64,000 bases of DNA from Aquabacterium soli (GTDB taxonomy: Bacteria > Pseudomonadota > Gammaproteobacteria > Burkholderiales > Burkholderiaceae_C), in assembly GCF_003933735.1 (NCBI RefSeq), contig NZ_RSED01000001.1:186001-250000 (forward strand), written 5' to 3'. Position 1 is the stretch's first letter. Every line of letters begins with the position of its first letter. A model generated the notes under the pieces. That model searched no databases. It saw only the letters and a list, made by a program, of their open reading frames with translations, and was not told the origin of the DNA. Below, piece by piece: positions 1 through 64,000 of this stretch. The position numbers and the translations under genes are program-made.

Positions 1-3000
1 ACCGTGCCCAGCGTGATGGCGCCGGCCACGTTCTGTTCGTCGAGCGTGATGGTCGCATTGGCGCCATTGGTGGCGTAGCGGGCGGTGCCGCCCACCGTGA
101 TGGTGCCGCCGTCTGACAGGTTGCCCGTGATGGCGGTGACATCAAGCTTGCCGCCCACGTTGGACGTGCCCAGCACCAGGGCGCGGTCGTTCACGACCAG
201 CACATCGGCATTGCTGCCGGTGGTGTTCACGGTGAGCGTGCCGCCCACGTCCTGCTGGTTGATGGTGATCTTGGCATCCGTGTCCAGCGTGGTGTAGCTG
301 GCGGTGCCGTCCACCGTCACCGTGCCGCTGTCGGTGATGTCGCCGGTGGTGGCTGTGGCGATGAGGTTGCCGCCCACGTCCGATGCCGCCAGGTTGATGG
401 CGGTGGCGTTGACCAGGGTGGCATGGCCGCTGGTGCCGGCGGTGTGGGCCGAGAGGGTGCCGCCCACCGTCAGCTGGGTGGCCAGGATGTCGGCGTTGGC
501 CTGGGTGGTGCGGAAGCTTGCATTGCCCGTCACCGAAATGGCTTGCATGGCCGTGATGCCGGTGGTGCCCCCGCTGGTCACGCTGAGGTTGCCCGCGATG
601 TTCAGCGTGGGCAGCACGATGTCGGCCGTGCTGAAGTTCAGTGTCAGGTTGCGCAGGTTGGTGAGGCCCGCCAGCGAGGGGATGGATGTCAGCGTGGAGC
701 CGCCCAGTGCCAGATCGCGCACCAGGCTCTGATCGCCCGCCACGATGAAGGCGCCGCCGAATGCGTTGCCGCCGTTGCCCAGTTCGATGTCGGAGCCGGC
801 GGTCAGCACGGTCAGAACGACATCGCCGCCGGTGGTGAGCGTGGCGCCCGTGGCCTGTGTGATGCTGCTGCTGGAGGTCACGTTCAGCGAGCCCCCGACG
901 TCGGAGGTGGCCAGCTCGACGTCCTTGATGTTGACCACCGTGGCGTCGGCGTTCGGGCCTGTCGTGTTGACGGCGAAGGTGCCCGCCACATCCTGGTTGT
1001 CGACCGTGATCGTGGCGTTGTTTGTGGTGGTCGTGTAGCTGGCGTTGCGGCCGACCTTGACTGTGGCCGCATCGGTGATGGCGCCGCCCTGGGCCGTGAC
1101 GGTCAGGTCGCCGCCCACATCGGAGGCCAGCAAGTTCACGGCCCCGCTGTTGATGATCGTGGCATGGGCGCCCGTGCCATTGGTGTTCACCGCGAAGGAG
1201 CCCGCCACTGCCTGCTGATCAACGCCGATGGTGGCGCCTGCTGCCGAGGTGGTGTAACGGGCATTGCCGTCGACGGTGATGAGGCCGTTGTCGGTGATGT
1301 TGCCGGACTGTGCCGTGACGGTGAGGTCGCCATGCACGGTGGACGCATCCAGCGTCACACCCGTGAGGTTGAGGATGGTGGCATTCGCTGTCGTGCCCAC
1401 GGTGTTGACGACGAAGCGGCCGGCCACGGCCTGCTGGTTCACATTGATGTCGGCGCCAGAGGCCAGCGTGCTGTAGCTGGCGTTGCCGCCCACCGTGACG
1501 GTGCCGCTGTCGGTGATGTCGCCTGTGGTGGCAGTGACCGTGAGGTTGCCACCCACGTTGGACGCGGCCAGATCGACCGCTGTGGCATTGACCAGCGTGG
1601 CATGGCCGCCCGAGCCACTGGTGTTGGCCGAAATGGTGCCGGTCACACTCAGTTGATCGAGGTCGATGTCGGCCCCCGCGGCCGTGGTGGTGAACTTGGC
1701 CGTGCCGCCCACCTGCACGCGATCGGTCTGCGGGCCGGTGTCGGTGATGCCCGTCGCGCCGCCACTGGTCACATCCAGGTTGCCGCTGATGTTCAGGGCC
1801 GTGAGAGTGACATTGGCCGCGCTGAAGTTGATGGTGAGGTTGTTGAGGTTGCTCAGGCCGGCCAGCGATGGAATCGAGGCCGACGCCGAGTTGCTGCCCA
1901 GCGCCAGGTTGCGAACGTTGCTCTGCGTGCCGCCGAAATTGATGGCCCCGCGCAGGCTGTTGCCGCCGCTGCCCAGCAGGATGTCCGAGTTGGGACTTCC
2001 CACTGTCAGTGTGAGGTCGCCGCCCGTGCTGAGCGTGGCGCCGGTGGCTTGGCTGATGTGGCTGCCGGAGGTCACGCTCAAGGTGCCGCCCACGCTTGAG
2101 GTGGCCAGTTCCACATCCTTGCTGCTGTGGTTGACCAGGGTGGCGTTCGCGTTGGTGCCGGTGGTGGTCAGCGCAAACGTGCCTGCCACGTTCTGGTCGT
2201 CGACCGTGATGGTGGCGTTGTTGGCCGACGTGGTGTAGCTGGCATTGCCACCCACCACGATGGTGCCGCTGTCGGTGATGTTGCCGGTGTTGGCCGTGAC
2301 GCCCAGGTCGCCCCCGATACCCGATGCCGCCAGGACCACGCCGGAGGCGTTTGTCACGGTGGCATGGCCCGTGGCGCCATTGGTGTTGAGCGTGAAGGGC
2401 CCGCTGACCGCCTGGGTGTCCAGCGTGATGTCCGTGTTGGCGGTCGATGCGGTGTAGCTGGCGCTGCCGGTGACGGTGATGAGGCCCGTGTCGGTGATGT
2501 CGCCGTTGGTGGCCGTGACGCCGAGGTTGCCGCGGATGTTGGAGGCCGCCAGCGCCACACCCGTGGCGTTGGCAATGGTGACGTGGCCTGCCGTGCCGTT
2601 GGTGGTGAGGGCAAAGGTGCCGGCCACCGCCTGGTTGACGACGTTGATGATGGCGTTGTTCGCCAAGGCGGCGTAGGTGGCATTGCCGCCGACCGTGACG
2701 GTGCCGCTGTCGGTGATGTCGCCTGTGGTGGCGGTGGCCGTGAGGTTGCCGCCCACACTGGAGGTATTCAACCGCACCCCGTCATCGTTCACGATGGTGG
2801 CGTGGCCGCTGGTGCCCGCGGTGTTCACGGCGATGGTGCCGTCCACGGCCAGCTGGTTGACCACGATGGTGGCGTCGTTGCCCGTGGTGGTGAAGCTGGC
2901 ATTGCCCACGGCCGAGACCGTGCCTTCATCGGTGATGTTGCCAGCCGTGGCAGTGACGCCCAGGTTGCCACCTACACTGGAGGCGGCCAGCACCACTTTG

Positions 3001-3570
3001 GTGGCATTTGTGATCGCGGCGTGCCCCGTGGTGCCGCTGGTGTTCAGCGTGAACTGGCCATTGACGGCCTGGGTGTCGAGCGTGATGCCGCTGTTTGCTG
3101 TCGACGCGCTGTAGCTGGCGTTGCCGCTGACCGTCACGGTGCCCGTGTCGGTGATGCTGCCATTGGTGGCCGTGACGGTCAGGTTTCCGTCCACCGTCGA
3201 TGCGGCCAGGGCGACACCTGTGGCGTTGGTGACGATGGCGTGACCAGTGGTGCCGTTGGTGGTGAGCGCGAAGCTCCCGTTCACCGCTTGGTTGTCGACG
3301 GTGATGGTGGCATTGTCTGCCAGGGTGATGTAGCTGGCATTGCCGGTGACAGCGATTGTGGCGCTGTCGGTGATGTTGCCGCTGGTGGCCGTGGCGGTGA
3401 GGTTGCCCCCAACCGTGGAGCCTGCCAGCTTCACGCCGGCATCGTTGACGATGGTGGCGTGGCCGTTGGCTCCTGCGGTGCTGACCGAGATGTTGCCATC
3501 GACCGCCAACTGATTGACCACGATGGTCGCATTGTTGGCCGTGGTGCTGAAACTGGCGTCCTCGCTCACC
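1..3570 (-). repeat. Degenerate tandem repeats (~219 bp) with longer interposed cassettes in tpsA1
   Basis: The anchor encoding D-I-T-D-S-G-T-V (on + strand gtgccgctgtcggtgatgtc and variants) recurs near 325, 1069, 1286, 1506, 2268, 2485, 2706, 2930, 3144 and 3363, a spacing of about 214-224 bp or roughly 73 residues. Longer cassettes containing a leucine-rich stretch (L-TNLRNLTLNFSTA-like) interrupt the array near 540-905, 1720-2110 and 3580-3960; a diverged one is near 4130-4520. Copies are diverged, so this is an old expansion compared with the near-identical repeats in tpsA2. Confidence 0.85.
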
Positions 3571-6515
3571 GTCAGGGTACCGCTGTCGATGACCCCGGTG
3601 GCGCCGCCGCTGGTCACCACCAGGTTCCTGACGCTCATTTGGCCCAGGGTGACGTTGGCGGTCGTGAAATTGATCGTCAGGTCGCGCAGACCGGTCAGGG
3701 CTGTCAGCGTAGGCATCACGGCCGATGCGTGCGCATTGGTGATCGACACGTCGCGGATGAAAGCCTCATCAGCAGCGCCAGCGCCGCTGAAACTGATGGC
3801 CCCGGCGAAGCTGTTGCCGGTGTTGCCGATCAGGATGTCCGAGTCGTCCGCTGTCACGGCCAGGGTGGTGGTTCCACCCACGGTCAGCGTGGCGCCAGCC
3901 TCCTGGGTGACATGGCCCTTCGATGTCAGCGAGAGGTTGCCGCCAACGCTGGAACCCAGCAGTTTCACGGCCTTGTCATTGACGACCACGGCATTGGCGT
4001 TGGCGCCGTTGGTGTTGATGGCAATGGTGCCGGTGACATTGAGCTTGTCTGCGTCGACGTCGCGGCCTGAGCCTGTCGCGCTCAGGCTCACGTTGCCCGA
4101 GGCGGTGATGATGCCTGCGGTGGTGATCGCTTCGTCGGCGTCGCCCAGCACGCCATCGCTGGTGCGACCACTGCTGACGGTGAGGTGGCGCAGGTTCAGG
4201 GTGGGCAGGTCGATCGTGTCCACGTTGCCGCTGTAGAGCAGCGTCAGATCCTGCAGGTTGCTCATGCCCGACAGGCCGACCGGCAGCGCTGCATTGTCGT
4301 GCGTGTTGCGGATGGCCAGGTCACGTACGTTGGTGAGCGTACCGGTCACCGTCACTGTGCCGGCCAACGAGTTGGCCTGGCTGCCAAGGTGGATGTCGGA
4401 CAGCGCCGAGTTCAAGCGCAGGGTCGTGTTGCCGCTCACGGTGAGGGCGCCGGTCTGGGAAATGTGCCCACCGGAGGTGACACTCAGGTTGCCGCGGACG
4501 TTGCTGGTGCCCAGGATGATGGCGCTGGTGCTGCTGACGCTGACGGCGCCCTGGTTGGCTGCGCTGACCGTGGAGAACGAGGCCGCGCCACCCAGGGTGA
4601 CGCTGCCCAGGTCAATCGTCTCAGCGGCCAAGGTGGTGGCGAAGGACGAGGTGCCTGTGACCGTCAGCGCTGCAGAGTCGCTGATGGAGCCGTTGTTGAC
4701 GGTGGCGCTCAGGTTGCCCGCGACGCTGGAGCCGCTGCCGGCGAAATTCAGGTTGCCCTGGTTGCGGATGGTGACGTTGCCCGCATCGGTCGTCGTCACC
4801 GCCACATCGTTGGCCTGCAGATCGACGTTGATGCCCGTGCTGCCCGCGCTCAGGGTGACCAGCCCCGAGCCCGCGCGGATCAGCCCGCCCGTGCCCGTGG
4901 TGATGCTGCCCAGCCCGTCGGCCTCCGAACCGGAGCCGTCGGCGGCATTGGCGGTCAGGGTGATCGTGCCGGAGCCCTGTGCCCGCAGCGTGAACGTGCC
5001 GAGGCTGATGTCCCTGCCGGCCGACAGCACCACGTTCTTGCCACTGTCCATCGTGAGGTTGGCGTTGAAGATGATGTCGCGGGAGGCCTGCAGGCGCAAC
5101 TCCGCCACCCCTTCCAGGTCATCGACATCCAGGGTGACGTCGGAACTGCCGCTGGCCGCGAAGGCCACGTCTGGCGTGGGCGAAGCCTGGTCGACGAAAG
5201 CCGCCCCGCCGCTGCCTGCGAGGATGATGTCCCGCGGATCCAACAGCAGCACGCCGCCGACGCCGAACGGTGCGACCAGGCTGACCTTGCCGTCGAACAC
5301 CAGCGACTGCTTGCCCGATACCTCGACAAAGCCGCCGTTGCCGCCTTGCGCGCCACCGCGCGCCTCGATGCTGCCGAAGTAGCGCGTGACCTCGTCCGAC
5401 CACACCACCACCTTGCCGCCGTCGCCATCGTCGAGTGCATTGGCCTTGATGCTGGCATCCTTGCCGATGAAGGTGTGGCTGGCCCGGCGCTCGTCGCCCG
5501 TGCCCTGGTAGTTGCCGCCCACCAGCACCGTGCCGCCGCCGGCCCGCCCGGACGCATCCAGACTTGCCGAGCCGAACAGACCCACCTTGTCGCCCAACAC
5601 GCTGATCTGGCCGCCGCGCTCGCCGGCGTCATCGCCGGTGGCATCGACCTGGCCGTTCACCGCCGTGATGCCCGAGTTGCCGCCATCGATCACCACGCGA
5701 CCCTCGCGCGTGCCCAGGCTGCGGGCCCGGATGATGCCGTCCACGTTCAGCACGGTGTCGGCCAGGGCTTCGCGGGCGCGGGCTTGGATGTCGACCGTGC
5801 CGCCGTCGGCAATGATGGTGCCCAGCTGGGTCAGTCGAGTCGACGCCTCTTGCGCGTTGCCGACCTTCAGGAAGATCAGGCCGTCGCCGTCTAGGTCCAG
5901 CAGGGCCTCGGTGCCGGCGGCCAGGCCCACGCGCGGCGCCACGATGGTGCCCGCCTGCGTGACCTGCGGGGCCACGAGGGCCACGGTTTCACTCGCCTGG
6001 ATGAGGCTGCCTGGGTCCTGGATGATGGCGCCTCTGCCCCCTGGCACGCGGCTGAACTTGTACTGCTTCTTCTTGAAATCCTCGTCGGCCAGGTTCAGCG
6101 TAGACGCGACCAGCGCACCCACATCGGCCCTGAAGCCGCTGCCGAACACGATGCCGTTGGGGTTCAGGAAGAACACGCGCCCGTTCGACTGTAGGCTGCC
6201 CATCAGGTAGGTGGGGTCGTAGCTGGTGTCGCGCACCAGCAGGCTCGAGCGCCCGCCAGCCAGCATGTCGATGGTGACCGACTCGTTGGCACGGATGGAC
6301 GAATCCTTCGTGTTCACGATGGCCGTGTTGGTGTGCACCGTGACGGTGGTTGCGTTGCCGTTCGTGCTGGACGTGACCTGTCCGTGCACCACCTGGCCGA
6401 CGTCGAAGGACCATGACGCCATGGGCATCATGGCCGCCATGAGCGCAGCGGGCAGGGGGCGCAGCGCCCAGCGACGCGGGGACGATGTCAGTTGGCGTGC
6501 ACGACGACGGTTCAT
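1..6515 (-). CDS. TpsA1: giant filamentous-haemagglutinin-like exoprotein (3' end outside window)
   Basis: Secreted or surface-anchored beta-helical adhesin, the passenger of a two-partner secretion system whose transporter is the adjacent upstream gene (TpsB1, 75 bp away). Reading starts at ATG 6515 and stays open to the window edge (more than 2,170 codons, no stop). A signal peptide (MNRRRARQL... then a hydrophobic stretch ending MASWSF) precedes the TPS domain with the family signature NGRVFFLNPNGIVFGSG near residue 115. Residues about 280-480 are Gly-rich strands typical of these proteins (VVVWSD, GGNGGFVEVSGK, LLLDPRDI). From about residue 980 to the edge the protein is built of about 73-residue repeats (VGGNLTVTATTGDITDSGT-like) interrupted by longer cassettes. 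Unlike TpsA2 it has no extended signal-peptide region. Ligand unknown; an adhesion or biofilm role is inferred from family. The C-terminus, which decides anchoring or toxin delivery, is not visible. Confidence 0.93.
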   Translation of the reverse strand, partial: MNRRRARQLTSSPRRWALRPLPAALMAAMMPMASWSFDVGQVVHGQVTSSTNGNATTVTVHTNTAIVNTKDSSIRANESVTIDMLAGGRSSLLVRDTSYDPTYLMGSLQSNGRVFFLNPNGIVFGSGFRADVGALVASTLNLADEDFKKKQYKFSRVPGGRGAIIQDPGSLIQASETVALVAPQVTQAGTIVAPRVGLAAGTEALLDLDGDGLIFLKVGNAQEASTRLTQLGTIIADGGTVDIQARAREALADTVLNVDGIIRARSLGTREGRVVIDGGNSGITAVNGQVDATGDDAGERGGQISVLGDKVGLFGSASLDASGRAGGGTVLVGGNYQGTGDERRASHTFIGKDASIKANALDDGDGGKVVVWSDEVTRYFGSIEARGGAQGGNGGFVEVSGKQSLVFDGKVSLVAPFGVGGVLLLDPRDIILAGSGGAAFVDQASPTPDVAFAASGSSDVTLDVDDLEGVAELRLQASRDIIFNANLTMDSGKNVVLSAGRDISLGTFTLRAQGSGTITLTANAADGSGSEADGLGSITTGTGGLIRAGSGLVTLSAGSTGINVDLQANDVAVTTTDAGNVTIRNQGNLNFAGSGSSVAGNLSATVNNGSISDSAALTVTGTSSFATTLAAETIDLGSVTLGGAASFSTVSAANQGAVSVSSTSAIILGTSNVRGNLSVTSGGHISQTGALTVSGNTTLRLNSALSDIHLGSQANSLAGTVTVTGTLTNVRDLAIRNTHDNAALPVGLSGMSNLQDLTLLYSGNVDTIDLPTLNLRHLTVSSGRTSDGVLGDADEAITTAGIITASGNVSLSATGSGRDVDADKLNVTGTIAINTNGANANAVVVNDKAVKLLGSSVGGNLSLTSKGHVTQEAGATLTVGGTTTLAVTADDSDILIGNTGNSFAGAISFSGAGAADEAFIRDVSITNAHASAVMPTLTALTGLRDLTINFTTANVTLGQMSVRNLVVTSGGATGVIDSGTLTVSEDASFSTTANNATIVVNQLAVDGNISVSTAGANGHATIVNDAGVKLAGSTVGGNLTATATSGNITDSATIAVTGNASYITLADNATITVDNQAVNGSFALTTNGTTGHAIVTNATGVALAASTVDGNLTVTATNGSITDTGTVTVSGNASYSASTANSGITLDTQAVNGQFTLNTSGTTGHAAITNATKVVLAASSVGGNLGVTATAGNITDEGTVSAVGNASFTTTGNDATIVVNQLAVDGTIAVNTAGTSGHATIVNDDGVRLNTSSVGGNLTATATTGDITDSGTVTVGGNATYAALANNAIINVVNQAVAGTFALTTNGTAGHVTIANATGVALAASNIRGNLGVTATNGDITDTGLITVTGSASYTASTANTDITLDTQAVSGPFTLNTNGATGHATVTNASGVVLAASGIGGDLGVTANTGNITDSGTIVVGGNASYTTSANNATITVDDQNVAGTFALTTTGTNANATLVNHSSKDVELATSSVGGTLSVTSGSHISQATGATLSTGGDLTLTVGSPNSDILLGSGGNSLRGAINFGGTQSNVRNLALGSNSASASIPSLAGLSNLNNLTINFSAANVTLTALNISGNLDVTSGGATGITDTGPQTDRVQVGGTAKFTTTAAGADIDLDQLSVTGTISANTSGSGGHATLVNATAVDLAASNVGGNLTVTATTGDITDSGTVTVGGNASYSTLASGADINVNQQAVAGRFVVNTVGTTANATILNLTGVTLDASTVHGDLTVTAQSGNITDNGLITVDGNARYTTSAAGATIGVDQQAVAGSFAVNTNGTGAHATIINSGAVNLLASDVGGDLTVTAQGGAITDAATVKVGRNASYTTTTNNATITVDNQDVAGTFAVNTTGPNADATVVNIKDVELATSDVGGSLNVTSSSSITQATGATLTTGGDVVLTVLTAGSDIELGNGGNAFGGAFIVAGDQSLVRDLALGGSTLTSIPSLAGLTNLRNLTLNFSTADIVLPTLNIAGNLSVTSGGTTGITAMQAISVTGNASFRTTQANADILATQLTVGGTLSAHTAGTSGHATLVNATAINLAASDVGGNLIATATTGDITDSGTVTVDGTASYTTLDTDAKITINQQDVGGTLTVNTTGSNADVLVVNDRALVLGTSNVGGKLDVTAITGNLSDGGTITVGGTARYATNGANATITLDEQNVAGAITLGT

Positions 6516-6590
6516 GGTGGGACTCTCTGGATCTCTTGGCGTTGGCTGGCAGCGGTGTTCAAAGGCTGTCAGCGCTCAATGGGGGCAGGT

Positions 6591-8324
6591 TCAAAGGTTC
6601 TTCACGAAGGTGGCGTACACCCGTGGCGAACGTTCCTTCTTGTCGTTCACGGGCTCACCCTGTGTGGGCCAGGCCAGGCTCATGCGCACGGCGAACGATT
6701 GCGGGCGGTCCCACACGAAGCCGACGCCGGCACCAGCGAGCGTAGGCGTGTTGTCGGTTTGCGAGGGGGTGCCGTCCGACGCGTGCCGGACTTTCGCGAA
6801 GCCCACGTCATAGAAGACGCTGAAGACCATTTCACGGCTCAGGCGGCCGAACAGGGATTCCGGTGGCAGCCAGCGTAGTTCCGTGGTGACCAGGTGCGCG
6901 GTGTCGGCGGTGCCTTCGCCTGGCGCATAGGCCCGTATGCCGGAGGGGCCGCCCATGCCGAAGCGTTCGGTGGTGTCCAGATTCACCGAGGCGATCTGCC
7001 CTTTGTAGCGCAAGTAGGCCAGCAGGCGGTTGCTGACGATGTTCTGCAGGCGCGAGAAGCCCAGCGAGTACTTGTCGAAGTTGTTCGGCACCGCCAGGTT
7101 GCCGCTCTTCATCTCGACACGGCCGTGCATCCACGTGAGTTCGTAGGCGTTCACGCCGCCGGTCAGCCAGTTGTCGCGGAAGTCGCCTACCAGGCCGAGT
7201 TGGAGGTCCTTGGTTTCCTTCTCGGTGGTGTAGCCGGCGATGGTGTCGGTGTAGGACTTTTGCTCCACCGTGGCCAGGGCGAACGAGTTGAGGTTGCGCG
7301 AGCGGATCAGCGGATACAGGCCGAACACGCTGTAGGCATCTGCCGAGCCGTGCAGGTTCAGCTCGAAGATGTCCTTGTCCAGTTGGTACCGAACGTGTGA
7401 GGCCGACACGCCCAGCTTCAGGCCGTCTGACCCCACGGGCAGCGAATAGCTGGCCAGCGCAAACTTGAGGCCGCCGCTGGTCGAGGCCAGGCCGCTGATG
7501 GTCAGGCTGTCGCCCAAACCCAGCGGGCTGGCGACGGTGGCGATCGCGGTAGCGCGGTATTCGCCTGAGTAGCGCGAGCCGTTGATGTCGAACTCACCCC
7601 GGCCACTGAAGCGTGGCTCGGACTGGGGGGTGACCACCAGCGAGGCGGTGCCCGGCGTTCGGCCGGCCTTGACCTCGAAACGGGCGCGGATGCCGTACAG
7701 GTCGTTCACGGTGAACACCACCCGCTCGACGTCGCGCACCTTGAGGATGGTGCCGGGCTTGAGCCGGGCCAGGAAGCGCTCGATCACGTCGCGCTTGACC
7801 AGCGATTTTTCGGGCCAGTTCAGGATGACCTGGTCCAGGCGGCCTTCCAGGATGGCGATCTTGACGTTGCCGTCTTTTGGGTCCTGCTCGGGCAGGTAGG
7901 CGTAGGCCAGGTAGTAGCCCAGTTCCCGCTGCATGAACCGGGTGACCGCGGCCGCGGCGTTGACCAAGTCTTCGTAATTGCGTTGCGGCCCGACGAAGGG
8001 AGCAGTCAGCTCGTGCAGGGCCTGACGCACCTCGTTGGGAGCCGAGTCATCGACGGTGTAGGCCTTGACGTCGAGGGTGATGTCGTCGCTGGGCTTGCCC
8101 AGTTCGGGGGGCGGGGCGGGAACGGGCAGGGATTCGAGCGGGGAGGCTTTCACCAGGGGCTGCGCCGGCTTGAGTTGCTCGATGTTGGGCAGGGTGCCCG
8201 GCGGCGGCTCTTGAACCAGAGGCGAGACCACGGTCTGGGCAGCCGCCCAGCCGGCCTGGCTCAACACACAAGCGACGCTCGCGCACAACAGCCACGAGCG
8301 GGCGGTTCCTGAAGTTTTTCCCAC
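6591..8324 (-). CDS. TpsB1: FhaC/ShlB-family two-partner secretion outer-membrane transporter
   Basis: Omp85-superfamily pore that exports TpsA1 across the outer membrane. I chose GTG 8324 because GAGGGA lies just upstream and a signal peptide follows directly (VGKTSGTARSWLLC...AGWAAAQ); the in-frame ATG at 8387 would add 21 residues that look non-coding. The product is 577 residues. A Pro-rich linker leads to a POTRA region (about 80-240, LAYAYLPEQDPKDGNVKIAILEG) and a C-terminal beta-barrel. The L6-loop motif appears as GGPSGIRAYAPGEG, in place of the classic VRGY/F. It ends VYATFVKNL, without the terminal aromatic residue common in outer-membrane barrels. It lies 75 bp upstream of tpsA1 on the same strand, so the two are probably one transcript. 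Palindromic sites 126-185 bp upstream may control the operon. Confidence 0.93.
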   Translation of the reverse strand: MGKTSGTARSWLLCASVACVLSQAGWAAAQTVVSPLVQEPPPGTLPNIEQLKPAQPLVKASPLESLPVPAPPPELGKPSDDITLDVKAYTVDDSAPNEVRQALHELTAPFVGPQRNYEDLVNAAAAVTRFMQRELGYYLAYAYLPEQDPKDGNVKIAILEGRLDQVILNWPEKSLVKRDVIERFLARLKPGTILKVRDVERVVFTVNDLYGIRARFEVKAGRTPGTASLVVTPQSEPRFSGRGEFDINGSRYSGEYRATAIATVASPLGLGDSLTISGLASTSGGLKFALASYSLPVGSDGLKLGVSASHVRYQLDKDIFELNLHGSADAYSVFGLYPLIRSRNLNSFALATVEQKSYTDTIAGYTTEKETKDLQLGLVGDFRDNWLTGGVNAYELTWMHGRVEMKSGNLAVPNNFDKYSLGFSRLQNIVSNRLLAYLRYKGQIASVNLDTTERFGMGGPSGIRAYAPGEGTADTAHLVTTELRWLPPESLFGRLSREMVFSVFYDVGFAKVRHASDGTPSQTDNTPTLAGAGVGFVWDRPQSFAVRMSLAWPTQGEPVNDKKERSPRVYATFVKNL

Positions 8325-8449
8325 GGGTTCCCTCGTCCAAGCAACAGCAAGCCTGACGCCGAGTTGTAGGAACGTGGCGCACGGCAAAAATAACTGGAAA
8401 CAATTTGGTGCGAGTATCGCCGCGGACAGAGTATCCGGTCACCCTGAAG

Positions 8450-8509
8450 CTAGGGGGCTTGCCCCTTTAGGGGGCCTTGGCGCTGGCTCGGGGCCCCTAG
8501 TACTAGGGG
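8450..8509. promoter_or_regulatory. Cluster of CCCCTAG/CTAGGGG dyads upstream of tpsB1
   Basis: 8494-8509 is a perfect 16-bp palindrome, CCCCTAGTACTAGGGG. 8462-8473 is a partial version (CCCCT-TT-AGGGG) and 8450-8457 is a single arm (CTAGGGGG). All lie between the lipoprotein stop codon and the tpsB1 start. The same dyad recurs upstream of the lipoprotein gene at 9064-9079. Spaced inverted arms of this kind fit dimeric LuxR/NarL-type HTH regulators, two of which are encoded within 2 kb. Which regulator binds is inference. Confidence 0.6.
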
Positions 8510-8510
8510 G

Positions 8511-8954
8511 TCACCAGGTCACGGTGCCATTGATGGTGACCGATGAGGAAGATCCGTCCGACAAGGTGGTGTTGGTGAACGTCAGGGTTCTGGCTGCCTT
8601 GTCCAGCGCCGTTCCGTTGCAGGGGGCAATGCACCCGTAGTTGACCACGCTGCCGCCACTGCCGACAGGCAGGTCCAGCCCATTGATGCCCGTGCCGGCC
8701 GGGTCATATTCGAATGTGATCCTGAAGGTAGGCGTGCCTTCCAGTCGGACGCGAATGGGCGCAGTTCCGGTGACAGTGGTCGCCGACGGGGTCACGACGT
8801 AGGTTCCGGCACTCGTCCCCGTGAAGGTCAAGGTGCCGACCGGGAGAGGCTCAATGGCCTTTCCCTTGTCACCGCCACCACCACCGCACGCGGTCAACAT
8901 GGCGATCAGGGAAGCGGCGGCAACACCGGCGGAGAGCGAAAACAAAGGACGCAT
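8511..8954 (-). CDS. Small Gly-rich lipoprotein, function unknown
   Basis: 147 residues with a lipoprotein signal peptide: charged start, hydrophobic core, lipobox LTAC with the acylated Cys at 23, then a GGGGGDKGK linker. The rest is Thr/Ser/Gly-rich and probably all-beta (TLTFTGTSAGTYVV, TLTFTNTTLSDGSS). A single CIAPC motif near residue 110 could form a disulphide in the periplasm or at the surface. No family was recognised. It sits between tpsB1 and the LuxR gene on the same strand, with a CCCCTAG-type dyad about 110 bp upstream, so it may be co-regulated with the TPS system. The start has AGGA a few bases upstream. Confidence 0.8.
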   Translation of the reverse strand: MRPLFSLSAGVAAASLIAMLTACGGGGGDKGKAIEPLPVGTLTFTGTSAGTYVVTPSATTVTGTAPIRVRLEGTPTFRITFEYDPAGTGINGLDLPVGSGGSVVNYGCIAPCNGTALDKAARTLTFTNTTLSDGSSSSVTINGTVTW

Positions 8955-9037
8955 GAGGAATTCCTGCCTGAAGGGTCAATGAGAAGTGGCGGCCGATTCT
9001 AGGTGTCCATCTTCCACGATCTGCAAGCGGATGTTGC

Positions 9038-9079
9038 GTGCCGTACGGCACTGAAGGGGTGACCCCCTAGAACTAGGGG
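9038..9079. promoter_or_regulatory. Palindrome cluster upstream of lipoprotein gene
   Basis: Three overlapping or adjacent dyads lie between the LuxR stop codon and the lipoprotein gene: GTGCCGTACGGCAC at 9038-9051 (perfect, 14 bp), GGGGTGACCCC at 9056-9066, and CCCCTAG-AA-CTAGGGG at 9064-9079. The last matches the perfect palindrome at 8494-8509 apart from the two central bases. They are 84-125 bp upstream of the lipoprotein ATG, a normal activator or operator distance. Confidence 0.6.
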
Positions 9080-9805
9080 TTAGAGGCCGGCTCCGAGCCA
9101 CTGTGCCGTCAGCGACGGCCGATTGCGCGCACCAAAGCGCCGGTACAGCGAGGTCACATACTGGTGCGCTGTGTTGGTGCTCAGGTTCAGTTCTGCGGCA
9201 ATCTGCTTCTCGGAAAGCCCCGTGAGCAACAGCAGCAGCACCTTGCGCTGGTGGGGGGGCAGCGGCCCTGTGGCCAGGGTCGGGCCATGGCTGAGCGTGA
9301 GCCAGTTCAGCCAGCGGGACAGCCCGGCGAGGGCCAGCTCCAGCGTGGCGCGGTGGGCTTCGGTGAAGGCGTCGGCGCCCTGCGTGCGCATCAGGTGGAA
9401 ATGCATGCGCATGCCGCCGCGCATCGGCAAGGTCAGGGACAACTCCGGCCCGGTCAGCTCGGTGGATGGCTGCTGGAGATTCCAGAACACCTGGGACGCC
9501 ACGCACACCGTGCTGCCAGGCTGCGACGATGCCAGCAACTCCCAGCGGATGCCGTCTGCCCCAAGGACATGCGACAGGCGCTGCAGCAGGTGCAGCAGGC
9601 CGGCGTCGACTTCGTGGGCGGACAGATCCTGGATCTCCTGCCACAGACGCGGCAGGTGCAGGTTGGCGAGCGGGGGCTGCTCCTGTCGGTTGTCGAAAGC
9701 AGAGGCCAGCGCGACACGGCGCACGGGACGGCGCTGGACATTGCCCCACAGGGCGACGGTGTCGTCATCCTGCTGGGGAAGATGTGATGCGTGGCTGGGC
9801 AGCAT
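9080..9805 (-). CDS. LuxR-type HTH transcriptional regulator
   Basis: DNA-binding regulator of 241 residues from ATG 9805, chosen because AAGGAG stands 7 bases upstream; upstream in-frame ATGs lack such a site. The C-terminal 60 residues form a LuxR/GerE helix-turn-helix (LTGLSEKQIAAELNLSTNTAHQYVTSLYRRF). The N-terminal about 170 residues are not a receiver domain (no Asp phosphoacceptor) and resemble a GAF/PAS-like sensor only loosely; the ligand is unknown. It is divergent from the response regulator at 10007 with about 200 bp between starts. Its stop codon abuts a CCCCTAG dyad that precedes the lipoprotein gene. Control of the neighbouring TPS and lipoprotein genes is inference from position. 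Confidence 0.88.
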   Translation of the reverse strand: MLPSHASHLPQQDDDTVALWGNVQRRPVRRVALASAFDNRQEQPPLANLHLPRLWQEIQDLSAHEVDAGLLHLLQRLSHVLGADGIRWELLASSQPGSTVCVASQVFWNLQQPSTELTGPELSLTLPMRGGMRMHFHLMRTQGADAFTEAHRATLELALAGLSRWLNWLTLSHGPTLATGPLPPHQRKVLLLLLTGLSEKQIAAELNLSTNTAHQYVTSLYRRFGARNRPSLTAQWLGAGL

Positions 9806-10006
9806 GGTGGGCTCCTTGAATTTGTCCGGCATGGTGCCCCAGCCCATCCGTCCATGCAACCGTACGAAAGGACGGATACCTATTGTGTAGTGTGTAAATC
9901 TCACAGGCTGGGGAGCGCATTGCGGATCATGAACAGGATCGGGTTCTCCTGCACCCGGCCGTTGGTACGGATGCGGCGCCCGCTGTCACTGTGGGATCAT
10001 CTTTCC

Positions 10007-10606
10007 ATGTACACACTGCTTTTCGTGGACGACCATCCGCTTTACAGGGAAGGCGTCCGCCGGGCGCTGAGCGACGCCACGCCCGACCTGCGCATCTTGC
10101 TGGCCGATGGCCATGCGTCGGCCTTGCAGGTGTTGTCAGCCGACCAGGACATCGACCTGTGCCTGTCGGATTTTCAGTTGCCCGATGGCGATGGGCTGGC
10201 GCTGCTGGGGCAGGTGGCGCGCAGGCATCCCACGGTGGCGCGGGGGCTGCTGTGTGGCGCCCCCGATCCTGCCATGGCCCGCCAGGCGCAGGTGCTGGGC
10301 TGTGTGGCCTGCCTGTCCAAGGACCGGGACATCGCCTCGCTGGGCGAAGCGCTGCGCAGCCTGTTCGAGGGCGGTTCGGTGTACGACGTGGCGCCAGCCG
10401 CGGAACTGTCCGTCGTCAGCCTGTCTGACAAGCGCAAGGAGATCCTGCGGCTGGCGGCCAAGGGCCTGTCCAACAAGGAGATCTCCGCCCTGGTGGGCAT
10501 CTCGGAGCGCACCGTCAAGGACCACTGGTCCTACATCTTCGAGCAGATGGGTGTGAGCAACCGCACCGAGGCCGTCAGCCAGGCGCTGCGTGAGCGCCTG
10601 CTGTGA
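10007..10606 (+). CDS. NarL/FixJ-family response regulator
   Basis: Two-component output protein of 199 residues. The receiver domain (1-115) has the acidic pair D8/D9 (LLFVDDHP), phosphoacceptor D55 (LCLSDFQLPDGDG) and Lys105 (CLSKD). A LuxR-type HTH occupies 137-199 (GLSNKEISALVGISERTVKDHW). ATG 10007 was chosen because the receiver fold begins immediately after it; upstream in-frame sequence is not domain-like. The kinase gene begins 11 bp after its stop, so the two form an operon and a cognate pair. Targets are unknown; the divergent LuxR gene and the palindrome-bearing TPS genes are candidates. Confidence 0.92.
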   Translation: MYTLLFVDDHPLYREGVRRALSDATPDLRILLADGHASALQVLSADQDIDLCLSDFQLPDGDGLALLGQVARRHPTVARGLLCGAPDPAMARQAQVLGCVACLSKDRDIASLGEALRSLFEGGSVYDVAPAAELSVVSLSDKRKEILRLAAKGLSNKEISALVGISERTVKDHWSYIFEQMGVSNRTEAVSQALRERLL

Positions 10607-10616
10607 GGCTCCCGGC

Positions 10617-12404
10617 ATGATGGACCAGGCTGAGGACCGCGCCCGCCGACTGCGCGCCGAGCAGGTGGCGCTGGCCTACCGCGGTGCACGCGGCGCCGGC
10701 CTGCTGGCGGGGCTGATCCTGTTGACCGCCCTGGCCAATTCACTGGCCTTGTGGGACATGGTGGTGCACGAGCGGGTGGTGTTGTGGCTGGCCGTGATGC
10801 TGGTGATCCAGGGTGCCGGCCTGTGGCTGCACCGCACCTATGCGCGCTACGCGTCCACCCACGCCGTGCGTGATGGGCAGGTGCGTCGGTGGGGGCACCT
10901 GAAGGTGGCACAGGCCGGGGCCCTGGGATTGGGCTGGAGCCTGGGCCTGGTCCTGCTGCATGACCCGGGCAACCTGTACACGCTGCTGTACCCCGTGTTC
11001 GGCATCGTGGCGGTGGCGGCTGGCAGTGCCGTCCTGTACACCACGCTCATCGCCAGCCTGTATGCCTTTCTGGCGGGCAGCCTGCTGCCGTCGGTGCTGT
11101 ACCTGCTGTGGCTGCCAGACGCCTATTCCAGTTACGTGGCCTTTGGGCTGACGATGCTGGGCGGCTTCCTGGTGGTGTCGGCCCGGCAGACGGAGCGGGC
11201 GCTGCGCACGGCGCTGGACATGCGCCTGACGGCGGCAGACCTGCTCGAGCACGAGCGCCACCTGGTGGCCAAGGCCGAGCATGCCGCGGCAGTGACCGAG
11301 CTGGCCGCGGCCGAGAAGACCCGCTTCTGGAGTGCGGCCAGCCACGACCTCAAGCAGCCGCTGCACGCCCTGGGCCTGTACAGCGCGCTGCTGCGCAAGG
11401 ATCCGGCCGAGGTGGAGCGGCGCGAGCTGATCGACCACATCACATCCTGCGTGAGCAGCCTCACGGGGCTGTTCGACGCCATCCTGGGCGTCACCCACGC
11501 GGAGACGGCCCACCGCAACGCCAAGCCGGGGGCCTTTCCGCTGCAGCGCGTGGTCGACCAGGTGCTGATCCAGGTGCGCCCGGGGGCCAGGGCCAAGGGC
11601 CTGTCGGTGCGCAACGTGCCCACCTCGCTGTGGGTGCATGCGGATCCGGCCGTGATCGAGCGCATCCTGGGCAATCTCTTGTCCAACGCCGTGCGCTACA
11701 CCGAAGAGGGGCGCATCCTGGTGGGGGTGCGCCGCCGCCCGGGCGCCTGCTCGCTGGTGGTGGCCGACACGGGCGTGGGGCTGGCCTCGCATGACCAGAG
11801 CCGCATCTTCGACGACTTCTTCCAGGTGAACAACCCCGAGCGCCAGCGCGACAAGGGCTACGGCCTGGGCCTGTCCACCGTGCACCGCCTGTGCGCGGCG
11901 CTGGGCTACGAGATCGAGGTGCAGTCCATCCCCGGCAGAGGCAGCTCATTCGCCGTCACCTTGCCCTTAGACTCTCCATCCGATGCAGAAGAAGTACAAG
12001 AACCAGTGCCCACGCTGGAGGCTGACCTGAACGTCCTGTTCGTCGAGGACGACCCGCTGGTGCGCGACGCCATGAACCGCCTGCTCAAGGACTGGGGTGT
12101 GCGCGTGAGCATGTGCGCCTGCGGCGACGAGGCCCTGGCCATCCTGAGCCAGGAGTTCGACAAGCGCTGGCATGTGCTGCTCGATCATCAACTGGCCGAC
12201 AACGAGACCGGCCTGCAGGTGGCCGACCGCATCCGCGCGATCATCGGCGAAGGCCCGGTCATCTCACTGGTCACCGGCGAGGTGGATGCCGCGGTGGACC
12301 GGGGCGCCGCCGAGCGCGGCATTTCGGTGCTGCGCAAGCCGCTCAAGCCCATCCGCCTGCGCGCCTTGCTGCGCTCGCATCACCTGGGCGAAGAGGTGCT
12401 CTGA
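10617..12404 (+). CDS. Membrane-bound hybrid sensor histidine kinase with C-terminal receiver
   Basis: 595 residues from ATG 10617 (GAGG about 8 bases upstream; an earlier ATG at 10590 overlaps the regulator gene). Residues about 25-190 contain some six hydrophobic helices with little periplasmic sequence, suggesting sensing within or near the membrane. A short coiled coil (about 200-235) leads to a HisKA domain with phospho-accepting His243 in SAASHDLKQPLH. A HATPase domain follows, with N-box NLLSNAVRYTEEG and G-boxes ADTGVGLASH and KGYGLGLSTV. The receiver domain (about 472-590) has LFVEDDP and phosphoacceptor D523 in LLDHQLAD, so phosphorelay or feedback is possible. The partner regulator is immediately upstream; the next gene overlaps the stop codon (TGATG). 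The signal is unknown. Confidence 0.92.
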   Translation: MMDQAEDRARRLRAEQVALAYRGARGAGLLAGLILLTALANSLALWDMVVHERVVLWLAVMLVIQGAGLWLHRTYARYASTHAVRDGQVRRWGHLKVAQAGALGLGWSLGLVLLHDPGNLYTLLYPVFGIVAVAAGSAVLYTTLIASLYAFLAGSLLPSVLYLLWLPDAYSSYVAFGLTMLGGFLVVSARQTERALRTALDMRLTAADLLEHERHLVAKAEHAAAVTELAAAEKTRFWSAASHDLKQPLHALGLYSALLRKDPAEVERRELIDHITSCVSSLTGLFDAILGVTHAETAHRNAKPGAFPLQRVVDQVLIQVRPGARAKGLSVRNVPTSLWVHADPAVIERILGNLLSNAVRYTEEGRILVGVRRRPGACSLVVADTGVGLASHDQSRIFDDFFQVNNPERQRDKGYGLGLSTVHRLCAALGYEIEVQSIPGRGSSFAVTLPLDSPSDAEEVQEPVPTLEADLNVLFVEDDPLVRDAMNRLLKDWGVRVSMCACGDEALAILSQEFDKRWHVLLDHQLADNETGLQVADRIRAIIGEGPVISLVTGEVDAAVDRGAAERGISVLRKPLKPIRLRALLRSHHLGEEVL

Positions 12405-13204
12405 TGGCGGCATTCAACCCCTTCGAGCGCAGCGGCCACTGGCCCGACGCCCTGAGCGCCGCGCAGTGGCTCAAGCAGGGCGCGCCCGTGTCCACCCGCG
12501 ACGACGGCAAGGCCCTGGCGATGGTGCTGGCCAAGCTGGAGGGGCTCTACAAGAAGGTGGATGTGGCCGACCTGCAGCCGCGCCGCAACCAGGTCTTCTC
12601 GACACTGGACGAGCTGGAAGATGCGGAGAAAGGCGCCAAGGCCGCCTACCGCAGCACCGTCGTGCCGCTGATCGCGCAGGCACTGGAGGCCAGGAAGCAG
12701 GCCCTGACCCTGGCCAAGCTGTGCCAGGCCGACCCCAAGGTGCCCAAGCCCGTGGTGGTGCTGGCGGCCCAGATGGCCAAGGCCGCCGACGAGGTGGCCG
12801 AGGCCTTCAAGGACCTCGGAACCATCTTCAGGCCCTTCGATGAGGCACGCAAGACGCTGGTCAAGGCCGACGGCCAGTTGCGCAAGACCTTGCAGCCTCA
12901 CCTGACGGCACTGAACAAGGGGTTGGACCAGTGTCAGAAGAGTCCTTCCCGCGAGCTGTGGGACAAGCTGTGCAAGGGCCCCTGCAACGCCGTGCACAAC
13001 ACCGTGAAGAACGCCCCGCGCCTGAAGGACGCCTTCTGGGGCGTGTGGAAGGTGCATGACGGCGATTCGTTCTCGCACGCCCTGCAGATGGCCGAGAAAT
13101 CCGCCAAGGACGACAAGGCCAGGCAGAAGCTCGAGGACGTCATCGTGCGCATGTGCAAGGAGTTGCGCGGCGAGCTGGGCAAGCTGGACAAGGCCGTGGG
13201 CTGA
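12404..13204 (+). CDS. Hypothetical helical protein translationally coupled to the histidine kinase
   Basis: 266 residues, start ATG 12404 sharing one base with the kinase stop codon, so expression is probably coupled. The protein is soluble-looking, rich in Lys, Ala, Leu and Asp, and predicted helical throughout (KALAMVLAKLEGLYKK, KAADEVAEAFKDLG). It has no signal peptide or membrane segment. Four regions carry Cys (LCQADPK, QCQKSPS, CKGPCNAVH, MCKEL). I recognise no family. The operon position suggests a role linked to the two-component system, while the convergent neighbours are a T6SS-type effector and its candidate immunity gene; neither link is proven. Confidence 0.8.
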   Translation: MAAFNPFERSGHWPDALSAAQWLKQGAPVSTRDDGKALAMVLAKLEGLYKKVDVADLQPRRNQVFSTLDELEDAEKGAKAAYRSTVVPLIAQALEARKQALTLAKLCQADPKVPKPVVVLAAQMAKAADEVAEAFKDLGTIFRPFDEARKTLVKADGQLRKTLQPHLTALNKGLDQCQKSPSRELWDKLCKGPCNAVHNTVKNAPRLKDAFWGVWKVHDGDSFSHALQMAEKSAKDDKARQKLEDVIVRMCKELRGELGKLDKAVG

Positions 13205-13224
13205 GCCACGGGCCGGGCGCTCGA

Positions 13225-13473
13225 TCAGGGGCGCTTCGCCCGCAAGACGAGGGCCAGCACGATGCCGGTGATCACGGCGCCCGCACCGAAGACCAGCAAG
13301 AGCTCGAGATCCGAAGCCGCGCCCGGCGTCTGGCCGCCGAGCAGGTGGTTGAGGGCGGTCCACAGCCGCTCGGACAAGGGCGACAGGCCTGGCAGTGCCA
13401 GCCAGGCCCAGGTGGCCGCGGCGCCCCCCAGCAAACCACCAACGGGCACGACGGCCATGCGTGCCGGGGTCAT
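13225..13473 (-). CDS. Small two-helix membrane protein, candidate immunity protein
   Basis: 82 residues with two hydrophobic segments: about 6-28 (VVPVGGLLGGAAATWAWLAL) and about 57-78 (LELLLVFGAGAVITGIVLAL), joined by a roughly 28-residue loop, with a short basic tail (RAKRP). Its ATG at 13473 overlaps the stop of the upstream effector-like gene by 4 bp, the usual arrangement for a toxin-immunity pair. The effector would act in the periplasm, so a membrane or periplasm-facing protector is plausible, though characterised Tlde1 immunity proteins are periplasmic. The immunity role is inferred from linkage only. Confidence 0.65.
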   Translation of the reverse strand: MTPARMAVVPVGGLLGGAAATWAWLALPGLSPLSERLWTALNHLLGGQTPGAASDLELLLVFGAGAVITGIVLALVLRAKRP

Positions 13474-14063
13474 GTCACGACCACGATGGCATAGGCCATG
13501 GTCCCCTTCAGCTCGGGGATCTCAAATTTGGTGGCCCCCAGCAGCACCTTGCGGATCGCCTCGAAGTCGCTGACCTTGTCGATGGTGATGCAGCCCTTGC
13601 TGATCCCCATCCCGACTTTGGGGTGCAGGCGGAACTCGCCCCGGCGAACCTTGTCGCAAAAGGCCACGTCATCGACGGCGTCGTCCTTGGCATACAGCGC
13701 AAACCATTCGTCCTTGCCGCTGAGTGCATCCCGGATCCAGCCCAGCCGTCCGCCCGACTGCCGGTCCACGATGTAGTAGGTGCCTGGCGGGATCGCGCCC
13801 TCGCTGGCCGTGCAGACGAACTCCTTCTTGTTGACCTTGTCGTTCAGGCCCGAGAAGGCGTCGTAGCCCGTGCCATTGAACGTGAACGTGCTCATGGGCT
13901 TGTCGTTCAGCACGAAGGCGCACGGCGGGAGGGACGTCGGGGGTGGTGGCGTCTTGGCGGCCGCTCCCTGCCGCTGCTGGGCCGCGGCCATGGAGGCCCG
14001 CAGGAAATCGCCCGTCAGCGGGCCCACGATCCGGTTGAAGCCTATCGATTGCTCGCCGCTCAT
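13470..14063 (-). CDS. Tlde1/DUF2778-like L,D-transpeptidase-fold effector (putative type VI secretion toxin)
   Basis: 197 residues, no signal peptide. The C-terminal half carries the catalytic signature of the L,D-transpeptidase fold as found in DUF2778/Tlde1 proteins: H147 in RLHPK, then ISKGCITI with S155 and C158 eight to eleven residues later. The N-terminal part begins FNGTGYDAFSG, typical of this family, preceded by an Ala/Pro linker (AAKTPPPPTS). Tlde1 effectors are delivered by T6SS into the target periplasm, where they cleave or exchange the tetrapeptide D-Ala and damage peptidoglycan; the missing signal peptide fits that route. No T6SS structural gene is in the window, so it would be an orphan effector. 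An endogenous L,D-transpeptidase would need a signal peptide, which is absent. Confidence 0.78.
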   Translation of the reverse strand: MSGEQSIGFNRIVGPLTGDFLRASMAAAQQRQGAAAKTPPPPTSLPPCAFVLNDKPMSTFTFNGTGYDAFSGLNDKVNKKEFVCTASEGAIPPGTYYIVDRQSGGRLGWIRDALSGKDEWFALYAKDDAVDDVAFCDKVRRGEFRLHPKVGMGISKGCITIDKVSDFEAIRKVLLGATKFEIPELKGTMAYAIVVVT

Positions 14064-14079
14064 GTTCGTTCCCTTGGTG

Positions 14080-14892
14080 TCAGATCGCCAGATCGTAATC
14101 CACGATCAGCGGTGCGTGGTCACTGAACCACTGCTCCTTGTAGACCGAGGTCTGGCGTGCCAGCAGCGCCAGCTTGGGCGTGGCCAGCTGGTAGTCGATG
14201 CGCCAGCCCACGTTCTTGGCACGGGCCTGGCCCCGGTTGCTCCACCAGGTGTAGCTCTCGTCGGTGGTGTCCGGGTGCAGGTGGCGGTACACGTCGACCA
14301 GGCGGGCGTTGTTCTCCAGGTGCAGCAGCTTGCTCATCCAGTCGCGCTCCTCGGGCAGGAAGCCGCTGTTCTTCTGGTTGCCCTTCCAGTTCTTCAGGTC
14401 CTGCGCCTGGTGCGCGATGTTGATGTCGCCCACCAGGATGTAGTCGCGCTCGGCCGCCAGGCGCGCCAGGTGCGGCTCGACGATGGCCAGCCAGCGGAAC
14501 TTGGCCTCCTGCCGCTCTTCGGAGCTGGAGCCACTGGGGAAGTAGCTGCTGATGATGGACAACTTGCGGCCGGGCTTGTCGAAGCGCAGCTCCACCCAGC
14601 GCCCTTCGGCGTCGAACTCGCCACTGGCGTCGTGCTCGCCCAGGCCGACCAGCACGTCCGACGGTTCATGCTTGCTGTACAGGCCCACCCCGGAGTAGCC
14701 TTTCTTCTCCGCATGGTGGAAGTGCCCCTGCATGCCGGCGATGGATTCGAACTTGCCGGCGATGTCGGCGGCCTGCGCCTTGAGCTCCTGCACCCCCATA
14801 CAATCGGCCGACAGTCCTTCAGCCCATGGAATGAGGCCCTTGGTGGCCGCCGAGCGGATGCCGTTGAGGTTGAGGGATACCAGTCTGAACAC
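14080..14892 (-). CDS. xth: Exodeoxyribonuclease III
   Basis: AP endonuclease / 3'-5' exonuclease of base-excision repair, 270 residues, full family length. Endonuclease/exonuclease/phosphatase motifs are all present: SLNLNGIRSA at the N-terminus, QELKAQ (metal-binding Glu), GDINIAHQ, GWRIDYQLATP and the terminal SDHAPLIVDY (catalytic Asp-His). It starts with GTG at 14892, only 14 bp from the divergent pyrE ATG. Its Shine-Dalgarno GAG lies in the palindrome between the two genes, so its promoter must lie inside pyrE. Confidence 0.96.
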   Translation of the reverse strand: MFRLVSLNLNGIRSAATKGLIPWAEGLSADCMGVQELKAQAADIAGKFESIAGMQGHFHHAEKKGYSGVGLYSKHEPSDVLVGLGEHDASGEFDAEGRWVELRFDKPGRKLSIISSYFPSGSSSEERQEAKFRWLAIVEPHLARLAAERDYILVGDINIAHQAQDLKNWKGNQKNSGFLPEERDWMSKLLHLENNARLVDVYRHLHPDTTDESYTWWSNRGQARAKNVGWRIDYQLATPKLALLARQTSVYKEQWFSDHAPLIVDYDLAI

Positions 14893-14893
14893 G

Positions 14894-14905
14894 TTGAGAT
14901 CTCAA
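14894..14905. promoter_or_regulatory. 12-bp palindrome serving as ribosome-binding site for both xth and pyrE
   Basis: TTGAGATCTCAA fills almost the entire 14-bp gap between two divergent start codons. Its GAG core lies 8 bases from the pyrE ATG on the + strand and, by symmetry, 8 bases from the xth GTG on the - strand. No other Shine-Dalgarno-like sequence is available to either gene. The dyad could also be a protein-binding site. Confidence 0.6.
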
Positions 14906-14906
14906 G

Positions 14907-15584
14907 ATGACGAACACCCCTACCAGCAACGCCGTGGCCCAGGATTTCGTGGCCTTCGCGGTGCAATCGCAGGTGCTGCGCTTTGGTGAATTCAAGACCA
15001 AGGCCGGCCGCCTGTCGCCCTACTTCTTCAACGCAGGGTTGTTCGACGACGGCGCCAAGCTTGGTCGCCTGGCCGAATTCTATGCACGCCGGCTGCTGGC
15101 GTCCGGGCTGGAGTTCGACATGCTGTTCGGTCCGGCCTACAAGGGCATCACCCTGGCGGCTGCCGTGTCCATCGAGCTGGCGCGCCTGGGCCGCAACGTG
15201 CCTTTCGCCTACAACCGCAAGGAGGCCAAGGACCACGGCGAGGGCGGCACCCTGGTGGGCGCCCCGGTCAAGGGCCGTGTGCTGATCATCGACGATGTGA
15301 TTTCGGCAGGCACCTCGGTGCGCGAGTCCATCGACATGATCACCGCGGCAGGCGCCACGCCCTGCGGCGTGACCATCGCGCTGGACCGCCAGGAGAAAGC
15401 CACTGCGGGCGGCCAGGACGCTGAAGAGAGCGCCGTGCAGCAGGTGGAACAGCGCTACAAACTGCCGGTTGTTTCGATTGCGGCCCTGGCCGACCTGTTG
15501 CACTATCTGGAAACCCAGGCCGATCCGGCCCTGGCCAGTTTCCACCCGGCCGTGCTGACCTACCGCCAGCGCTACGGGGTCTGA
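14907..15584 (+). CDS. pyrE: Orotate phosphoribosyltransferase
   Basis: Transfers ribose-5-phosphate from PRPP to orotate, giving OMP in de novo pyrimidine synthesis. 225 residues. The PRPP-binding signature RVLIIDDVISAGTSVRE spans about 124-140; FGPAYKGITLA (75-84) and the flexible catalytic-loop sequence RKEAKDHGEGG (104-114) are intact. The start ATG 14907 is fixed by the tight divergent gap with xth. A DUF4124 gene follows 44 bp later on the same strand. Confidence 0.97.
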   Translation: MTNTPTSNAVAQDFVAFAVQSQVLRFGEFKTKAGRLSPYFFNAGLFDDGAKLGRLAEFYARRLLASGLEFDMLFGPAYKGITLAAAVSIELARLGRNVPFAYNRKEAKDHGEGGTLVGAPVKGRVLIIDDVISAGTSVRESIDMITAAGATPCGVTIALDRQEKATAGGQDAEESAVQQVEQRYKLPVVSIAALADLLHYLETQADPALASFHPAVLTYRQRYGV

Positions 15585-15628
15585 TCTCCGTCGTCCTTGT
15601 TGTTCATCCCATGCCTGGAGCCGCCTGC

Positions 15629-16372
15629 ATGACCGCAGCCCCGTCCGCCCATCGCGAACCATCCCCCGTCCGGGCAAGGATCGTTGTGGCAGGAGGTTTC
15701 CTGGCCCTGGTGCTGATGTCGCCACTGGTGTTGACGGGTGCCTGGGCTGCCCAGACGATCTACTCGTGCACCGATGCCAATGGCCGCCGGATGACCTCGG
15801 ACCGGCCGATCCAGGAGTGCCTGGACCGCGAGCAGCGCCTGATGAACAAGGATGGCTCGTCACGCAAGGTGATGCCTCCCCGCATGAGCCCCAAGGAGCG
15901 AGCGGCGCAGGAAGATGCCGACCGGCAGAAGGCCCTGGCCGACGCGGCCTACAAGGACGCCGTGCGGCGCGACCGCAACCTGCTGAACCGCTACCCGAAC
16001 GAGGGGGCGCACCGCAGGGCCCGCGAGGCGGCGCTGGATGATGTGCGTGGTGCGATCGCCTCGTCCGAGAAGCGCATCAAGGATCTCCAGGCCGAGCGCA
16101 AGCCGCTGCAGGCCGATGCGGAGTTCTATAAGGGCAAGCCCTTGCCCTTCAAGCTGCGCGGCGCGCTGGAGGACAACACCACCTCGCAGGATGCCCAGCG
16201 CGAGATCATCGAGAACCACCGCTCGGAACTGGGACGCATCAACGCCCTGTACGACGTGGAGCTGGCGCGCCTCAAGAGGCTGTGGGCGGGTGCGGCTCCC
16301 GGGTCCGTTCCGGATGTGCCTGGGGCAACCCAAGGTGGCAGCACCGCCGCCGCACCACCCTCCCGGAAATGA
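15629..16372 (+). CDS. DUF4124 domain-containing exported protein
   Basis: 247 residues from ATG 15629, which has GGAG 8 bases upstream (ATG 15611 is a weaker alternative). A basic N-terminus and hydrophobic core (VVAGGFLALVLMSPLVLTGAWAAQ) form a signal peptide or membrane anchor. The short DUF4124 motif follows (IYSCTDANGRRMTSDRPIQEC), a domain common in Burkholderiales envelope proteins of unknown function. The remainder is charged and helical, likely coiled coil (KRIKDLQAERKPLQAD, AQREIIENHRSELGRINALY). It is downstream of pyrE and convergent with gatB. Role unknown. Confidence 0.88.
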   Translation: MTAAPSAHREPSPVRARIVVAGGFLALVLMSPLVLTGAWAAQTIYSCTDANGRRMTSDRPIQECLDREQRLMNKDGSSRKVMPPRMSPKERAAQEDADRQKALADAAYKDAVRRDRNLLNRYPNEGAHRRAREAALDDVRGAIASSEKRIKDLQAERKPLQADAEFYKGKPLPFKLRGALEDNTTSQDAQREIIENHRSELGRINALYDVELARLKRLWAGAAPGSVPDVPGATQGGSTAAAPPSRK

Positions 16373-16375
16373 CGA

Positions 16376-16441
16376 GGCTGGCGCAAGGGCCAGCCGCTTC
16401 CTGGGCAAGATGATGCTCCAGCCAGGGCCGGGCAGCCCTGG
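16376..16441. terminator. Two hairpins between convergent DUF4124 gene and gatB
   Basis: GGCTGGC (16376-16382) pairs with GCCAGCC (16389-16395) around a 6-nt loop, and CCAGGGC (16422-16428) pairs with GCCCTGG (16435-16441). Both are perfect 7-bp stems in the 83-bp convergent gap. Neither has a long T-run on either strand, so they may be weak or Rho-assisted ends. Confidence 0.45.
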
Positions 16442-16455
16442 CGTGGGTCAGTTCT

Positions 16456-17952
16456 TCAGCCCGCCAGCTTCTTCTTGAGCAGCTCGTTCACGGTGGCCGG
16501 GTTGGCCTTGCCCTTGGTGGCCTTCATGGCCTGGCCCACCAGCGCGTTGAAGGCCTTTTCCTTGCCGGCTCGGAACTCTTCGACCGACTTGGCGTTGGCG
16601 GCCAGGATGTCGTCGAGGATCTTTTCCAGCTCGCCGGTGTCGGCCATGGGCTTGAGGTCCTTGGCCTCGATGATGGCATCGACGCGAGCCAGGGCCTCGG
16701 CCACGCCGGCCTGCTCGCCTGTCCACAGGGCTTCGAACACCTGGCGGGCGGCGTTGTTGGGCAGCGTGCCGTCGCTGATGCGCTTGACCAGCGCGCCGAG
16801 CAGGGTGGCATCTACGGGGCTCGATTCGATGCCCTGCTCGCCCGCGTTCAGGCGGCGCGAGACCTCGCCCATCAGCCAGTTGGACACCAGCTTGGGCGCG
16901 CCGCTCACCTTGGTCGCGTTCTCGAAGAATTCGGCGAACGCGCGCGACTGCGTCATCATCGTCGCGTCGTAGGCGGGCAGGCCGTAGTCCTTCTCGAAGC
17001 GCGCGGCCATCACGCCGGGCAGTTCGGGCATGGTGGCCTTCACGCGCTCGATCCATTCGGGCGCGATCACCAGCGGCGGCAGGTCAGGATCCGGGAAGTA
17101 GCGGTAGTCGTGCGCGTCTTCCTTGGTGCGCATGGCGCGGGTTTCGCCGCGGCCGCCATTGGCATCGGGGTTGAACAGCACGGTGGCCTGCTGGATGGGC
17201 AGGCCGTCTTCGATCTGGTCGATCTGCCACTGGATCTCGACGTCGATGGCCTGCTGCAGGAACTTGAAGCTGTTGAGGTTCTTGATCTCGCGGCGGGTGC
17301 CCAGGGCGGCGCCCGGGCGGCGCACCGACACGTTGGCATCGCAGCGGAACGAGCCCTCCTGCATGTTGCCGTCGCAAATGCCCAGCCACACCACCAGCGT
17401 GTGCAGCGCGCGCGCATAGGCCACGGCCTCGGGGCTCGAGCGCATGTCGGGCTCGGTCACCACCTCCAGCAGCGGCGTACCGGCGCGGTTCAGGTCGATG
17501 CCGCTGGATTTCTCGCCATTGAAGCCGGCGAAGTCCTCGTGCAGCGACTTGCCAGCGTCTTCTTCGAGGTGGGCGCGCGTCAGGCGCACGGTGTGGGCCT
17601 GCTCGCCCACGAAGAAGCTGACCGAGCCGCCTTGCACCACCGGGATCTCGTACTGGCTGATCTGGTAGCCCTTGGGCAGGTCGGGGTAGAAGTAGTTCTT
17701 GCGCGCGAAGATCGAGCGCGGCGCCACGATGGCGCCGACGGCCAGGCCCAGCGCGATGGCGCGGTCGACCGCGCCCTTGTTCATCACGGGCAGCGTGCCG
17801 GGCAGGGCCAGGTCGACGGCGCAGGCCTGGGTGTTGGGCGCGGCGCCGAAGTGGGTGGAGGCGCCCGAGAAGATCTTGGACGCGGTGGACAGCTGGACGT
17901 GCGTTTCCAGGCCGATGACGACCTCGAAACCGCGGATCAGGGTGGTGCTCAT
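16456..17952 (-). CDS. gatB: Aspartyl/glutamyl-tRNA amidotransferase subunit B
   Basis: tRNA-binding kinase subunit of GatCAB, which converts misacylated Glu-tRNA(Gln)/Asp-tRNA(Asn) to the amide forms. 498 residues, typical length. The N-terminal signature [20 protein letters not shown], the [12 protein letters not shown] region, [19 protein letters not shown] and the C-terminal YqeY-like tRNA-binding domain ([22 protein letters not shown]) are present. It is the last gene of the gatC-gatA-gatB operon, 19 bp after gatA. Confidence 0.98.
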
Positions 17953-17971
17953 GGTGTCGGTGTCGTCTTGA

Positions 17972-21076
<3,105 letters not shown>

Positions 21077-21111
21077 GGCCGTTCGCCGCGCTGGCGGCTT
21101 GATGAGCAACC

Positions 21112-22098
21112 ATGTCGCTGGGCACGCTGGACCGCACCCCGCCGCCCTTCTTCAAGCAAGGGCCGTCGGCGCTGACACGCCTGCTGTTCTTCTCGTCGCT
21201 GGCCGTGTTCATGATGGTGGCCGACGTGCGCTTCCAAGTCACGCAGCCGCTGCGTGCTGCCCTGGCCACGGTATTGCACCCGGTGCAGCAGGTCCTGCTG
21301 GCCCCGGTGCACGGCTGGGATCAGGCTGGGCACTACCTGCGCGGGCTCGATGACGCCCGCCGCGCCGAGAATGTGGCTGAACAGGCCGTGGCCGCCCAGG
21401 CCGAGCGCGTGATGCGCGTGGCCAGCCTGGAGGCCGAGAACGCCCGCTTGCGCCAACTGCTCGAACTTCGCCCCCGCATCAATGTGGAAACGCTCGCGGC
21501 CGAGGTACTCTACGACGCGCCCGATCCCTACACCCGCAAGGTGGTGCTGGACCGTGGCGGGCGCCACGGCGTGGTGCTGGGCGCGCCCGTGCTCGATGAA
21601 ACCGGTGTGCTCGGCCAGGTCACCCGCGTGTACCCGCTCACGGCCGAGGTCACGCTGGTGACCGACCGCGATGCCGCCGTGCCCGTGCTCAATGCCCGCA
21701 CGCAGCAGCGCGGCGTTGCTTATGGCCTGCCGCAGGCGCAGGGCATGGAGTTGCGCTTCATGGCTGGCAATGCCGACGTCCAGGCCGGCGATATCCTGCT
21801 CACCTCCGGGCTCGATGGCATCTACCCGGCCGGTTTGCCGGTGGCCAAGGTGCTGCGGGTCGACCGCCGGGCCGATTCGGCCTTTGCCCGCATTGCCCTG
21901 GTGCCCATGGCCGAGCCCGACTCGCCCAAGCATGTGCTGGTGCTGCACCCGGTGCAAGACCAGCTACCGGCGCGGCCGAGCGATCCTGCTTCCGCGGCTC
22001 AGGCGGCCCATGCCACCCATCCTGGCCAAGGCGCCTCCCTGGCGTCGCTGCCGGCGCCCGGTGCGAGCGCAGCGCCGCAGGACGGGGGCGGGCGATGA
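21112..22098 (+). CDS. mreC: Rod-shape-determining protein MreC
   Basis: Periplasmic elongasome scaffold of 328 residues. One transmembrane helix (about 22-40, LTRLLFFSSLAVFMMVADV), a coiled coil (about 80-125, ENVAEQAVAAQAERVMRVASLEAENARLRQLL) and the beta-rich MreC core (VVLDRGGRHGVVLGAPVLDETGVLGQV) are in the expected order. The C-terminal about 55 residues are an Ala/Pro/Ser-rich tail. 35 bp after mreB; overlaps mreD by 4 bp. Confidence 0.97.
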   Translation: MSLGTLDRTPPPFFKQGPSALTRLLFFSSLAVFMMVADVRFQVTQPLRAALATVLHPVQQVLLAPVHGWDQAGHYLRGLDDARRAENVAEQAVAAQAERVMRVASLEAENARLRQLLELRPRINVETLAAEVLYDAPDPYTRKVVLDRGGRHGVVLGAPVLDETGVLGQVTRVYPLTAEVTLVTDRDAAVPVLNARTQQRGVAYGLPQAQGMELRFMAGNADVQAGDILLTSGLDGIYPAGLPVAKVLRVDRRADSAFARIALVPMAEPDSPKHVLVLHPVQDQLPARPSDPASAAQAAHATHPGQGASLASLPAPGASAAPQDGGGR

Positions 22099-22616
22099 CC
22101 ATGATGCCGCGCGGCTCGCAACTGCTGTTGCCCGTCAACCCGGTGTTCATCTGGGTCACCCTGCTGTTGGCGCTGATGCTCAACCTGCTGCCAGTGGGGC
22201 GTGTGCCCGCCCTGCCGGATGTGCTGGCCGTGGTGCTGGTGTTCTGGAACGTGCACCAGCCGCGCCGCGTGGGCGTGGGGGCGGCCTTCGTCTTCGGCCT
22301 GTTCATGGATGTGCACGATGGTGCTTTGCTCGGCCAGCATGCCCTGGCCTACACGCTGCTGAGCTACTTCGCCATCACCGTGCACCGGCGCCTGCTCTGG
22401 TTCACGGTTGGGTCGCAGGCCGTGCAGATCCTGCCTCTGTTCATCGCGGCGCACGCCGTGGCCCTGCTGGTGCGCCTGATCGCGGGCGCCACCTTCCCCG
22501 GTTGGGGGCTGCTGGCGGCACCCCTTTTCGAGGCGGCGCTCTGGCCCGTGGCGCACATGCTGCTGTTGGCGCCGCAACGCCGAGCCCCTGATCGGGACAA
22601 GAACCGGCCCCTCTGA
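22095..22616 (+). CDS. mreD: Rod-shape-determining protein MreD
   Basis: 173-residue integral membrane protein with about five hydrophobic helices and the family pattern NPVFIWVTLLLALMLNLLP followed by PDVLAVVLVFWNVHQPRRVG and FGLFMDVHDGALLGQHAL. It starts within the mreC stop (ATGA). In most Burkholderiales mrdA follows directly; here 5.4 kb of two-partner secretion DNA separates them. Confidence 0.96.
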   Translation: MTMMPRGSQLLLPVNPVFIWVTLLLALMLNLLPVGRVPALPDVLAVVLVFWNVHQPRRVGVGAAFVFGLFMDVHDGALLGQHALAYTLLSYFAITVHRRLLWFTVGSQAVQILPLFIAAHAVALLVRLIAGATFPGWGLLAAPLFEAALWPVAHMLLLAPQRRAPDRDKNRPL

Positions 22617-22835
22617 TCAGAGTTGGTGCATTCCGGACAATCGTGACTTATTTCACGCTCAGTGCCGGTGCATGACCCACCAAATCCGGGATTGCGGGAA
22701 TTGTTTCAAGACGTTAAAACCTCGTCAGTCCCTGTTTTGGGCTGTGGCGGGTCTTGCTTGCCGCAGCCGCCGGGTTGATGGCGCCTTGCGTCACGGCCGG
22801 GCTGCATGTGCAAGCTGTCTGTCGAGGTTGTAGTC

Positions 22836-25800
22836 ATGAACCATGTGTACCGTTTGATTTGGCGTGAAGCCGCTGGTGGTTTTGTCGCGGTGGCTGAAAT
22901 GGCCCGCGCCTGTGGCGCCCGCACCGCCAGCAAGGCCGTGGCCGTGTCCAGCGCGCTGTTGTGCGTGCTTGGGGCGCACGCAGCGGGTACCGGGTTCAAC
23001 CCCGTCGAGGGCAGTGCCACGCTGGCCACCTCCGGGGCCACGACCACCGTCAACCAGACCACCAACGGTGTGCGCATCGAATGGCAGACGCTGGGTGTCG
23101 CTGCCGGTGAAACACTCAAGTTCGTGCAGCCCTCGGCCAATGCCGTGGCGCTGAACGTCATCAAGGGTGGCGTGGCCACCGAGATCCTGGGGCAGCTCCA
23201 GGCCAACGGCAACGTGTTCATCCTCAACCCCAATGGGGTGCTCGTGGGCGCGGGCGCGCAGGTCACGGTGGGCGGCTTCATGGCCAGCACGGATGACCTG
23301 GTGTCGTTCAACGCGGCCAACGGCGGCGTGGTCCTGCAGGCCAATGGCAGCACGGCCGAAGTGCGCAACGCCGGCACCATCGTGGCCACACAGGGCGGCA
23401 TGGTTGCGCTGGTGGGCAACAAGGTCATCAACACCGGCACGATCGTGGCGCCTGGCGGCGGCATCTACCTGCTGGGTGGTGGCCGCGCCGAGTTCAAACC
23501 CGGTGACGGCAGCCCCTTCACCTACAGCCTGACGACGGATTCGGCCCATGGCAAGAGCTTGGTCAATTCAGGCACGCTGCGCGCGGCCGGTGGCCAGATC
23601 GCCATGGATGCCCGTTCGAGCAAGCAGGCTGTGGTCAATGCCCAGGGCGTGATCGAGGCCGGCGGTGTCAGCGCCGGCCCGGATGGCGCCATCCGCCTCA
23701 CCGCGCTGGGTGGCGTGGGCCAGATCACGGTGCAGCAGCGCAAGGGCAACATGAGCGCCGGCACCAACGGCACGATCACGGCGCAGCTCGATGCGGGCGG
23801 CACCTTCACCAAGATCGTCGGTGATCCGAACTCTGCCGCAACGCCGGTTCAGGACCGGGACGGTTGGCTGAGCGCTGAAGACAAGACCTATGACGGCACG
23901 ACCGCTGCCACCGCCGTGGTCGACCTGAAGCAGATCACCGCGAACTACCTGGTGTTCAAGCTCGCCAGCGCCGACTTCGTGTCGCGCAACGCCGGCACGG
24001 GTGTGGATGTTACGGTGACAGGCAGCATCCTGGCCCAATCGTTCGGCGCGAACTTCCTGGTGCCTGCCACGCTGCAGGCCACCATCCACAAGGCCAGCCT
24101 GACAATCACCTCGGCTGATGTGACCAAGACCTACGACGGCCTGCTGGGTGCCAATGGCACCGCCCTGGTCGGCGCGGGCACGAGCCTCAAGGGCACCGAC
24201 AGCCTGTCGGGCGGCAGCTTCGCCTACTCCGACAAGAACGCCGGCACGGGCAAGACCGTGACGGTGGCCGGCGTGACCGTCAACGATGGCAACAACGGCA
24301 ACAACTACGACGTGACCTACATCGACAACACCACCAGTGTGATCGACAAGGCCAGCCTGACGATCACCTCGGCCGATGTGACCAAGACCTACGACGGTCA
24401 GGTGAGTGCCGATGGCACCGCGGTGGCCGGCACGGGCACCAGCCTGAAGGGCACCGACAGCCTGTCGGGCGGCAGCTTCGCCTACACCGACAAGAACGCC
24501 GGCACGGGCAAGACCGTGAAGGTGGCCGGCGTGACCGTCAACGACGGCAACAACGGCAACAACTACGACGTGACCTACGTCGACAACACCACCAGTGTGA
24601 TCGACAAGGCCAGCCTGACGATCACCTCGGCTGATGTGACCAAGACCTACAACGGTCTGCTGGACGCCAACGGCACGGCGCAGGTCGGCGCGGGCACCAG
24701 CCTCAAGGGCACGGACAGCATCTCGGGCGGCACCTTCGCCTACACCGACAAGAACGCCGGCACGGGCAAGACCGTGACAGTGGCCGGCGTGACCGTCAAC
24801 GATGGCAACAACGGCAACAACTACGACGTGACCTACGTCGACAACACCACCAGTGTGATCGACAAGGCCAGCCTGACGATCACCTCGGCTGATGTGACCA
24901 AGACCTACAACGGTCTGCTGGACGCCAACGGCACGGCGCAGGTCGGCGCGGGCACCAGCCTCAAGGGCACGGACAGCATCTCGGGCGGCACCTTCGCCTA
25001 CACCGACAAGAACGCCGGCACGGGCAAGACCGTGACAGTGGCCGGCGTGACCGTCAACGATGGCAACAACGGCAACAACTACGACGTGACCTACGTCGAC
25101 AACACAACCAGTGCGATCGGTAAGGCCAGCCTGACGATCACCTCGGCCGATGTGACCAAGACCTACAACGGTCTGCTGGACGCCAACGGCACGGCGCAGG
25201 TCGGCGCGGGCACGAGCCTCAAGGGCGCGGACAGCATCTCGGGCGGCAGCTTCGCCTACACCGACAAGAACGCCGGCACGGGCAAGACCGTGACAGTGGC
25301 CGGCGTGACCGTCAACGATGGCAACAACGGCAACAACTACGACGTGACCTACGTCGACAACACCACCAGTGTGATCGACAAGGCCAGCCTGACGATCACC
25401 TCGGCTGATGTGACCAAGACCTACAACGGTCTGCTGGACGCCAACGGCACGGCGCAGGTCGGCGCGGGCACCAGCCTCAAGGGCACGGACAGCATCTCGG
25501 GCGGCAGCTTCGCCTACACCGACAAGAACGCCGGCACGGGCAAGACCGTGACAGTGGCCGGCGTGACCGTCAACGATGGCAACAACGGCAACAACTACGA
25601 CGTCACCTACGCCGCCAACACCACCAGCACGATCAACCGGGCTGGCCTGACGCTGAGCGCGGTGACCGATTCGAAGGCCTTCGACACCACCGCCACCTCC
25701 ACCGCGGCGCCCCAGGCCAGCGGCCTGGTGGCCAATGAAAGCATCGCGGCGCTGAGCCAGTCCTTTGACAGCAGCGCCGTCGGCGTTCGCGGGATCAACG

Positions 25801-26135
25801 TCAATGGTGGCTACGCCATCACCGATGCCAACGGCGCCAGCAGCCTCAACAACTACGATGTGACGCTGGTATCGGCCACGGGCGCCATCACCAGCCCGCC
25901 GCCCAACCCGCCGACCACCACGCCGGATCTGGGCACCATCATCAACAACGGCGGTGGACAACCCACATCGATCAACGTGGACCTGGCAGGCCTGGGCGAT
26001 CTGCTCGCCCAGTTGCCGCCCACCGCCGCTGGCGAAGAAGACGACCCGGAGAAGATCAAGGCCCGTCGTCGCAGTGACCGCAGTCCGCTGCGCGTCACCG
26101 ATGGTGGCGTGAAGTCGCCCCAGCCTCTGCGCTGA
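22836..26135 (+). CDS. TpsA2: filamentous-haemagglutinin-like exoprotein with MBG/YDG-type repeats
   Basis: 1,099 residues from ATG 22836. This start was chosen because it begins the extended signal-peptide region (MNHVYRLIWREAAGGFVAVAEMARA), the conserved N-terminus of large TPS and autotransporter proteins; a hydrophobic core ending LLCVLGAHAAG follows. The TPS secretion domain (about 50-300) has NGNVFILNPNGVLVGAGAQ. Residues 419-934 are six tandem 86-residue repeats, each with a KTYDG/KTYNG motif and GTGKTVTVAGVTVNDGNNGN, preceded and followed by diverged copies; these resemble MBG/YDG bacterial Ig-like domains that form a stalk. The C-terminus is a Pro/Thr linker and a short basic tail without an obvious anchor. 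Its transporter follows 65 bp downstream. Placed between mreD and mrdA. Confidence 0.93.
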   Translation: MNHVYRLIWREAAGGFVAVAEMARACGARTASKAVAVSSALLCVLGAHAAGTGFNPVEGSATLATSGATTTVNQTTNGVRIEWQTLGVAAGETLKFVQPSANAVALNVIKGGVATEILGQLQANGNVFILNPNGVLVGAGAQVTVGGFMASTDDLVSFNAANGGVVLQANGSTAEVRNAGTIVATQGGMVALVGNKVINTGTIVAPGGGIYLLGGGRAEFKPGDGSPFTYSLTTDSAHGKSLVNSGTLRAAGGQIAMDARSSKQAVVNAQGVIEAGGVSAGPDGAIRLTALGGVGQITVQQRKGNMSAGTNGTITAQLDAGGTFTKIVGDPNSAATPVQDRDGWLSAEDKTYDGTTAATAVVDLKQITANYLVFKLASADFVSRNAGTGVDVTVTGSILAQSFGANFLVPATLQATIHKASLTITSADVTKTYDGLLGANGTALVGAGTSLKGTDSLSGGSFAYSDKNAGTGKTVTVAGVTVNDGNNGNNYDVTYIDNTTSVIDKASLTITSADVTKTYDGQVSADGTAVAGTGTSLKGTDSLSGGSFAYTDKNAGTGKTVKVAGVTVNDGNNGNNYDVTYVDNTTSVIDKASLTITSADVTKTYNGLLDANGTAQVGAGTSLKGTDSISGGTFAYTDKNAGTGKTVTVAGVTVNDGNNGNNYDVTYVDNTTSVIDKASLTITSADVTKTYNGLLDANGTAQVGAGTSLKGTDSISGGTFAYTDKNAGTGKTVTVAGVTVNDGNNGNNYDVTYVDNTTSAIGKASLTITSADVTKTYNGLLDANGTAQVGAGTSLKGADSISGGSFAYTDKNAGTGKTVTVAGVTVNDGNNGNNYDVTYVDNTTSVIDKASLTITSADVTKTYNGLLDANGTAQVGAGTSLKGTDSISGGSFAYTDKNAGTGKTVTVAGVTVNDGNNGNNYDVTYAANTTSTINRAGLTLSAVTDSKAFDTTATSTAAPQASGLVANESIAALSQSFDSSAVGVRGINVNGGYAITDANGASSLNNYDVTLVSATGAITSPPPNPPTTTPDLGTIINNGGGQPTSINVDLAGLGDLLAQLPPTAAGEEDDPEKIKARRRSDRSPLRVTDGGVKSPQPLR
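24090..25637 (+). repeat. Six in-register 258-bp tandem repeats in tpsA2
   Basis: Unit boundaries, taken at the AAG of K-A-S-L-T-I-T, fall at 24090, 24348, 24606, 24864, 25122 and 25380, exactly 258 bp (86 codons) apart. The array ends at 25637, where a diverged seventh unit begins (R-A-G-L-T-L-S). Units 3 and 4 are identical by eye over about the first 240 bp; units 5 and 6 differ at few bases. This near-identity implies recent duplication or gene conversion and predicts length variation between strains. Confidence 0.95.
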
Positions 26136-26192
26136 TCCCCGCCCGGGGCTCTTTCAGGTCGCGGCCATGAGCCGTGGCCTTTCTGTTTTCAG
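26136..26192 (+). terminator. Weak hairpins between tpsA2 and tpsB2
   Basis: CCCC-GCCC-GGGG followed by CTCTTT, then GGCCA...TGGCC followed by TTTCTGTTTT, lie in the 65-bp gap. Stems are short (4-5 bp), so they could act as an attenuator that lowers transporter relative to exoprotein rather than as a full terminator. Inference from sequence only. Confidence 0.35.
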
Positions 26193-26200
26193 GAACACGG

Positions 26201-27916
26201 ATGATGAAGCGTGCTCAAGCAATGACGCGGGCCTTGAAGCCCGTCACGGCCGCTGTGGCCACCCTGCTGTGCGTGATGGCCGCGGCCCAGGCCCAGGTCG
26301 CGCCGCCCACGGCAGGTGATGTGCAGCGTTCCGTGCTGCCGCCCGTGGCGCCCGTCCCGCGTGCCGCCGATGCGGAGGCGGTGCATGTTCAGAAGCCCGC
26401 GCCAGCGGCCCCTTCGGCCTCCACCATGCGCTTCCAGGTGCGTGGCCTCAAGATCACCGGCGCCACCGTGTTCAGCAATGACATGCTGACCAGCCTGGTG
26501 GGCGACCTGATGGGCAAACACGTGACGCTGGCCGAGCTGCAGGCCGCCGCCCAGCGCATCACCGATCAGTACGAGCAGGCGGGCTACGCCGTGGCGCGCG
26601 CCGTGCTGCCAGAGCAGGACATCGTCGACGGCGTGGTCGAGTTCCTGGTGCTCGAAGGCCGCGTGGGCAAGGTCAGCATCGACAACCAGTCGCTTGTCGA
26701 TGACGGGCAGGTGCGCCGCATGCTGGGCGATGTGCAGGTGGGCGCCGTGGTGCACGAGCCATCGCTGGAGCGCCGCCTGCTGCTGCTGGGCGAAACACCC
26801 GGCGCCAGCCGCGCCACCGTGAACCTGCAACCGGGCGCAGGCACCGGTGAGACCGACCTGGGCTTCGTGGTCGAACCGGGTGCCCGCGTGTCCGGGCAGC
26901 TCGATGCCGACAACCACGGCAACCGCTACACCGGCTACAACCGCGTGTCCAGCACGATCAACGTCAACAGCCCCCTGGGGCTGGGCGATCAGTTGCAGGT
27001 CCGTTCGCTGATCACCGACGAGAAGCTGGGCAATATCCGCCTGGGATACCGCCTGCCGGTGGGCGGCTCCGGACTGGTCGTGGGCACCTCGTGGTCCATG
27101 CTGCGCTACGAACTGGGCCGGGAGTACGCGCTGCTGGACGCCCGGGGCTCCTCGCGGATCACCTCGGTGTTCGCCAGTTACCCGCTCAAGCGCTCGCTGG
27201 ACACCAATCTGCTGGCCACCGTCACCTACGACGACAAATCGTTCGAGGACCGCATCGAGGCCGTCGCCCCGGTGGCCTCCACGCGCAAGGACAGCCAGGT
27301 GCTGTCGCTGTCGCTCAATGCCTATGGCAACCTGAACACCGGCAGCCTGACGCCGGCCACCTATGCCGCTGCGGCCGTGCTCAGCCGGGGGGATCTGGAC
27401 ATCCGGACCGCGTCGGTGCGCAGCAACGACGCCGCCACGGCGCGCAGCGACGGCGGCTTCACCAAGCTGGCGGGCACCGGCAACCTGACCTGGCCGCTCT
27501 CGACCAACTGGGCGCTGTTCGGCTCGGCCTACGGCCAGCTGGCTTCCAAGAACCTGGATGCGTCCGAGAAGCTGTCGCTCGGCGGCGCCTCTGGCGTTCG
27601 GGCCTATCCGCAGGGCGAGTCGCCTGGTGACGAGGGCTACATCCTGTCTGGCGAAGTGCGCTACACGATCCCCTTGCGCCCGGTGCAACTGGCCGCCTTC
27701 GTGGACGCGGGCGGTATCCAGATCAACCGCAACGCCTACAACGCCTCGGCCGACAACAAGCGCTTCCTCAGCGGCGCGGGTGCCTCCGTCACCTGGGCGC
27801 CCCTGCCCACGGTGGGCCTGAAGCTGATGGTGGCCAGCCGCCTGGGCAGCGAGAAGGTGGAATCCGAGCAGGACGCCGCCACCCGCTGGTGGCTGCAGGG
27901 CCTGTGGCGCTTCTGA
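26201..27916 (+). CDS. TpsB2: ShlB/FhaC-family two-partner secretion transporter
   Basis: 571 residues from ATG 26201 (AGGAA just upstream). Signal peptide MMKRAQAMTRALKP...VMAAAQAQ, a Pro-rich linker, POTRA domains (about 75-230, FQVRGLKITGATVFSNDML, then AGYAVARAVLPEQDIVDGVVEFLVLEGRVG) and a 16-strand-type barrel. The L6 motif reads LGGASGVRAYPQGES and the last residue is Phe (GLWRF), the outer-membrane sorting signature. It should export TpsA2, whose gene is directly upstream. The gene order (tpsA then tpsB) is opposite to the first system, and the two transporters are clearly diverged, so they are not a recent duplication. Confidence 0.93.
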   Translation: MMKRAQAMTRALKPVTAAVATLLCVMAAAQAQVAPPTAGDVQRSVLPPVAPVPRAADAEAVHVQKPAPAAPSASTMRFQVRGLKITGATVFSNDMLTSLVGDLMGKHVTLAELQAAAQRITDQYEQAGYAVARAVLPEQDIVDGVVEFLVLEGRVGKVSIDNQSLVDDGQVRRMLGDVQVGAVVHEPSLERRLLLLGETPGASRATVNLQPGAGTGETDLGFVVEPGARVSGQLDADNHGNRYTGYNRVSSTINVNSPLGLGDQLQVRSLITDEKLGNIRLGYRLPVGGSGLVVGTSWSMLRYELGREYALLDARGSSRITSVFASYPLKRSLDTNLLATVTYDDKSFEDRIEAVAPVASTRKDSQVLSLSLNAYGNLNTGSLTPATYAAAAVLSRGDLDIRTASVRSNDAATARSDGGFTKLAGTGNLTWPLSTNWALFGSAYGQLASKNLDASEKLSLGGASGVRAYPQGESPGDEGYILSGEVRYTIPLRPVQLAAFVDAGGIQINRNAYNASADNKRFLSGAGASVTWAPLPTVGLKLMVASRLGSEKVESEQDAATRWWLQGLWRF

Positions 27917-28045
27917 GCAGGCGCCCAGCCTGCCGGCGAGCCTGAACGGCGCGCCAATTCCTGAGCCCCGCGGCCCGTGCGAAGGGCCCGGGCGTCCGGT
28001 GATCCGGGCTACGATAGAGGGTTGGACCCGATCCGTGGCCCGCGC

Positions 28046-30238
28046 ATGACCGAAATCAAGAATCTCGAAGCCGAACTGAGCCGTTTTCGCACACGTTTGT
28101 GGGCAGCGGCCGGCTTCGTCCTGTTCTGTTTCGGCCTGCTGGTGGCCCGCCTGCTGGTGCTGCAGGTGGTGCGCCACGACGAACTGGCCACCCAGGCCGA
28201 GAACAACCGCATCGCGGTCGTGCCCATCGTGCCCAACCGGGGCCTCATCGTCGACCGCAATGGGGTGGTGCTGGCCAACAACTACTCGGCCTACACGCTG
28301 GAGATCACGCCCTCGAAGGTCGAAGACCTGGAATCCACCATCGATGCGCTCTCGCACGTGGTCGACATCCAGCTGCGGGATCGCCGCCGCTTCAAGCGCC
28401 TGCGCGAAGAATCCAAGAGCTTCGAGTCCATCCCCATCCGCACGCGCCTGACGGACGAAGAAGTGGCCCGCTTCACCGCCCAACGCTACCGCTTCCCCGG
28501 GGTCGAGATCCAGGCCCGCCTGTTCCGCCACTACCGCTATGGCGAGGTGGCCAGCCACGTGCTGGGCTACATCGGGCGCATCAACCAGAAAGAAAAGGAA
28601 GCCATCGAGGACTGGCCGGAAGAAGAGCAGGCCAACTACCGGGGCACCGACTACATCGGCAAGCTGGGCATCGAGCAGGCCTACGAGAAGGACCTGCACG
28701 GCATCACCGGCTTCGAAGAGGTGGAAACCAGCGCGGGCGGGCGTGCCGTGCGGCGCCTGCGCTCCAACCCGGCCACGCCGGGCAACACGCTCACCTTGTC
28801 GATCGACATCAAGCTGCAGGAGCTGATCGAGAAGCTCTACGGCAACCGCCGTGGCGCGCTGGTGGCCATCGACCCGCGCAACGGCGAGGTGCTGGCCTTT
28901 GTCAGCAAGCCCACCTTCGATCCCAACCTGTTCGTCGACGGCATCGACACCGAAAGCTGGCGCGAGCTCAATGAGTCGCCCGACAAGCCGCTGCTCAACC
29001 GCGCGCTGCGCGGCACCTACCCGCCGGGCTCGACCTACAAGCCGTTCATGGCGCTGGCGGCGCTCAACACTGGCAAGCGCCACCCGTCCACCATCATCAT
29101 GGACAACGGCGTGTTCATGTTCGGTGGCCACCGTTTCCGCAGCCCCGAGAACGAGCGCGGCGGCGCGATGGACATGCGCCGCGCCATCACCGAATCCAGC
29201 AATGTGTACTTCTACTCGCTGGCCAACGAACTGGGCGTGGACACCATCCACGACCAGATGGAGCCACTGGGCTTCGGCCGCCTGACGGGCATCGACCTCA
29301 AGGGCGAGGTCACGGGCATCCTGCCGTCCACCGAGTGGAAGCGCAAGGCCTACCGCCGCCCCGAGCAGAAGAAGTGGTACGCCGGGGAGACCATCTCGCT
29401 GGGCATCGGCCAGGGCTACAACACCTTCACCATGCTGCAGGTGGCCTCGGCGCTGTCCACCGTGGTGTCCGATGGCAAGCGCTTCCAGCCCCGCGTGGTG
29501 CGCGAGATCGAAGACGTGGTGCAGCGCCACCGCAGCGAGGTGGCCGGCCACCCGCTGGAGCCCGTGCCCATCAAGCCCGAGCACGCGGCCCTGATCCGCT
29601 CGGCCATGTCGGCCGTGGCGCAGGAGGGCACCTCGGCGCGCGTGTTCCTGGGGGCGCCCTACACCAGCGGCGGCAAGACGGGCACGGCCCAGGCCGTCAC
29701 GCTCAAGCAGAACGAACGCTACAAGGCGGCCAATGTCGATGAGTACCGGCGCGACCATTCCCTGTACGAAGCCTTTGCGCCGGCCGAGCAGCCGCGCGTG
29801 GCGCTGGCGCTGATCGTCGAGAACGCTGGCTGGGGAACGGCGGCGGCCGCCCCCATCGCCCGGCGCGTGCTGGACTACCTGCTGGCCGACATCTACCCGA
29901 GCGAGGAAGACATCGCAGCGGTGCAGCAGGGCAAGGCCACCGCGCCCATCGGCACACCGCGCAAGGCCAGCGAAGTGCCTTTGCCGCGGGGGCGTGATGC
30001 CTTCTCGATGGACGCGCCGGTGTCGGCGGCGCAGGCGGCTTCGGGTGCCTCGGCCCCGGTCGTGGGCGCCTCCGCGCCTGTGCTGCCCACATCATCGGCA
30101 TCGGCATCGGCATCGGCATCGGCATCGGCGCCCGTGCCTCGACCGGCACCGGCACCGGCTTCCCCGTCCGCGCCTGCCACTGCGTCCTCGCTTCCCTTCA
30201 CGGTTTCCCGGCCCCCGGTCTCGGCGAGAACGCCATGA
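28046..30238 (+). CDS. mrdA: Penicillin-binding protein 2, elongasome transpeptidase
   Basis: Class B PBP that cross-links lateral-wall peptidoglycan with RodA. 730 residues from ATG 28046. One N-terminal transmembrane helix (about 21-42, AAGFVLFCFGLLVARLLVLQ), the PBP dimer domain, and the transpeptidase domain with catalytic Ser329 in the STYK tetrad, SSN in ITESSNVYFYS, and KTG at 544 (GGKTGTAQ). About 100 residues after the barrel-side motifs are unusual: an Ala/Ser/Pro-rich low-complexity tail containing (SA)n encoded by a hexamer repeat. It overlaps rodA by 4 bp. The 129-bp upstream gap has no convincing promoter beyond a TACGAT at 28010. Confidence 0.97.
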   Translation: MTEIKNLEAELSRFRTRLWAAAGFVLFCFGLLVARLLVLQVVRHDELATQAENNRIAVVPIVPNRGLIVDRNGVVLANNYSAYTLEITPSKVEDLESTIDALSHVVDIQLRDRRRFKRLREESKSFESIPIRTRLTDEEVARFTAQRYRFPGVEIQARLFRHYRYGEVASHVLGYIGRINQKEKEAIEDWPEEEQANYRGTDYIGKLGIEQAYEKDLHGITGFEEVETSAGGRAVRRLRSNPATPGNTLTLSIDIKLQELIEKLYGNRRGALVAIDPRNGEVLAFVSKPTFDPNLFVDGIDTESWRELNESPDKPLLNRALRGTYPPGSTYKPFMALAALNTGKRHPSTIIMDNGVFMFGGHRFRSPENERGGAMDMRRAITESSNVYFYSLANELGVDTIHDQMEPLGFGRLTGIDLKGEVTGILPSTEWKRKAYRRPEQKKWYAGETISLGIGQGYNTFTMLQVASALSTVVSDGKRFQPRVVREIEDVVQRHRSEVAGHPLEPVPIKPEHAALIRSAMSAVAQEGTSARVFLGAPYTSGGKTGTAQAVTLKQNERYKAANVDEYRRDHSLYEAFAPAEQPRVALALIVENAGWGTAAAAPIARRVLDYLLADIYPSEEDIAAVQQGKATAPIGTPRKASEVPLPRGRDAFSMDAPVSAAQAASGASAPVVGASAPVLPTSSASASASASASAPVPRPAPAPASPSAPATASSLPFTVSRPPVSARTP
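30094..30129 (+). repeat. mrdA: Hexanucleotide repeat (ATCGGC)x6 in the mrdA 3' end
   Basis: Six perfect copies of ATCGGC, read in frame as alternating Ser-Ala. Because the unit is two codons, slippage would lengthen or shorten the tail without breaking the frame. Confidence 0.9.
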
Positions 30239-31389
30239 ACATCGCCTTTGAAAAACCCTCGCTGTGGCAGCGCCTCAAACCGGTGCTGGCCGGCTTCGAC
30301 TGGCCGCTGCTGCTGATCGTGACCTGCCTGTGCGCCGTGGGCCTGGCCGCCATGTACTCGGCCGGCTACGACCACGGCACGCGCTTCATCGACCAGTCCC
30401 GCAACATGGCGCTGGCCGCCATCGTGCTGTTCACGGTGGCGCAGATCCCGCCGCAAAGGCTGATGGCGCTGGCCGTGCCGCTGTACGTCGTCGGCGTGCT
30501 GCTGCTCGTGGCCGTGGCCATTTTCGGCATCACCAAGAAGGGCGCCACACGCTGGCTCAATGTGGGCATGGTGATCCAGCCCTCGGAGATGCTCAAGATC
30601 GCCATGCCGCTGATGCTGGCCTGGTGGTTCCAGCGCCGCGAGGGGCAGCTGCGGGGCCTGGATTTTGTCGTGGCTGGCTTGCTGCTCGCGGTGCCGGTGG
30701 GCCTGGTCATGAAGCAGCCGGACCTGGGTACCTCGCTGCTGATCCTGTCGGGCGGGCTGTACGTGATCTTCTTCGCGGGTCTGAGCTGGAAGCTGATCAT
30801 CCCCGTGCTGCTGATCGGGGCGGCGGGGATCACGGCGGTGGTGGTGTCAGAGCAGCGCATCTGCCAGCCCGGCCTGGACTGGGTCGTGCTGCACGATTAC
30901 CAGAAGCACCGCGTCTGCACGCTGCTCGACCCTACGCAGGATCCGCTGGGCAAGGGCTTTCACATCATCCAGGGCATGGTGGCCATTGGCTCGGGCGGCA
31001 TCAGCGGCAAGGGCTTCATGAAGGGCACGCAGACCCACCTGGAGTTCATCCCCGAGCGCACGACCGATTTCGTCTTCGCGGCCTTTGCCGAAGAGTTCGG
31101 CCTGGCGGGCTGCCTGCTGCTGCTGTTCCTCTTCCTGTGCCTGATCTATCGGGGGCTGATCATCTCGGCCCAGGCGCCCACCTTGTTCTCTCGCCTGCTG
31201 GGCGGCAGCATCTCGCTGGGCTTCTTCACCTACGTGTTCGTCAACATGGGCATGGTCAGCGGCATCCTGCCCGTGGTGGGGGTGCCATTGCCCTTCATCA
31301 GCTATGGCGGCACGGCCATGGTCACCCTGGGGCTGGGCCTGGGCATCCTGATGTCCATCGCCAAGAGCCGGGGGCTGATGCAACGCTAG
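30235..31389 (+). CDS. rodA: SEDS peptidoglycan glycosyltransferase RodA
   Basis: Polymerises lipid II for cell elongation with PBP2. 384 residues, about ten transmembrane helices. Family motifs: GATRWLNVGMVIQPSEMLKIAMPLM, KQPDLGTSLLILSGGLYVIFFAG, the catalytic-loop region, FIPERTTDFVFAAFAEEFGLAG and the C-terminal GVPLPFISYGGTAMVTLGLGLGILMS. Start ATG overlaps the mrdA stop (ATGA), indicating coupled translation. Confidence 0.97.
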   Translation: MNIAFEKPSLWQRLKPVLAGFDWPLLLIVTCLCAVGLAAMYSAGYDHGTRFIDQSRNMALAAIVLFTVAQIPPQRLMALAVPLYVVGVLLLVAVAIFGITKKGATRWLNVGMVIQPSEMLKIAMPLMLAWWFQRREGQLRGLDFVVAGLLLAVPVGLVMKQPDLGTSLLILSGGLYVIFFAGLSWKLIIPVLLIGAAGITAVVVSEQRICQPGLDWVVLHDYQKHRVCTLLDPTQDPLGKGFHIIQGMVAIGSGGISGKGFMKGTQTHLEFIPERTTDFVFAAFAEEFGLAGCLLLLFLFLCLIYRGLIISAQAPTLFSRLLGGSISLGFFTYVFVNMGMVSGILPVVGVPLPFISYGGTAMVTLGLGLGILMSIAKSRGLMQR

Positions 31390-31457
31390 GCGGAGCCCGG
31401 CCAGGCTTTATTGCGCTGGCGCAGGCCGGCCGCCCGCGGATGGACTAGGATCCTTCC

Positions 31458-32120
31458 ATGAGCGAGATTTCCCAAGTGGCCGCCGGTGTGCGGCACAGCC
31501 CGCTGGACCGCGCCCTGATCGCGGTGGATTCGGCCTTGCGCACGGTCTGGGGCACGCATGTGGCCTCGCGCGCCTGCCCGCGCCCCGCCCTGGAGGGCGA
31601 GTTGCTGTCCGACACCGACCGCCGCGAATCGGCCGCACTGATGCGCGTGAATCACGTCGGTGAGGTCTGCGCCCAGGCCTTGTACGCCTCGCAGGCCTTG
31701 GGCACCTCCGACCCGGCGCTGCGCGCCCATTTCGAGGCGGCCGCCGACGAAGAGACGGACCACCTGGCCTGGACCGAGCAGCGCCTGCGCGAATTGGGCG
31801 GGCGCACCAGCCTGCTCAACCCGCTGTGGTACAGCGGCGCCTTCGCGATCGGCCTGCTGGCCGCACGCGTCGGTGACAAGGTGAGCCTGGGCTTCGTGGT
31901 CGAGACCGAGCGCCAGGTCGAGCAGCACCTGCACAGCCACATGTCGCGCCTGCCGCCGGGCGACACGGCCTCGCGGGCCATCGTGGCGCAGATGCGTGAC
32001 GACGAGGCCGAGCATGCGGAATCGGCCCAAAAGGCTGGCGGCGTGCCGCTGCCGCTGCCGGTGCGCGCCCTGATGCGCGCCGCCGCCAAGGTGATGACGG
32101 TCACGGCCCACCGGCTCTGA
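31458..32120 (+). CDS. coq7: Ubiquinone biosynthesis hydroxylase Coq7 (DMQ monooxygenase)
   Basis: Di-iron membrane-associated monooxygenase hydroxylating 2-polyprenyl-3-methyl-6-methoxy-1,4-benzoquinone in the penultimate step of ubiquinone synthesis. 220 residues. Ferritin-like iron ligands are seen: Glu in [42 protein letters not shown] and [10 protein letters not shown]. The hydrophobic [20 protein letters not shown] probably contacts the membrane quinone. It is convergent with the OsmC-like gene. Confidence 0.95.
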
Positions 32121-32141
32121 GGCCGGTGGCGCACAGCCCCG

Positions 32142-32564
32142 TCAGGCCGCGACGATCTCGAAGCTGGTCGTGATCTCGGCCGTCTTGGCCAGCATGATGC
32201 TGGCCGAGCAGTACTTCTCGTGGGACATCTGGACGGCGCGCTGAACAGCCGCCTCTGTCAGGTTCACGCCCGTCACCACGAAATGCATGTTGATCTTGGT
32301 GAACACCTTCGGGTCGGTCTCGGCGCGGTCGGCCGTGAGCTTGACCGAACAGCCCCGCACATCGTGGCGGCCACGCTTGAGGATCAGGACCACGTCGTAG
32401 GCCGTGCAGCCGCCGGTGCCGGCCAGCACGGTTTCCATGGGGCGGGGCGCCAAGTCGCGGCCACCGCCGTCCGGGGCGCCGTCCATGTTGATGACGTGGC
32501 CGCTGCCGGTCTCGGCCATGAAGGCCATGCCCGAGGCGGGCTGCCAGTGGATGGTGCATTCCAT
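32142..32564 (-). CDS. OsmC family protein (YhfA-like)
   Basis: 140 residues from ATG 32564, chosen for GGAGA six bases upstream; an ATG at 32588 would add 8 residues. OsmC-fold proteins reduce organic hydroperoxides using two cysteines, and both are here: GTGGCTAYDVV (about 50) and MSHEKYCSAS (about 115). The wording ETVLAGTGGCTAYDVVLILKR is typical of the YhfA subgroup, whose activity is less certain than Ohr/OsmC. Single gene, convergent with coq7. Confidence 0.92.
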   Translation of the reverse strand: MECTIHWQPASGMAFMAETGSGHVINMDGAPDGGGRDLAPRPMETVLAGTGGCTAYDVVLILKRGRHDVRGCSVKLTADRAETDPKVFTKINMHFVVTGVNLTEAAVQRAVQMSHEKYCSASIMLAKTAEITTSFEIVAA

Positions 32565-32651
32565 CGGGTTTCTCCGTGGCGCGTTCATGTAAAAACGCGA
32601 CGCATTCTTATGAAGGTGTGAAAGTTGTGATTGTGCCCGTGCCGCTGCCTG

Positions 32652-32680
32652 TTGACGCGGCCGCCTGGGAAGCGTTTAAT
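32652..32680 (+). promoter_or_regulatory. Strong sigma-70-like promoter for the intergenic RNA
   Basis: TTGACG (32652-32657), 17-bp spacer, TTTAAT (32675-32680). The -35 matches consensus in 5 of 6 bases. It points into a gene-free stretch that ends in an intrinsic terminator, so its product would be an RNA of about 180 nt. Confidence 0.6.
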
Positions 32681-32716
32681 TTCACACAGAGGCGGTCGGC
32701 TTTGTGGTGAAAACCC

Positions 32717-32745
32717 TTGTTGGCAGCCACCGCATTCCGTACACT
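32717..32745 (+). promoter_or_regulatory. Second, internal promoter for the small RNA
   Basis: TTGTTG (32717-32722), 17-bp spacer, TACACT (32740-32745). Initiation near 32751 would give a shorter RNA of about 118 nt that keeps both hairpins and the terminator. Confidence 0.5.
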
Positions 32746-32836
32746 TTGATACGTACTGCTGAACTTTCCCGCCACGGCGGGTTCTCAACAGTGTGTTTTG
32801 TTTGTCTCCTCCACCCTCCTCCTTTGGTGGATTCAA

Positions 32837-32869
32837 ACCCGAGCCGATTCGTCGACTCGGGTTTTTTTT
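32837..32869 (+). terminator. Intrinsic terminator of the small RNA
   Basis: ACCCGAG (32837-32843) pairs with CTCGGGT (32856-32862); an inner CGA/TCG pair closes a TTCG tetraloop. The stem runs directly into eight T residues (32862-32869). A strong textbook terminator on the + strand, where no protein-coding gene ends. Confidence 0.85.
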
Positions 32870-32895
32870 CGGCGGTACGGCAGGGCAGCGGCAGC

Positions 32896-35016
32896 TCAGG
32901 GCTGCTGGTTGAGCGTCTGCGCCGAGGTCTTGGCCTTGGCCGCCATCTCCTCGCGCAGGCGACGCAGCTTGTCGCGCGGGCTTTCTCCTGGAACGCCGCC
33001 GCCGCCTTCGCTCAGCTTCATCTCCGCGATGAAGCGGCTGGGAATGGCCTGAACGTACTCGCGGCCCTTCTTTCGGCGCTTGAGCGCGCTCACGCCCAGT
33101 GTCAGCCTGGCTCGCGTGATGCCCACGTACATCAGCCGGCGCTCTTCCTCGATCTGCTGGGGCAGGATGTCGCCTTCCTCGCGTGAGAAGGGCAGGGAGC
33201 CCTCGTTCACGCCGGCCAGCACCACGTGCGGCCATTCCAGGCCTTTGGATGCATGCAGCGTCGACAGGGTCACCACGTTCTGGTCGGCATTGCGCTCGGC
33301 CAGGCTGGTGATCAGCGAGATCAGCTGAGCCACCTCGATCACGCTCTTTTTCTCGGTCTCGACCGACATGCCGCCGTCGTTCTCGATCTCTCCGCCACAG
33401 CGTTTGGCCACCCAGTCGATGAAGTCCAGCACGTTGGTCCAGCGGGCCGCTGCGATCTTCTCGTTCTCTTCGTTGTCGTAGAGGTGCTGCTCGTAGCCGA
33501 TGTCCTTGAGCCACTCCAGCAGCAGCGCCTTGGCGTCTTCGCTGCCATAGGTCTGGCGGGCGCGGTATTCCAGGTCATTCACGTAGCGGCCGAACTCGTG
33601 CAGGCTGCCCAGGGCGCGCGCGCTCAGCGCGGCGGCCAGCGATTCGGCGAACAGGGCCTCGAACAGGCTCACCTTCCACTGGCCCGCGAACTCGCCCAGC
33701 GTGCCCAGCGTCTGGTGGCCGATGCCGCGCTTGGGCGTGGTCACGGCGCGCAGAAAAGCCGGGTCGTCGTCGTTGTTGAGCAGCAGGCGCAGCCAGGCGC
33801 ACAGGTCCTTGATCTCTGCCTTGTCGAAGAAGCTCTGCCCGCCCGACACCTTGTAGGGGATGTTGGCCTTGCGCAGCGCCTGCTCGAACGGGCGCGCCTG
33901 GTGGTTGGCGCGGTACAGGATGGCGAAGTTGCTCCAGTCGGCCCGCGAGGGATCGGCCTGGTTGGCCGCCAGCAATTGGGCGTGCAGCACCTGGAAGTGC
34001 GACACGGCGCGCTCGGCCTCGTGCTCTTCGTTGTCGCACTCCATCAGCTTGATGGGCTCGCCTTCGCCCAGGTCCGACCACAGCGTCTTGGGAAAGAGCT
34101 TGGGGTTGAGCTGGATGACGTTGTTGGCCGCACGCAGGATGGCGCTGGTGGAGCGGTAGTTCTGCTCCAACGGGATCACCTTGAGGGTGGGGAAATCCTG
34201 CGGCAGGCGCTTGAGGTTGTCCAGCGTGGCGCCGCGCCAGCCATAGATGGACTGGTCGTCGTCGCCCACGGCGGTGAAGATGCCTTCGCTGCCCACCAGC
34301 AGCTTGAGCAGCTCGTACTGGGTGGCGTTGGTGTCCTGGTATTCATCGACCAGCACGTGGCGCAGCTGGCGCTGCCACTTCTGGCGCACGTGCTCGTGCT
34401 CGGCCAGCAGCTTGAGCGGCAGGCTGATCAGGTCATCGAAATCCACCGCCTGGTAGGCGGACAGGCGCTCCTCGTACAGCTTCATCACCTTGGCGGCCAC
34501 CAGCTCGTCGTCGGTGGTGATGTGCGGTGCGACCTGGCTGCTGTTCAGGCCCATGTTCTTCCACAGGCTGATGGTCCATTGCCATGAGCGCGCCTGCTTG
34601 GCGTCGGTGGTGCCGCCGGCATCGCGCAGGATGCTGGTCACGTCGTCGCTGTCCAGGATGGAGAACTGAGGCTTCAGGCCCAGGGCCGTGCCGTCTTCGC
34701 GCAGCAGGCGCACGCCAAGCGAGTGGAAGGTGCAGATCAGCAGCTTGCCCGCGGCCTTGGCGCCGATCAGGGCCTTGGCGCGCTCGCGCATTTCGGCGGC
34801 CGCCTTGTTGGTGAAGGTGATGGCGGCGATCTGCGAAGGCGCGAGGTCTGCGCCCTCGCCGGGCTGCAGCAGGCGCGCGATCTTCTGCGTGATCACGCGT
34901 GTCTTGCCCGAGCCGGCACCGGCCAGCACCAGGCAGGGGCTGTGCAGGTGCAGCACGGCCTCCATCTGGGCCGGGTTCATGGTGGCGGCGCCCGCCTGGG
35001 GAGAATGGGAAGACAT
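32896..35016 (-). CDS. rep: ATP-dependent DNA helicase, Rep/UvrD (SF1A) family
   Basis: 3'-5' superfamily 1 helicase, most like Rep, which clears proteins from replication forks. 706 residues from ATG 35016 (a longer frame to 35100 has an unlikely Pro/Arg-rich start). SF1 motifs in order: Q-motif NPAQMEAV, Walker A GAGSGKTR (33-40), motif Ia ITFTNKAAAEM, DEYQDTNATQYELL, GDDDQSIYGWRGA, LEQNYRS, TLHASKGLEWPHV, and RRLMYVGITRAR. The C-terminal about 40 residues are charged. UvrD is an alternative name, but the length and short tail favour Rep. Confidence 0.93.
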   Translation of the reverse strand: MSSHSPQAGAATMNPAQMEAVLHLHSPCLVLAGAGSGKTRVITQKIARLLQPGEGADLAPSQIAAITFTNKAAAEMRERAKALIGAKAAGKLLICTFHSLGVRLLREDGTALGLKPQFSILDSDDVTSILRDAGGTTDAKQARSWQWTISLWKNMGLNSSQVAPHITTDDELVAAKVMKLYEERLSAYQAVDFDDLISLPLKLLAEHEHVRQKWQRQLRHVLVDEYQDTNATQYELLKLLVGSEGIFTAVGDDDQSIYGWRGATLDNLKRLPQDFPTLKVIPLEQNYRSTSAILRAANNVIQLNPKLFPKTLWSDLGEGEPIKLMECDNEEHEAERAVSHFQVLHAQLLAANQADPSRADWSNFAILYRANHQARPFEQALRKANIPYKVSGGQSFFDKAEIKDLCAWLRLLLNNDDDPAFLRAVTTPKRGIGHQTLGTLGEFAGQWKVSLFEALFAESLAAALSARALGSLHEFGRYVNDLEYRARQTYGSEDAKALLLEWLKDIGYEQHLYDNEENEKIAAARWTNVLDFIDWVAKRCGGEIENDGGMSVETEKKSVIEVAQLISLITSLAERNADQNVVTLSTLHASKGLEWPHVVLAGVNEGSLPFSREEGDILPQQIEEERRLMYVGITRARLTLGVSALKRRKKGREYVQAIPSRFIAEMKLSEGGGGVPGESPRDKLRRLREEMAAKAKTSAQTLNQQP

Positions 35017-35118
35017 CGACACGGGAACGGCTGGGCGCGCGGGACAAGGGACGCAAGGAGGCGGGCGGGGTGAAGGCCTCAGCATAGAGCATGACGCCAT
35101 CCCACGCCTTGAAACGGC

Positions 35119-36393
35119 TCAGAGCCCGGCGATGAACTCGGCCACGGCCTCGGAGAAGGCCTCGGGCTGCTCGGCCGCGCTCAGGTGGGCAGCGCCCTGC
35201 AGCGTGACCAGGTGCGCGCCCGGGATGCCCTGCGCAATGGTATCGAGCATGGGCGTGGGGGTGCCCTGGTCTTCGCTGCCGGCGATCACCAGGGTCGGCA
35301 CGCCGATCTCGCCCAGGCGCGCCGTGAGGTCGATCTCGCGGATGGCGGCCGAGCAGGCCGTGTAGCCCTCCGGATCGGTGGCTTCGAACAGGCGCTGGTG
35401 GCGGGCCACGGCGGCCGGCTGCTGCTCGCGGAAGCTGTCCGAGAAGAAGCGGTTCATGGTGGCTGTGGCGATGGCCCCCAGGCCCTGCGATTGCACCGTG
35501 GCGATGCGCTCGGTGACGGCCTGCCTGCCGGCCTCGGGGTAGGCGCTGGTGGTGTTGGCCAGCACCAGCGCCTTGATCTTGTCGGGGTGCTGCAGGGCCA
35601 GCTCCTGGCCGATCATGCCACCCATGGACAGGCCCACCCAGATCACCGGGCCGCCTTCGGCCAGCTCGTCGATCACGCGGGCAGCGTCGGCCGCCAGCTC
35701 GGCCAGCGTCAAGGGGCCTTGCGGGATCTCTGAGCGGCCATGGCCCCGCGTGTCCGGGGTGATCACGCGGTGGTAGCGGGCCAGCTGGTTGGCGACGGCA
35801 TCCCACATGCTGTGGTCCTGGCCCAGGGCGTGGCTGAGCACGATGGTCTGGCGGCCTTCGTCGGCACCGGTGTCGGCGTGGCGGGGCTCGCGGATGGTGG
35901 CGAACAGCTTGGGCCGTGTCGTGGTGAAGGCCGGGCGGCCCTCGCCCGAGTGCCAGGCGTTGTCGGCCGGGTGGGCAGGGGGCTCCAGGCCCAGTTCACG
36001 CAGGATGCCCAGGGCCTTGGCGAACCCGGTGTTGGCCGCGGGCACGCCCGCGTAGATGGCGATCTGGATCAGGGCCTCGCGCACCTCGTCCGGGCTCAGG
36101 GTGTGGGCGTTGCCGGGCGTGAGCGCGCCACGCAAATGGATCTCGAACTCGTCCCAGCGGCCCAGGGCGCTGGTGACGGCCAGCACCAGCACGCGGCGGG
36201 TCTTCCAGTCCAGGCCGGGGCGGCCCCACACGCCATGCCACGCGTAGTCGGTGATGAAGTGCTGGAACTCGGCGTTGAAGGTGTTGGCCTTGGCCACGGA
36301 CTTGTCGACCCAGGCGTCGCCCAGGGCGGCGCGGCGGTTGCGCATGCCACGTTCGAAAGCGTGGTCGAAGGGGAGCTTGGGTGTGCTGGACAT
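35119..36393 (-). CDS. Fused 4-carboxymuconolactone decarboxylase / 3-oxoadipate enol-lactonase
   Basis: Two consecutive enzymes of the protocatechuate branch of the beta-ketoadipate pathway in one 424-residue chain. Residues 1-135 are a PcaC-type decarboxylase (RGMRNRRAALGDAWVDKS, TRRVLVLAVTSALGRWDEFEIHLRGAL, EALIQIAIYAGVPAANTGFA). After a 40-residue linker, residues about 182-424 are an alpha/beta-hydrolase of PcaD type: oxyanion region LSHALGQDHSMWD, nucleophile Ser256 in VGLSMGG, Asp in IAGSEDQGTP, His in GAAHLSAAEQ. The order (decarboxylase first) is opposite to the actinobacterial PcaL fusion. No other pca gene is nearby. ATG 36393 was chosen because the PcaC fold begins there. Confidence 0.9.
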   Translation of the reverse strand: MSSTPKLPFDHAFERGMRNRRAALGDAWVDKSVAKANTFNAEFQHFITDYAWHGVWGRPGLDWKTRRVLVLAVTSALGRWDEFEIHLRGALTPGNAHTLSPDEVREALIQIAIYAGVPAANTGFAKALGILRELGLEPPAHPADNAWHSGEGRPAFTTTRPKLFATIREPRHADTGADEGRQTIVLSHALGQDHSMWDAVANQLARYHRVITPDTRGHGRSEIPQGPLTLAELAADAARVIDELAEGGPVIWVGLSMGGMIGQELALQHPDKIKALVLANTTSAYPEAGRQAVTERIATVQSQGLGAIATATMNRFFSDSFREQQPAAVARHQRLFEATDPEGYTACSAAIREIDLTARLGEIGVPTLVIAGSEDQGTPTPMLDTIAQGIPGAHLVTLQGAAHLSAAEQPEAFSEAVAEFIAGL

Positions 36394-36555
36394 GGTGGCG
36401 GCGTCGGAGGAGGTCGCGGTGGAAGGCACGGCGCGCGTGCGGCTTGGGTGCATTGTGCCAAGGCCGACTGGTGACCTGCAGGGTGTGGACGCCGCAGGCT
36501 TGTGACAGGGTGTGCCATGGGGCGGACGGGTGCCGGCCTCGTGTATGGTGGCGGG

Positions 36556-37665
36556 ATGCGTGATCTGTCCGTTCCTGCCTTGCCGATGGGGCCCTTGGGA
36601 CGCCCCGGCCTGGCCGTGGTGGCCCTGGCCCTGCTGTGGCTGGCCGGTTGTGCCACCGGTCCGGGGCCAGGCAGCGGCACGGGCCAGACGCCGCGCCCTG
36701 GCACCAGCAGCCGCGATGGCGCCCCCGCCAGCCCCCCGCCCGACTTGGCCAAGGTGCCTGATGCCGAGCCGCGCATCGAGCCCGTCCGCCGGGGGGGGCC
36801 CAACAAGCCTTACGTGGTGCTGGGGCAAGGCTACGAACCGCTCGAGGGCGATGTCAGCTTCAGGCAGCGGGGAGGCGCCTCCTGGTATGGCACCAAGTTC
36901 CATGGTCGCCGCACAGCCAGTGGCGAGGTCTACAGCATGTACGGCATGACCGCGGCGCACCGCACCCTGCCCATCCCCAGCTACGCGCGGGTGCGCGATG
37001 TGCGATCGGGCAAGGAGATCATCGTGCGCATCAACGACCGAGGCCCTTTCCACAGCAGCCGCGTGATCGACCTGAGCTACACGGCCGCGGTCAAGCTCGA
37101 CATGCTCAGCAAGGGCAGCATCGAGGTCGAGATCGAGCGCCTGACCTTCGACCAGATCCGCACGGGCCAGTGGCGCTCTGAAACCTCGGTGGCCAAGGTG
37201 GACACGGCCCCGCCGCCGATGGTGGTGGCGCCATCGCCCGCTCCCGCCCTGGCCTTGAGCACGCCGGCACCGGCCCTGGAGCCCGTGGACCCTGGCGAGC
37301 ATGACCCCATCCTGGCACTGGCCTCGCAGCTGGACGACGCCTCACCTCCGCCCGCAGCCGCCTCGTCGCGCGGCGACGCGGTGCCTGCCGCGCCGGCCGT
37401 GGTCCAGTCCCGCGCCTTCACGCCGGCCTCCAAGGGCTTCTGGGTGCAACTGGCCGCGTTCAGCCAGCGTGCGGGTGTGGACGCCTTCCAGAAGCGGGTG
37501 GCTGACGAGATGATCAACCTGTCGCCCTTGCTGGGCGTGTTCCAGGAAGGCCAGGTGTACCGCCTCCAGGCCGGGCCCTACGCTTCCAAGAACGATGCAC
37601 AGGCCGTGGCCGGCCGCGTGCGGGATGCGCTGCGCCTGGCCCCCATGGTGGTGGAGCGACGCTGA
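36556..37665 (+). CDS. rlpA: RlpA-family septal-ring lytic transglycosylase lipoprotein with SPOR domain
   Basis: Cleaves denuded glycan strands during division. 369 residues from ATG 36556. Lipobox LAGC with Cys32, a Gly/Pro/Thr-rich linker, then the double-psi beta-barrel RlpA domain (about 105-200): ASWYGTKFHGRRTASGE, MTAAHRTLPIPSYARV, VRINDRGPFHSSRVIDLS with the catalytic-type Glu and Asp residues. A Pro/Ala-rich spacer leads to a C-terminal SPOR domain (about 293-369, FWVQLAAFSQRAGVDAF, YRLQAGPYASKNDAQ) that binds denuded septal peptidoglycan. A run of eight G lies in the linker-coding part. In many relatives rlpA follows rodA; here it is separated by about 5 kb. Confidence 0.93.
   Translation: MRDLSVPALPMGPLGRPGLAVVALALLWLAGCATGPGPGSGTGQTPRPGTSSRDGAPASPPPDLAKVPDAEPRIEPVRRGGPNKPYVVLGQGYEPLEGDVSFRQRGGASWYGTKFHGRRTASGEVYSMYGMTAAHRTLPIPSYARVRDVRSGKEIIVRINDRGPFHSSRVIDLSYTAAVKLDMLSKGSIEVEIERLTFDQIRTGQWRSETSVAKVDTAPPPMVVAPSPAPALALSTPAPALEPVDPGEHDPILALASQLDDASPPPAAASSRGDAVPAAPAVVQSRAFTPASKGFWVQLAAFSQRAGVDAFQKRVADEMINLSPLLGVFQEGQVYRLQAGPYASKNDAQAVAGRVRDALRLAPMVVERR
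36791..36798 (+). repeat. rlpA: Poly-G (8) tract inside rlpA
   Basis: Eight consecutive G in codons about 79-81 (R-R-G-G-P-N-K), upstream of the catalytic domain. A one-base slip would frameshift the protein before its enzyme domain. Confidence 0.95.
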
Positions 37666-37701
37666 GCTGCTCCCGATCGACGACGAGACAACGACAAGAA
37701 G

Positions 37702-38574
37702 ATGCTGACGAGCAGGATGTGGCCGGTGCTGGGCCTGTTGTTCAACGCCCTGGTGTGGGGTGTGTCCTGGTGGCCCTTGCGCCAGTTGCAGGCCCAGGGC
37801 CTGCATGCACTCTGGGCCACGGCCTTCTTCCTGGCCATCGGCGTGCTGGTGATCACGGCCTCGCGGCCCGCCGCCTGGCGCATCGTGGCCACGCGGCCAC
37901 GCCTGTGGGCGCTGGCACTGGCGGCCGGTGCCACCAATGCAGCCTTCAACTGGGGCGTGAGTGCGGGCGATGTGGTGCGCGTGGTGCTGCTGTTCTACCT
38001 GATGCCCGTGTGGGCCGCGCTGCTGGCCTGGTGGATGCTGGGTGAGCGCATCACGCCCGGCGCGCTGATGCGCGTGGGCCTGGCGCTGGCGGGTGCCGTG
38101 CTGGTGCTGCGGCCCCCGGCCGGGGGCTGGCCCGTCTTCGACGGCCTGGCCGACTGGCTGGGCCTGGCGGGAGGGGTGGGCTTTGCCTTCACCAACGTGC
38201 TGTTGCGACAGATGGCCCATGAGCAGGCACCAGTGCGCGCGCTGGCCATGTTCAGTGGCGGCGTGGCCCTGCCCGTGGCGCTCGGGCTGGTGCTCATGTG
38301 GCAAGGGCAGGTGCCCGCCCCACCGACGCCGCAGGCGGCCTGGCTGTGGCTGGCGCTGGGCATGGGCCTGCTGTTCGTGGCGTCGAACATGGCGCTGCAG
38401 TACGCTGCCGCGCGCCTGCCCGTGCGCATCACCTCGGTGATCATGCTGACCGAGGTGGTGTTTGCGGCCGTGACCTCGGTGTGGTGGGGCGGCGGCTCGC
38501 TCAGTCTGCCGGTGCTGGTCGGCGGTGCCTTGATCCTGTCGGCAGCGGTGCTGGCCGCACGCGACAAGTCCTGA
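37702..38574 (+). CDS. EamA/DMT-superfamily transporter
   Basis: 290-residue inner-membrane protein with ten predicted helices arranged as two five-helix EamA repeats. Recognisable features: LLFNALVWGVSWWPLRQL in helix 1, FYLMPVWAALLAWWMLGERITPGAL closing the first repeat (the typical P-x-W and GE motif), and VIMLTEVVFAAVTSVWWGG in the second. The substrate (amino acid, nucleobase or other metabolite) cannot be told from sequence. Starts 36 bp after rlpA. Confidence 0.9.
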   Translation: MLTSRMWPVLGLLFNALVWGVSWWPLRQLQAQGLHALWATAFFLAIGVLVITASRPAAWRIVATRPRLWALALAAGATNAAFNWGVSAGDVVRVVLLFYLMPVWAALLAWWMLGERITPGALMRVGLALAGAVLVLRPPAGGWPVFDGLADWLGLAGGVGFAFTNVLLRQMAHEQAPVRALAMFSGGVALPVALGLVLMWQGQVPAPPTPQAAWLWLALGMGLLFVASNMALQYAAARLPVRITSVIMLTEVVFAAVTSVWWGGGSLSLPVLVGGALILSAAVLAARDKS

Positions 38575-38583
38575 GCGGGCTGA

Positions 38584-39690
38584 TCAGCCGCGCAGCGTGC
38601 GCGAATGCGCGTGCACCGTGTCCACCAGCGTGCTCACATGCTCAGGGGGCGTGAACTGGCTGATGCCGTGGCCCAGGTTGAAGATGTGCCCGCCGGTCGC
38701 GCCCGGTGCGCCGAAGCTGTCCAGCGTGCGGATCACCTCGGCCCGGATCTGCTCGGGCTGGGCGAACAGCACATTGGGATCCAGGTTGCCCTGCAAGGCG
38801 ACGCGGTCCTGCACGCGCTGACGGGCCTGGCCCAGGTTCACAGTCCAGTCCAGGCCGACCACATCGCAGCCGGTGTCGGCGATCTGCTCCAGCCACAGGC
38901 CGCCGCCCTTGGTGAACACGATGTGCGGGATGCGCACGCCGTCATGCTCCTTCTTGAGCTGGCTGAGCACGCGCTGCGTGTAGGCCAGGCTGAAGGCCTG
39001 GAAGTTGCCGTCGGCCAGCACGCCGCCCCACGAGTCGAAGATCATCACGGCCTGCGCGCCCGCCGCGATCTGCGTGTTCAGGTACAGGGCCACGGCATCG
39101 GCGTTGACCTGCAGGATGCGGTGCATCAGGTCGGGGCGCTGGTACATCATGGTTTTGACCAGGCGGTAATCATCCGAGCCGCTGCCCTCGACCATGTAGC
39201 AGGCCAGCGTCCAGGGACTGCCCGAGAACCCGATCAGCGGCACACGGCCGGCGCCATCGGCGTTGGTCAGGGCGCCGCGGATGGTGCTCACGGCATCGAA
39301 CACGTAGCGCAGCTTGTCCATGTCGGGCACGGCCAGCGCGGCCACGGCCGCCTCGTCGCGCACGGGGCTGGCGAAGCGCGGGCCCTCGCCCTGCGCGAAG
39401 CTCAGGCCCAGGCCCATGGCGTCGGGAACGGTCAGGATGTCGCTGAACAGGATGGCGGCGTCCAGGTCGTAGCGCGCCAGCGGCTGCAGCGTCACCTCGC
39501 AGGCGTGGTCGCGGTTGGTGGCCAGGCCCATGAAGCTGCCGGCCTTGGCCCGAGTGTCTCGGTACTCGGGCAGGTAGCGGCCGGCCTGGCGCATCAGCCA
39601 CACGGGCGTGCAGTCGGTGGGCAGGCGCAGGCAGGCCCGCAGGAAACGGTCGTTGGCCAGACGGGGCAGGGCGGTGGTGGGCGAGGTCAT
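38584..39690 (-). CDS. hemE: Uroporphyrinogen decarboxylase
   Basis: Decarboxylates the four acetate side chains of uroporphyrinogen III to give coproporphyrinogen III in haem synthesis. 368 residues from ATG 39690. Signature 1 [16 protein letters not shown], the catalytic Asp region [25 protein letters not shown] and signature 2 [17 protein letters not shown] are intact. Divergent from the acyltransferase gene at 39771 with about 80 bp between starts. Confidence 0.97.
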
Positions 39691-39770
39691 CCGGGCATTG
39701 TAGGCACGCGATCGAGGGGTGGCGCAAATCAGGAGGCGGCGCCCACGCAGGGTCTGGCACCATCGGGTGC

Positions 39771-41165
39771 ATGGCTGTCGCACCTACACCTTCATCCCTG
39801 GCCGCACCCACGCTGGCCCTGAACCACACCGAGCATGCCTACATCGCCGTCGAAGGGCTGGCGGGCTCGATGGTGATCACCTACATGCTGCAGTTCAACG
39901 AGGCCATCGAGCCGGCCCGGCTGCGTGCCGTGCTGCGGGAACTGGTCAGCGCATGGCCGCGCTTTCGCGGGGTGGTCGAGGCGGGCCTGCACTCGCACCG
40001 CATGCGCATCCTGCCGGACAACGAGACCACCGACCAGCTGTTCGACGTGGCCTGGCGCGAAGACGCGCACGTCGATGCGGGCGATCCGGCCGCGCTGGAG
40101 CGCCTGCACCACCAGATCCTCAACGAAGTGGTGCCGCTGGAGCACGGCCTGCTGTGCCGCTTCCGCTTCGTGCCGCATGCCACCTCACCCGCGCTGTTCC
40201 TGTCGGTACACCACATCCTGTTCGATGGACGCTCGGCCCTGCAGTTCCTGACCGACCTGCTGGCGCGTCTCAACGGTGGGCCGCGCATTCCCGCGCAGCC
40301 GCTGGAAGCGGCCTCGCACCTGGGGGCGCTGGCGCCGGCGTCCGTGCTGCAATGGCCCGTCAAGCTGTGGCGCTCTTTCCAGCACCGCGCCCGCGAGGGC
40401 AAGCTGCTCAAGAGCCTGCACATCCAGCAGGCCGCGCCGCAAGGCCATCCCTACCTGAGCATCCACATGCTGCGCCACCACACGGTGCCGGTGGACACCC
40501 AGGATCTGCGCCGCGTGGCGCGCATCCTGGACCTCAGCGTCAACAGCCTGGTCACGCTGGCGCTGTGCGAGACCTACCTGTCCTACGCGCCCAATGACGC
40601 GCTGGCCGGCGCAGTGGTGCGCCAGTCGGTCGACCTGCGGCGCTATTACCCGCAGCAAGCCGGCCACAAGCCCAGGCTGTTGTGGGGCAACCATGTGGGC
40701 GCCTTCCTGGTCACCGAGGTGGGGCGCAAATCGCTGCGCGAGCGGGCGGCCTCCATCAAGGCGCAGATCGACGAGGGCATGGACCGTTTCGAGCGCCGCG
40801 AGATGCTGTGGGGGCAGTTACCCGGCATGGCCATGCCGGTGCTGGGCCGCACGCTGCTGTCGCACATCGTGCATGGCATGCAGCGCAAGGGGCGCATGCC
40901 GCGCATCAGCTGCCACGCCACCAGCCTGGGCAACGTGTCCAAGCTCAATGCGCCGGATGCCAAACTGCGCATGGTCAAGCTGGTGGCGGCAGTGCCCAGC
41001 GTGTCCATGCTGCACGTGGTGACCGAGCTCGATGGCCAGTTGCTGTTGCCCGTGGTCTGGCAGCGCTGCGATGCCACGGTCGAGCAGGTCGACGAGTACC
41101 TGAGCCGGGTGGATGACACCCTGGCGCGCATCATTGACGAAGGCAAGGCCCTGGTGGGCGGCTGA
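39771..41165 (+). CDS. Condensation-domain-like CoA-dependent acyltransferase
   Basis: 464 residues of the chloramphenicol-acetyltransferase/condensation fold. The catalytic HHxxxDG motif is exact: H147-H148-I-L-F-D152-G153. A second-half feature [15 protein letters not shown] and GNHVGAFLV also fit PapA/WS-DGAT or stand-alone condensation proteins. Such enzymes form esters or amides from CoA- or carrier-bound acyl groups; substrates are unknown. It lacks adenylation and carrier domains. It is convergent with the ABC/GH3 operon to the right and may act in the same pathway, which is inference from position. RBS region overlaps the hemE promoter region. Confidence 0.82.
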
Positions 41166-41217
41166 AGCCGCAGAAGACCGAGGCAGCCTGGCCGTGCTCG
41201 GCCGGGCTGCCCACCCA

Positions 41218-42342
41218 TCAATTGAGCGTCTTGCGGTAGCTCTTGATCGAGGTCACCAGGAACACCAGGAAGGCCACCCCGATGGGCCACAGGTTGGGCC
41301 ACATGTCGGCGATGCCGAATTCCTTGAGGAACACGCCCCGCGCCCCGCGGATGAAGTAGGTCATCGGCAGGGTGGACGATATCCACTGCGCCCAGGCCGG
41401 CATGCCGCTGTACGGGAACATGAAACCCGACAGCATGATGGTCGGCATCATGTAGTAGAACGACAGCTGCATGGCCTGGATCTGTGATTGCGCCGCGGTC
41501 GAGATCAAGATGCCCACCATCAGCGTGGTCACGCCGTAGACGAACAGCAGCGAGGCCAGGGCCCAGGCGCTGCCCGTCAGCGGCATCTTGAACAGCCAGA
41601 AGGCGATGGCCAGGATGCTGAGCACCTGCACGATCCCCATGAAGAAGTAGGGGATCATCTTGCCGACGATCACCTCCGATGGCGCCGTGGGCGTCACCAT
41701 CATGAACTCCATCGAGCCGCGCTCCTTCTCGCGCGTGATCGACATGGCCGTCATCATGATCAGCGACATGTTCAGGATCATGCCCACCACCCCGGGGATG
41801 ATGTAGAAGGTGTGTTCGCTGGACGGGTTGAAGCGCCGCTGCACGCGCACATCCACGTTGGGGCCGATGCTGGGCTGGTGCAGCTGGTCCTTGCGCAGGA
41901 TGTGGGCGGCCACCTGCCGCGCCACCTCGCCGGTGGACGATATGGCGCCATTCAGCGAGACCGGGTCGGTCGCATCGGCCTCCACCAGCAACTGCGCTGT
42001 CTTGCCAGCCATCAGGTTGCGCGTGAAATCGGGTGGGATCTCGATCACCACGGAGGTCTTGGCCTTGCGCAGGTATTCGCTGGCCTGCTCGGCCGACATC
42101 TCGCGCGGGTCCACCTTCAGGTAGACGCTCTGGATCAGGGCAGCACGGTACAGGCGCGAGAACTCGCTCTTGTCGTGGTCCACCATGATGGTGTCGATGT
42201 GTCGCGGATCGGGGTTGATGGCGTAGCCGAACACGATCACGTAGCTGATGGTGGCGACCATCAGGGACATGAAGGTGAGCCGGTCGCGCACCATGTGCAG
42301 CCACTCTTTCTGGGCGATGGCGTAGATGCGATGGGGAGACAT
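41218..42342 (-). CDS. ABC-2 type transporter permease (YhhJ/YbhR-like)
   Basis: 374-residue inner-membrane half of an exporter. One N-terminal helix (about 25-44, FMSLMVATISYVIVFGYAIN), a large periplasmic domain of about 150 residues (TIMVDHDKSEFSRLYRAAL...LVEADATDPVSLNGAI), then five C-terminal helices (GVVGMILNMSLIMMTAMSI, MIPYFFMGIVQVLSILAIAF and following). The motif EKERGSMEFMMVTP is typical of this family. It follows the ATPase gene by 13 bp and is the last gene of the six-gene operon. With the lipoprotein membrane-fusion protein it resembles YbhFSR/Mac-like drug or metabolite exporters. Confidence 0.92.
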   Translation of the reverse strand: MSPHRIYAIAQKEWLHMVRDRLTFMSLMVATISYVIVFGYAINPDPRHIDTIMVDHDKSEFSRLYRAALIQSVYLKVDPREMSAEQASEYLRKAKTSVVIEIPPDFTRNLMAGKTAQLLVEADATDPVSLNGAISSTGEVARQVAAHILRKDQLHQPSIGPNVDVRVQRRFNPSSEHTFYIIPGVVGMILNMSLIMMTAMSITREKERGSMEFMMVTPTAPSEVIVGKMIPYFFMGIVQVLSILAIAFWLFKMPLTGSAWALASLLFVYGVTTLMVGILISTAAQSQIQAMQLSFYYMMPTIMLSGFMFPYSGMPAWAQWISSTLPMTYFIRGARGVFLKEFGIADMWPNLWPIGVAFLVFLVTSIKSYRKTLN

Positions 42343-42355
42343 GACTGCTTTGCGC

Positions 42356-43291
42356 TCAGAAAGAGGTGTTGGTGCCCTGCTGCTGCAGGGTCAGGTGGAA
42401 GAAGACGTCTTCCAGGCCCACGTCGATCTCGTGCACCGCGCCGGCCGAATCGCCCAGGGTCTGCAGCCAGCTGGCCACATCCTCCTTGGAGCGGGCCACC
42501 AGGCGCACGCTGTTGCCCTGGCGCGAAAGGCGCACCACGCGTGGGTCGCGGCTGATGGCCACCAGGTCCACGGGGCCCTTCAGGCCCACCTGCATGGCCA
42601 CCAGGTGGCTCTTGGCGATCACCTCTTCAGGCTTGTCGTCGACCAGCAGCCGGCCATAGAGCATGTAGGCCAGGCGATGCGAGCGCATGGCCTCGTCCAT
42701 GTAGTGGGTGCTGACCAGGGTAGACACGCCGCTGGCCGAGATCTCCTGCAGGATGTCCCAGAAGGCCTCGCGGGCCTTCGGGTCCACGCCGGCAGTGGGT
42801 TCGTCCAGCAGCAGCAGCTTGGGGCGGTGCGACATGGCGCAGGCCAGTGCCAGGCGCTGCTTCCAGCCGCCCGACAGTGTGCCCACCAGTTGCTTGTCGC
42901 GGCCCAGGTCGTCGAAGGCGAACTGCTTGACCAGTTCGTTCAGGCGGCCCGGGATGTCCTTCACGCCGTACAGGCGGCAGACGAACTCCAGGTTCTCGCG
43001 CACCGTCAGGTCTGGGTAGAGGCTGAAGTGCTGCGTCATGTAGCCCAGCAGCGGCTTGATCTTGTCCGACTGCGTGGCGATGTCGTAGCCCATGCAGGTG
43101 CCACCGCCCGAGGTGAGCGGCACCAGGCCGCACATCATCCGGATGGCCGTGGTCTTGCCGCTGCCGTTGGGGCCCAGGAAGGCATAGAGCTGCCCTGGCT
43201 CGATCGTCATGTCGAGCTGATCGACGACCGTGTGCGTGCCAAAGGTCTTGGTGAGGTTCTTGACCTCGATGAGGGTGGTCGCTGAAGACAC
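42356..43291 (-). CDS. ABC transporter ATP-binding protein
   Basis: 311 residues from GTG 43291 (AAAGG about 8 bases upstream); a longer frame to 43390 overlaps the upstream gene and has an Arg/Pro-rich start. Walker A GPNGSGKTT (40-48), Q-loop YMTQHFSLYPDL, ABC signature LSGGWKQRLALACA, Walker B LLLLDEPTAGVD and the switch His in VSTHYMDEA are intact. The C-terminal about 80 residues are the regulatory extension usual in YbhF/CcmA-like exporters. Energises the permease at 41218. Confidence 0.94.
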   Translation of the reverse strand: MSSATTLIEVKNLTKTFGTHTVVDQLDMTIEPGQLYAFLGPNGSGKTTAIRMMCGLVPLTSGGGTCMGYDIATQSDKIKPLLGYMTQHFSLYPDLTVRENLEFVCRLYGVKDIPGRLNELVKQFAFDDLGRDKQLVGTLSGGWKQRLALACAMSHRPKLLLLDEPTAGVDPKAREAFWDILQEISASGVSTLVSTHYMDEAMRSHRLAYMLYGRLLVDDKPEEVIAKSHLVAMQVGLKGPVDLVAISRDPRVVRLSRQGNSVRLVARSKEDVASWLQTLGDSAGAVHEIDVGLEDVFFHLTLQQQGTNTSF

Positions 43292-43322
43292 GTCGGGCCT
43301 TTCGCTTTCGTCGTGTCTGCGG

Positions 43323-44342
43323 TCAGCCTTGTGTCTGGGCCAGGACCACGCCCACCGGGGTGCCGGGGGGCACGGAGCACTTGCTGGCACCTTCGATGCG
43401 GCCTTCGGTCAGGAAGCTCAGGCGGTCACGCAGCTCGGGGCCGAACATCAGCGGGTTGGTGTACTCGGGGCGGGCGCTCACGCGGGTGGTGCGGGCCGTC
43501 AGGGTTTCGTCGCAGCCCGACACCTTCACCTGGAACTGCGAGCCGGGCAAAAAGCGCGGGCGCAGGTCGTTGGGCACGAAGAAGCGCACGCGCAGGCTGT
43601 CCTTCTGCAGGATGGACAGCACCGAGGCACCGGTCTGCGCGAACTCGCCCTGGCGCACGAAGATCTCCTGCACCACGCCATCGACGGGGGCCGTGACCTG
43701 CTTTTGCTGCAGCAGCCATTCCACCTGCGCCACCCCGGCCACGGCGGCCGACGCCTGGGCCGCGGCCGCGCGCTTCTCGTCGTCGCGGCCGCCTTCCTTG
43801 GCCTGGCGCAGCGCGGCGCGGGCTTCTTCGACCTGGGCCTGGGCCAGTGCCACATTGGTGCGGTCTGCGTCCACCTGCGCCTCGGCGATGAAGCCCTTCT
43901 TGACCAGGGTCTCGCTCTTCTTCAGGTTGGTCTGCATCTGGGCCAGTTGGGCCTTGGCGTAGCGCAGCTTGGCGCGCACCTGCTCCAGCTCGTCCTTGCG
44001 GGCGCCCTTGCTCAGGTTCTGTTGCTGCGATTCGGCCTGCAGTTTGCGCGCCTGGGCCTCCGCCAGTTGCGCCTGCTCGCGGTTGGATTCCAGCGTGTAG
44101 AGCTTCTCGCCGCTCTTGACGACCTGGCCTTCCTTCACGCCCATCTGGAACAGCGTGCCGGCCACCGGCGTGGCCACCGCGGTGATGTCGGCCTCGATGT
44201 AGCCAGGCAACTGGGATCGGGCATCACCTTCCAGACAGCCGCTCAGGCCGGCGGCTGCCAGCAGCAGGCTGGCACACAGCGCAGGCCGGGCCAGGGCGGG
44301 GCGGATCGGGGCGGACGAGGGGTTGAACGACAGGCGTTTCAT
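43323..44342 (-). CDS. HlyD-family membrane-fusion lipoprotein
   Basis: 339-residue periplasmic adaptor. Unusually it is a lipoprotein: lipobox LSGC with Cys36. Then a biotinyl-lipoyl half (ADITAVATPVAGTLFQMGVKEGQVV), a long alpha-hairpin coiled coil (about 85-200, REQAQLAEAQARKLQAESQ...VEEARAALRQAKEG), the second lipoyl half (VTAPVDGVVQEIFVRQGEFAQ) and a beta-barrel (VRFFVPNDLRPRFLPGSQ). It links the ABC permease to an outer-membrane channel, which is not encoded here, so a TolC-like protein is presumably shared. 31 bp upstream of the ATPase gene. Confidence 0.9.
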   Translation of the reverse strand: MKRLSFNPSSAPIRPALARPALCASLLLAAAGLSGCLEGDARSQLPGYIEADITAVATPVAGTLFQMGVKEGQVVKSGEKLYTLESNREQAQLAEAQARKLQAESQQQNLSKGARKDELEQVRAKLRYAKAQLAQMQTNLKKSETLVKKGFIAEAQVDADRTNVALAQAQVEEARAALRQAKEGGRDDEKRAAAAQASAAVAGVAQVEWLLQQKQVTAPVDGVVQEIFVRQGEFAQTGASVLSILQKDSLRVRFFVPNDLRPRFLPGSQFQVKVSGCDETLTARTTRVSARPEYTNPLMFGPELRDRLSFLTEGRIEGASKCSVPPGTPVGVVLAQTQG

Positions 44343-44405
44343 GGGAACTTCACTCAACAAAGGTCATGGAGGCAGGCTTGGCGATGGCCTGCCATGGTCA
44401 CGAGA

Positions 44406-45503
44406 TCACAGGCGCCCCAGTTCGACGAACAAGGGACGGTTGTCGATGCCGGGGCGGGGGTCCTCACCGTAGCTCAGCCAGAAGTGGCTGGAGAACAGCT
44501 TCTGGCGCTTGTAGCCGCGCGGCACCTCGACCAGCGGGTCGCCGTGCGTGATGCCGCAGGCCAGCGCATCGTACTTCTGGCCCTGGTGGGCCATGATCCA
44601 GTCGATCAGCGCACGGAACACATCCTTGTCGTCGTTCGCGACCAGCGTGGTGTGCAGGGTCAGGTAGTTCAGCACCCCGCCCACCGGCGGCAGGCGAAAG
44701 CCCCCGGCGATCGAGGCGTAGAGGTTGTACAGCGGGCGGATCAGGCCGATGGGCGGTTTGAAGCCCATCACGCGGGTCTGCTTGTAGGCCTTCTGGTTCC
44801 AGCTGCCCAGGATGCCGATGATCTGGCCGGCCTTGAACGCGAGGGCGTAGTCGCCGATCGAGATGCCCGCGTAGTACGGGTCGTTGGCCAGCACCTTCGC
44901 GAACTCGTAGCAGGGGTAGCCGTTGCGGCGCGGGGCCTCGCGGTCAAAGAAGGCCTGCATGGCGGGGACGTCGGCGGCCGTGGCCGCGCGGATCTCCACG
45001 CCGGCCGGGATGCGCGGCTTGATCTTGCGCGTGAAGATGAAGCTCGTCTCGATCGTGTGGCTGACCCAGTAGTCGAACAGCACGCCATCGGCCGCGTTCT
45101 TGGCGGCCTCGAGCGGGGCCACGTTGTCCTTGATCACGATGCCCTGCAGCAGATCGGTGGTGCTGCGGTATTCCTTCTGGGCCACGAACATCTGCGAGGC
45201 GATGCCGCGGCGGCGGTAGTACGGGTCCACGCGCGTGTCGCCCGAGTAGTACACGCGGCGGCGCTGGCCACTGATGTACAGGTCGCGGCCGGAGATCACC
45301 GTCAGGCCGGCCAGCACCTCGGGGCGCTCGGAGTCGTCGGCCACGGCCAGCACGAACTCGTCGCCGATCACCTTGGCGCCGATGAAGAAATCCGGCTGGC
45401 GCTGAAAGCACATTTCGGCCGGCCCCGGCATCGTGATCTTGCTGATCAGATCATGGATCTTGGGATTGTCGGCGGGCGTGCCGAGACGCACGGTGATGGT
45501 CAT
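44406..45503 (-). CDS. GNAT-fold acyltransferase-like protein
   Basis: 365 residues. The N-terminal half has a GNAT pattern: TVRLGTPADNPKIHDLI, then VYYSGDTRVDPYYRRRGIASQMFV, where RRRGIAS is the acyl-CoA pyrophosphate-binding loop. A second GNAT-like unit begins at about 165 (VEIRAATAADVPAMQAFFDRE), so it may be a tandem GNAT. It shares the SGDTxV signature with the operon's first gene at 47216-48103. Substrate unknown; N-acylation in the same pathway as the GH3 enzyme is inferred from the operon. Third gene of six; gaps of 63-69 bp on each side. Confidence 0.78.
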   Translation of the reverse strand: MTITVRLGTPADNPKIHDLISKITMPGPAEMCFQRQPDFFIGAKVIGDEFVLAVADDSERPEVLAGLTVISGRDLYISGQRRRVYYSGDTRVDPYYRRRGIASQMFVAQKEYRSTTDLLQGIVIKDNVAPLEAAKNAADGVLFDYWVSHTIETSFIFTRKIKPRIPAGVEIRAATAADVPAMQAFFDREAPRRNGYPCYEFAKVLANDPYYAGISIGDYALAFKAGQIIGILGSWNQKAYKQTRVMGFKPPIGLIRPLYNLYASIAGGFRLPPVGGVLNYLTLHTTLVANDDKDVFRALIDWIMAHQGQKYDALACGITHGDPLVEVPRGYKRQKLFSSHFWLSYGEDPRPGIDNRPLFVELGRL

Positions 45504-45572
45504 GGAGTCCTCGTCGAATGCGTTGGGTGGTGCGGCGTGGTGGGTACTGCTGAGGCCGGAACGTCGGTGACG

Positions 45573-47213
45573 TCAGGCGGCCACGGCCGGTTCGTCCAGG
45601 GCCTGCCTCAGCACATCGGGGATCTGCCCCTTCCAGTGCCGCAGCGGCTCGATCTTGATGTTGCCCTCGACCATGCCACGCAGGCGGCATTGGTCAAGGT
45701 ACAAATCCCGCATGTGCGGCAAAGCCACGCAGGCCGCGGGTTGCAGCTGGCCCAGTTCGCGCGCCAGCTTGTAGTGGAAGTTGTTCAGCAGGGCCTGCTC
45801 CAGCTGGCGGCCCAGCGAGCTTTCCAGCGCGCCGCGGTCGGTGCCCTCGGCGCATTCCACCAGCAGCACGTAGCCGGGCGACAGGCGGGTGCTCTGGTCC
45901 AGGGCCAGCAGGGTCACGGGCAGGCTGCCCTGCAGCGACATGCCGTCCTGGATCTGCTGGGCCAATGTGGCGCTGGTCTTCTCGCCCACCAGGTCGACGC
46001 CGTCGTTGCGGCCCAGGAAGGTCAGGCAGGGCACTTGGCCCAGGAAGCCGTCCACGCGTACCACATCGCTCATTTTGTAGCGGGCAAAGCCGGAGCCGGT
46101 GGTCAGGATGGGGATCACCTCCATGCCTTCACGCACCTGCCACGGCGCCAGCACCTGGCCGGTGGCCGTGTCCTCGAACTCGTAGAAGTGGCTGAGGTAG
46201 GCCAGCGGGAAGCGACCCTGGAAAGGGAAGGTCACCACGCCCTCGGTGGCCCACAGGCCCTTGCCCTGGAAATTGGCATGCGGCAGCAGGGCGCGCAACT
46301 TGTCGGCCCAGGGGGCGGCCGCAGCCGTGTCCCATGAGCTGACCACGGCCAGGCCGGGCCACAGCTTGGCGAAGAAGGCGGGATCGAGCTGGCCGTCCCA
46401 GGCGCGCAGCAGTTGCGCGGCGCGGGCTGAGCGCGGGCAGGCCACGCCGGGCATGCGGGCCGCGCGTGCGCCCCAGTCGCCGGTGTCCATCACCTGTGCC
46501 AACTCTTCGCGCCAGTGCGAGAGCTGCTCCAGGGCGCCCAGCGCGAACGTGGGGCTCCACACCGAGATGAAGCCCAGTGTCTCGTCGGCCACCAGGTAGG
46601 CCACGGTGGCGAACAGCGAGTCGTCCGAGGTTTCGGCCAGGGCCACGTCCTGCGGCACCGACTGCGTCAGATAAGCCAGCAGCCGCTTGCCCCACGACAG
46701 CATCTTCATGTCGTCGTTGATGTCGCCGGCGGTCTGGCCGCGCATGTCGGTGGGGATCCACGACAGCGACCAGTAGTGCGTGCCGCGCCCCTGCTTTGGG
46801 AACTGGCGATACAGGTCACCCACCCAGGCGCTGATGACCTCGTCGAGCTCTTCCAGGAACAGCTTGCTGTACGGGATCCATTTGACAGCGGAGGTGGAGC
46901 CGCTGGTGGGCTGGTAGCGCATCACCGGTGAATCGACCATCTCGCGTCCGCGCGACGCACGCTGGCGCTCCAGGGCCTCTGCGTAGTCGCCGTAGGTGGT
47001 CAGCGGCATGTGCTGGGCGAACTGCTCCCAGGTCCAGTCCGCGCGCACGCCGCGGCGCTGCCCCTCGGGCGATGCGGCCACGGCGGCCAGCCAACGCGAC
47101 AGCCGGCCGCGCTGGATGGCCTCCAGCTCGCCGAGGTGCCGTTCGAAACGCCGGCACCCGGGGGTGACCAGCAGCTTGAGGAGTTGGTGGCCGAATGAGG
47201 TTCCTGCGCCCAT
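45573..47213 (-). CDS. GH3-family acyl-adenylating amide synthetase
   Basis: 546 residues, full GH3 length. GH3 enzymes activate a carboxylic acid with ATP and conjugate it to an amino acid or other amine; plant members act on auxin and jasmonate, and the bacterial ones are mostly uncharacterised. The ATP-binding signature RYQPTSGSTSAVKWIPYS (about 97-115) is clear, with later motifs AYLSHFYEFEDT, IPILTTGSGFARYKMSDVVRVDGFL (hinge and adenylate binding) and FLGRNDGVDLVGEKT. The start ATG lies 2 bp after the stop of the upstream gene. Between two GNAT-like genes and ahead of export genes. A medium-chain acid or aryl acid substrate is possible but not shown. Confidence 0.88.
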   Translation of the reverse strand: MGAGTSFGHQLLKLLVTPGCRRFERHLGELEAIQRGRLSRWLAAVAASPEGQRRGVRADWTWEQFAQHMPLTTYGDYAEALERQRASRGREMVDSPVMRYQPTSGSTSAVKWIPYSKLFLEELDEVISAWVGDLYRQFPKQGRGTHYWSLSWIPTDMRGQTAGDINDDMKMLSWGKRLLAYLTQSVPQDVALAETSDDSLFATVAYLVADETLGFISVWSPTFALGALEQLSHWREELAQVMDTGDWGARAARMPGVACPRSARAAQLLRAWDGQLDPAFFAKLWPGLAVVSSWDTAAAAPWADKLRALLPHANFQGKGLWATEGVVTFPFQGRFPLAYLSHFYEFEDTATGQVLAPWQVREGMEVIPILTTGSGFARYKMSDVVRVDGFLGQVPCLTFLGRNDGVDLVGEKTSATLAQQIQDGMSLQGSLPVTLLALDQSTRLSPGYVLLVECAEGTDRGALESSLGRQLEQALLNNFHYKLARELGQLQPAACVALPHMRDLYLDQCRLRGMVEGNIKIEPLRHWKGQIPDVLRQALDEPAVAA

Positions 47214-47215
47214 GC

Positions 47216-48103
47216 TCAGGAAGCCTTGCCGCTCTCCAGTCCGTCCTGGACATCGGTGTCCAGCCAGGCTGTCGACGCGGTGGCGCGCTGCTCGTTGTCC
47301 ATCTTGCGTGCCACAGCCAGACCTTCAGGCTTGTGGGTGCCGAGGATGTGCTTCTTCACCCACTTCCAGGGCACGTCCACGATGGAGCGGAACAGGCTTT
47401 CGTAATCGCACGCTGCCAGGCAGGGCACTTCGGTGCCGCGGCGCCAGCCGGGGTTCACCTTCTCGAAGAAGGCGATGTGCGGGTTGCTGGCCTTGAGCTC
47501 GTTGGTGATGTCGGCCACTTCGCCCTTCAGGCGCACGTAGTCTTCACCGAAGTCGAGCACCATGTTCTTGCGATCGAACGCATCGGGGAACAGCTGCTGG
47601 CAATAGGCCTCGGTGATGGCGCGGTAGTGGTCGTCGCGGCCGGCGCGGTTGCCATCGACCTTCGGGTAGTAGTTGTAGAAGTTGTTGGTCATCAAGAGGT
47701 AGGTCTTGTACCCCTTGGAGATCAGGAACCAGTAGAACGGCACGAAGGGGCGCTTGATGCGCTCGATGATCAGGCGGCGGTAGAAGGTGTTGGCCAGGTC
47801 GTTGTTGCCCCAGTACTCCTTCTCGATGATGGTGTCGCCGCTGAAGATGCCCCGCACGCGCTTGTTCTCGATCTTCAGATCGAAGAAGGTCTGTGTCGAG
47901 AACCCTACCAGGCGGTCGTCGGCCTTGCGCTCGACCAGGATCACGCCCGACTTCTTGCTGAGGTCGCTCAGGAAGATGTCCAGCGAGGTGTTCTCGTAGT
48001 ACTGCGAGTACAGCTCGTACATCTGCTTGATGTGCGACACAGTGACCGACGAGATGGGACGGAAGAAGGTCCGGGTCTTTTCCTTGTGCGCGGGACTGGC
48101 CAT
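47216..48103 (-). CDS. GNAT-like protein heading the GH3/export operon
   Basis: 295 residues from ATG 48103, chosen for CGGAG 8 bases upstream; the frame opens to 48172 but crosses a leader hairpin. GVILVERKADDRLVGFSTQTFFDLKI and VRGIFSGDTIIEKEYWGNNDLANTF match the central strand and SGDT element seen in the GNAT gene of the same operon, so it is probably a remote GNAT relative, though without a clear RxxGxG/A loop. It is rich in Phe, Tyr and Asn (MTNNFYNYYPKVDGN). No signal peptide or membrane helix. Function unknown; likely a tailoring or transfer step with GH3. Confidence 0.75.
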   Translation of the reverse strand: MASPAHKEKTRTFFRPISSVTVSHIKQMYELYSQYYENTSLDIFLSDLSKKSGVILVERKADDRLVGFSTQTFFDLKIENKRVRGIFSGDTIIEKEYWGNNDLANTFYRRLIIERIKRPFVPFYWFLISKGYKTYLLMTNNFYNYYPKVDGNRAGRDDHYRAITEAYCQQLFPDAFDRKNMVLDFGEDYVRLKGEVADITNELKASNPHIAFFEKVNPGWRRGTEVPCLAACDYESLFRSIVDVPWKWVKKHILGTHKPEGLAVARKMDNEQRATASTAWLDTDVQDGLESGKAS

Positions 48104-48135
48104 GGTGTTGCTCCGTTGGTGGCCCTCGCGAAGCG

Positions 48136-48195
48136 CTCCATGCATGCCGCATGGAGAGAAGGCCGGAAACAAAGTGTTTCAGTGAACGATTGTTC
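48136..48195 (-). promoter_or_regulatory. Leader hairpin and operator-like dyad upstream of the GH3/export operon
   Basis: CTCCATGC (48136-48143) and GCATGGAG (48149-48156) form a perfect 8-bp stem with a 5-nt loop, 33 bp before the start codon on the operon's transcript strand. Further upstream GAAC-GATT-GTTC (48184-48195) is a perfect 12-bp palindrome, and AAACAAAGTGTTT nearby is a second imperfect dyad. The dyads suit a dimeric repressor or activator; the hairpin suits leader control. No regulator gene is adjacent. Confidence 0.5.
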
Positions 48196-48448
48196 GAGAG
48201 CATGCCAGTCGGACCCTTCTGAACAGGATGGGGCTTGCCCGGGGGCTCCCCCCAATCGAGGGATGACGCGTTAGATTTGTCGCGTCACGCCGGCGGTTCT
48301 GGTGGTGTCTCTTGCGCTCCTCCTTGAGGTGCGTCCTCCCTCTGTGATGCACCGTTTTCTGTCGTGCGCACGCGACTGGTGCGCTGCGATTAATCATCCA
48401 TTCACGGGGGCATCAGCACTTGCCCGCGATGCGCGATGTGCAGGGGGC

Positions 48449-48478
48449 TTGGTTTGCGTGGGGGTAAGCACGTATAAT
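48449..48478 (+). promoter_or_regulatory. atpI: Promoter of the atp operon
   Basis: Perfect -10 TATAAT (48473-48478) with TTGGTT (48449-48454) at an 18-bp spacing. It lies about 110 bp before the atpI start. The rest of the 484-bp intergenic region (48196-48448 and 48479-48587) shows no gene or further clear element. Confidence 0.65.
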
Positions 48479-48587
48479 CTTTGGGTTTTGCCGACATCAG
48501 GTCGGGTTCATTGTGCGCTGCCAGTGCGGGCTTGCCTTTAACGGGGTGTGCCGGCGCGGTGGCCAACGTGGTTGCTAGTGTTCTTTC

Positions 48588-49115
48588 ATGGAAAAGCCCA
48601 TGCCATCCTCCCCTGCGGTGGCGCCAGGGGCTCCAGCGAAAGCACCTGCAACTGCAGGGTGGCAGGATTCATTCTGGCCGCAGCAAGAGCCTGATCCCCC
48701 GGTGCAACCGCTCACGCGAGAAGAGGCGCAGGCCCTGATCGCGAAAAGCCCCTCCCTCTCGCCTTGGCGGGTGATCGCGCTGCAAGCGCTGATCGGGGTG
48801 GTCGTGGCGGTGATCTGGGGAGGCCTTTCTCGCAACCTGCCATCGCTCATCTCTGCACTTTATGGTGCAGCGGTGGTGGTGGTGCCCGGCGCGCTCATGG
48901 TGCGTGGGGTGTTCGGACGCGGGGCAAGGCGCAGTTTGGGTGGGCTCCTGTTCTGGGAGGTCGTCAAGCTGGCACTGGTGGTGGCCCTGCTCGCGTTGGC
49001 GCCCAAGTGGGTGCCCTCGCTGGATTGGGTTGCGCTGCTGGTCACCCTGGTGTTGTGCCTGAAGGTCAATGGGCTGGTCCTGCTGTGGCAGGGCTCCAAG
49101 AAATCTAGAGTCTGA
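48588..49115 (+). CDS. atpI: ATP synthase subunit I (AtpI)
   Basis: 175-residue accessory membrane protein that aids c-ring assembly or cation loading and is not part of the finished enzyme. A Pro/Ala-rich cytoplasmic N-terminus of about 60 residues precedes four hydrophobic helices (VIALQALIGVVVAVIWGGL, LISALYGAAVVVVPGALMV, LFWEVVKLALVVALLAL, WVALLVTLVLCLKVNGLVLL). Position directly before atpB supports the call. The long N-terminal tail is more than the E. coli protein has. Confidence 0.85.
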   Translation: MEKPMPSSPAVAPGAPAKAPATAGWQDSFWPQQEPDPPVQPLTREEAQALIAKSPSLSPWRVIALQALIGVVVAVIWGGLSRNLPSLISALYGAAVVVVPGALMVRGVFGRGARRSLGGLLFWEVVKLALVVALLALAPKWVPSLDWVALLVTLVLCLKVNGLVLLWQGSKKSRV

Positions 49116-49127
49116 CGAGAGTTGCTG

Positions 49128-50355
<1,228 letters not shown>

Positions 50356-50404
50356 TCGGTCTTTCTCGACTGAGTTTTTCAATTAACCGAGAAAGGTCCG
50401 AGCC

Positions 50405-50875
50405 GTGAATCTGAACGCAACGCTGATTGCGCAGATCGTGGTCTTCATGATCCTGTGGTGGTTCACGATGAAGTTCGTGTGGCCCCCGATCACGAAGGCT
50501 CTCGACGAGCGCGCCACCAAGATCGCGGACGGTCTGGCTGCCGCTGACAAGGCGAAGTCCGAACTGGCCTCCGCCAACCAGCGCGTGCAGCAGGAACTCG
50601 CTCAGTCCCGCGAAGACATCGCCAAGCGCATTGCCGACGCTGAAAAGCGCGGCAACACGCTGGTCGAGGATGCCAAAAGCCGCGCAGCGGCCGAGGCCGC
50701 CAAGATCGTCGCCGACGCCAAGGCCGAAGCCGACCAGCTGGTCGTGCGTGCCCGTGAGGCCCTGCGCGAGCAGGTCGCCACGCTGGCGGTCAAGGGCGCC
50801 GAGCAGATTCTGCAGCGCGAAGTCTCGCCCCAGGTCCACGCCGACCTGCTGAGCCGCCTCAAAACGGAGCTGTGA
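50405..50875 (+). CDS. atpF: ATP synthase Fo subunit b
   Basis: 156-residue peripheral-stalk subunit. It starts with GTG (50405) after GAAAGG. One N-terminal helix ([27 protein letters not shown]) and a long Ala/Glu/Lys coiled coil ([20 protein letters not shown]...). Only one b gene is present, so the stalk is a homodimer. Overlaps the upstream end of atpH leader. Confidence 0.96.
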
Positions 50876-50877
50876 TC

Positions 50878-51411
50878 ATGGCCGAGCTTGCCACCATCGC
50901 CCGCCCTTACGCCGACGCCTTGTTCAAGGCCGCGTCCGATGCCGACCAGGCTGCCTGGCTCGGTCAGGTCGAGGCCCTGGCCACGGTGGCCCGCGACCCG
51001 CAGCTGCGGTCCCTGGCGGACAACCCCGTCGTCACCAAGGAGCAAGTCTTCGAAGTGATGTCGGGTGCCGCCAAGGTGGCGCTGGCGCCGGCCGTGGCCA
51101 ACTTCTTGCGTACCGTTCTTGACAACGGTCGTCTGGCGGCCCTGCCGCTGATGGCCGAGCAGTTCCAATCCCTCGTGCATGCCCGTCAGGGTGTGTCCGA
51201 AGCCACTGTCTACAGTGCCTTCCCTGTCGATGCCGCCCAACTGGCCGACATCCAGGGTGCCCTGGAGAAGCGCTTCGGCCGCAAGCTGCAGCCCACGGTC
51301 CAGCTGGACCCGACGCTGATCGGTGGCGTGCGCGTGGTGGTGGGCGACGAGGTGCTCGACACCTCCGTCAAGGCCCGCCTGGAGCGCATGAAGACGGCCC
51401 TCCTGGCCTGA
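50878..51411 (+). CDS. atpH: ATP synthase F1 subunit delta
   Basis: 177-residue stalk cap linking b to the alpha3beta3 head. ATG 50878 starts [19 protein letters not shown], the family N-terminus; a GTG two codons earlier is less likely. The C-terminal [31 protein letters not shown] is characteristic. A 154-bp gap, long for this operon, separates it from atpA. Confidence 0.96.
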
Positions 51412-51565
51412 CCCCGGAGAGCTGCCTGTCCAAGACTGGTGCACACATGGTCGCCCACCCCCCACTGGCTGGCCTTCAGGGCTGTCAAGTGAACCCTGAA
51501 ATCCAGCCGGTCGTTGTCAACGAGGTCTGCCCTGTGCAGCCCTTGACCAGACTGGGAGCAAAGCA

Positions 51566-53119
51566 ATGCAACTGAATCCCGCAGAAATTTCCGAACTGAT
51601 CAAGAGCCGCATCGAAGGTCTCGGCGCGGCTGCCGACATCCGCAACCAAGGCACGGTCATCTCCGTGACCGACGGTATCGTCCGCGTGCACGGCCTGTCC
51701 GATGCCATGCAGGGCGAAATGCTGGAGTTCCCCGCTGATGCCAGCGGCGTGCCCACCTACGGCCTGGCCCTGAACCTCGAGCGCGACTCCGTTGGCGCCG
51801 TGATCCTGGGCGGCTACGAGCACATCTCCGAAGGCGACGTGGTCAAGACCACCGGCCGCATCCTGGAAGTGCCCGTGGGCCCCGAGCTGGTTGGCCGCGT
51901 GGTCAACGCCCTGGGCCAGCCCATCGATGGCAAGGGCCCGATCAACGCCAAGCTGTCTTCTCCCATCGAGAAGATCGCTCCCGGCGTGATCGCCCGTGAG
52001 TCGGTGTCGCAACCCCTGCAGACCGGCCTGAAGTCGATCGACTCGATGGTGCCCGTCGGCCGTGGCCAGCGTGAGCTGATCATCGGCGACCGCCAGACCG
52101 GCAAGACCGCCGTCGCCATCGACGCGATCATCAACCAGAAGGGCCAGGGCGTGACGTGCATCTACGTCGCCATCGGCCAGAAGGCTTCGTCGATCAAGAA
52201 CGTGGTGCGCGCGCTGGAACAAGCCGGCGCGATGGCCTACACCATCGTCGTGGCCGCGTCGGCCTCTGACTCTGCTGCCATGCAGTTCGTGTCGGCCTAC
52301 TCCGGCTGCGCGATGGGCGAGTACTTCCGCGACCGCGGCGAAGACGCGCTGATCGTCTATGACGACCTGTCCAAGCAGGCCGTGGCCTACCGCCAAGTGT
52401 CGCTGCTGCTGCGCCGTCCTCCCGGCCGCGAAGCCTTCCCTGGTGACGTGTTCTACATCCACTCGCGTCTGCTGGAGCGTGCAGCCCGCGTGAACGCCGA
52501 CTACGTCGAAGCCTTCACCAAGGGTGAAGTCAAGGGCAAGACGGGTTCGCTGACGGCACTGCCCATCATCGAAACGCAAGCCGGTGACGTGTCCGCCTTC
52601 GTTCCGACCAACGTGATCTCGATCACCGACGGCCAGATCTTCCTGGAAACCAGCCTGTTCAACGCCGGTATCCGTCCCGCCATCAACGCCGGTATCTCGG
52701 TGTCGCGCGTGGGTGGCGCTGCCCAGACCAAGCTGATCAAAGGCCTGTCCGGCGGTATCCGTACCGACCTGGCGCAGTACCGTGAACTGGCCGCGTTCGC
52801 GCAGTTCGCCTCCGACCTGGACGAAGCCACCCGCAAGCAGCTGGACCGTGGTGCCCGCGTGACCGAACTGCTCAAGCAGGCTCAGTACTCGCCGCTGCCG
52901 ATCTCGCTGATGGGCGCGACGCTGTACGCCGTGAACAAGGGCTTCATGGACGATGTGGACGTGAAGAAGGTCCTGGCCTTCGAATCCGGTCTGCACCAGT
53001 TCCTCAAGACCAGCCACGCCGATCTGCTGAGCAAGCTGGAAGCCTCCAAGGCTCTGGACAAGGCAGCCGAAGGCGAACTTGAAGCAGCCATCGCTGCCTT
53101 CAAGAAGACCTTCGCCTAA
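51566..53119 (+). CDS. atpA: ATP synthase F1 subunit alpha
   Basis: 517-residue regulatory subunit of the F1 head. P-loop [30 protein letters not shown] beta-barrel linker, and the signature [17 protein letters not shown] are intact. Start fixed by GGGAGCAAAGC before ATG 51566 and by the family N-terminus [17 protein letters not shown]. Confidence 0.98.
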
Positions 53120-53129
53120 GGAGCACGCC

Positions 53130-53996
53130 ATGGCGGCAGGCAAGGAAATACGCGGCAAGATCAAGAGCGTCGAGAACACCAAGAAGATCACCAAGGCCAT
53201 GGAAATGGTCGCGGCTTCTAAGATGCGCAAGGCGCAGGATCGCATGCGCGCGGCCCGGCCTTACGCTGAAAAGGTGCGCAACATCGCAGCCAACCTGTCC
53301 AAGGCAAACCCCGAGTACGTCCACCCCTTCATGGTCGCCAACGTTGGCGCCAAGAAGGTGGGCTTCATCGTGGTGAGCACGGACAAGGGCCTGTGCGGTG
53401 GCCTCAACACCAACGTGCTGCGTGCCGTGACCAACAAGCTACGCGAGCTTGAAGGCGAAGGCATCAAGTCGGAAGTGGTCGCGATCGGCAACAAGGCGTT
53501 CGGCTTTTTCAACCGCATCGGTGCCAAGGTGGTCTCGCATGTCACGGGCATGGGCGACACGCCCCACCTCGACAAGCTGATCGGGCCGACCAAGGTGGTG
53601 CTGGACGCTTACGCGGCCGGCGAGCTGAGCGCGGTCTACCTGTGCTTCACCCGCTTCATCAACACGATGAAGCAGGAGCCGATGGTCGAGCAGCTGCTGC
53701 CGCTGAAGGCCGGCGATCTGCAGGCCGACGAGAACCACCAGTGGGACTACATCTACGAGCCTGATGCGCAGGCCGTGATCGATGACCTGTTGGTGCGCTA
53801 CGTCGAGGCGTTGGTCTACCAGGCCGTGGCCGAGAACATGGCGTCCGAGCAGTCGGCACGCATGGTGGCCATGAAGGCCGCGACCGACAACGCAGGCTCC
53901 GTGATCGGTGAGCTCAAGCTGGTCTACAACAAGACCCGCCAGGCCGCGATCACCAAGGAATTGTCCGAGATCGTCGCCGGTGCGGCTGCGGTCTGA
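53130..53996 (+). CDS. atpG: ATP synthase F1 subunit gamma
   Basis: 288-residue central rotor shaft. ATG 53130 ([27 protein letters not shown]) has AAGGAG upstream, formed by the end of atpA. The C-terminal signature [34 protein letters not shown] is conserved. Confidence 0.98.
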
Positions 53997-54008
53997 CCCC
54001 AGATTTAA

Positions 54009-55442
<1,434 letters not shown>

Positions 55443-55447
55443 TTGGC

Positions 55448-55515
55448 GGCGCCCTGCGCGCCCTGACCGCGTTGCCGTGCTCGCCATAGCTTCCGCTATG
55501 TCTGCGCGCGGCGCC
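55448..55515. repeat. Long intergenic cruciform between atpD and atpC
   Basis: GGCGCC-CT-GCGCGC (55448-55461) pairs with GCGCGC-GGCGCC (55504-55515), leaving a two-base bulge; inside it CATAGC-TTCC-GCTATG (55485-55500) forms a second perfect hairpin. The layout resembles a REP/BIME-type element inserted in the operon. It could affect mRNA processing and lower epsilon-subunit expression relative to beta. Whether it is repeated in the genome cannot be told here. Confidence 0.55.
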
Positions 55516-55584
55516 TTGTCAGGACACGCATGGCTTGCCACTCACACCGTTTTGCACGCTAAATTGGTTTTTTAGGAAGCGCAT

Positions 55585-56001
55585 ATGTCCACCATTCACG
55601 TTGATGTTGTTTCGGCTGAGGAGTCTCTCTTCTCGGGCGAGGCCACCCTGGTGTCCGTGCCGGGTGAAGTGGGCGAGCTCGGCATCCTGCCGCGCCACGC
55701 GCCGCTGATCACGCGCATCAAGCCGGGTGCCGTGCGCATCCAGCGCGCCGACAACAAGCAGGAAGAGTTCGTCTTCGTTGCTGGCGGCATCGTGGAAGTG
55801 CAGCCGCACTGCGTCACCGTCCTGGCCGACACCGCCATCCGCGGCAAGGACCTGGACGAGGCCAAGGCGCTGGAAGCCCAGCGCGTGGCCCAGGAAGCCG
55901 TTCAGAACGCCAAGGGCGAGCTGGACCTGGCCAAAGCCCAGAGCGAGCTGACCATCATGGCCGCGCAGATTGCCGCGATCCGGCGCCTGCGCAGGAAGTG
56001 A
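55585..56001 (+). CDS. atpC: ATP synthase F1 subunit epsilon
   Basis: 138-residue regulatory subunit: N-terminal beta-sandwich ([41 protein letters not shown]) and a C-terminal two-helix domain ([29 protein letters not shown]) that can inhibit hydrolysis. Last gene of the operon, followed by an intrinsic terminator. Confidence 0.96.
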
Positions 56002-56060
56002 TCGTCGCACTCACCGCTGTTGTCCGCCGGCCTTGAGCGCCGCCGGACACACGCCCCGCA

Positions 56061-56097
56061 GGCCCGCAGCACTCGTTGCCGCGGGCCTTTGTCGTTT
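56061..56097 (+). terminator. Terminator of the atp operon
   Basis: GGCCCGC (56061-56067) pairs with GCGGGCC (56081-56087), followed by TTTGTCGTTTT. Located 60 bp after the atpC stop. Confidence 0.75.
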
Positions 56098-56160
56098 TCA
56101 GGATCTGCTTGATCGAAGGCGGTTGTGATCCTCCCGCCTGCCCCTTGCCCGGAGCCCGCC

Positions 56161-57813
56161 ATGCCCTCCCAAGCCGCCCCCGCCGTCGTCCGCAAGAAGG
56201 CCGCTGCTGTGTCCAGCCAGGCCAAGCCCGCCAAGAAGGCGACCAAGCCTGCCATCAAGACGATCGCCAAGCCCGTCAAGGCGAAGCCGCTGGTTCTGGC
56301 CGACTACCTGCAGAAGATCCTTACTACGCGCGTGTACGACGTGGCCATCGAGAGCGAGCTGGTGCGGGCCAACAACCTGTCGCGCCGGCTGGGCCATGAG
56401 GTCTACATCAAGCGCGAGGACACCCAGCCGGTGTTCAGCTTCAAGCTGCGCGGCGCTTACAACAAGATGGCCCAGCTCAGTGCCAAGGCGCTGGCCAAGG
56501 GCGTGATCTGCGCCTCGGCCGGCAACCACGCGCAGGGCGTGGCGCTGGGCGCGCGCCGCCTGGGCTGCAAGGCCACCATCGTGATGCCGGTGACCACGCC
56601 GCAGGTGAAGGTCGATGCCGTGGCCGCCTTCGGTGGCGACAACGTGCAGATCGTGCTGCACGGCGAGAGCTATTCCGATGCTGCGCTGCATGCGCGCGTG
56701 CTGGAGCAGAAAAAGGGCATGACCTTCGTGCACCCCTTCGACGATCCGGACGTGATCGCGGGGCAGGGCACGGTGGCCATGGAGATCCTGCGCCAGCACT
56801 CCGGCCCGATCGATGCGGTCTTCGTGGCCATCGGAGGCGGTGGGCTGATCAGCGGCGTGGCGGCCTACATCAAGGCCGTGCGCCCGGAGATCAAGGTGAT
56901 CGGCGTGCAGACCGATGATTCAGATGCCATGGCCCGCTCGGCCAAGGCCGGCAAGCGCGTGACGCTGGCCGATGTCGGCCTGTTCGCAGATGGCACGGCC
57001 GTCAAGCTGGTGGGCGAGGAGACGCTGCGTCTGGTGCGCAAGTACGTCGATGACTTCGTGATCGTCAACACCGATGCGGTGTGCGCGGCCATCAAGGACA
57101 TCTACCAGGACACGCGTTCCATCGTCGAACCCTCGGGTGCGATGGGCGTGGCCGCGATGAAGCAGTACGCCGCCCGTCATGGCGGCCAGGGCAAGACCTA
57201 CATCGCCATCAACTGCGGCGCCAACATGAACTTCGACCGGCTGCGCTTCGTGGCCGAGCGTGCCGAGGTGGGTGAGGAGCGCGAGGCCCTGTTCGCCGTC
57301 ACGATCCCGGAAGAGCGCGGCTCGTTCCGCCGGTTCTGCGAAATGATCGGCCCGCGCAGCGTGACCGAGTTCAACTACCGCATCTCTGACGAGCGCCAGG
57401 CCCATGTGTTCGTGGGGCTGAGCACGCAGCGCAAGGGCGAGTCCACCCAGATCGCCAAGAGCTTCGATGCGCAGGGCTTCGCCACGGTCGATCTGACCCA
57501 CGACGAGGTGGCCAAGACACACGTGCGCCACATGGTGGGCGGCCGCTCGGCCCTGGCAGAAGGCGAGCGCCTGTTCAGCTTTGAGTTTCCGGAGCGGCCG
57601 GGCGCCCTGATGCGCTTCCTGTCCAGCATGCCGCCCGACTGGAACATCAGCCTGTTCCACTACCGCAACCAGGGCGCCGACTATGGCCGCATCCTGGTCG
57701 GCCTGCAGGTGCCTGCCAGGGATGCCAAACGTGTGCCGAAGGTGCTGGATGGCCTGGGCTACCGGTATACGGACGAGAGCCGCAACCCGGTGTACCGCCT
57801 GTTCCTGCGCTGA
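56161..57813 (+). CDS. ilvA: Threonine ammonia-lyase, biosynthetic
   Basis: PLP enzyme that deaminates threonine to 2-oxobutanoate, first step of isoleucine synthesis. 550 residues from ATG 56161. PLP-lysine motif FSFKLRGAYNKM, Gly-rich cofactor loop AIGGGGLISG, and two C-terminal ACT-like regulatory domains (LFAVTIPEERGSFRRFCEM..., LFSFEFPERPGALMRFLSS...) that bind isoleucine/valine. Oddity: about 43 extra N-terminal residues rich in Lys, Ala and Pro (VRKKAAAVSSQAKPAKKATK...) before the family start at PLVLADYLQKILTTRVYDVA; an internal start there lacks a clear ATG. Confidence 0.96.
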   Translation: MPSQAAPAVVRKKAAAVSSQAKPAKKATKPAIKTIAKPVKAKPLVLADYLQKILTTRVYDVAIESELVRANNLSRRLGHEVYIKREDTQPVFSFKLRGAYNKMAQLSAKALAKGVICASAGNHAQGVALGARRLGCKATIVMPVTTPQVKVDAVAAFGGDNVQIVLHGESYSDAALHARVLEQKKGMTFVHPFDDPDVIAGQGTVAMEILRQHSGPIDAVFVAIGGGGLISGVAAYIKAVRPEIKVIGVQTDDSDAMARSAKAGKRVTLADVGLFADGTAVKLVGEETLRLVRKYVDDFVIVNTDAVCAAIKDIYQDTRSIVEPSGAMGVAAMKQYAARHGGQGKTYIAINCGANMNFDRLRFVAERAEVGEEREALFAVTIPEERGSFRRFCEMIGPRSVTEFNYRISDERQAHVFVGLSTQRKGESTQIAKSFDAQGFATVDLTHDEVAKTHVRHMVGGRSALAEGERLFSFEFPERPGALMRFLSSMPPDWNISLFHYRNQGADYGRILVGLQVPARDAKRVPKVLDGLGYRYTDESRNPVYRLFLR

Positions 57814-57855
57814 GGTCTGGCTACGGCGGTCAGCGTTGCTGGCCGTTTGCAGATC

Positions 57856-58632
57856 TCAAAGGGTGTTGTCGGCTGGCGACGAGGCCTGCTGTGCGGCACC
57901 GCGGCGCATCATCCAGCGCTGCCGAGCCGAGCTGGTGGCGTGAGTCGATGGGGCGGCTGCGGCCAGCCGGGAGGGCACCTGTTGGGGAGTGTCTCCGGGC
58001 ATGATGGCGGCACCTGGTCCTCCGGCGGGAGCTGGCTCTGCCCCTTCTACGGGGGTGTCTGCCATGCCCCCCCCCGGGCGCGACGGCATGGGCACCGGGC
58101 GAGACGGGTTGTAGCCTCCTGCACGCCCTTCAGGCGGCATGCCGGCTGGCGCACCGCCCACGCCGTTCGCGCTGGGCAGCATGCCCGTGGCGGCGGCAGG
58201 CAGCAGCGGCAGGTTCAGGTTGACCGCAGCGGCGCCGCCGGCCGGGCCGATCTGCACGCCTTGCTGGGTCACGGATTGCAAAACAAGATCACCGTCGATC
58301 GCGTGCCCCGTCTTGTAGGCGCGTGCCGGCTTGCCATCGACCACCAGCAGAGCGATCCCGCCATCGCCCTGTCGGCGCGGCGCCACGACCCCCACCAGTT
58401 GCAGGCGGGACGCCAGCATGGCCTGCTGGGAGGGCGCGCTGGGCTCGTCCGCCGCGGTGGCGGGGGGCGACAGCAGGCGTGTGACATCCGCGCGCGGCAC
58501 GGCCCCCGACAGGGCGACCGAGCTGGTGCCTGGGGGCACGGCGGCAGGGCGTGCCATCCAGCGCAGGCCCCAGAAGGCCAGGCTGGCGGCGACGGCTGCC
58601 CACACGAGCAGAGCGAGGATGCGAGATACCAT
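57856..58632 (-). CDS. gspC: Type II secretion system protein C, without PDZ domain
   Basis: Inner-membrane link between the T2SS assembly platform and the GspD secretin. About 258 residues from ATG 58632 (in-frame ATGs at 58644 and 58650 are alternatives; none has a strong ribosome site). One transmembrane helix (about 4-24, ILALLVWAAVAASLAFWGLRW), then the homology region with LQLVGVVAPRRQGDGGIALLVVDGKPARAYKTG and LQSVTQQGVQIG. The C-terminal half is Pro/Gly/Ala-rich low complexity, where many GspC proteins have a PDZ or coiled coil. Divergent from gspG; convergent with ilvA. Confidence 0.88.
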   Translation of the reverse strand: MVSRILALLVWAAVAASLAFWGLRWMARPAAVPPGTSSVALSGAVPRADVTRLLSPPATAADEPSAPSQQAMLASRLQLVGVVAPRRQGDGGIALLVVDGKPARAYKTGHAIDGDLVLQSVTQQGVQIGPAGGAAAVNLNLPLLPAAATGMLPSANGVGGAPAGMPPEGRAGGYNPSRPVPMPSRPGGGMADTPVEGAEPAPAGGPGAAIMPGDTPQQVPSRLAAAAPSTHATSSARQRWMMRRGAAQQASSPADNTL

Positions 58633-58819
58633 GGTGCGGCACATTATCATGGCTGCCGGGGAACTTCGGCCTGAGAGATGTCCCGAACACCGCGGGTAGA
58701 TCCTGCAGTGTCGGCCTGTCAAAGTGCGGCATGCTGGCCCCCCTTGTACGCCAAGCCCACGCGATGCCTGACGGCACACCGTTTTTGTCATGAATGACGT
58801 GTTTTCCGAGCGTTCCTGT

Positions 58820-59275
58820 ATGAACAAGCCTTCTCGTCTCACCGCCCGGGCCCTCAAGCGGGTCGCACGTGGTTTCACCCTGATCGAGCTGATGGTCGTG
58901 CTGGTCATCATTGGCCTGCTGGCCGCGCTGATCGTGCCCAACGTGCTCGACCGCGCCGATGATGCCCGCCTCACGGCGGCCCGCACGGACGTGTCCAACC
59001 TGATGCAGGCGCTCAAGCTGTACAAGCTGGACAACCAGCGTTTCCCGACGGCTGAGCAGGGCTTGCAGGCCCTGTCCGTCAAGCCCAGCGCCGGCCCGAT
59101 CCCGGCCAACTGGAAGCCCTACCTGGAAAAACTGCCCAAGGATCCCTGGGGCAATGATTACCAGTACGTCAACCCAGGTGTGAAGAATGCTGCCAGCGTG
59201 GACGTGTTCAGCTTTGGCGCCGACGGCCAGAGCGGTGGCGAAGGCAAGGATGCCGACATCGGCTCCTGGCAATAA
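58820..59275 (+). CDS. gspG: Type II secretion major pseudopilin GspG
   Basis: 151 residues from ATG 58820. Prepilin peptidase site RG-FTLIELMVVLVIIGLLAAL with Glu at +5; the mature part ends KDPWGNDYQYVNPG...DVFSFGADGQSGGEGKDADIGSW, the GspG calcium-binding signature. Builds the pseudopilus shaft. The next gene overlaps its 3' end by 26 bp. Confidence 0.97.
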   Translation: MNKPSRLTARALKRVARGFTLIELMVVLVIIGLLAALIVPNVLDRADDARLTAARTDVSNLMQALKLYKLDNQRFPTAEQGLQALSVKPSAGPIPANWKPYLEKLPKDPWGNDYQYVNPGVKNAASVDVFSFGADGQSGGEGKDADIGSWQ

Positions 59276-59741
59276 GCACCGCGGCTTTACGCTGCTGGAG
59301 CTCATGGTCGTGGTGGCGATCATCGCCATCACCGCGGCGGTGGTCTCCTTCGCGATTCCCGATCCGTCCACTTCCAGGCTGGAGCGTGAGGCCGCCCGCT
59401 TGGTGGCCTTGCTGGAGTCGGCGCGCGCACAGGCCCGATCCGGTGGCATGACCGTGCTGTGGATCCCTCGCGGGAACGAATCCGGTGCGGACTATCAGTT
59501 CCTGGGGCTGCCTCCGGCCCTGGTGCCTGGGCTGCAATGGATGGAGCGTGATGTGCGTGCAGAGGTGGTGGGCTCCAGCAGCATCGTGCTGGGACCTGAG
59601 CCTGTCATTGGGGCGCAAAGCGTGATCCTGCGCCTGGGGGAGCGGCAACTGGTGGTCAGCACCGATGGCCTGTCGCCCTTCGCGCCGGTTTTGGGCGAAG
59701 ATGCCCAGCCGGGCATACCAGGGGCAGCCAATGCGCGCTGA
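59250..59741 (+). CDS. gspH: Type II secretion minor pseudopilin GspH
   Basis: 163 residues from ATG 59250, inside the end of gspG, with AAGGCAAGG just upstream. Short leader MPTSAPGNKHRG, then the prepilin signature FTLLELMVVVAIIAITAAVVSF. GspH/FimT-type beta domain follows (ARLVALLESARAQARSGGMTVLW). A component of the pseudopilus tip region. Overlaps gspI. Confidence 0.92.
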   Translation: MPTSAPGNKHRGFTLLELMVVVAIIAITAAVVSFAIPDPSTSRLEREAARLVALLESARAQARSGGMTVLWIPRGNESGADYQFLGLPPALVPGLQWMERDVRAEVVGSSSIVLGPEPVIGAQSVILRLGERQLVVSTDGLSPFAPVLGEDAQPGIPGAANAR

Positions 59742-60111
59742 AGTCCATGCCAGACCGCGCGGCATGACCCTGATCGAGGTGCTGGTGGCCCTGTCCGTGG
59801 TGGCCATCACGCTGGCCGCCGGCTTCAAGGCGGCGGGCGGGCTCACGGTGAATGCGCAGCGCCTGGCCGATCTGACCGTGGCGCAGTGGTGTGCCGAGAA
59901 CCAGCTCACCAACCTGCGCCTGGCCCGCGTCTACCCGGATCCAGGCGAGGGCGAGTTCCAATGCCAGCAGCTGGGGCGCCAGCTCAAAGGCCTGCAGCGC
60001 GTCAAGACCACACCCAACCCCAATTTCCGCCGGGTGGATACGCAGGTGCTGGACGAACAAGGGCAGTCCGTGGTGAGCATCTCCACCGTGGTGTCGAGGT
60101 ATCCAGATTGA
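59731..60111 (+). CDS. gspI: Type II secretion minor pseudopilin GspI
   Basis: 126 residues from ATG 59731, overlapping gspH by 11 bp. Prepilin site RG-MTLIEVLVALSVVAITLAAG and the family pattern AQWCAENQLTNLRL. Nucleates the GspIJK tip complex. Stop codon shares a base with the gspJ start. Confidence 0.95.
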   Translation: MRAEVHARPRGMTLIEVLVALSVVAITLAAGFKAAGGLTVNAQRLADLTVAQWCAENQLTNLRLARVYPDPGEGEFQCQQLGRQLKGLQRVKTTPNPNFRRVDTQVLDEQGQSVVSISTVVSRYPD

Positions 60112-60812
60112 TGGCAACCAAGCCTGAGCCTTTCGCCACCGGCTCCCGGGTGCCCCGGCGTTTGCGCATGACCGAGGCTGGCTTCACGCTCATTGAGGTG
60201 ATGGTGTCGCTGCTCATCCTCTCCGTGATGGCATTGATGGCCTGGCAGGGCGTGGATGGCATCAGCAAGGCCCGTGAGGTGGCCGATGGGAGCGTGCAGC
60301 GCACGCTGCGCTTGCAGTCGGTGATGACTCAGTGGCGGGTCGACCTGGGGTCCGTGCTGGACACACAGACTGTGGAGCCGCTCCTGTTCGATGGTGCGGC
60401 GCTGCGCCTGACGCGGCGTGCCCCTGGTGGCGGCATGCAGGTGGTGGTGTGGGCGCTGCGCAGCGGACATTGGGTGCGCTGGGCTGGCCCGCCGGTGACC
60501 ACGGTGGGTGATCTGCAGGAGCAATGGACCAGGTCGATGTCCTTCCAGGGCGGCGAAGCCGGCTCCCTGGAGGCGCTGCCCAGCATCGACCAGTGGCAGG
60601 TGTACTTCAGCCGAGGAGGCGTGTGGACCAACGCGCAGTCCAGTGCAGGGTCTTCCCAGCGCCCTGGTCAGACGCTGGGGCAGGCGCTCAGCAATAACCG
60701 ATCGAGCTTGCCGCGTGGGATTCGCTGTGTGTTGACCATGGGCCCCGACAGCGGCTTTGAGGGGTCCATCATCCGTGATGTGGCGCTGGCCTACCAGCCC
60801 AACCAGAACTGA
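60111..60812 (+). CDS. gspJ: Type II secretion minor pseudopilin GspJ
   Basis: 233 residues from ATG 60111 (TGATG overlap with gspI). Leader of about 22 residues, then AG-FTLIEVMVSLLILSVMALMAWQGVDG. The body matches GspJ (VMTQWRVDLGSVLD, RRAPGGGMQVVVWALRSGHWVRW). Tip-complex pseudopilin. Confidence 0.94.
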   Translation: MATKPEPFATGSRVPRRLRMTEAGFTLIEVMVSLLILSVMALMAWQGVDGISKAREVADGSVQRTLRLQSVMTQWRVDLGSVLDTQTVEPLLFDGAALRLTRRAPGGGMQVVVWALRSGHWVRWAGPPVTTVGDLQEQWTRSMSFQGGEAGSLEALPSIDQWQVYFSRGGVWTNAQSSAGSSQRPGQTLGQALSNNRSSLPRGIRCVLTMGPDSGFEGSIIRDVALAYQPNQN

Positions 60813-60820
60813 GCGGTCAC

Positions 60821-61867
60821 ATGGCGCGTCATTCACAGCTTGTTCAATCGGCCGCCGGCCCCCGCCGCCAGCGAGGGGCGGCGTTGTTGGCCGCCATGGT
60901 GATCGTCACCATCGTCGTCACCATCGCCTCGTCCATGGTCTGGCAGCAGTGGCGGGCCGTACAGGTAGAGTCGTCCGAACGCGCGGTGTCGCAATCGCAG
61001 TGGATCCTGCGCGGCGCGCTGGACTGGGGGCGCCTGATTCTGCGCACGGACGACCGGGCCCAGGATCACCTGGGCGAACCCTGGGCGGTGCCGTTGGCCG
61101 AGGCCCGCATTTCCAGTTTCCTGGCGGCCGACCAGAACAACAACGCCGCCACGGAGGACGGGCCGGAAGCCTTCCTGTCCGGCCAGATCTACGATGTCGC
61201 TGCCCGCTTCAACCTGTGGGGACTGATCGACGCCCAGGGGGATATCGATCAGAGCCAGCTGGAGGTGCTGCAGCGTCTGTGCGAGTACCTGTCCCTGTCG
61301 ACGAGCGTGGCAGATGTGATGGCGCAGTCTCTGCGGCGCTCTTGGCTCGCGTTGCACAGTGCCGATCCCGTGATGCTCGCCAAGCTGGGAGGCGACGCGG
61401 GCCGCGCGCAGGCCCCGGTGATGCCTCAGACGGTGGACCAGATCACCTGGCTGGGGGTGGACGCGGGCGTGGCCGAGCGGTTGAGGCCTTACGTGGCCTT
61501 GATCGTGGACGACCAGGGGGGGCCGGTACCCCAATCGCCGATCAACCTCAACACCGCCCCTCGCGAGGTGCTTGCCGCCGTGCTGAATGTGGATGTGAGT
61601 CGCGCAGACCGCCTGGTGCAGTACCGCCAGCGCAACCCGTTCAAGGACGTGAACGACATCACCAATGTGCTGGGCAGCACGCCGGCCCTGACCGGCAACG
61701 GTGCCGCCGTGGTCTCCAGTTATTTCGAGATCACCGGCCGTCTGCGGCTGGAAGACAGCGTCATGCAGAAGCGGTACCTGGTCAAGCGCAATGGACAGGA
61801 CATCCGTGTACTGTTTGAAAGCTCGGTGTCCGGCAAGGACATGCAGGCTGCGTCCGGGGCCCCCTGA
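60821..61867 (+). CDS. gspK: Type II secretion minor pseudopilin GspK
   Basis: 348 residues. Leader with RQRG cleavage then AALLAAMVIVTIVVTIASSMVW; as usual for GspK the +5 Glu is absent. Large inserted helical domain with PINLNTAPREVLAAVLNVDVSRADRLVQYRQRNPFKDVNDI (helix-hairpin-helix-like). Caps the pseudopilus. Confidence 0.95.
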   Translation: MARHSQLVQSAAGPRRQRGAALLAAMVIVTIVVTIASSMVWQQWRAVQVESSERAVSQSQWILRGALDWGRLILRTDDRAQDHLGEPWAVPLAEARISSFLAADQNNNAATEDGPEAFLSGQIYDVAARFNLWGLIDAQGDIDQSQLEVLQRLCEYLSLSTSVADVMAQSLRRSWLALHSADPVMLAKLGGDAGRAQAPVMPQTVDQITWLGVDAGVAERLRPYVALIVDDQGGPVPQSPINLNTAPREVLAAVLNVDVSRADRLVQYRQRNPFKDVNDITNVLGSTPALTGNGAAVVSSYFEITGRLRLEDSVMQKRYLVKRNGQDIRVLFESSVSGKDMQAASGAP

Positions 61868-61979
61868 TGTTGCAAAACGGGTATGAATCCTTAAATGGCC
61901 GCTGTTTTCGGCCTTCTACAATCGACAGGTTGACTACCCTGTGTGGTCGGACCCTTTCACACGAGCTGTCCCCCAGGGC

Positions 61980-63245
61980 ATGAGCACACTCATCATCCAG
62001 CTGCCGGCGCATCGTCGCCTGTCTTCCGACCCCGCGCAGGCGGCGTCGGCGTCCGGCGTGTCCGCAGGGCCTGGCGAGTATGTCTATGTGCTCACGGTCA
62101 ATGGGCAGACCGTGGCCCGCCAGGGCGTGGCCCCGGCCGGGCAGTTGCCCAAGGCCGACACCGTGGTGGCCGTGACCGCCTTCACCGATGTGAGCTGGCA
62201 GCGCCTGGTCCTGCCCCGCGCCCCGTCGGCCCGCCTGCGGCAGGCCCTGGGCAGCCTGCTCGAAGAACAACTGCTGGACGACCCGGAAGACCTGCACCTG
62301 GCCGTGGCCCCGCAGGCCAAGGCCGGCGAGCCCACCTGGATCGCTGTGTGCGACCACACTTGGCTGACCGGCCAGCTGATGGCCCTCGAAAAGGCCAAGG
62401 TGCGTGTCACCCGCGTGGTGCCTGCCGTGTGGCCTGACGCCCCGGAGACCGCCTACTTCCACGAGGTGCACGACACTCCCGGCAGCAGCCGCGAGGATGG
62501 CGCCGAACTCATGGTGACCTGGTCCACGCCCGACGGCGTGGCCACCTGGCCCCTGGGCGGCACCCTGGCGCGGGCCCTGCTGCCCGAGCCGCTGCCCGAT
62601 GGCGCCCGGTGCTTTGCCACGCCGGCGGCGGCCGCGCCGGCCGAACGCTGGCTGGGCCACGCGGTGCATGCGCAAACCCAGACCGAGCACCTGCTCCAGG
62701 CAGCCCGCTCGATGTGGAACCTGCTGCAGTTCGAACTCACGCCCAACACCAAGGGCCTGCAGGTGGTGGCCGACCAGTGGCGCCAGTTCCTGAGCCCGCA
62801 GTGGCGCCCGGTGCGGGCGGGCCTGCTGGCCCTGGTGCTGGTGCAGGTGGTCGGCCTGAACCTGTGGGCCTGGCACCAGCAGCGCGAGGTCAAGGCCCGC
62901 CGCGATGCCATCACGACCGTGCTCAAGCAGACGCACCCCCAGGTGCAGGTGGTGCTGGACGCCCCCGTGCAGATGCGCCGCGAGACCGACAACCTGCGCG
63001 CCCTGGCCGGCCAGCCCGGAGATGCCGACCTGGAGACCCTGATGCAGGCCGTGGCAGGAGCGTGGCAGGGCGATGTGCCCTCGCGAGGCCTGGCCTACGA
63101 TGGCGCCAGCCTGTCCGTGGCCCTGCCTGAACAATGGGGGCAGCCTCAGGTGATGCAGTTCAGTGAAGCGCTCCAGGCGATCGGCTTTTCGGTCGAGCAG
63201 CAGGGCAACGGCCAGGTCACCGTGCGTCGCGCGGGACGGGGCTGA
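61980..63245 (+). CDS. gspL: Type II secretion protein GspL
   Basis: 421-residue inner-membrane platform protein binding the GspE ATPase with its cytoplasmic actin-like domain (about 1-265), one transmembrane helix (about 282-300, GLLALVLVQVVGLNLWAW) and a periplasmic ferredoxin-like domain (LSVALPEQWGQPQVMQFSEAL). ATG 61980 follows CCAGGG. The 112-bp gap after gspK contains TACAAT (61917) as a weak candidate -10. Confidence 0.92.
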   Translation: MSTLIIQLPAHRRLSSDPAQAASASGVSAGPGEYVYVLTVNGQTVARQGVAPAGQLPKADTVVAVTAFTDVSWQRLVLPRAPSARLRQALGSLLEEQLLDDPEDLHLAVAPQAKAGEPTWIAVCDHTWLTGQLMALEKAKVRVTRVVPAVWPDAPETAYFHEVHDTPGSSREDGAELMVTWSTPDGVATWPLGGTLARALLPEPLPDGARCFATPAAAAPAERWLGHAVHAQTQTEHLLQAARSMWNLLQFELTPNTKGLQVVADQWRQFLSPQWRPVRAGLLALVLVQVVGLNLWAWHQQREVKARRDAITTVLKQTHPQVQVVLDAPVQMRRETDNLRALAGQPGDADLETLMQAVAGAWQGDVPSRGLAYDGASLSVALPEQWGQPQVMQFSEALQAIGFSVEQQGNGQVTVRRAGRG

Positions 63246-63257
63246 TCAAGAGACACC

Positions 63258-63785
63258 ATGGCCGAACAATCCGCAACCGCTTCCTCGCTCAACGACCTGC
63301 GCGTCCAGCTCAAGACGCGCTGGGCCGCCATGGCGCCCCGGGAGCGCCGCATGATCACCGTGATGGCCTGGCTTCTGGGCATCACGCTGGTGTTCCTGCT
63401 GGGCGTGCGCCCGGCCTGGAAGACACTGCAGCAGACGCCAGTGCAATTGCGCGAAGTCAACACCGTGCTCGAAGACATGCAGCGCCAGGCGGCGGAGGTC
63501 AAGACGCTGAGGCAGATGCCTGTGGTGCCGCCGGCCCAGGCCGAGGCTGCGCTGCGCAGCGCCACCGAGCGCCTGGGCGAAGGCGCCAAGATCCGCGTGC
63601 TGCCTGATCGCACCGTGGTGACGCTCACCAAGGTGGCGGGGGCCGACCTGGCCCAGTGGCTGGCCGAGGCGCGGGCCAACGCACGTGCGCGGCCCGTGGA
63701 GGCCAATTTTGCGCAGATCGAGCCCGGTGTGTATTCCGGCACCGTCAGCGTGGTGCTGCCCGGCGCCGCGCCGACGGGGCGCTGA
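63258..63785 (+). CDS. gspM: Type II secretion protein GspM
   Basis: 175 residues. Short cytoplasmic N-terminus with the GspM motif RWAAMAPRERRMI, one transmembrane helix (VMAWLLGITLVFLLGVRPAW), coiled coil and periplasmic ferredoxin-like domain. Pairs with GspL. 12 bp after gspL. Confidence 0.93.
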   Translation: MAEQSATASSLNDLRVQLKTRWAAMAPRERRMITVMAWLLGITLVFLLGVRPAWKTLQQTPVQLREVNTVLEDMQRQAAEVKTLRQMPVVPPAQAEAALRSATERLGEGAKIRVLPDRTVVTLTKVAGADLAQWLAEARANARARPVEANFAQIEPGVYSGTVSVVLPGAAPTGR

Positions 63786-63797
63786 GGAGCATTGCCG

Positions 63798-64000
63798 ATG
63801 TCCTGGCTCCCTTCCTTCAAGCGCGGTGTGGCCGGCTGGAAGCCCAAGAGCTTCGAGGCCACCTCGCGCTGGCTGGAATCCACCCTGGAAACCGTCAAGT
63901 GGGAAAAGATGCGCCAGGCGGGCCGCCGCTGGGGCGCCTGGGGGGCGGCGCTGGGTGCTCTGCTGGGCCTGCTGGCTTTCGCGCCGGCTTCCTGGCTGGC
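63798..64000 (+). CDS. gspN: Type II secretion protein GspN (5' end only)
   Basis: The first 67 codons are in the window; ATG 63798 has GAGGAG 8 bases upstream. A cytoplasmic stretch of about 45 residues (MSWLPSFKRGVAGWKPKSF...) precedes a hydrophobic helix (WGAALGALLGLLAFAPASWL). Named GspN from its place after gspM and this topology; the diagnostic periplasmic domain is outside the window. The N-terminus is longer than in many GspN. Confidence 0.75.
   Translation, partial: MSWLPSFKRGVAGWKPKSFEATSRWLESTLETVKWEKMRQAGRRWGAWGAALGALLGLLAFAPASWL

Follow-up and report, generated by a model that had tools for sequence, protein, structure and literature searches.

The 64,000-nt stretch of Aquabacterium soli DNA analysed here (the window) very probably carries a real and well conserved small RNA gene. 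Its RNA belongs to an already-known Rfam family, RF02278 (Betaproteobacteria toxic sRNA), and S17, the name used in Bordetella for the sRNA linked to coq7 and osmC, is very probably its orthologue. Rfam cmscan matched the RF02278 model over its full length (1-64 of 64) at 32803-32870 on the + strand, with 66.2 bits against a cut-off of 50 and an E-value of 4.1e-11 for the window. RF02278 is the sole Rfam family above cut-off within the 64-kb window, and the whole genome contains one copy over cut-off. Because this score exceeds the cut-off, the RNA is not of unknown kind. The earlier note on this DNA, which had noticed the RNA correctly and proposed an Rfam search, misread it in part by taking it as unannotated; the betaproteobacterial toxic sRNA class that it named as comparable is the very family to which the RNA belongs. 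The presumed action of this family is to silence genes by masking their ribosome-binding sites. The features of the locus are the following.

31458..32120, + strand: coq7 (Pfam PF03232)
32142..32588, - strand: OsmC-family gene, divergent neighbour (Pfam PF02566, 63 bits)
32652-32680, + strand: promoter-like TTGACG-17-TTTAAT, not conserved
32717-32745, + strand: promoter TTGTTG-17-TACACT, conserved in place
32751..32796, + strand: 5' leader hairpin, from the fold
32752..32869, + strand: predicted primary transcript of 117-118 nt, with the conserved promoter upstream
32761-32767, + strand: leader element GAACTTT
32803..32870, + strand: RF02278 core, predicted processed S17S-like RNA of ~67 nt (Rfam cmscan)
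32803..32812, + strand: Site 1, UGUCUCCUCC, the predicted seed, which the predicted fold leaves unpaired up to 32809
32807-32812, + strand: UCCUCC, from the sequence
32810..32831, + strand: hairpin 1, from the fold, with variants in relatives
32816-32825, + strand: hairpin 1 loop CUCCUCCUUU (Site 2), 16S-tail-like, from sequence and fold
32835..32869, + strand: intrinsic terminator with UUCG loop and eight T, from fold and sequence
32896..35100, - strand: UvrD/Rep helicase gene, downstream neighbour (Pfam PF00580 and PF13361)

The elements first noticed at this locus, namely two promoter sequences with 17-bp spacers, two hairpins, and a UUCG terminator with eight T, are all present in the + strand gap between the - strand OsmC-family and UvrD/Rep genes. 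In the predicted fold, the leader hairpin is followed by an unpaired stretch ending in UUUGUCUCC, by the hairpin with loop CUCCUCCUUU, and by the terminator, with z-scores of -4.16 (69 nt), -4.18 (119 nt), and -2.28 (whole 218 nt). The two-hairpin fold and the CU-rich unpaired 5' end and loop agree with RF02278 membership, and the alignment contains relatives with UCCAU/AUGGA instead of UCCAC/GUGGA in the stem of hairpin 1. Checking the 16S 3' end of the same genome, GGCTGGATCACCTCCTTTCT, confirmed that it has CCTCCTTT in common with the loop. A further UCCUCC lies just 5' of the loop. The gene in the gap has all the marks of an sRNA with CU-rich, anti-Shine-Dalgarno-like stretches, and the gap very probably holds a real small RNA gene. 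By its own criteria, a simple promoter/terminator scanner found 0 promoters and 0 terminators in this gap, because TTGTTG has three of six matches to TTGACA, position 2 of TTTAAT is not A, and mismatches interrupt the terminator stem; we accept the downstream promoter despite this miss because it is conserved in the genus.

Searches at E 0.001 gave RF02278 matches in 34/42 genomes of the genus, 255/299 of the family, and 188/300 of the order, a threshold at which sibling RNAs can be included and at which the sub-cut-off matches take in the phasin-locus RNA (see below). Counting matches above the curated cut-off, the figures are 15/42, 208/299, and 114/300, and 14 control genomes gave 0 matches. 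Genomes of the window's family have one to three matches each. Four genomes of one other family (G343, G391, G510, and G598, family f8) have 7-9 matches each at E 0.001.

The position of the gene is also maintained. Among the 30 best-scoring, not randomly chosen, loci at each level, the 3-kb locus contains osmC in 30/30 of the family and 20/30 of the order, and coq7 in 29/30 and 15/30, so that osmC is missing within 3 kb from 10 and coq7 from 15 of the order loci. Another 88 loci were fetched by a near-exact core (osmC in 82, coq7 in 27); they carry the core by selection and were left out of the conservation counts. Thirteen genus genomes had no fetched osmC-locus match, eight of them no match of any kind, and osmC was found in 10 of the 13. 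One of these ten loci is cut by a contig end, and the other nine gave a diverged copy of the RNA in the same place, picked by eye with a short pattern. The genus alignment comprises 38 loci from the 42 genomes, leaving out three without an osmC match and the one at a contig end.

Comparison of these loci reveals which part of the RNA is kept. All 60 best-scoring family and order loci contain GTCTCCTC, in a set biased to good matches; this count was made on those loci and not on the Site 1 alignment, which had been excised by a pattern that itself includes GTCTCCTC. In the 38 genus loci, CTCCAC is present in 37, while GTCTCC stands at the 5' end in 23 and is changed in 15; therefore, the seed is not strictly held throughout the genus. 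The earlier note had put the 16S-like loop at the centre, and as a conserved core this loop is not borne out within the genus: CCTCC occurs in the first predicted loop of 10/38 loci and is absent from it in 28/38, a rough count from single-sequence folds (for L006, a different hairpin was scored as the first one). Where the downstream promoter stands, a strict TTG-(16-18)-TANNNT is found in 26/37 loci, the window among them (one of the 38 has no anchor), against 0.17 expected from mononucleotide shuffles, and the transcripts predicted from these 26 promoters are 112-124 nt long (117 nt for the window). Of the two promoters proposed at the outset, this one, which would give the ~118-nt RNA, is thus conserved, whereas the upstream one, with its 183-nt RNA, is restricted to 2/38 loci, the window and the sister species L004, when the region from 70 to 320 nt upstream of the core is searched. 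The osmC-locus element is marked by its 5' seed and promoter rather than by the 16S-like loop. A raw-sequence finding is thereby placed in a named family with its kept part known, so tests can aim at the right bases. As a side observation, the leader motif GAACTT is present in 35/38 genus loci, and many of the genus's phasin 3' UTRs contain something similar.

The link to S17 is based on genomic place and on likeness of form. In B. pertussis, S17 is reported to be flanked by a glycosyltransferase gene and coq7 (PMC11722255), and coq7 and osmC linkage is found both in the window and in relatives; the window RNA is therefore very probably the S17 orthologue. According to the same source, a 27-nt stretch from position 2 of the short form, S17S, is 100% conserved. 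The window has the 27-nt GTCTCCTCCACCCTCCTCCTTTGGTGG, which has the length and place of that stretch and is a candidate for its counterpart. The two RNAs are further alike in a sigma-70-type promoter and in having a precursor and a short form of ~67 nt, predicted here; they differ in the precursor, predicted at ~118 nt here and reported at ~190 nt in B. pertussis, where evidence points to RNase E as the enzyme that shortens it to 67 nt (PMC11722255). S17 is also described there as dependent on Hfq and as a direct repressor of BP2158, with compensatory mutations at Site 1, and its deletion raised 91 genes (92 in the abstract).

Known RF02278 members include B. cenocepacia ncS03, ncS05, ncS27, and ncS62 and H. 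seropedicae Hsnc059/063/086/107 (PMC5688073, PMC7011215). Like them, the window RNA scores over the cut-off and has two hairpins and, in Site 1 and the loop, CU-rich complements of ribosome-binding sites. Unlike Burkholderia, for which three to five copies per genome are reported (PMC5688073), this genome has one over cut-off; the same source reports growth inhibition on overexpression for family members.

Two other Rfam families fell well below their cut-offs, NmsR of Neisseria (RF02877, 25.6 bits against 52) and anti-hemB of Burkholderia (RF02837, 22 bits against 49.5). Both have CU-rich unpaired stretches before the terminator and probably the same kind of action. The CcsR/cuckoo RNAs of alphaproteobacteria carry in a loop the CCUCCUCCC motif, a C-rich anti-Shine-Dalgarno sequence. 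The window RNA resembles them in having such a motif in a loop; it differs in its motif, CUCCUCCUUU. RF02278 is the only Rfam family searched in which it passes the cut-off.

By analogy with S17, the window RNA would be transcribed from the housekeeping-type promoter at 32717-32745 as a precursor of ~118 nt and cut by RNase E near 32800-32803, just before UGUCUCC. This would release a two-hairpin RNA of 67 nt, whose U-rich end would suit Hfq. Its 5' Site 1 (UGUCUCCUCC), aided by the CU-rich loop, would pair to mRNA ribosome-binding sites reading GGAGGAGACA or close to it, and the pairing would lower translation of a chosen set of genes. We consider it probable, with good though not full confidence owing to the homology, that the window RNA acts in this way, as an S17 orthologue and RF02278 member whose processed form represses selected mRNAs via Site 1 with Hfq. 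Family membership, place, promoter, Site 1 in strong relatives, and structure come from the present analysis, while processing, Hfq, and repression through Site 1 are taken over from published S17.

The window RNA's own target tests are weak. In its own genome, we looked for an excess of GGAGACAA ribosome-binding sites before ATG as a proof of a Site 1 regulon, and none is clear: it accounts for 15 of 50 GGAGMMAA-ATG sites, against 11, 13, and 11 for the other three octamers. Separate octamer statistics on 464 kb of this genome were set aside because they covered too few genes. Over 306 roughly called gene leaders, the duplex energies predicted for the window RNA and for the 16S tail are correlated (r 0.52).

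The earlier note had proposed a different mode of action, in which the loop and Site 1 jointly mimic the 16S tail, dampen translation broadly, and slow growth. We find this unlikely. The sharing of CCTCCTTT with the genome's own 16S tail fits it, as does the energy correlation, which leaves room for the breadth implied by titration of Shine-Dalgarno sites; but the loop motif is often lost within the genus, being missing from the first predicted loop in 28/38 loci. Overexpression of ncS27 slows the growth of B. cenocepacia and its silencing raises growth (PMC5688073), whereas S17S overexpression is reported to leave exponential growth of E. coli unimpaired, with a modest effect on stationary-phase entry, and 91 genes, not all, rise in the S17 deletion (PMC11722255). 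General toxicity of the window RNA is not supported, and selective repression via Site 1 is still the preferred reading.

A second RF02278 match in the same genome, outside the window and below threshold (33.4 bits, cut-off 50), lies downstream of a phasin gene (PF09361, 105.6 bits) on the same strand, 111 nt beyond its stop codon.

L002 1501-1574 (G000:C96:58152-58225), - strand: phasin 3'-UTR RNA with seed UUGUCUCCUC, hairpin GGUACC...GGUACC, and terminator

Between the phasin stop codon and this RNA, no terminator was seen by eye. In all 70 distinct genomes examined, phasin is directly upstream, 15-211 nt before the seed; these comprise 22 loci of the genus, another 28 among the 30 top family matches, and 20 that were hand-picked along the score ranking, the lowest at 36.4 bits (72 rows in all, with two duplicates). 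TGTCTCCT is invariant in 57 aligned copies, and the stems covary, with 98.0% of 899 cells paired, 13/16 pairs changed on both sides, and 0/500 shuffles reaching the observed value of any of the five measures used.

Within the genus, model R2 matched 39/42 genomes (one of them weakly) and 31/31 good genomes, and TTGTCTCCT is present in all 30 phasin loci read. For the family, a model of the phasin RNA, R1, matched 200/299 genomes; this is an upper figure, and the tally is rejected as a count of phasin RNAs because some matches coincide with RF02278 matches (G132, G238, G284). Across the order, R2 matched 33/300 genomes, and among 30 of these loci read, one outside the family (L269) is clearly phasin-linked and many others are RF02278-type RNAs at their own loci. 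At another locus outside the family (L292, ~1495-1550, - strand), a weak R2 match without the full seed follows a phasin-like gene, with GATCTCCTCG and a terminator within a few dozen bases of it, possibly a diverged phasin RNA.

An Rfam scan of 12 phasin loci gave no family over cut-off in any of them. Assignment to RF02278 is rejected on the score in the own genome, and assignment to ncS54 (RF02871) on 30.8 bits against 43 (L155); no phasin gene was found at the 12 loci examined of 13 ncS54 matches. Judged by titles and the beginnings of abstracts, the open-licence literature yielded no description of a phasin 3'-UTR RNA. From its sequence, this sibling with the same seed as the window RNA looks like an undescribed RNA at the end of the phasin messenger, and it is more novel than the window RNA.

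The sibling raises the alternative that the genus osmC-locus RNA is a drifting copy, freed from constraint while the phasin 3'-UTR RNA carries the same seed. Such drift would agree with a seed changed in 15/38 osmC-locus copies beside TTGTCTCCT intact in 30/30 phasin-locus copies of the genus, and with a phasin RNA matched in every good genus genome. We rate it slightly less likely even than mimicry of the 16S tail: the window's own lineage retains the 27-nt core unaltered, and most genus loci still have the promoter, leader, and terminator, three elements that a relic could do without. That the gap has no sRNA gene, only a bare terminator or chance hairpin, is very improbable, since the scanner's failure to see a promoter or terminator stands against the Rfam score, a promoter far in excess of expectation, a seed and place kept in strong relatives, and a T run on the + strand where no + strand gene is seen ending (coq7 ends 680 bases upstream, beyond osmC).

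The complement of the phasin RNA seed, CGAGGAGACAAC, occurs 66 times in the 42 genus genomes, against 4 for the backwards pattern. Thirty-seven of the occurrences coincide with R2 matches and are the phasin RNA itself. Of the other 29, 27 lie just before the start codon of a reading frame of at least 60 codons, with a gap of 0-4 nt in 26 and of 11 nt in one; part of this placement comes from the Shine-Dalgarno core, because the backwards control has no such core. The genes behind these sites are alkB in ten cases (three checked with Pfam and the others recognised by a shared protein start; the ten leaders are nearly identical and not independent), a PF10118 hydrolase in four, and acyl-CoA dehydrogenase and a beta-propeller protein in two each. 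One each was found for fatty-acid desaturase, enoyl-CoA hydratase, acyl-CoA-binding protein, a GDSL hydrolase (below cut-off), OmpW, an AdeT-type binding protein, an ABC binding protein, nitronate monooxygenase, and a response regulator. As a control from one genome, a small set of 12 genes behind other GGAG octamers (12 of 20 sites, those with reading frames of at least 80 codons) contains no beta-oxidation gene; it consists of ATP synthase, AsmA, two alpha/beta hydrolases, Rhs-type, HAD hydrolase, HlyD, AraC, and flagellar hook genes, and three without a family.

With one representative per gene family, the complementarity extends past CGAGGAGACAAC: a C precedes it in 10/13 gene families (P 0.0014), and a further A precedes that C in 6/10 (P 0.013). 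The complements at the ribosome-binding sites of alkane and fatty-acid genes reach 12-14 nt. In the own genome, the sole start-site CGAGGAGACAAC belongs to alkB, and the protein encoded there has a solved alkane 1-monooxygenase as a match (E 4.7e-125).

L395 ~1497-1512 (G000:C50:4361-4372), - strand, outside the window: alkB ribosome-binding site, 14-nt complement of the phasin RNA

The predicted duplex of the phasin RNA with this site has 14 bp and -27.6 kcal/mol, which is equalled by 2/306 leaders. For the window RNA, 70/306 leaders bind at least as well as alkB, which is therefore rejected as its special target; alkB stands out for the phasin RNA only.

Taken together, these predictions suggest a joint reading of the two RNAs, which we put forward tentatively and at somewhat less than even chances. 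The phasin mRNA of many genera of the family would end in an undescribed, nuclease-released sRNA with seed UUGUCUCCUC. While storage granules form, this sRNA would block the ribosome-binding sites of alkane and fatty-acid oxidation genes, with alkB, acyl-CoA dehydrogenase, enoyl-CoA hydratase, acyl-CoA-binding protein, and others as candidate targets. The osmC-locus RNA would be its partner, with a seed that may be drifting as the phasin RNA carries the same one. If this is true, carbon supply is under feedback from the mRNA of a granule protein. The testable idea is that of two RNAs with one seed and common targets, one of which rides on the phasin mRNA, and it would tie carbon storage to the control of lipid and alkane use in many environmental bacteria.

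Eight osmC loci of the genus (L028-L030, L140, L142, L145, L147, and L148) keep the leader and terminator with a different hairpin 1 and have the seed changed to CUCUCCAC, providing a natural experiment on seed change.
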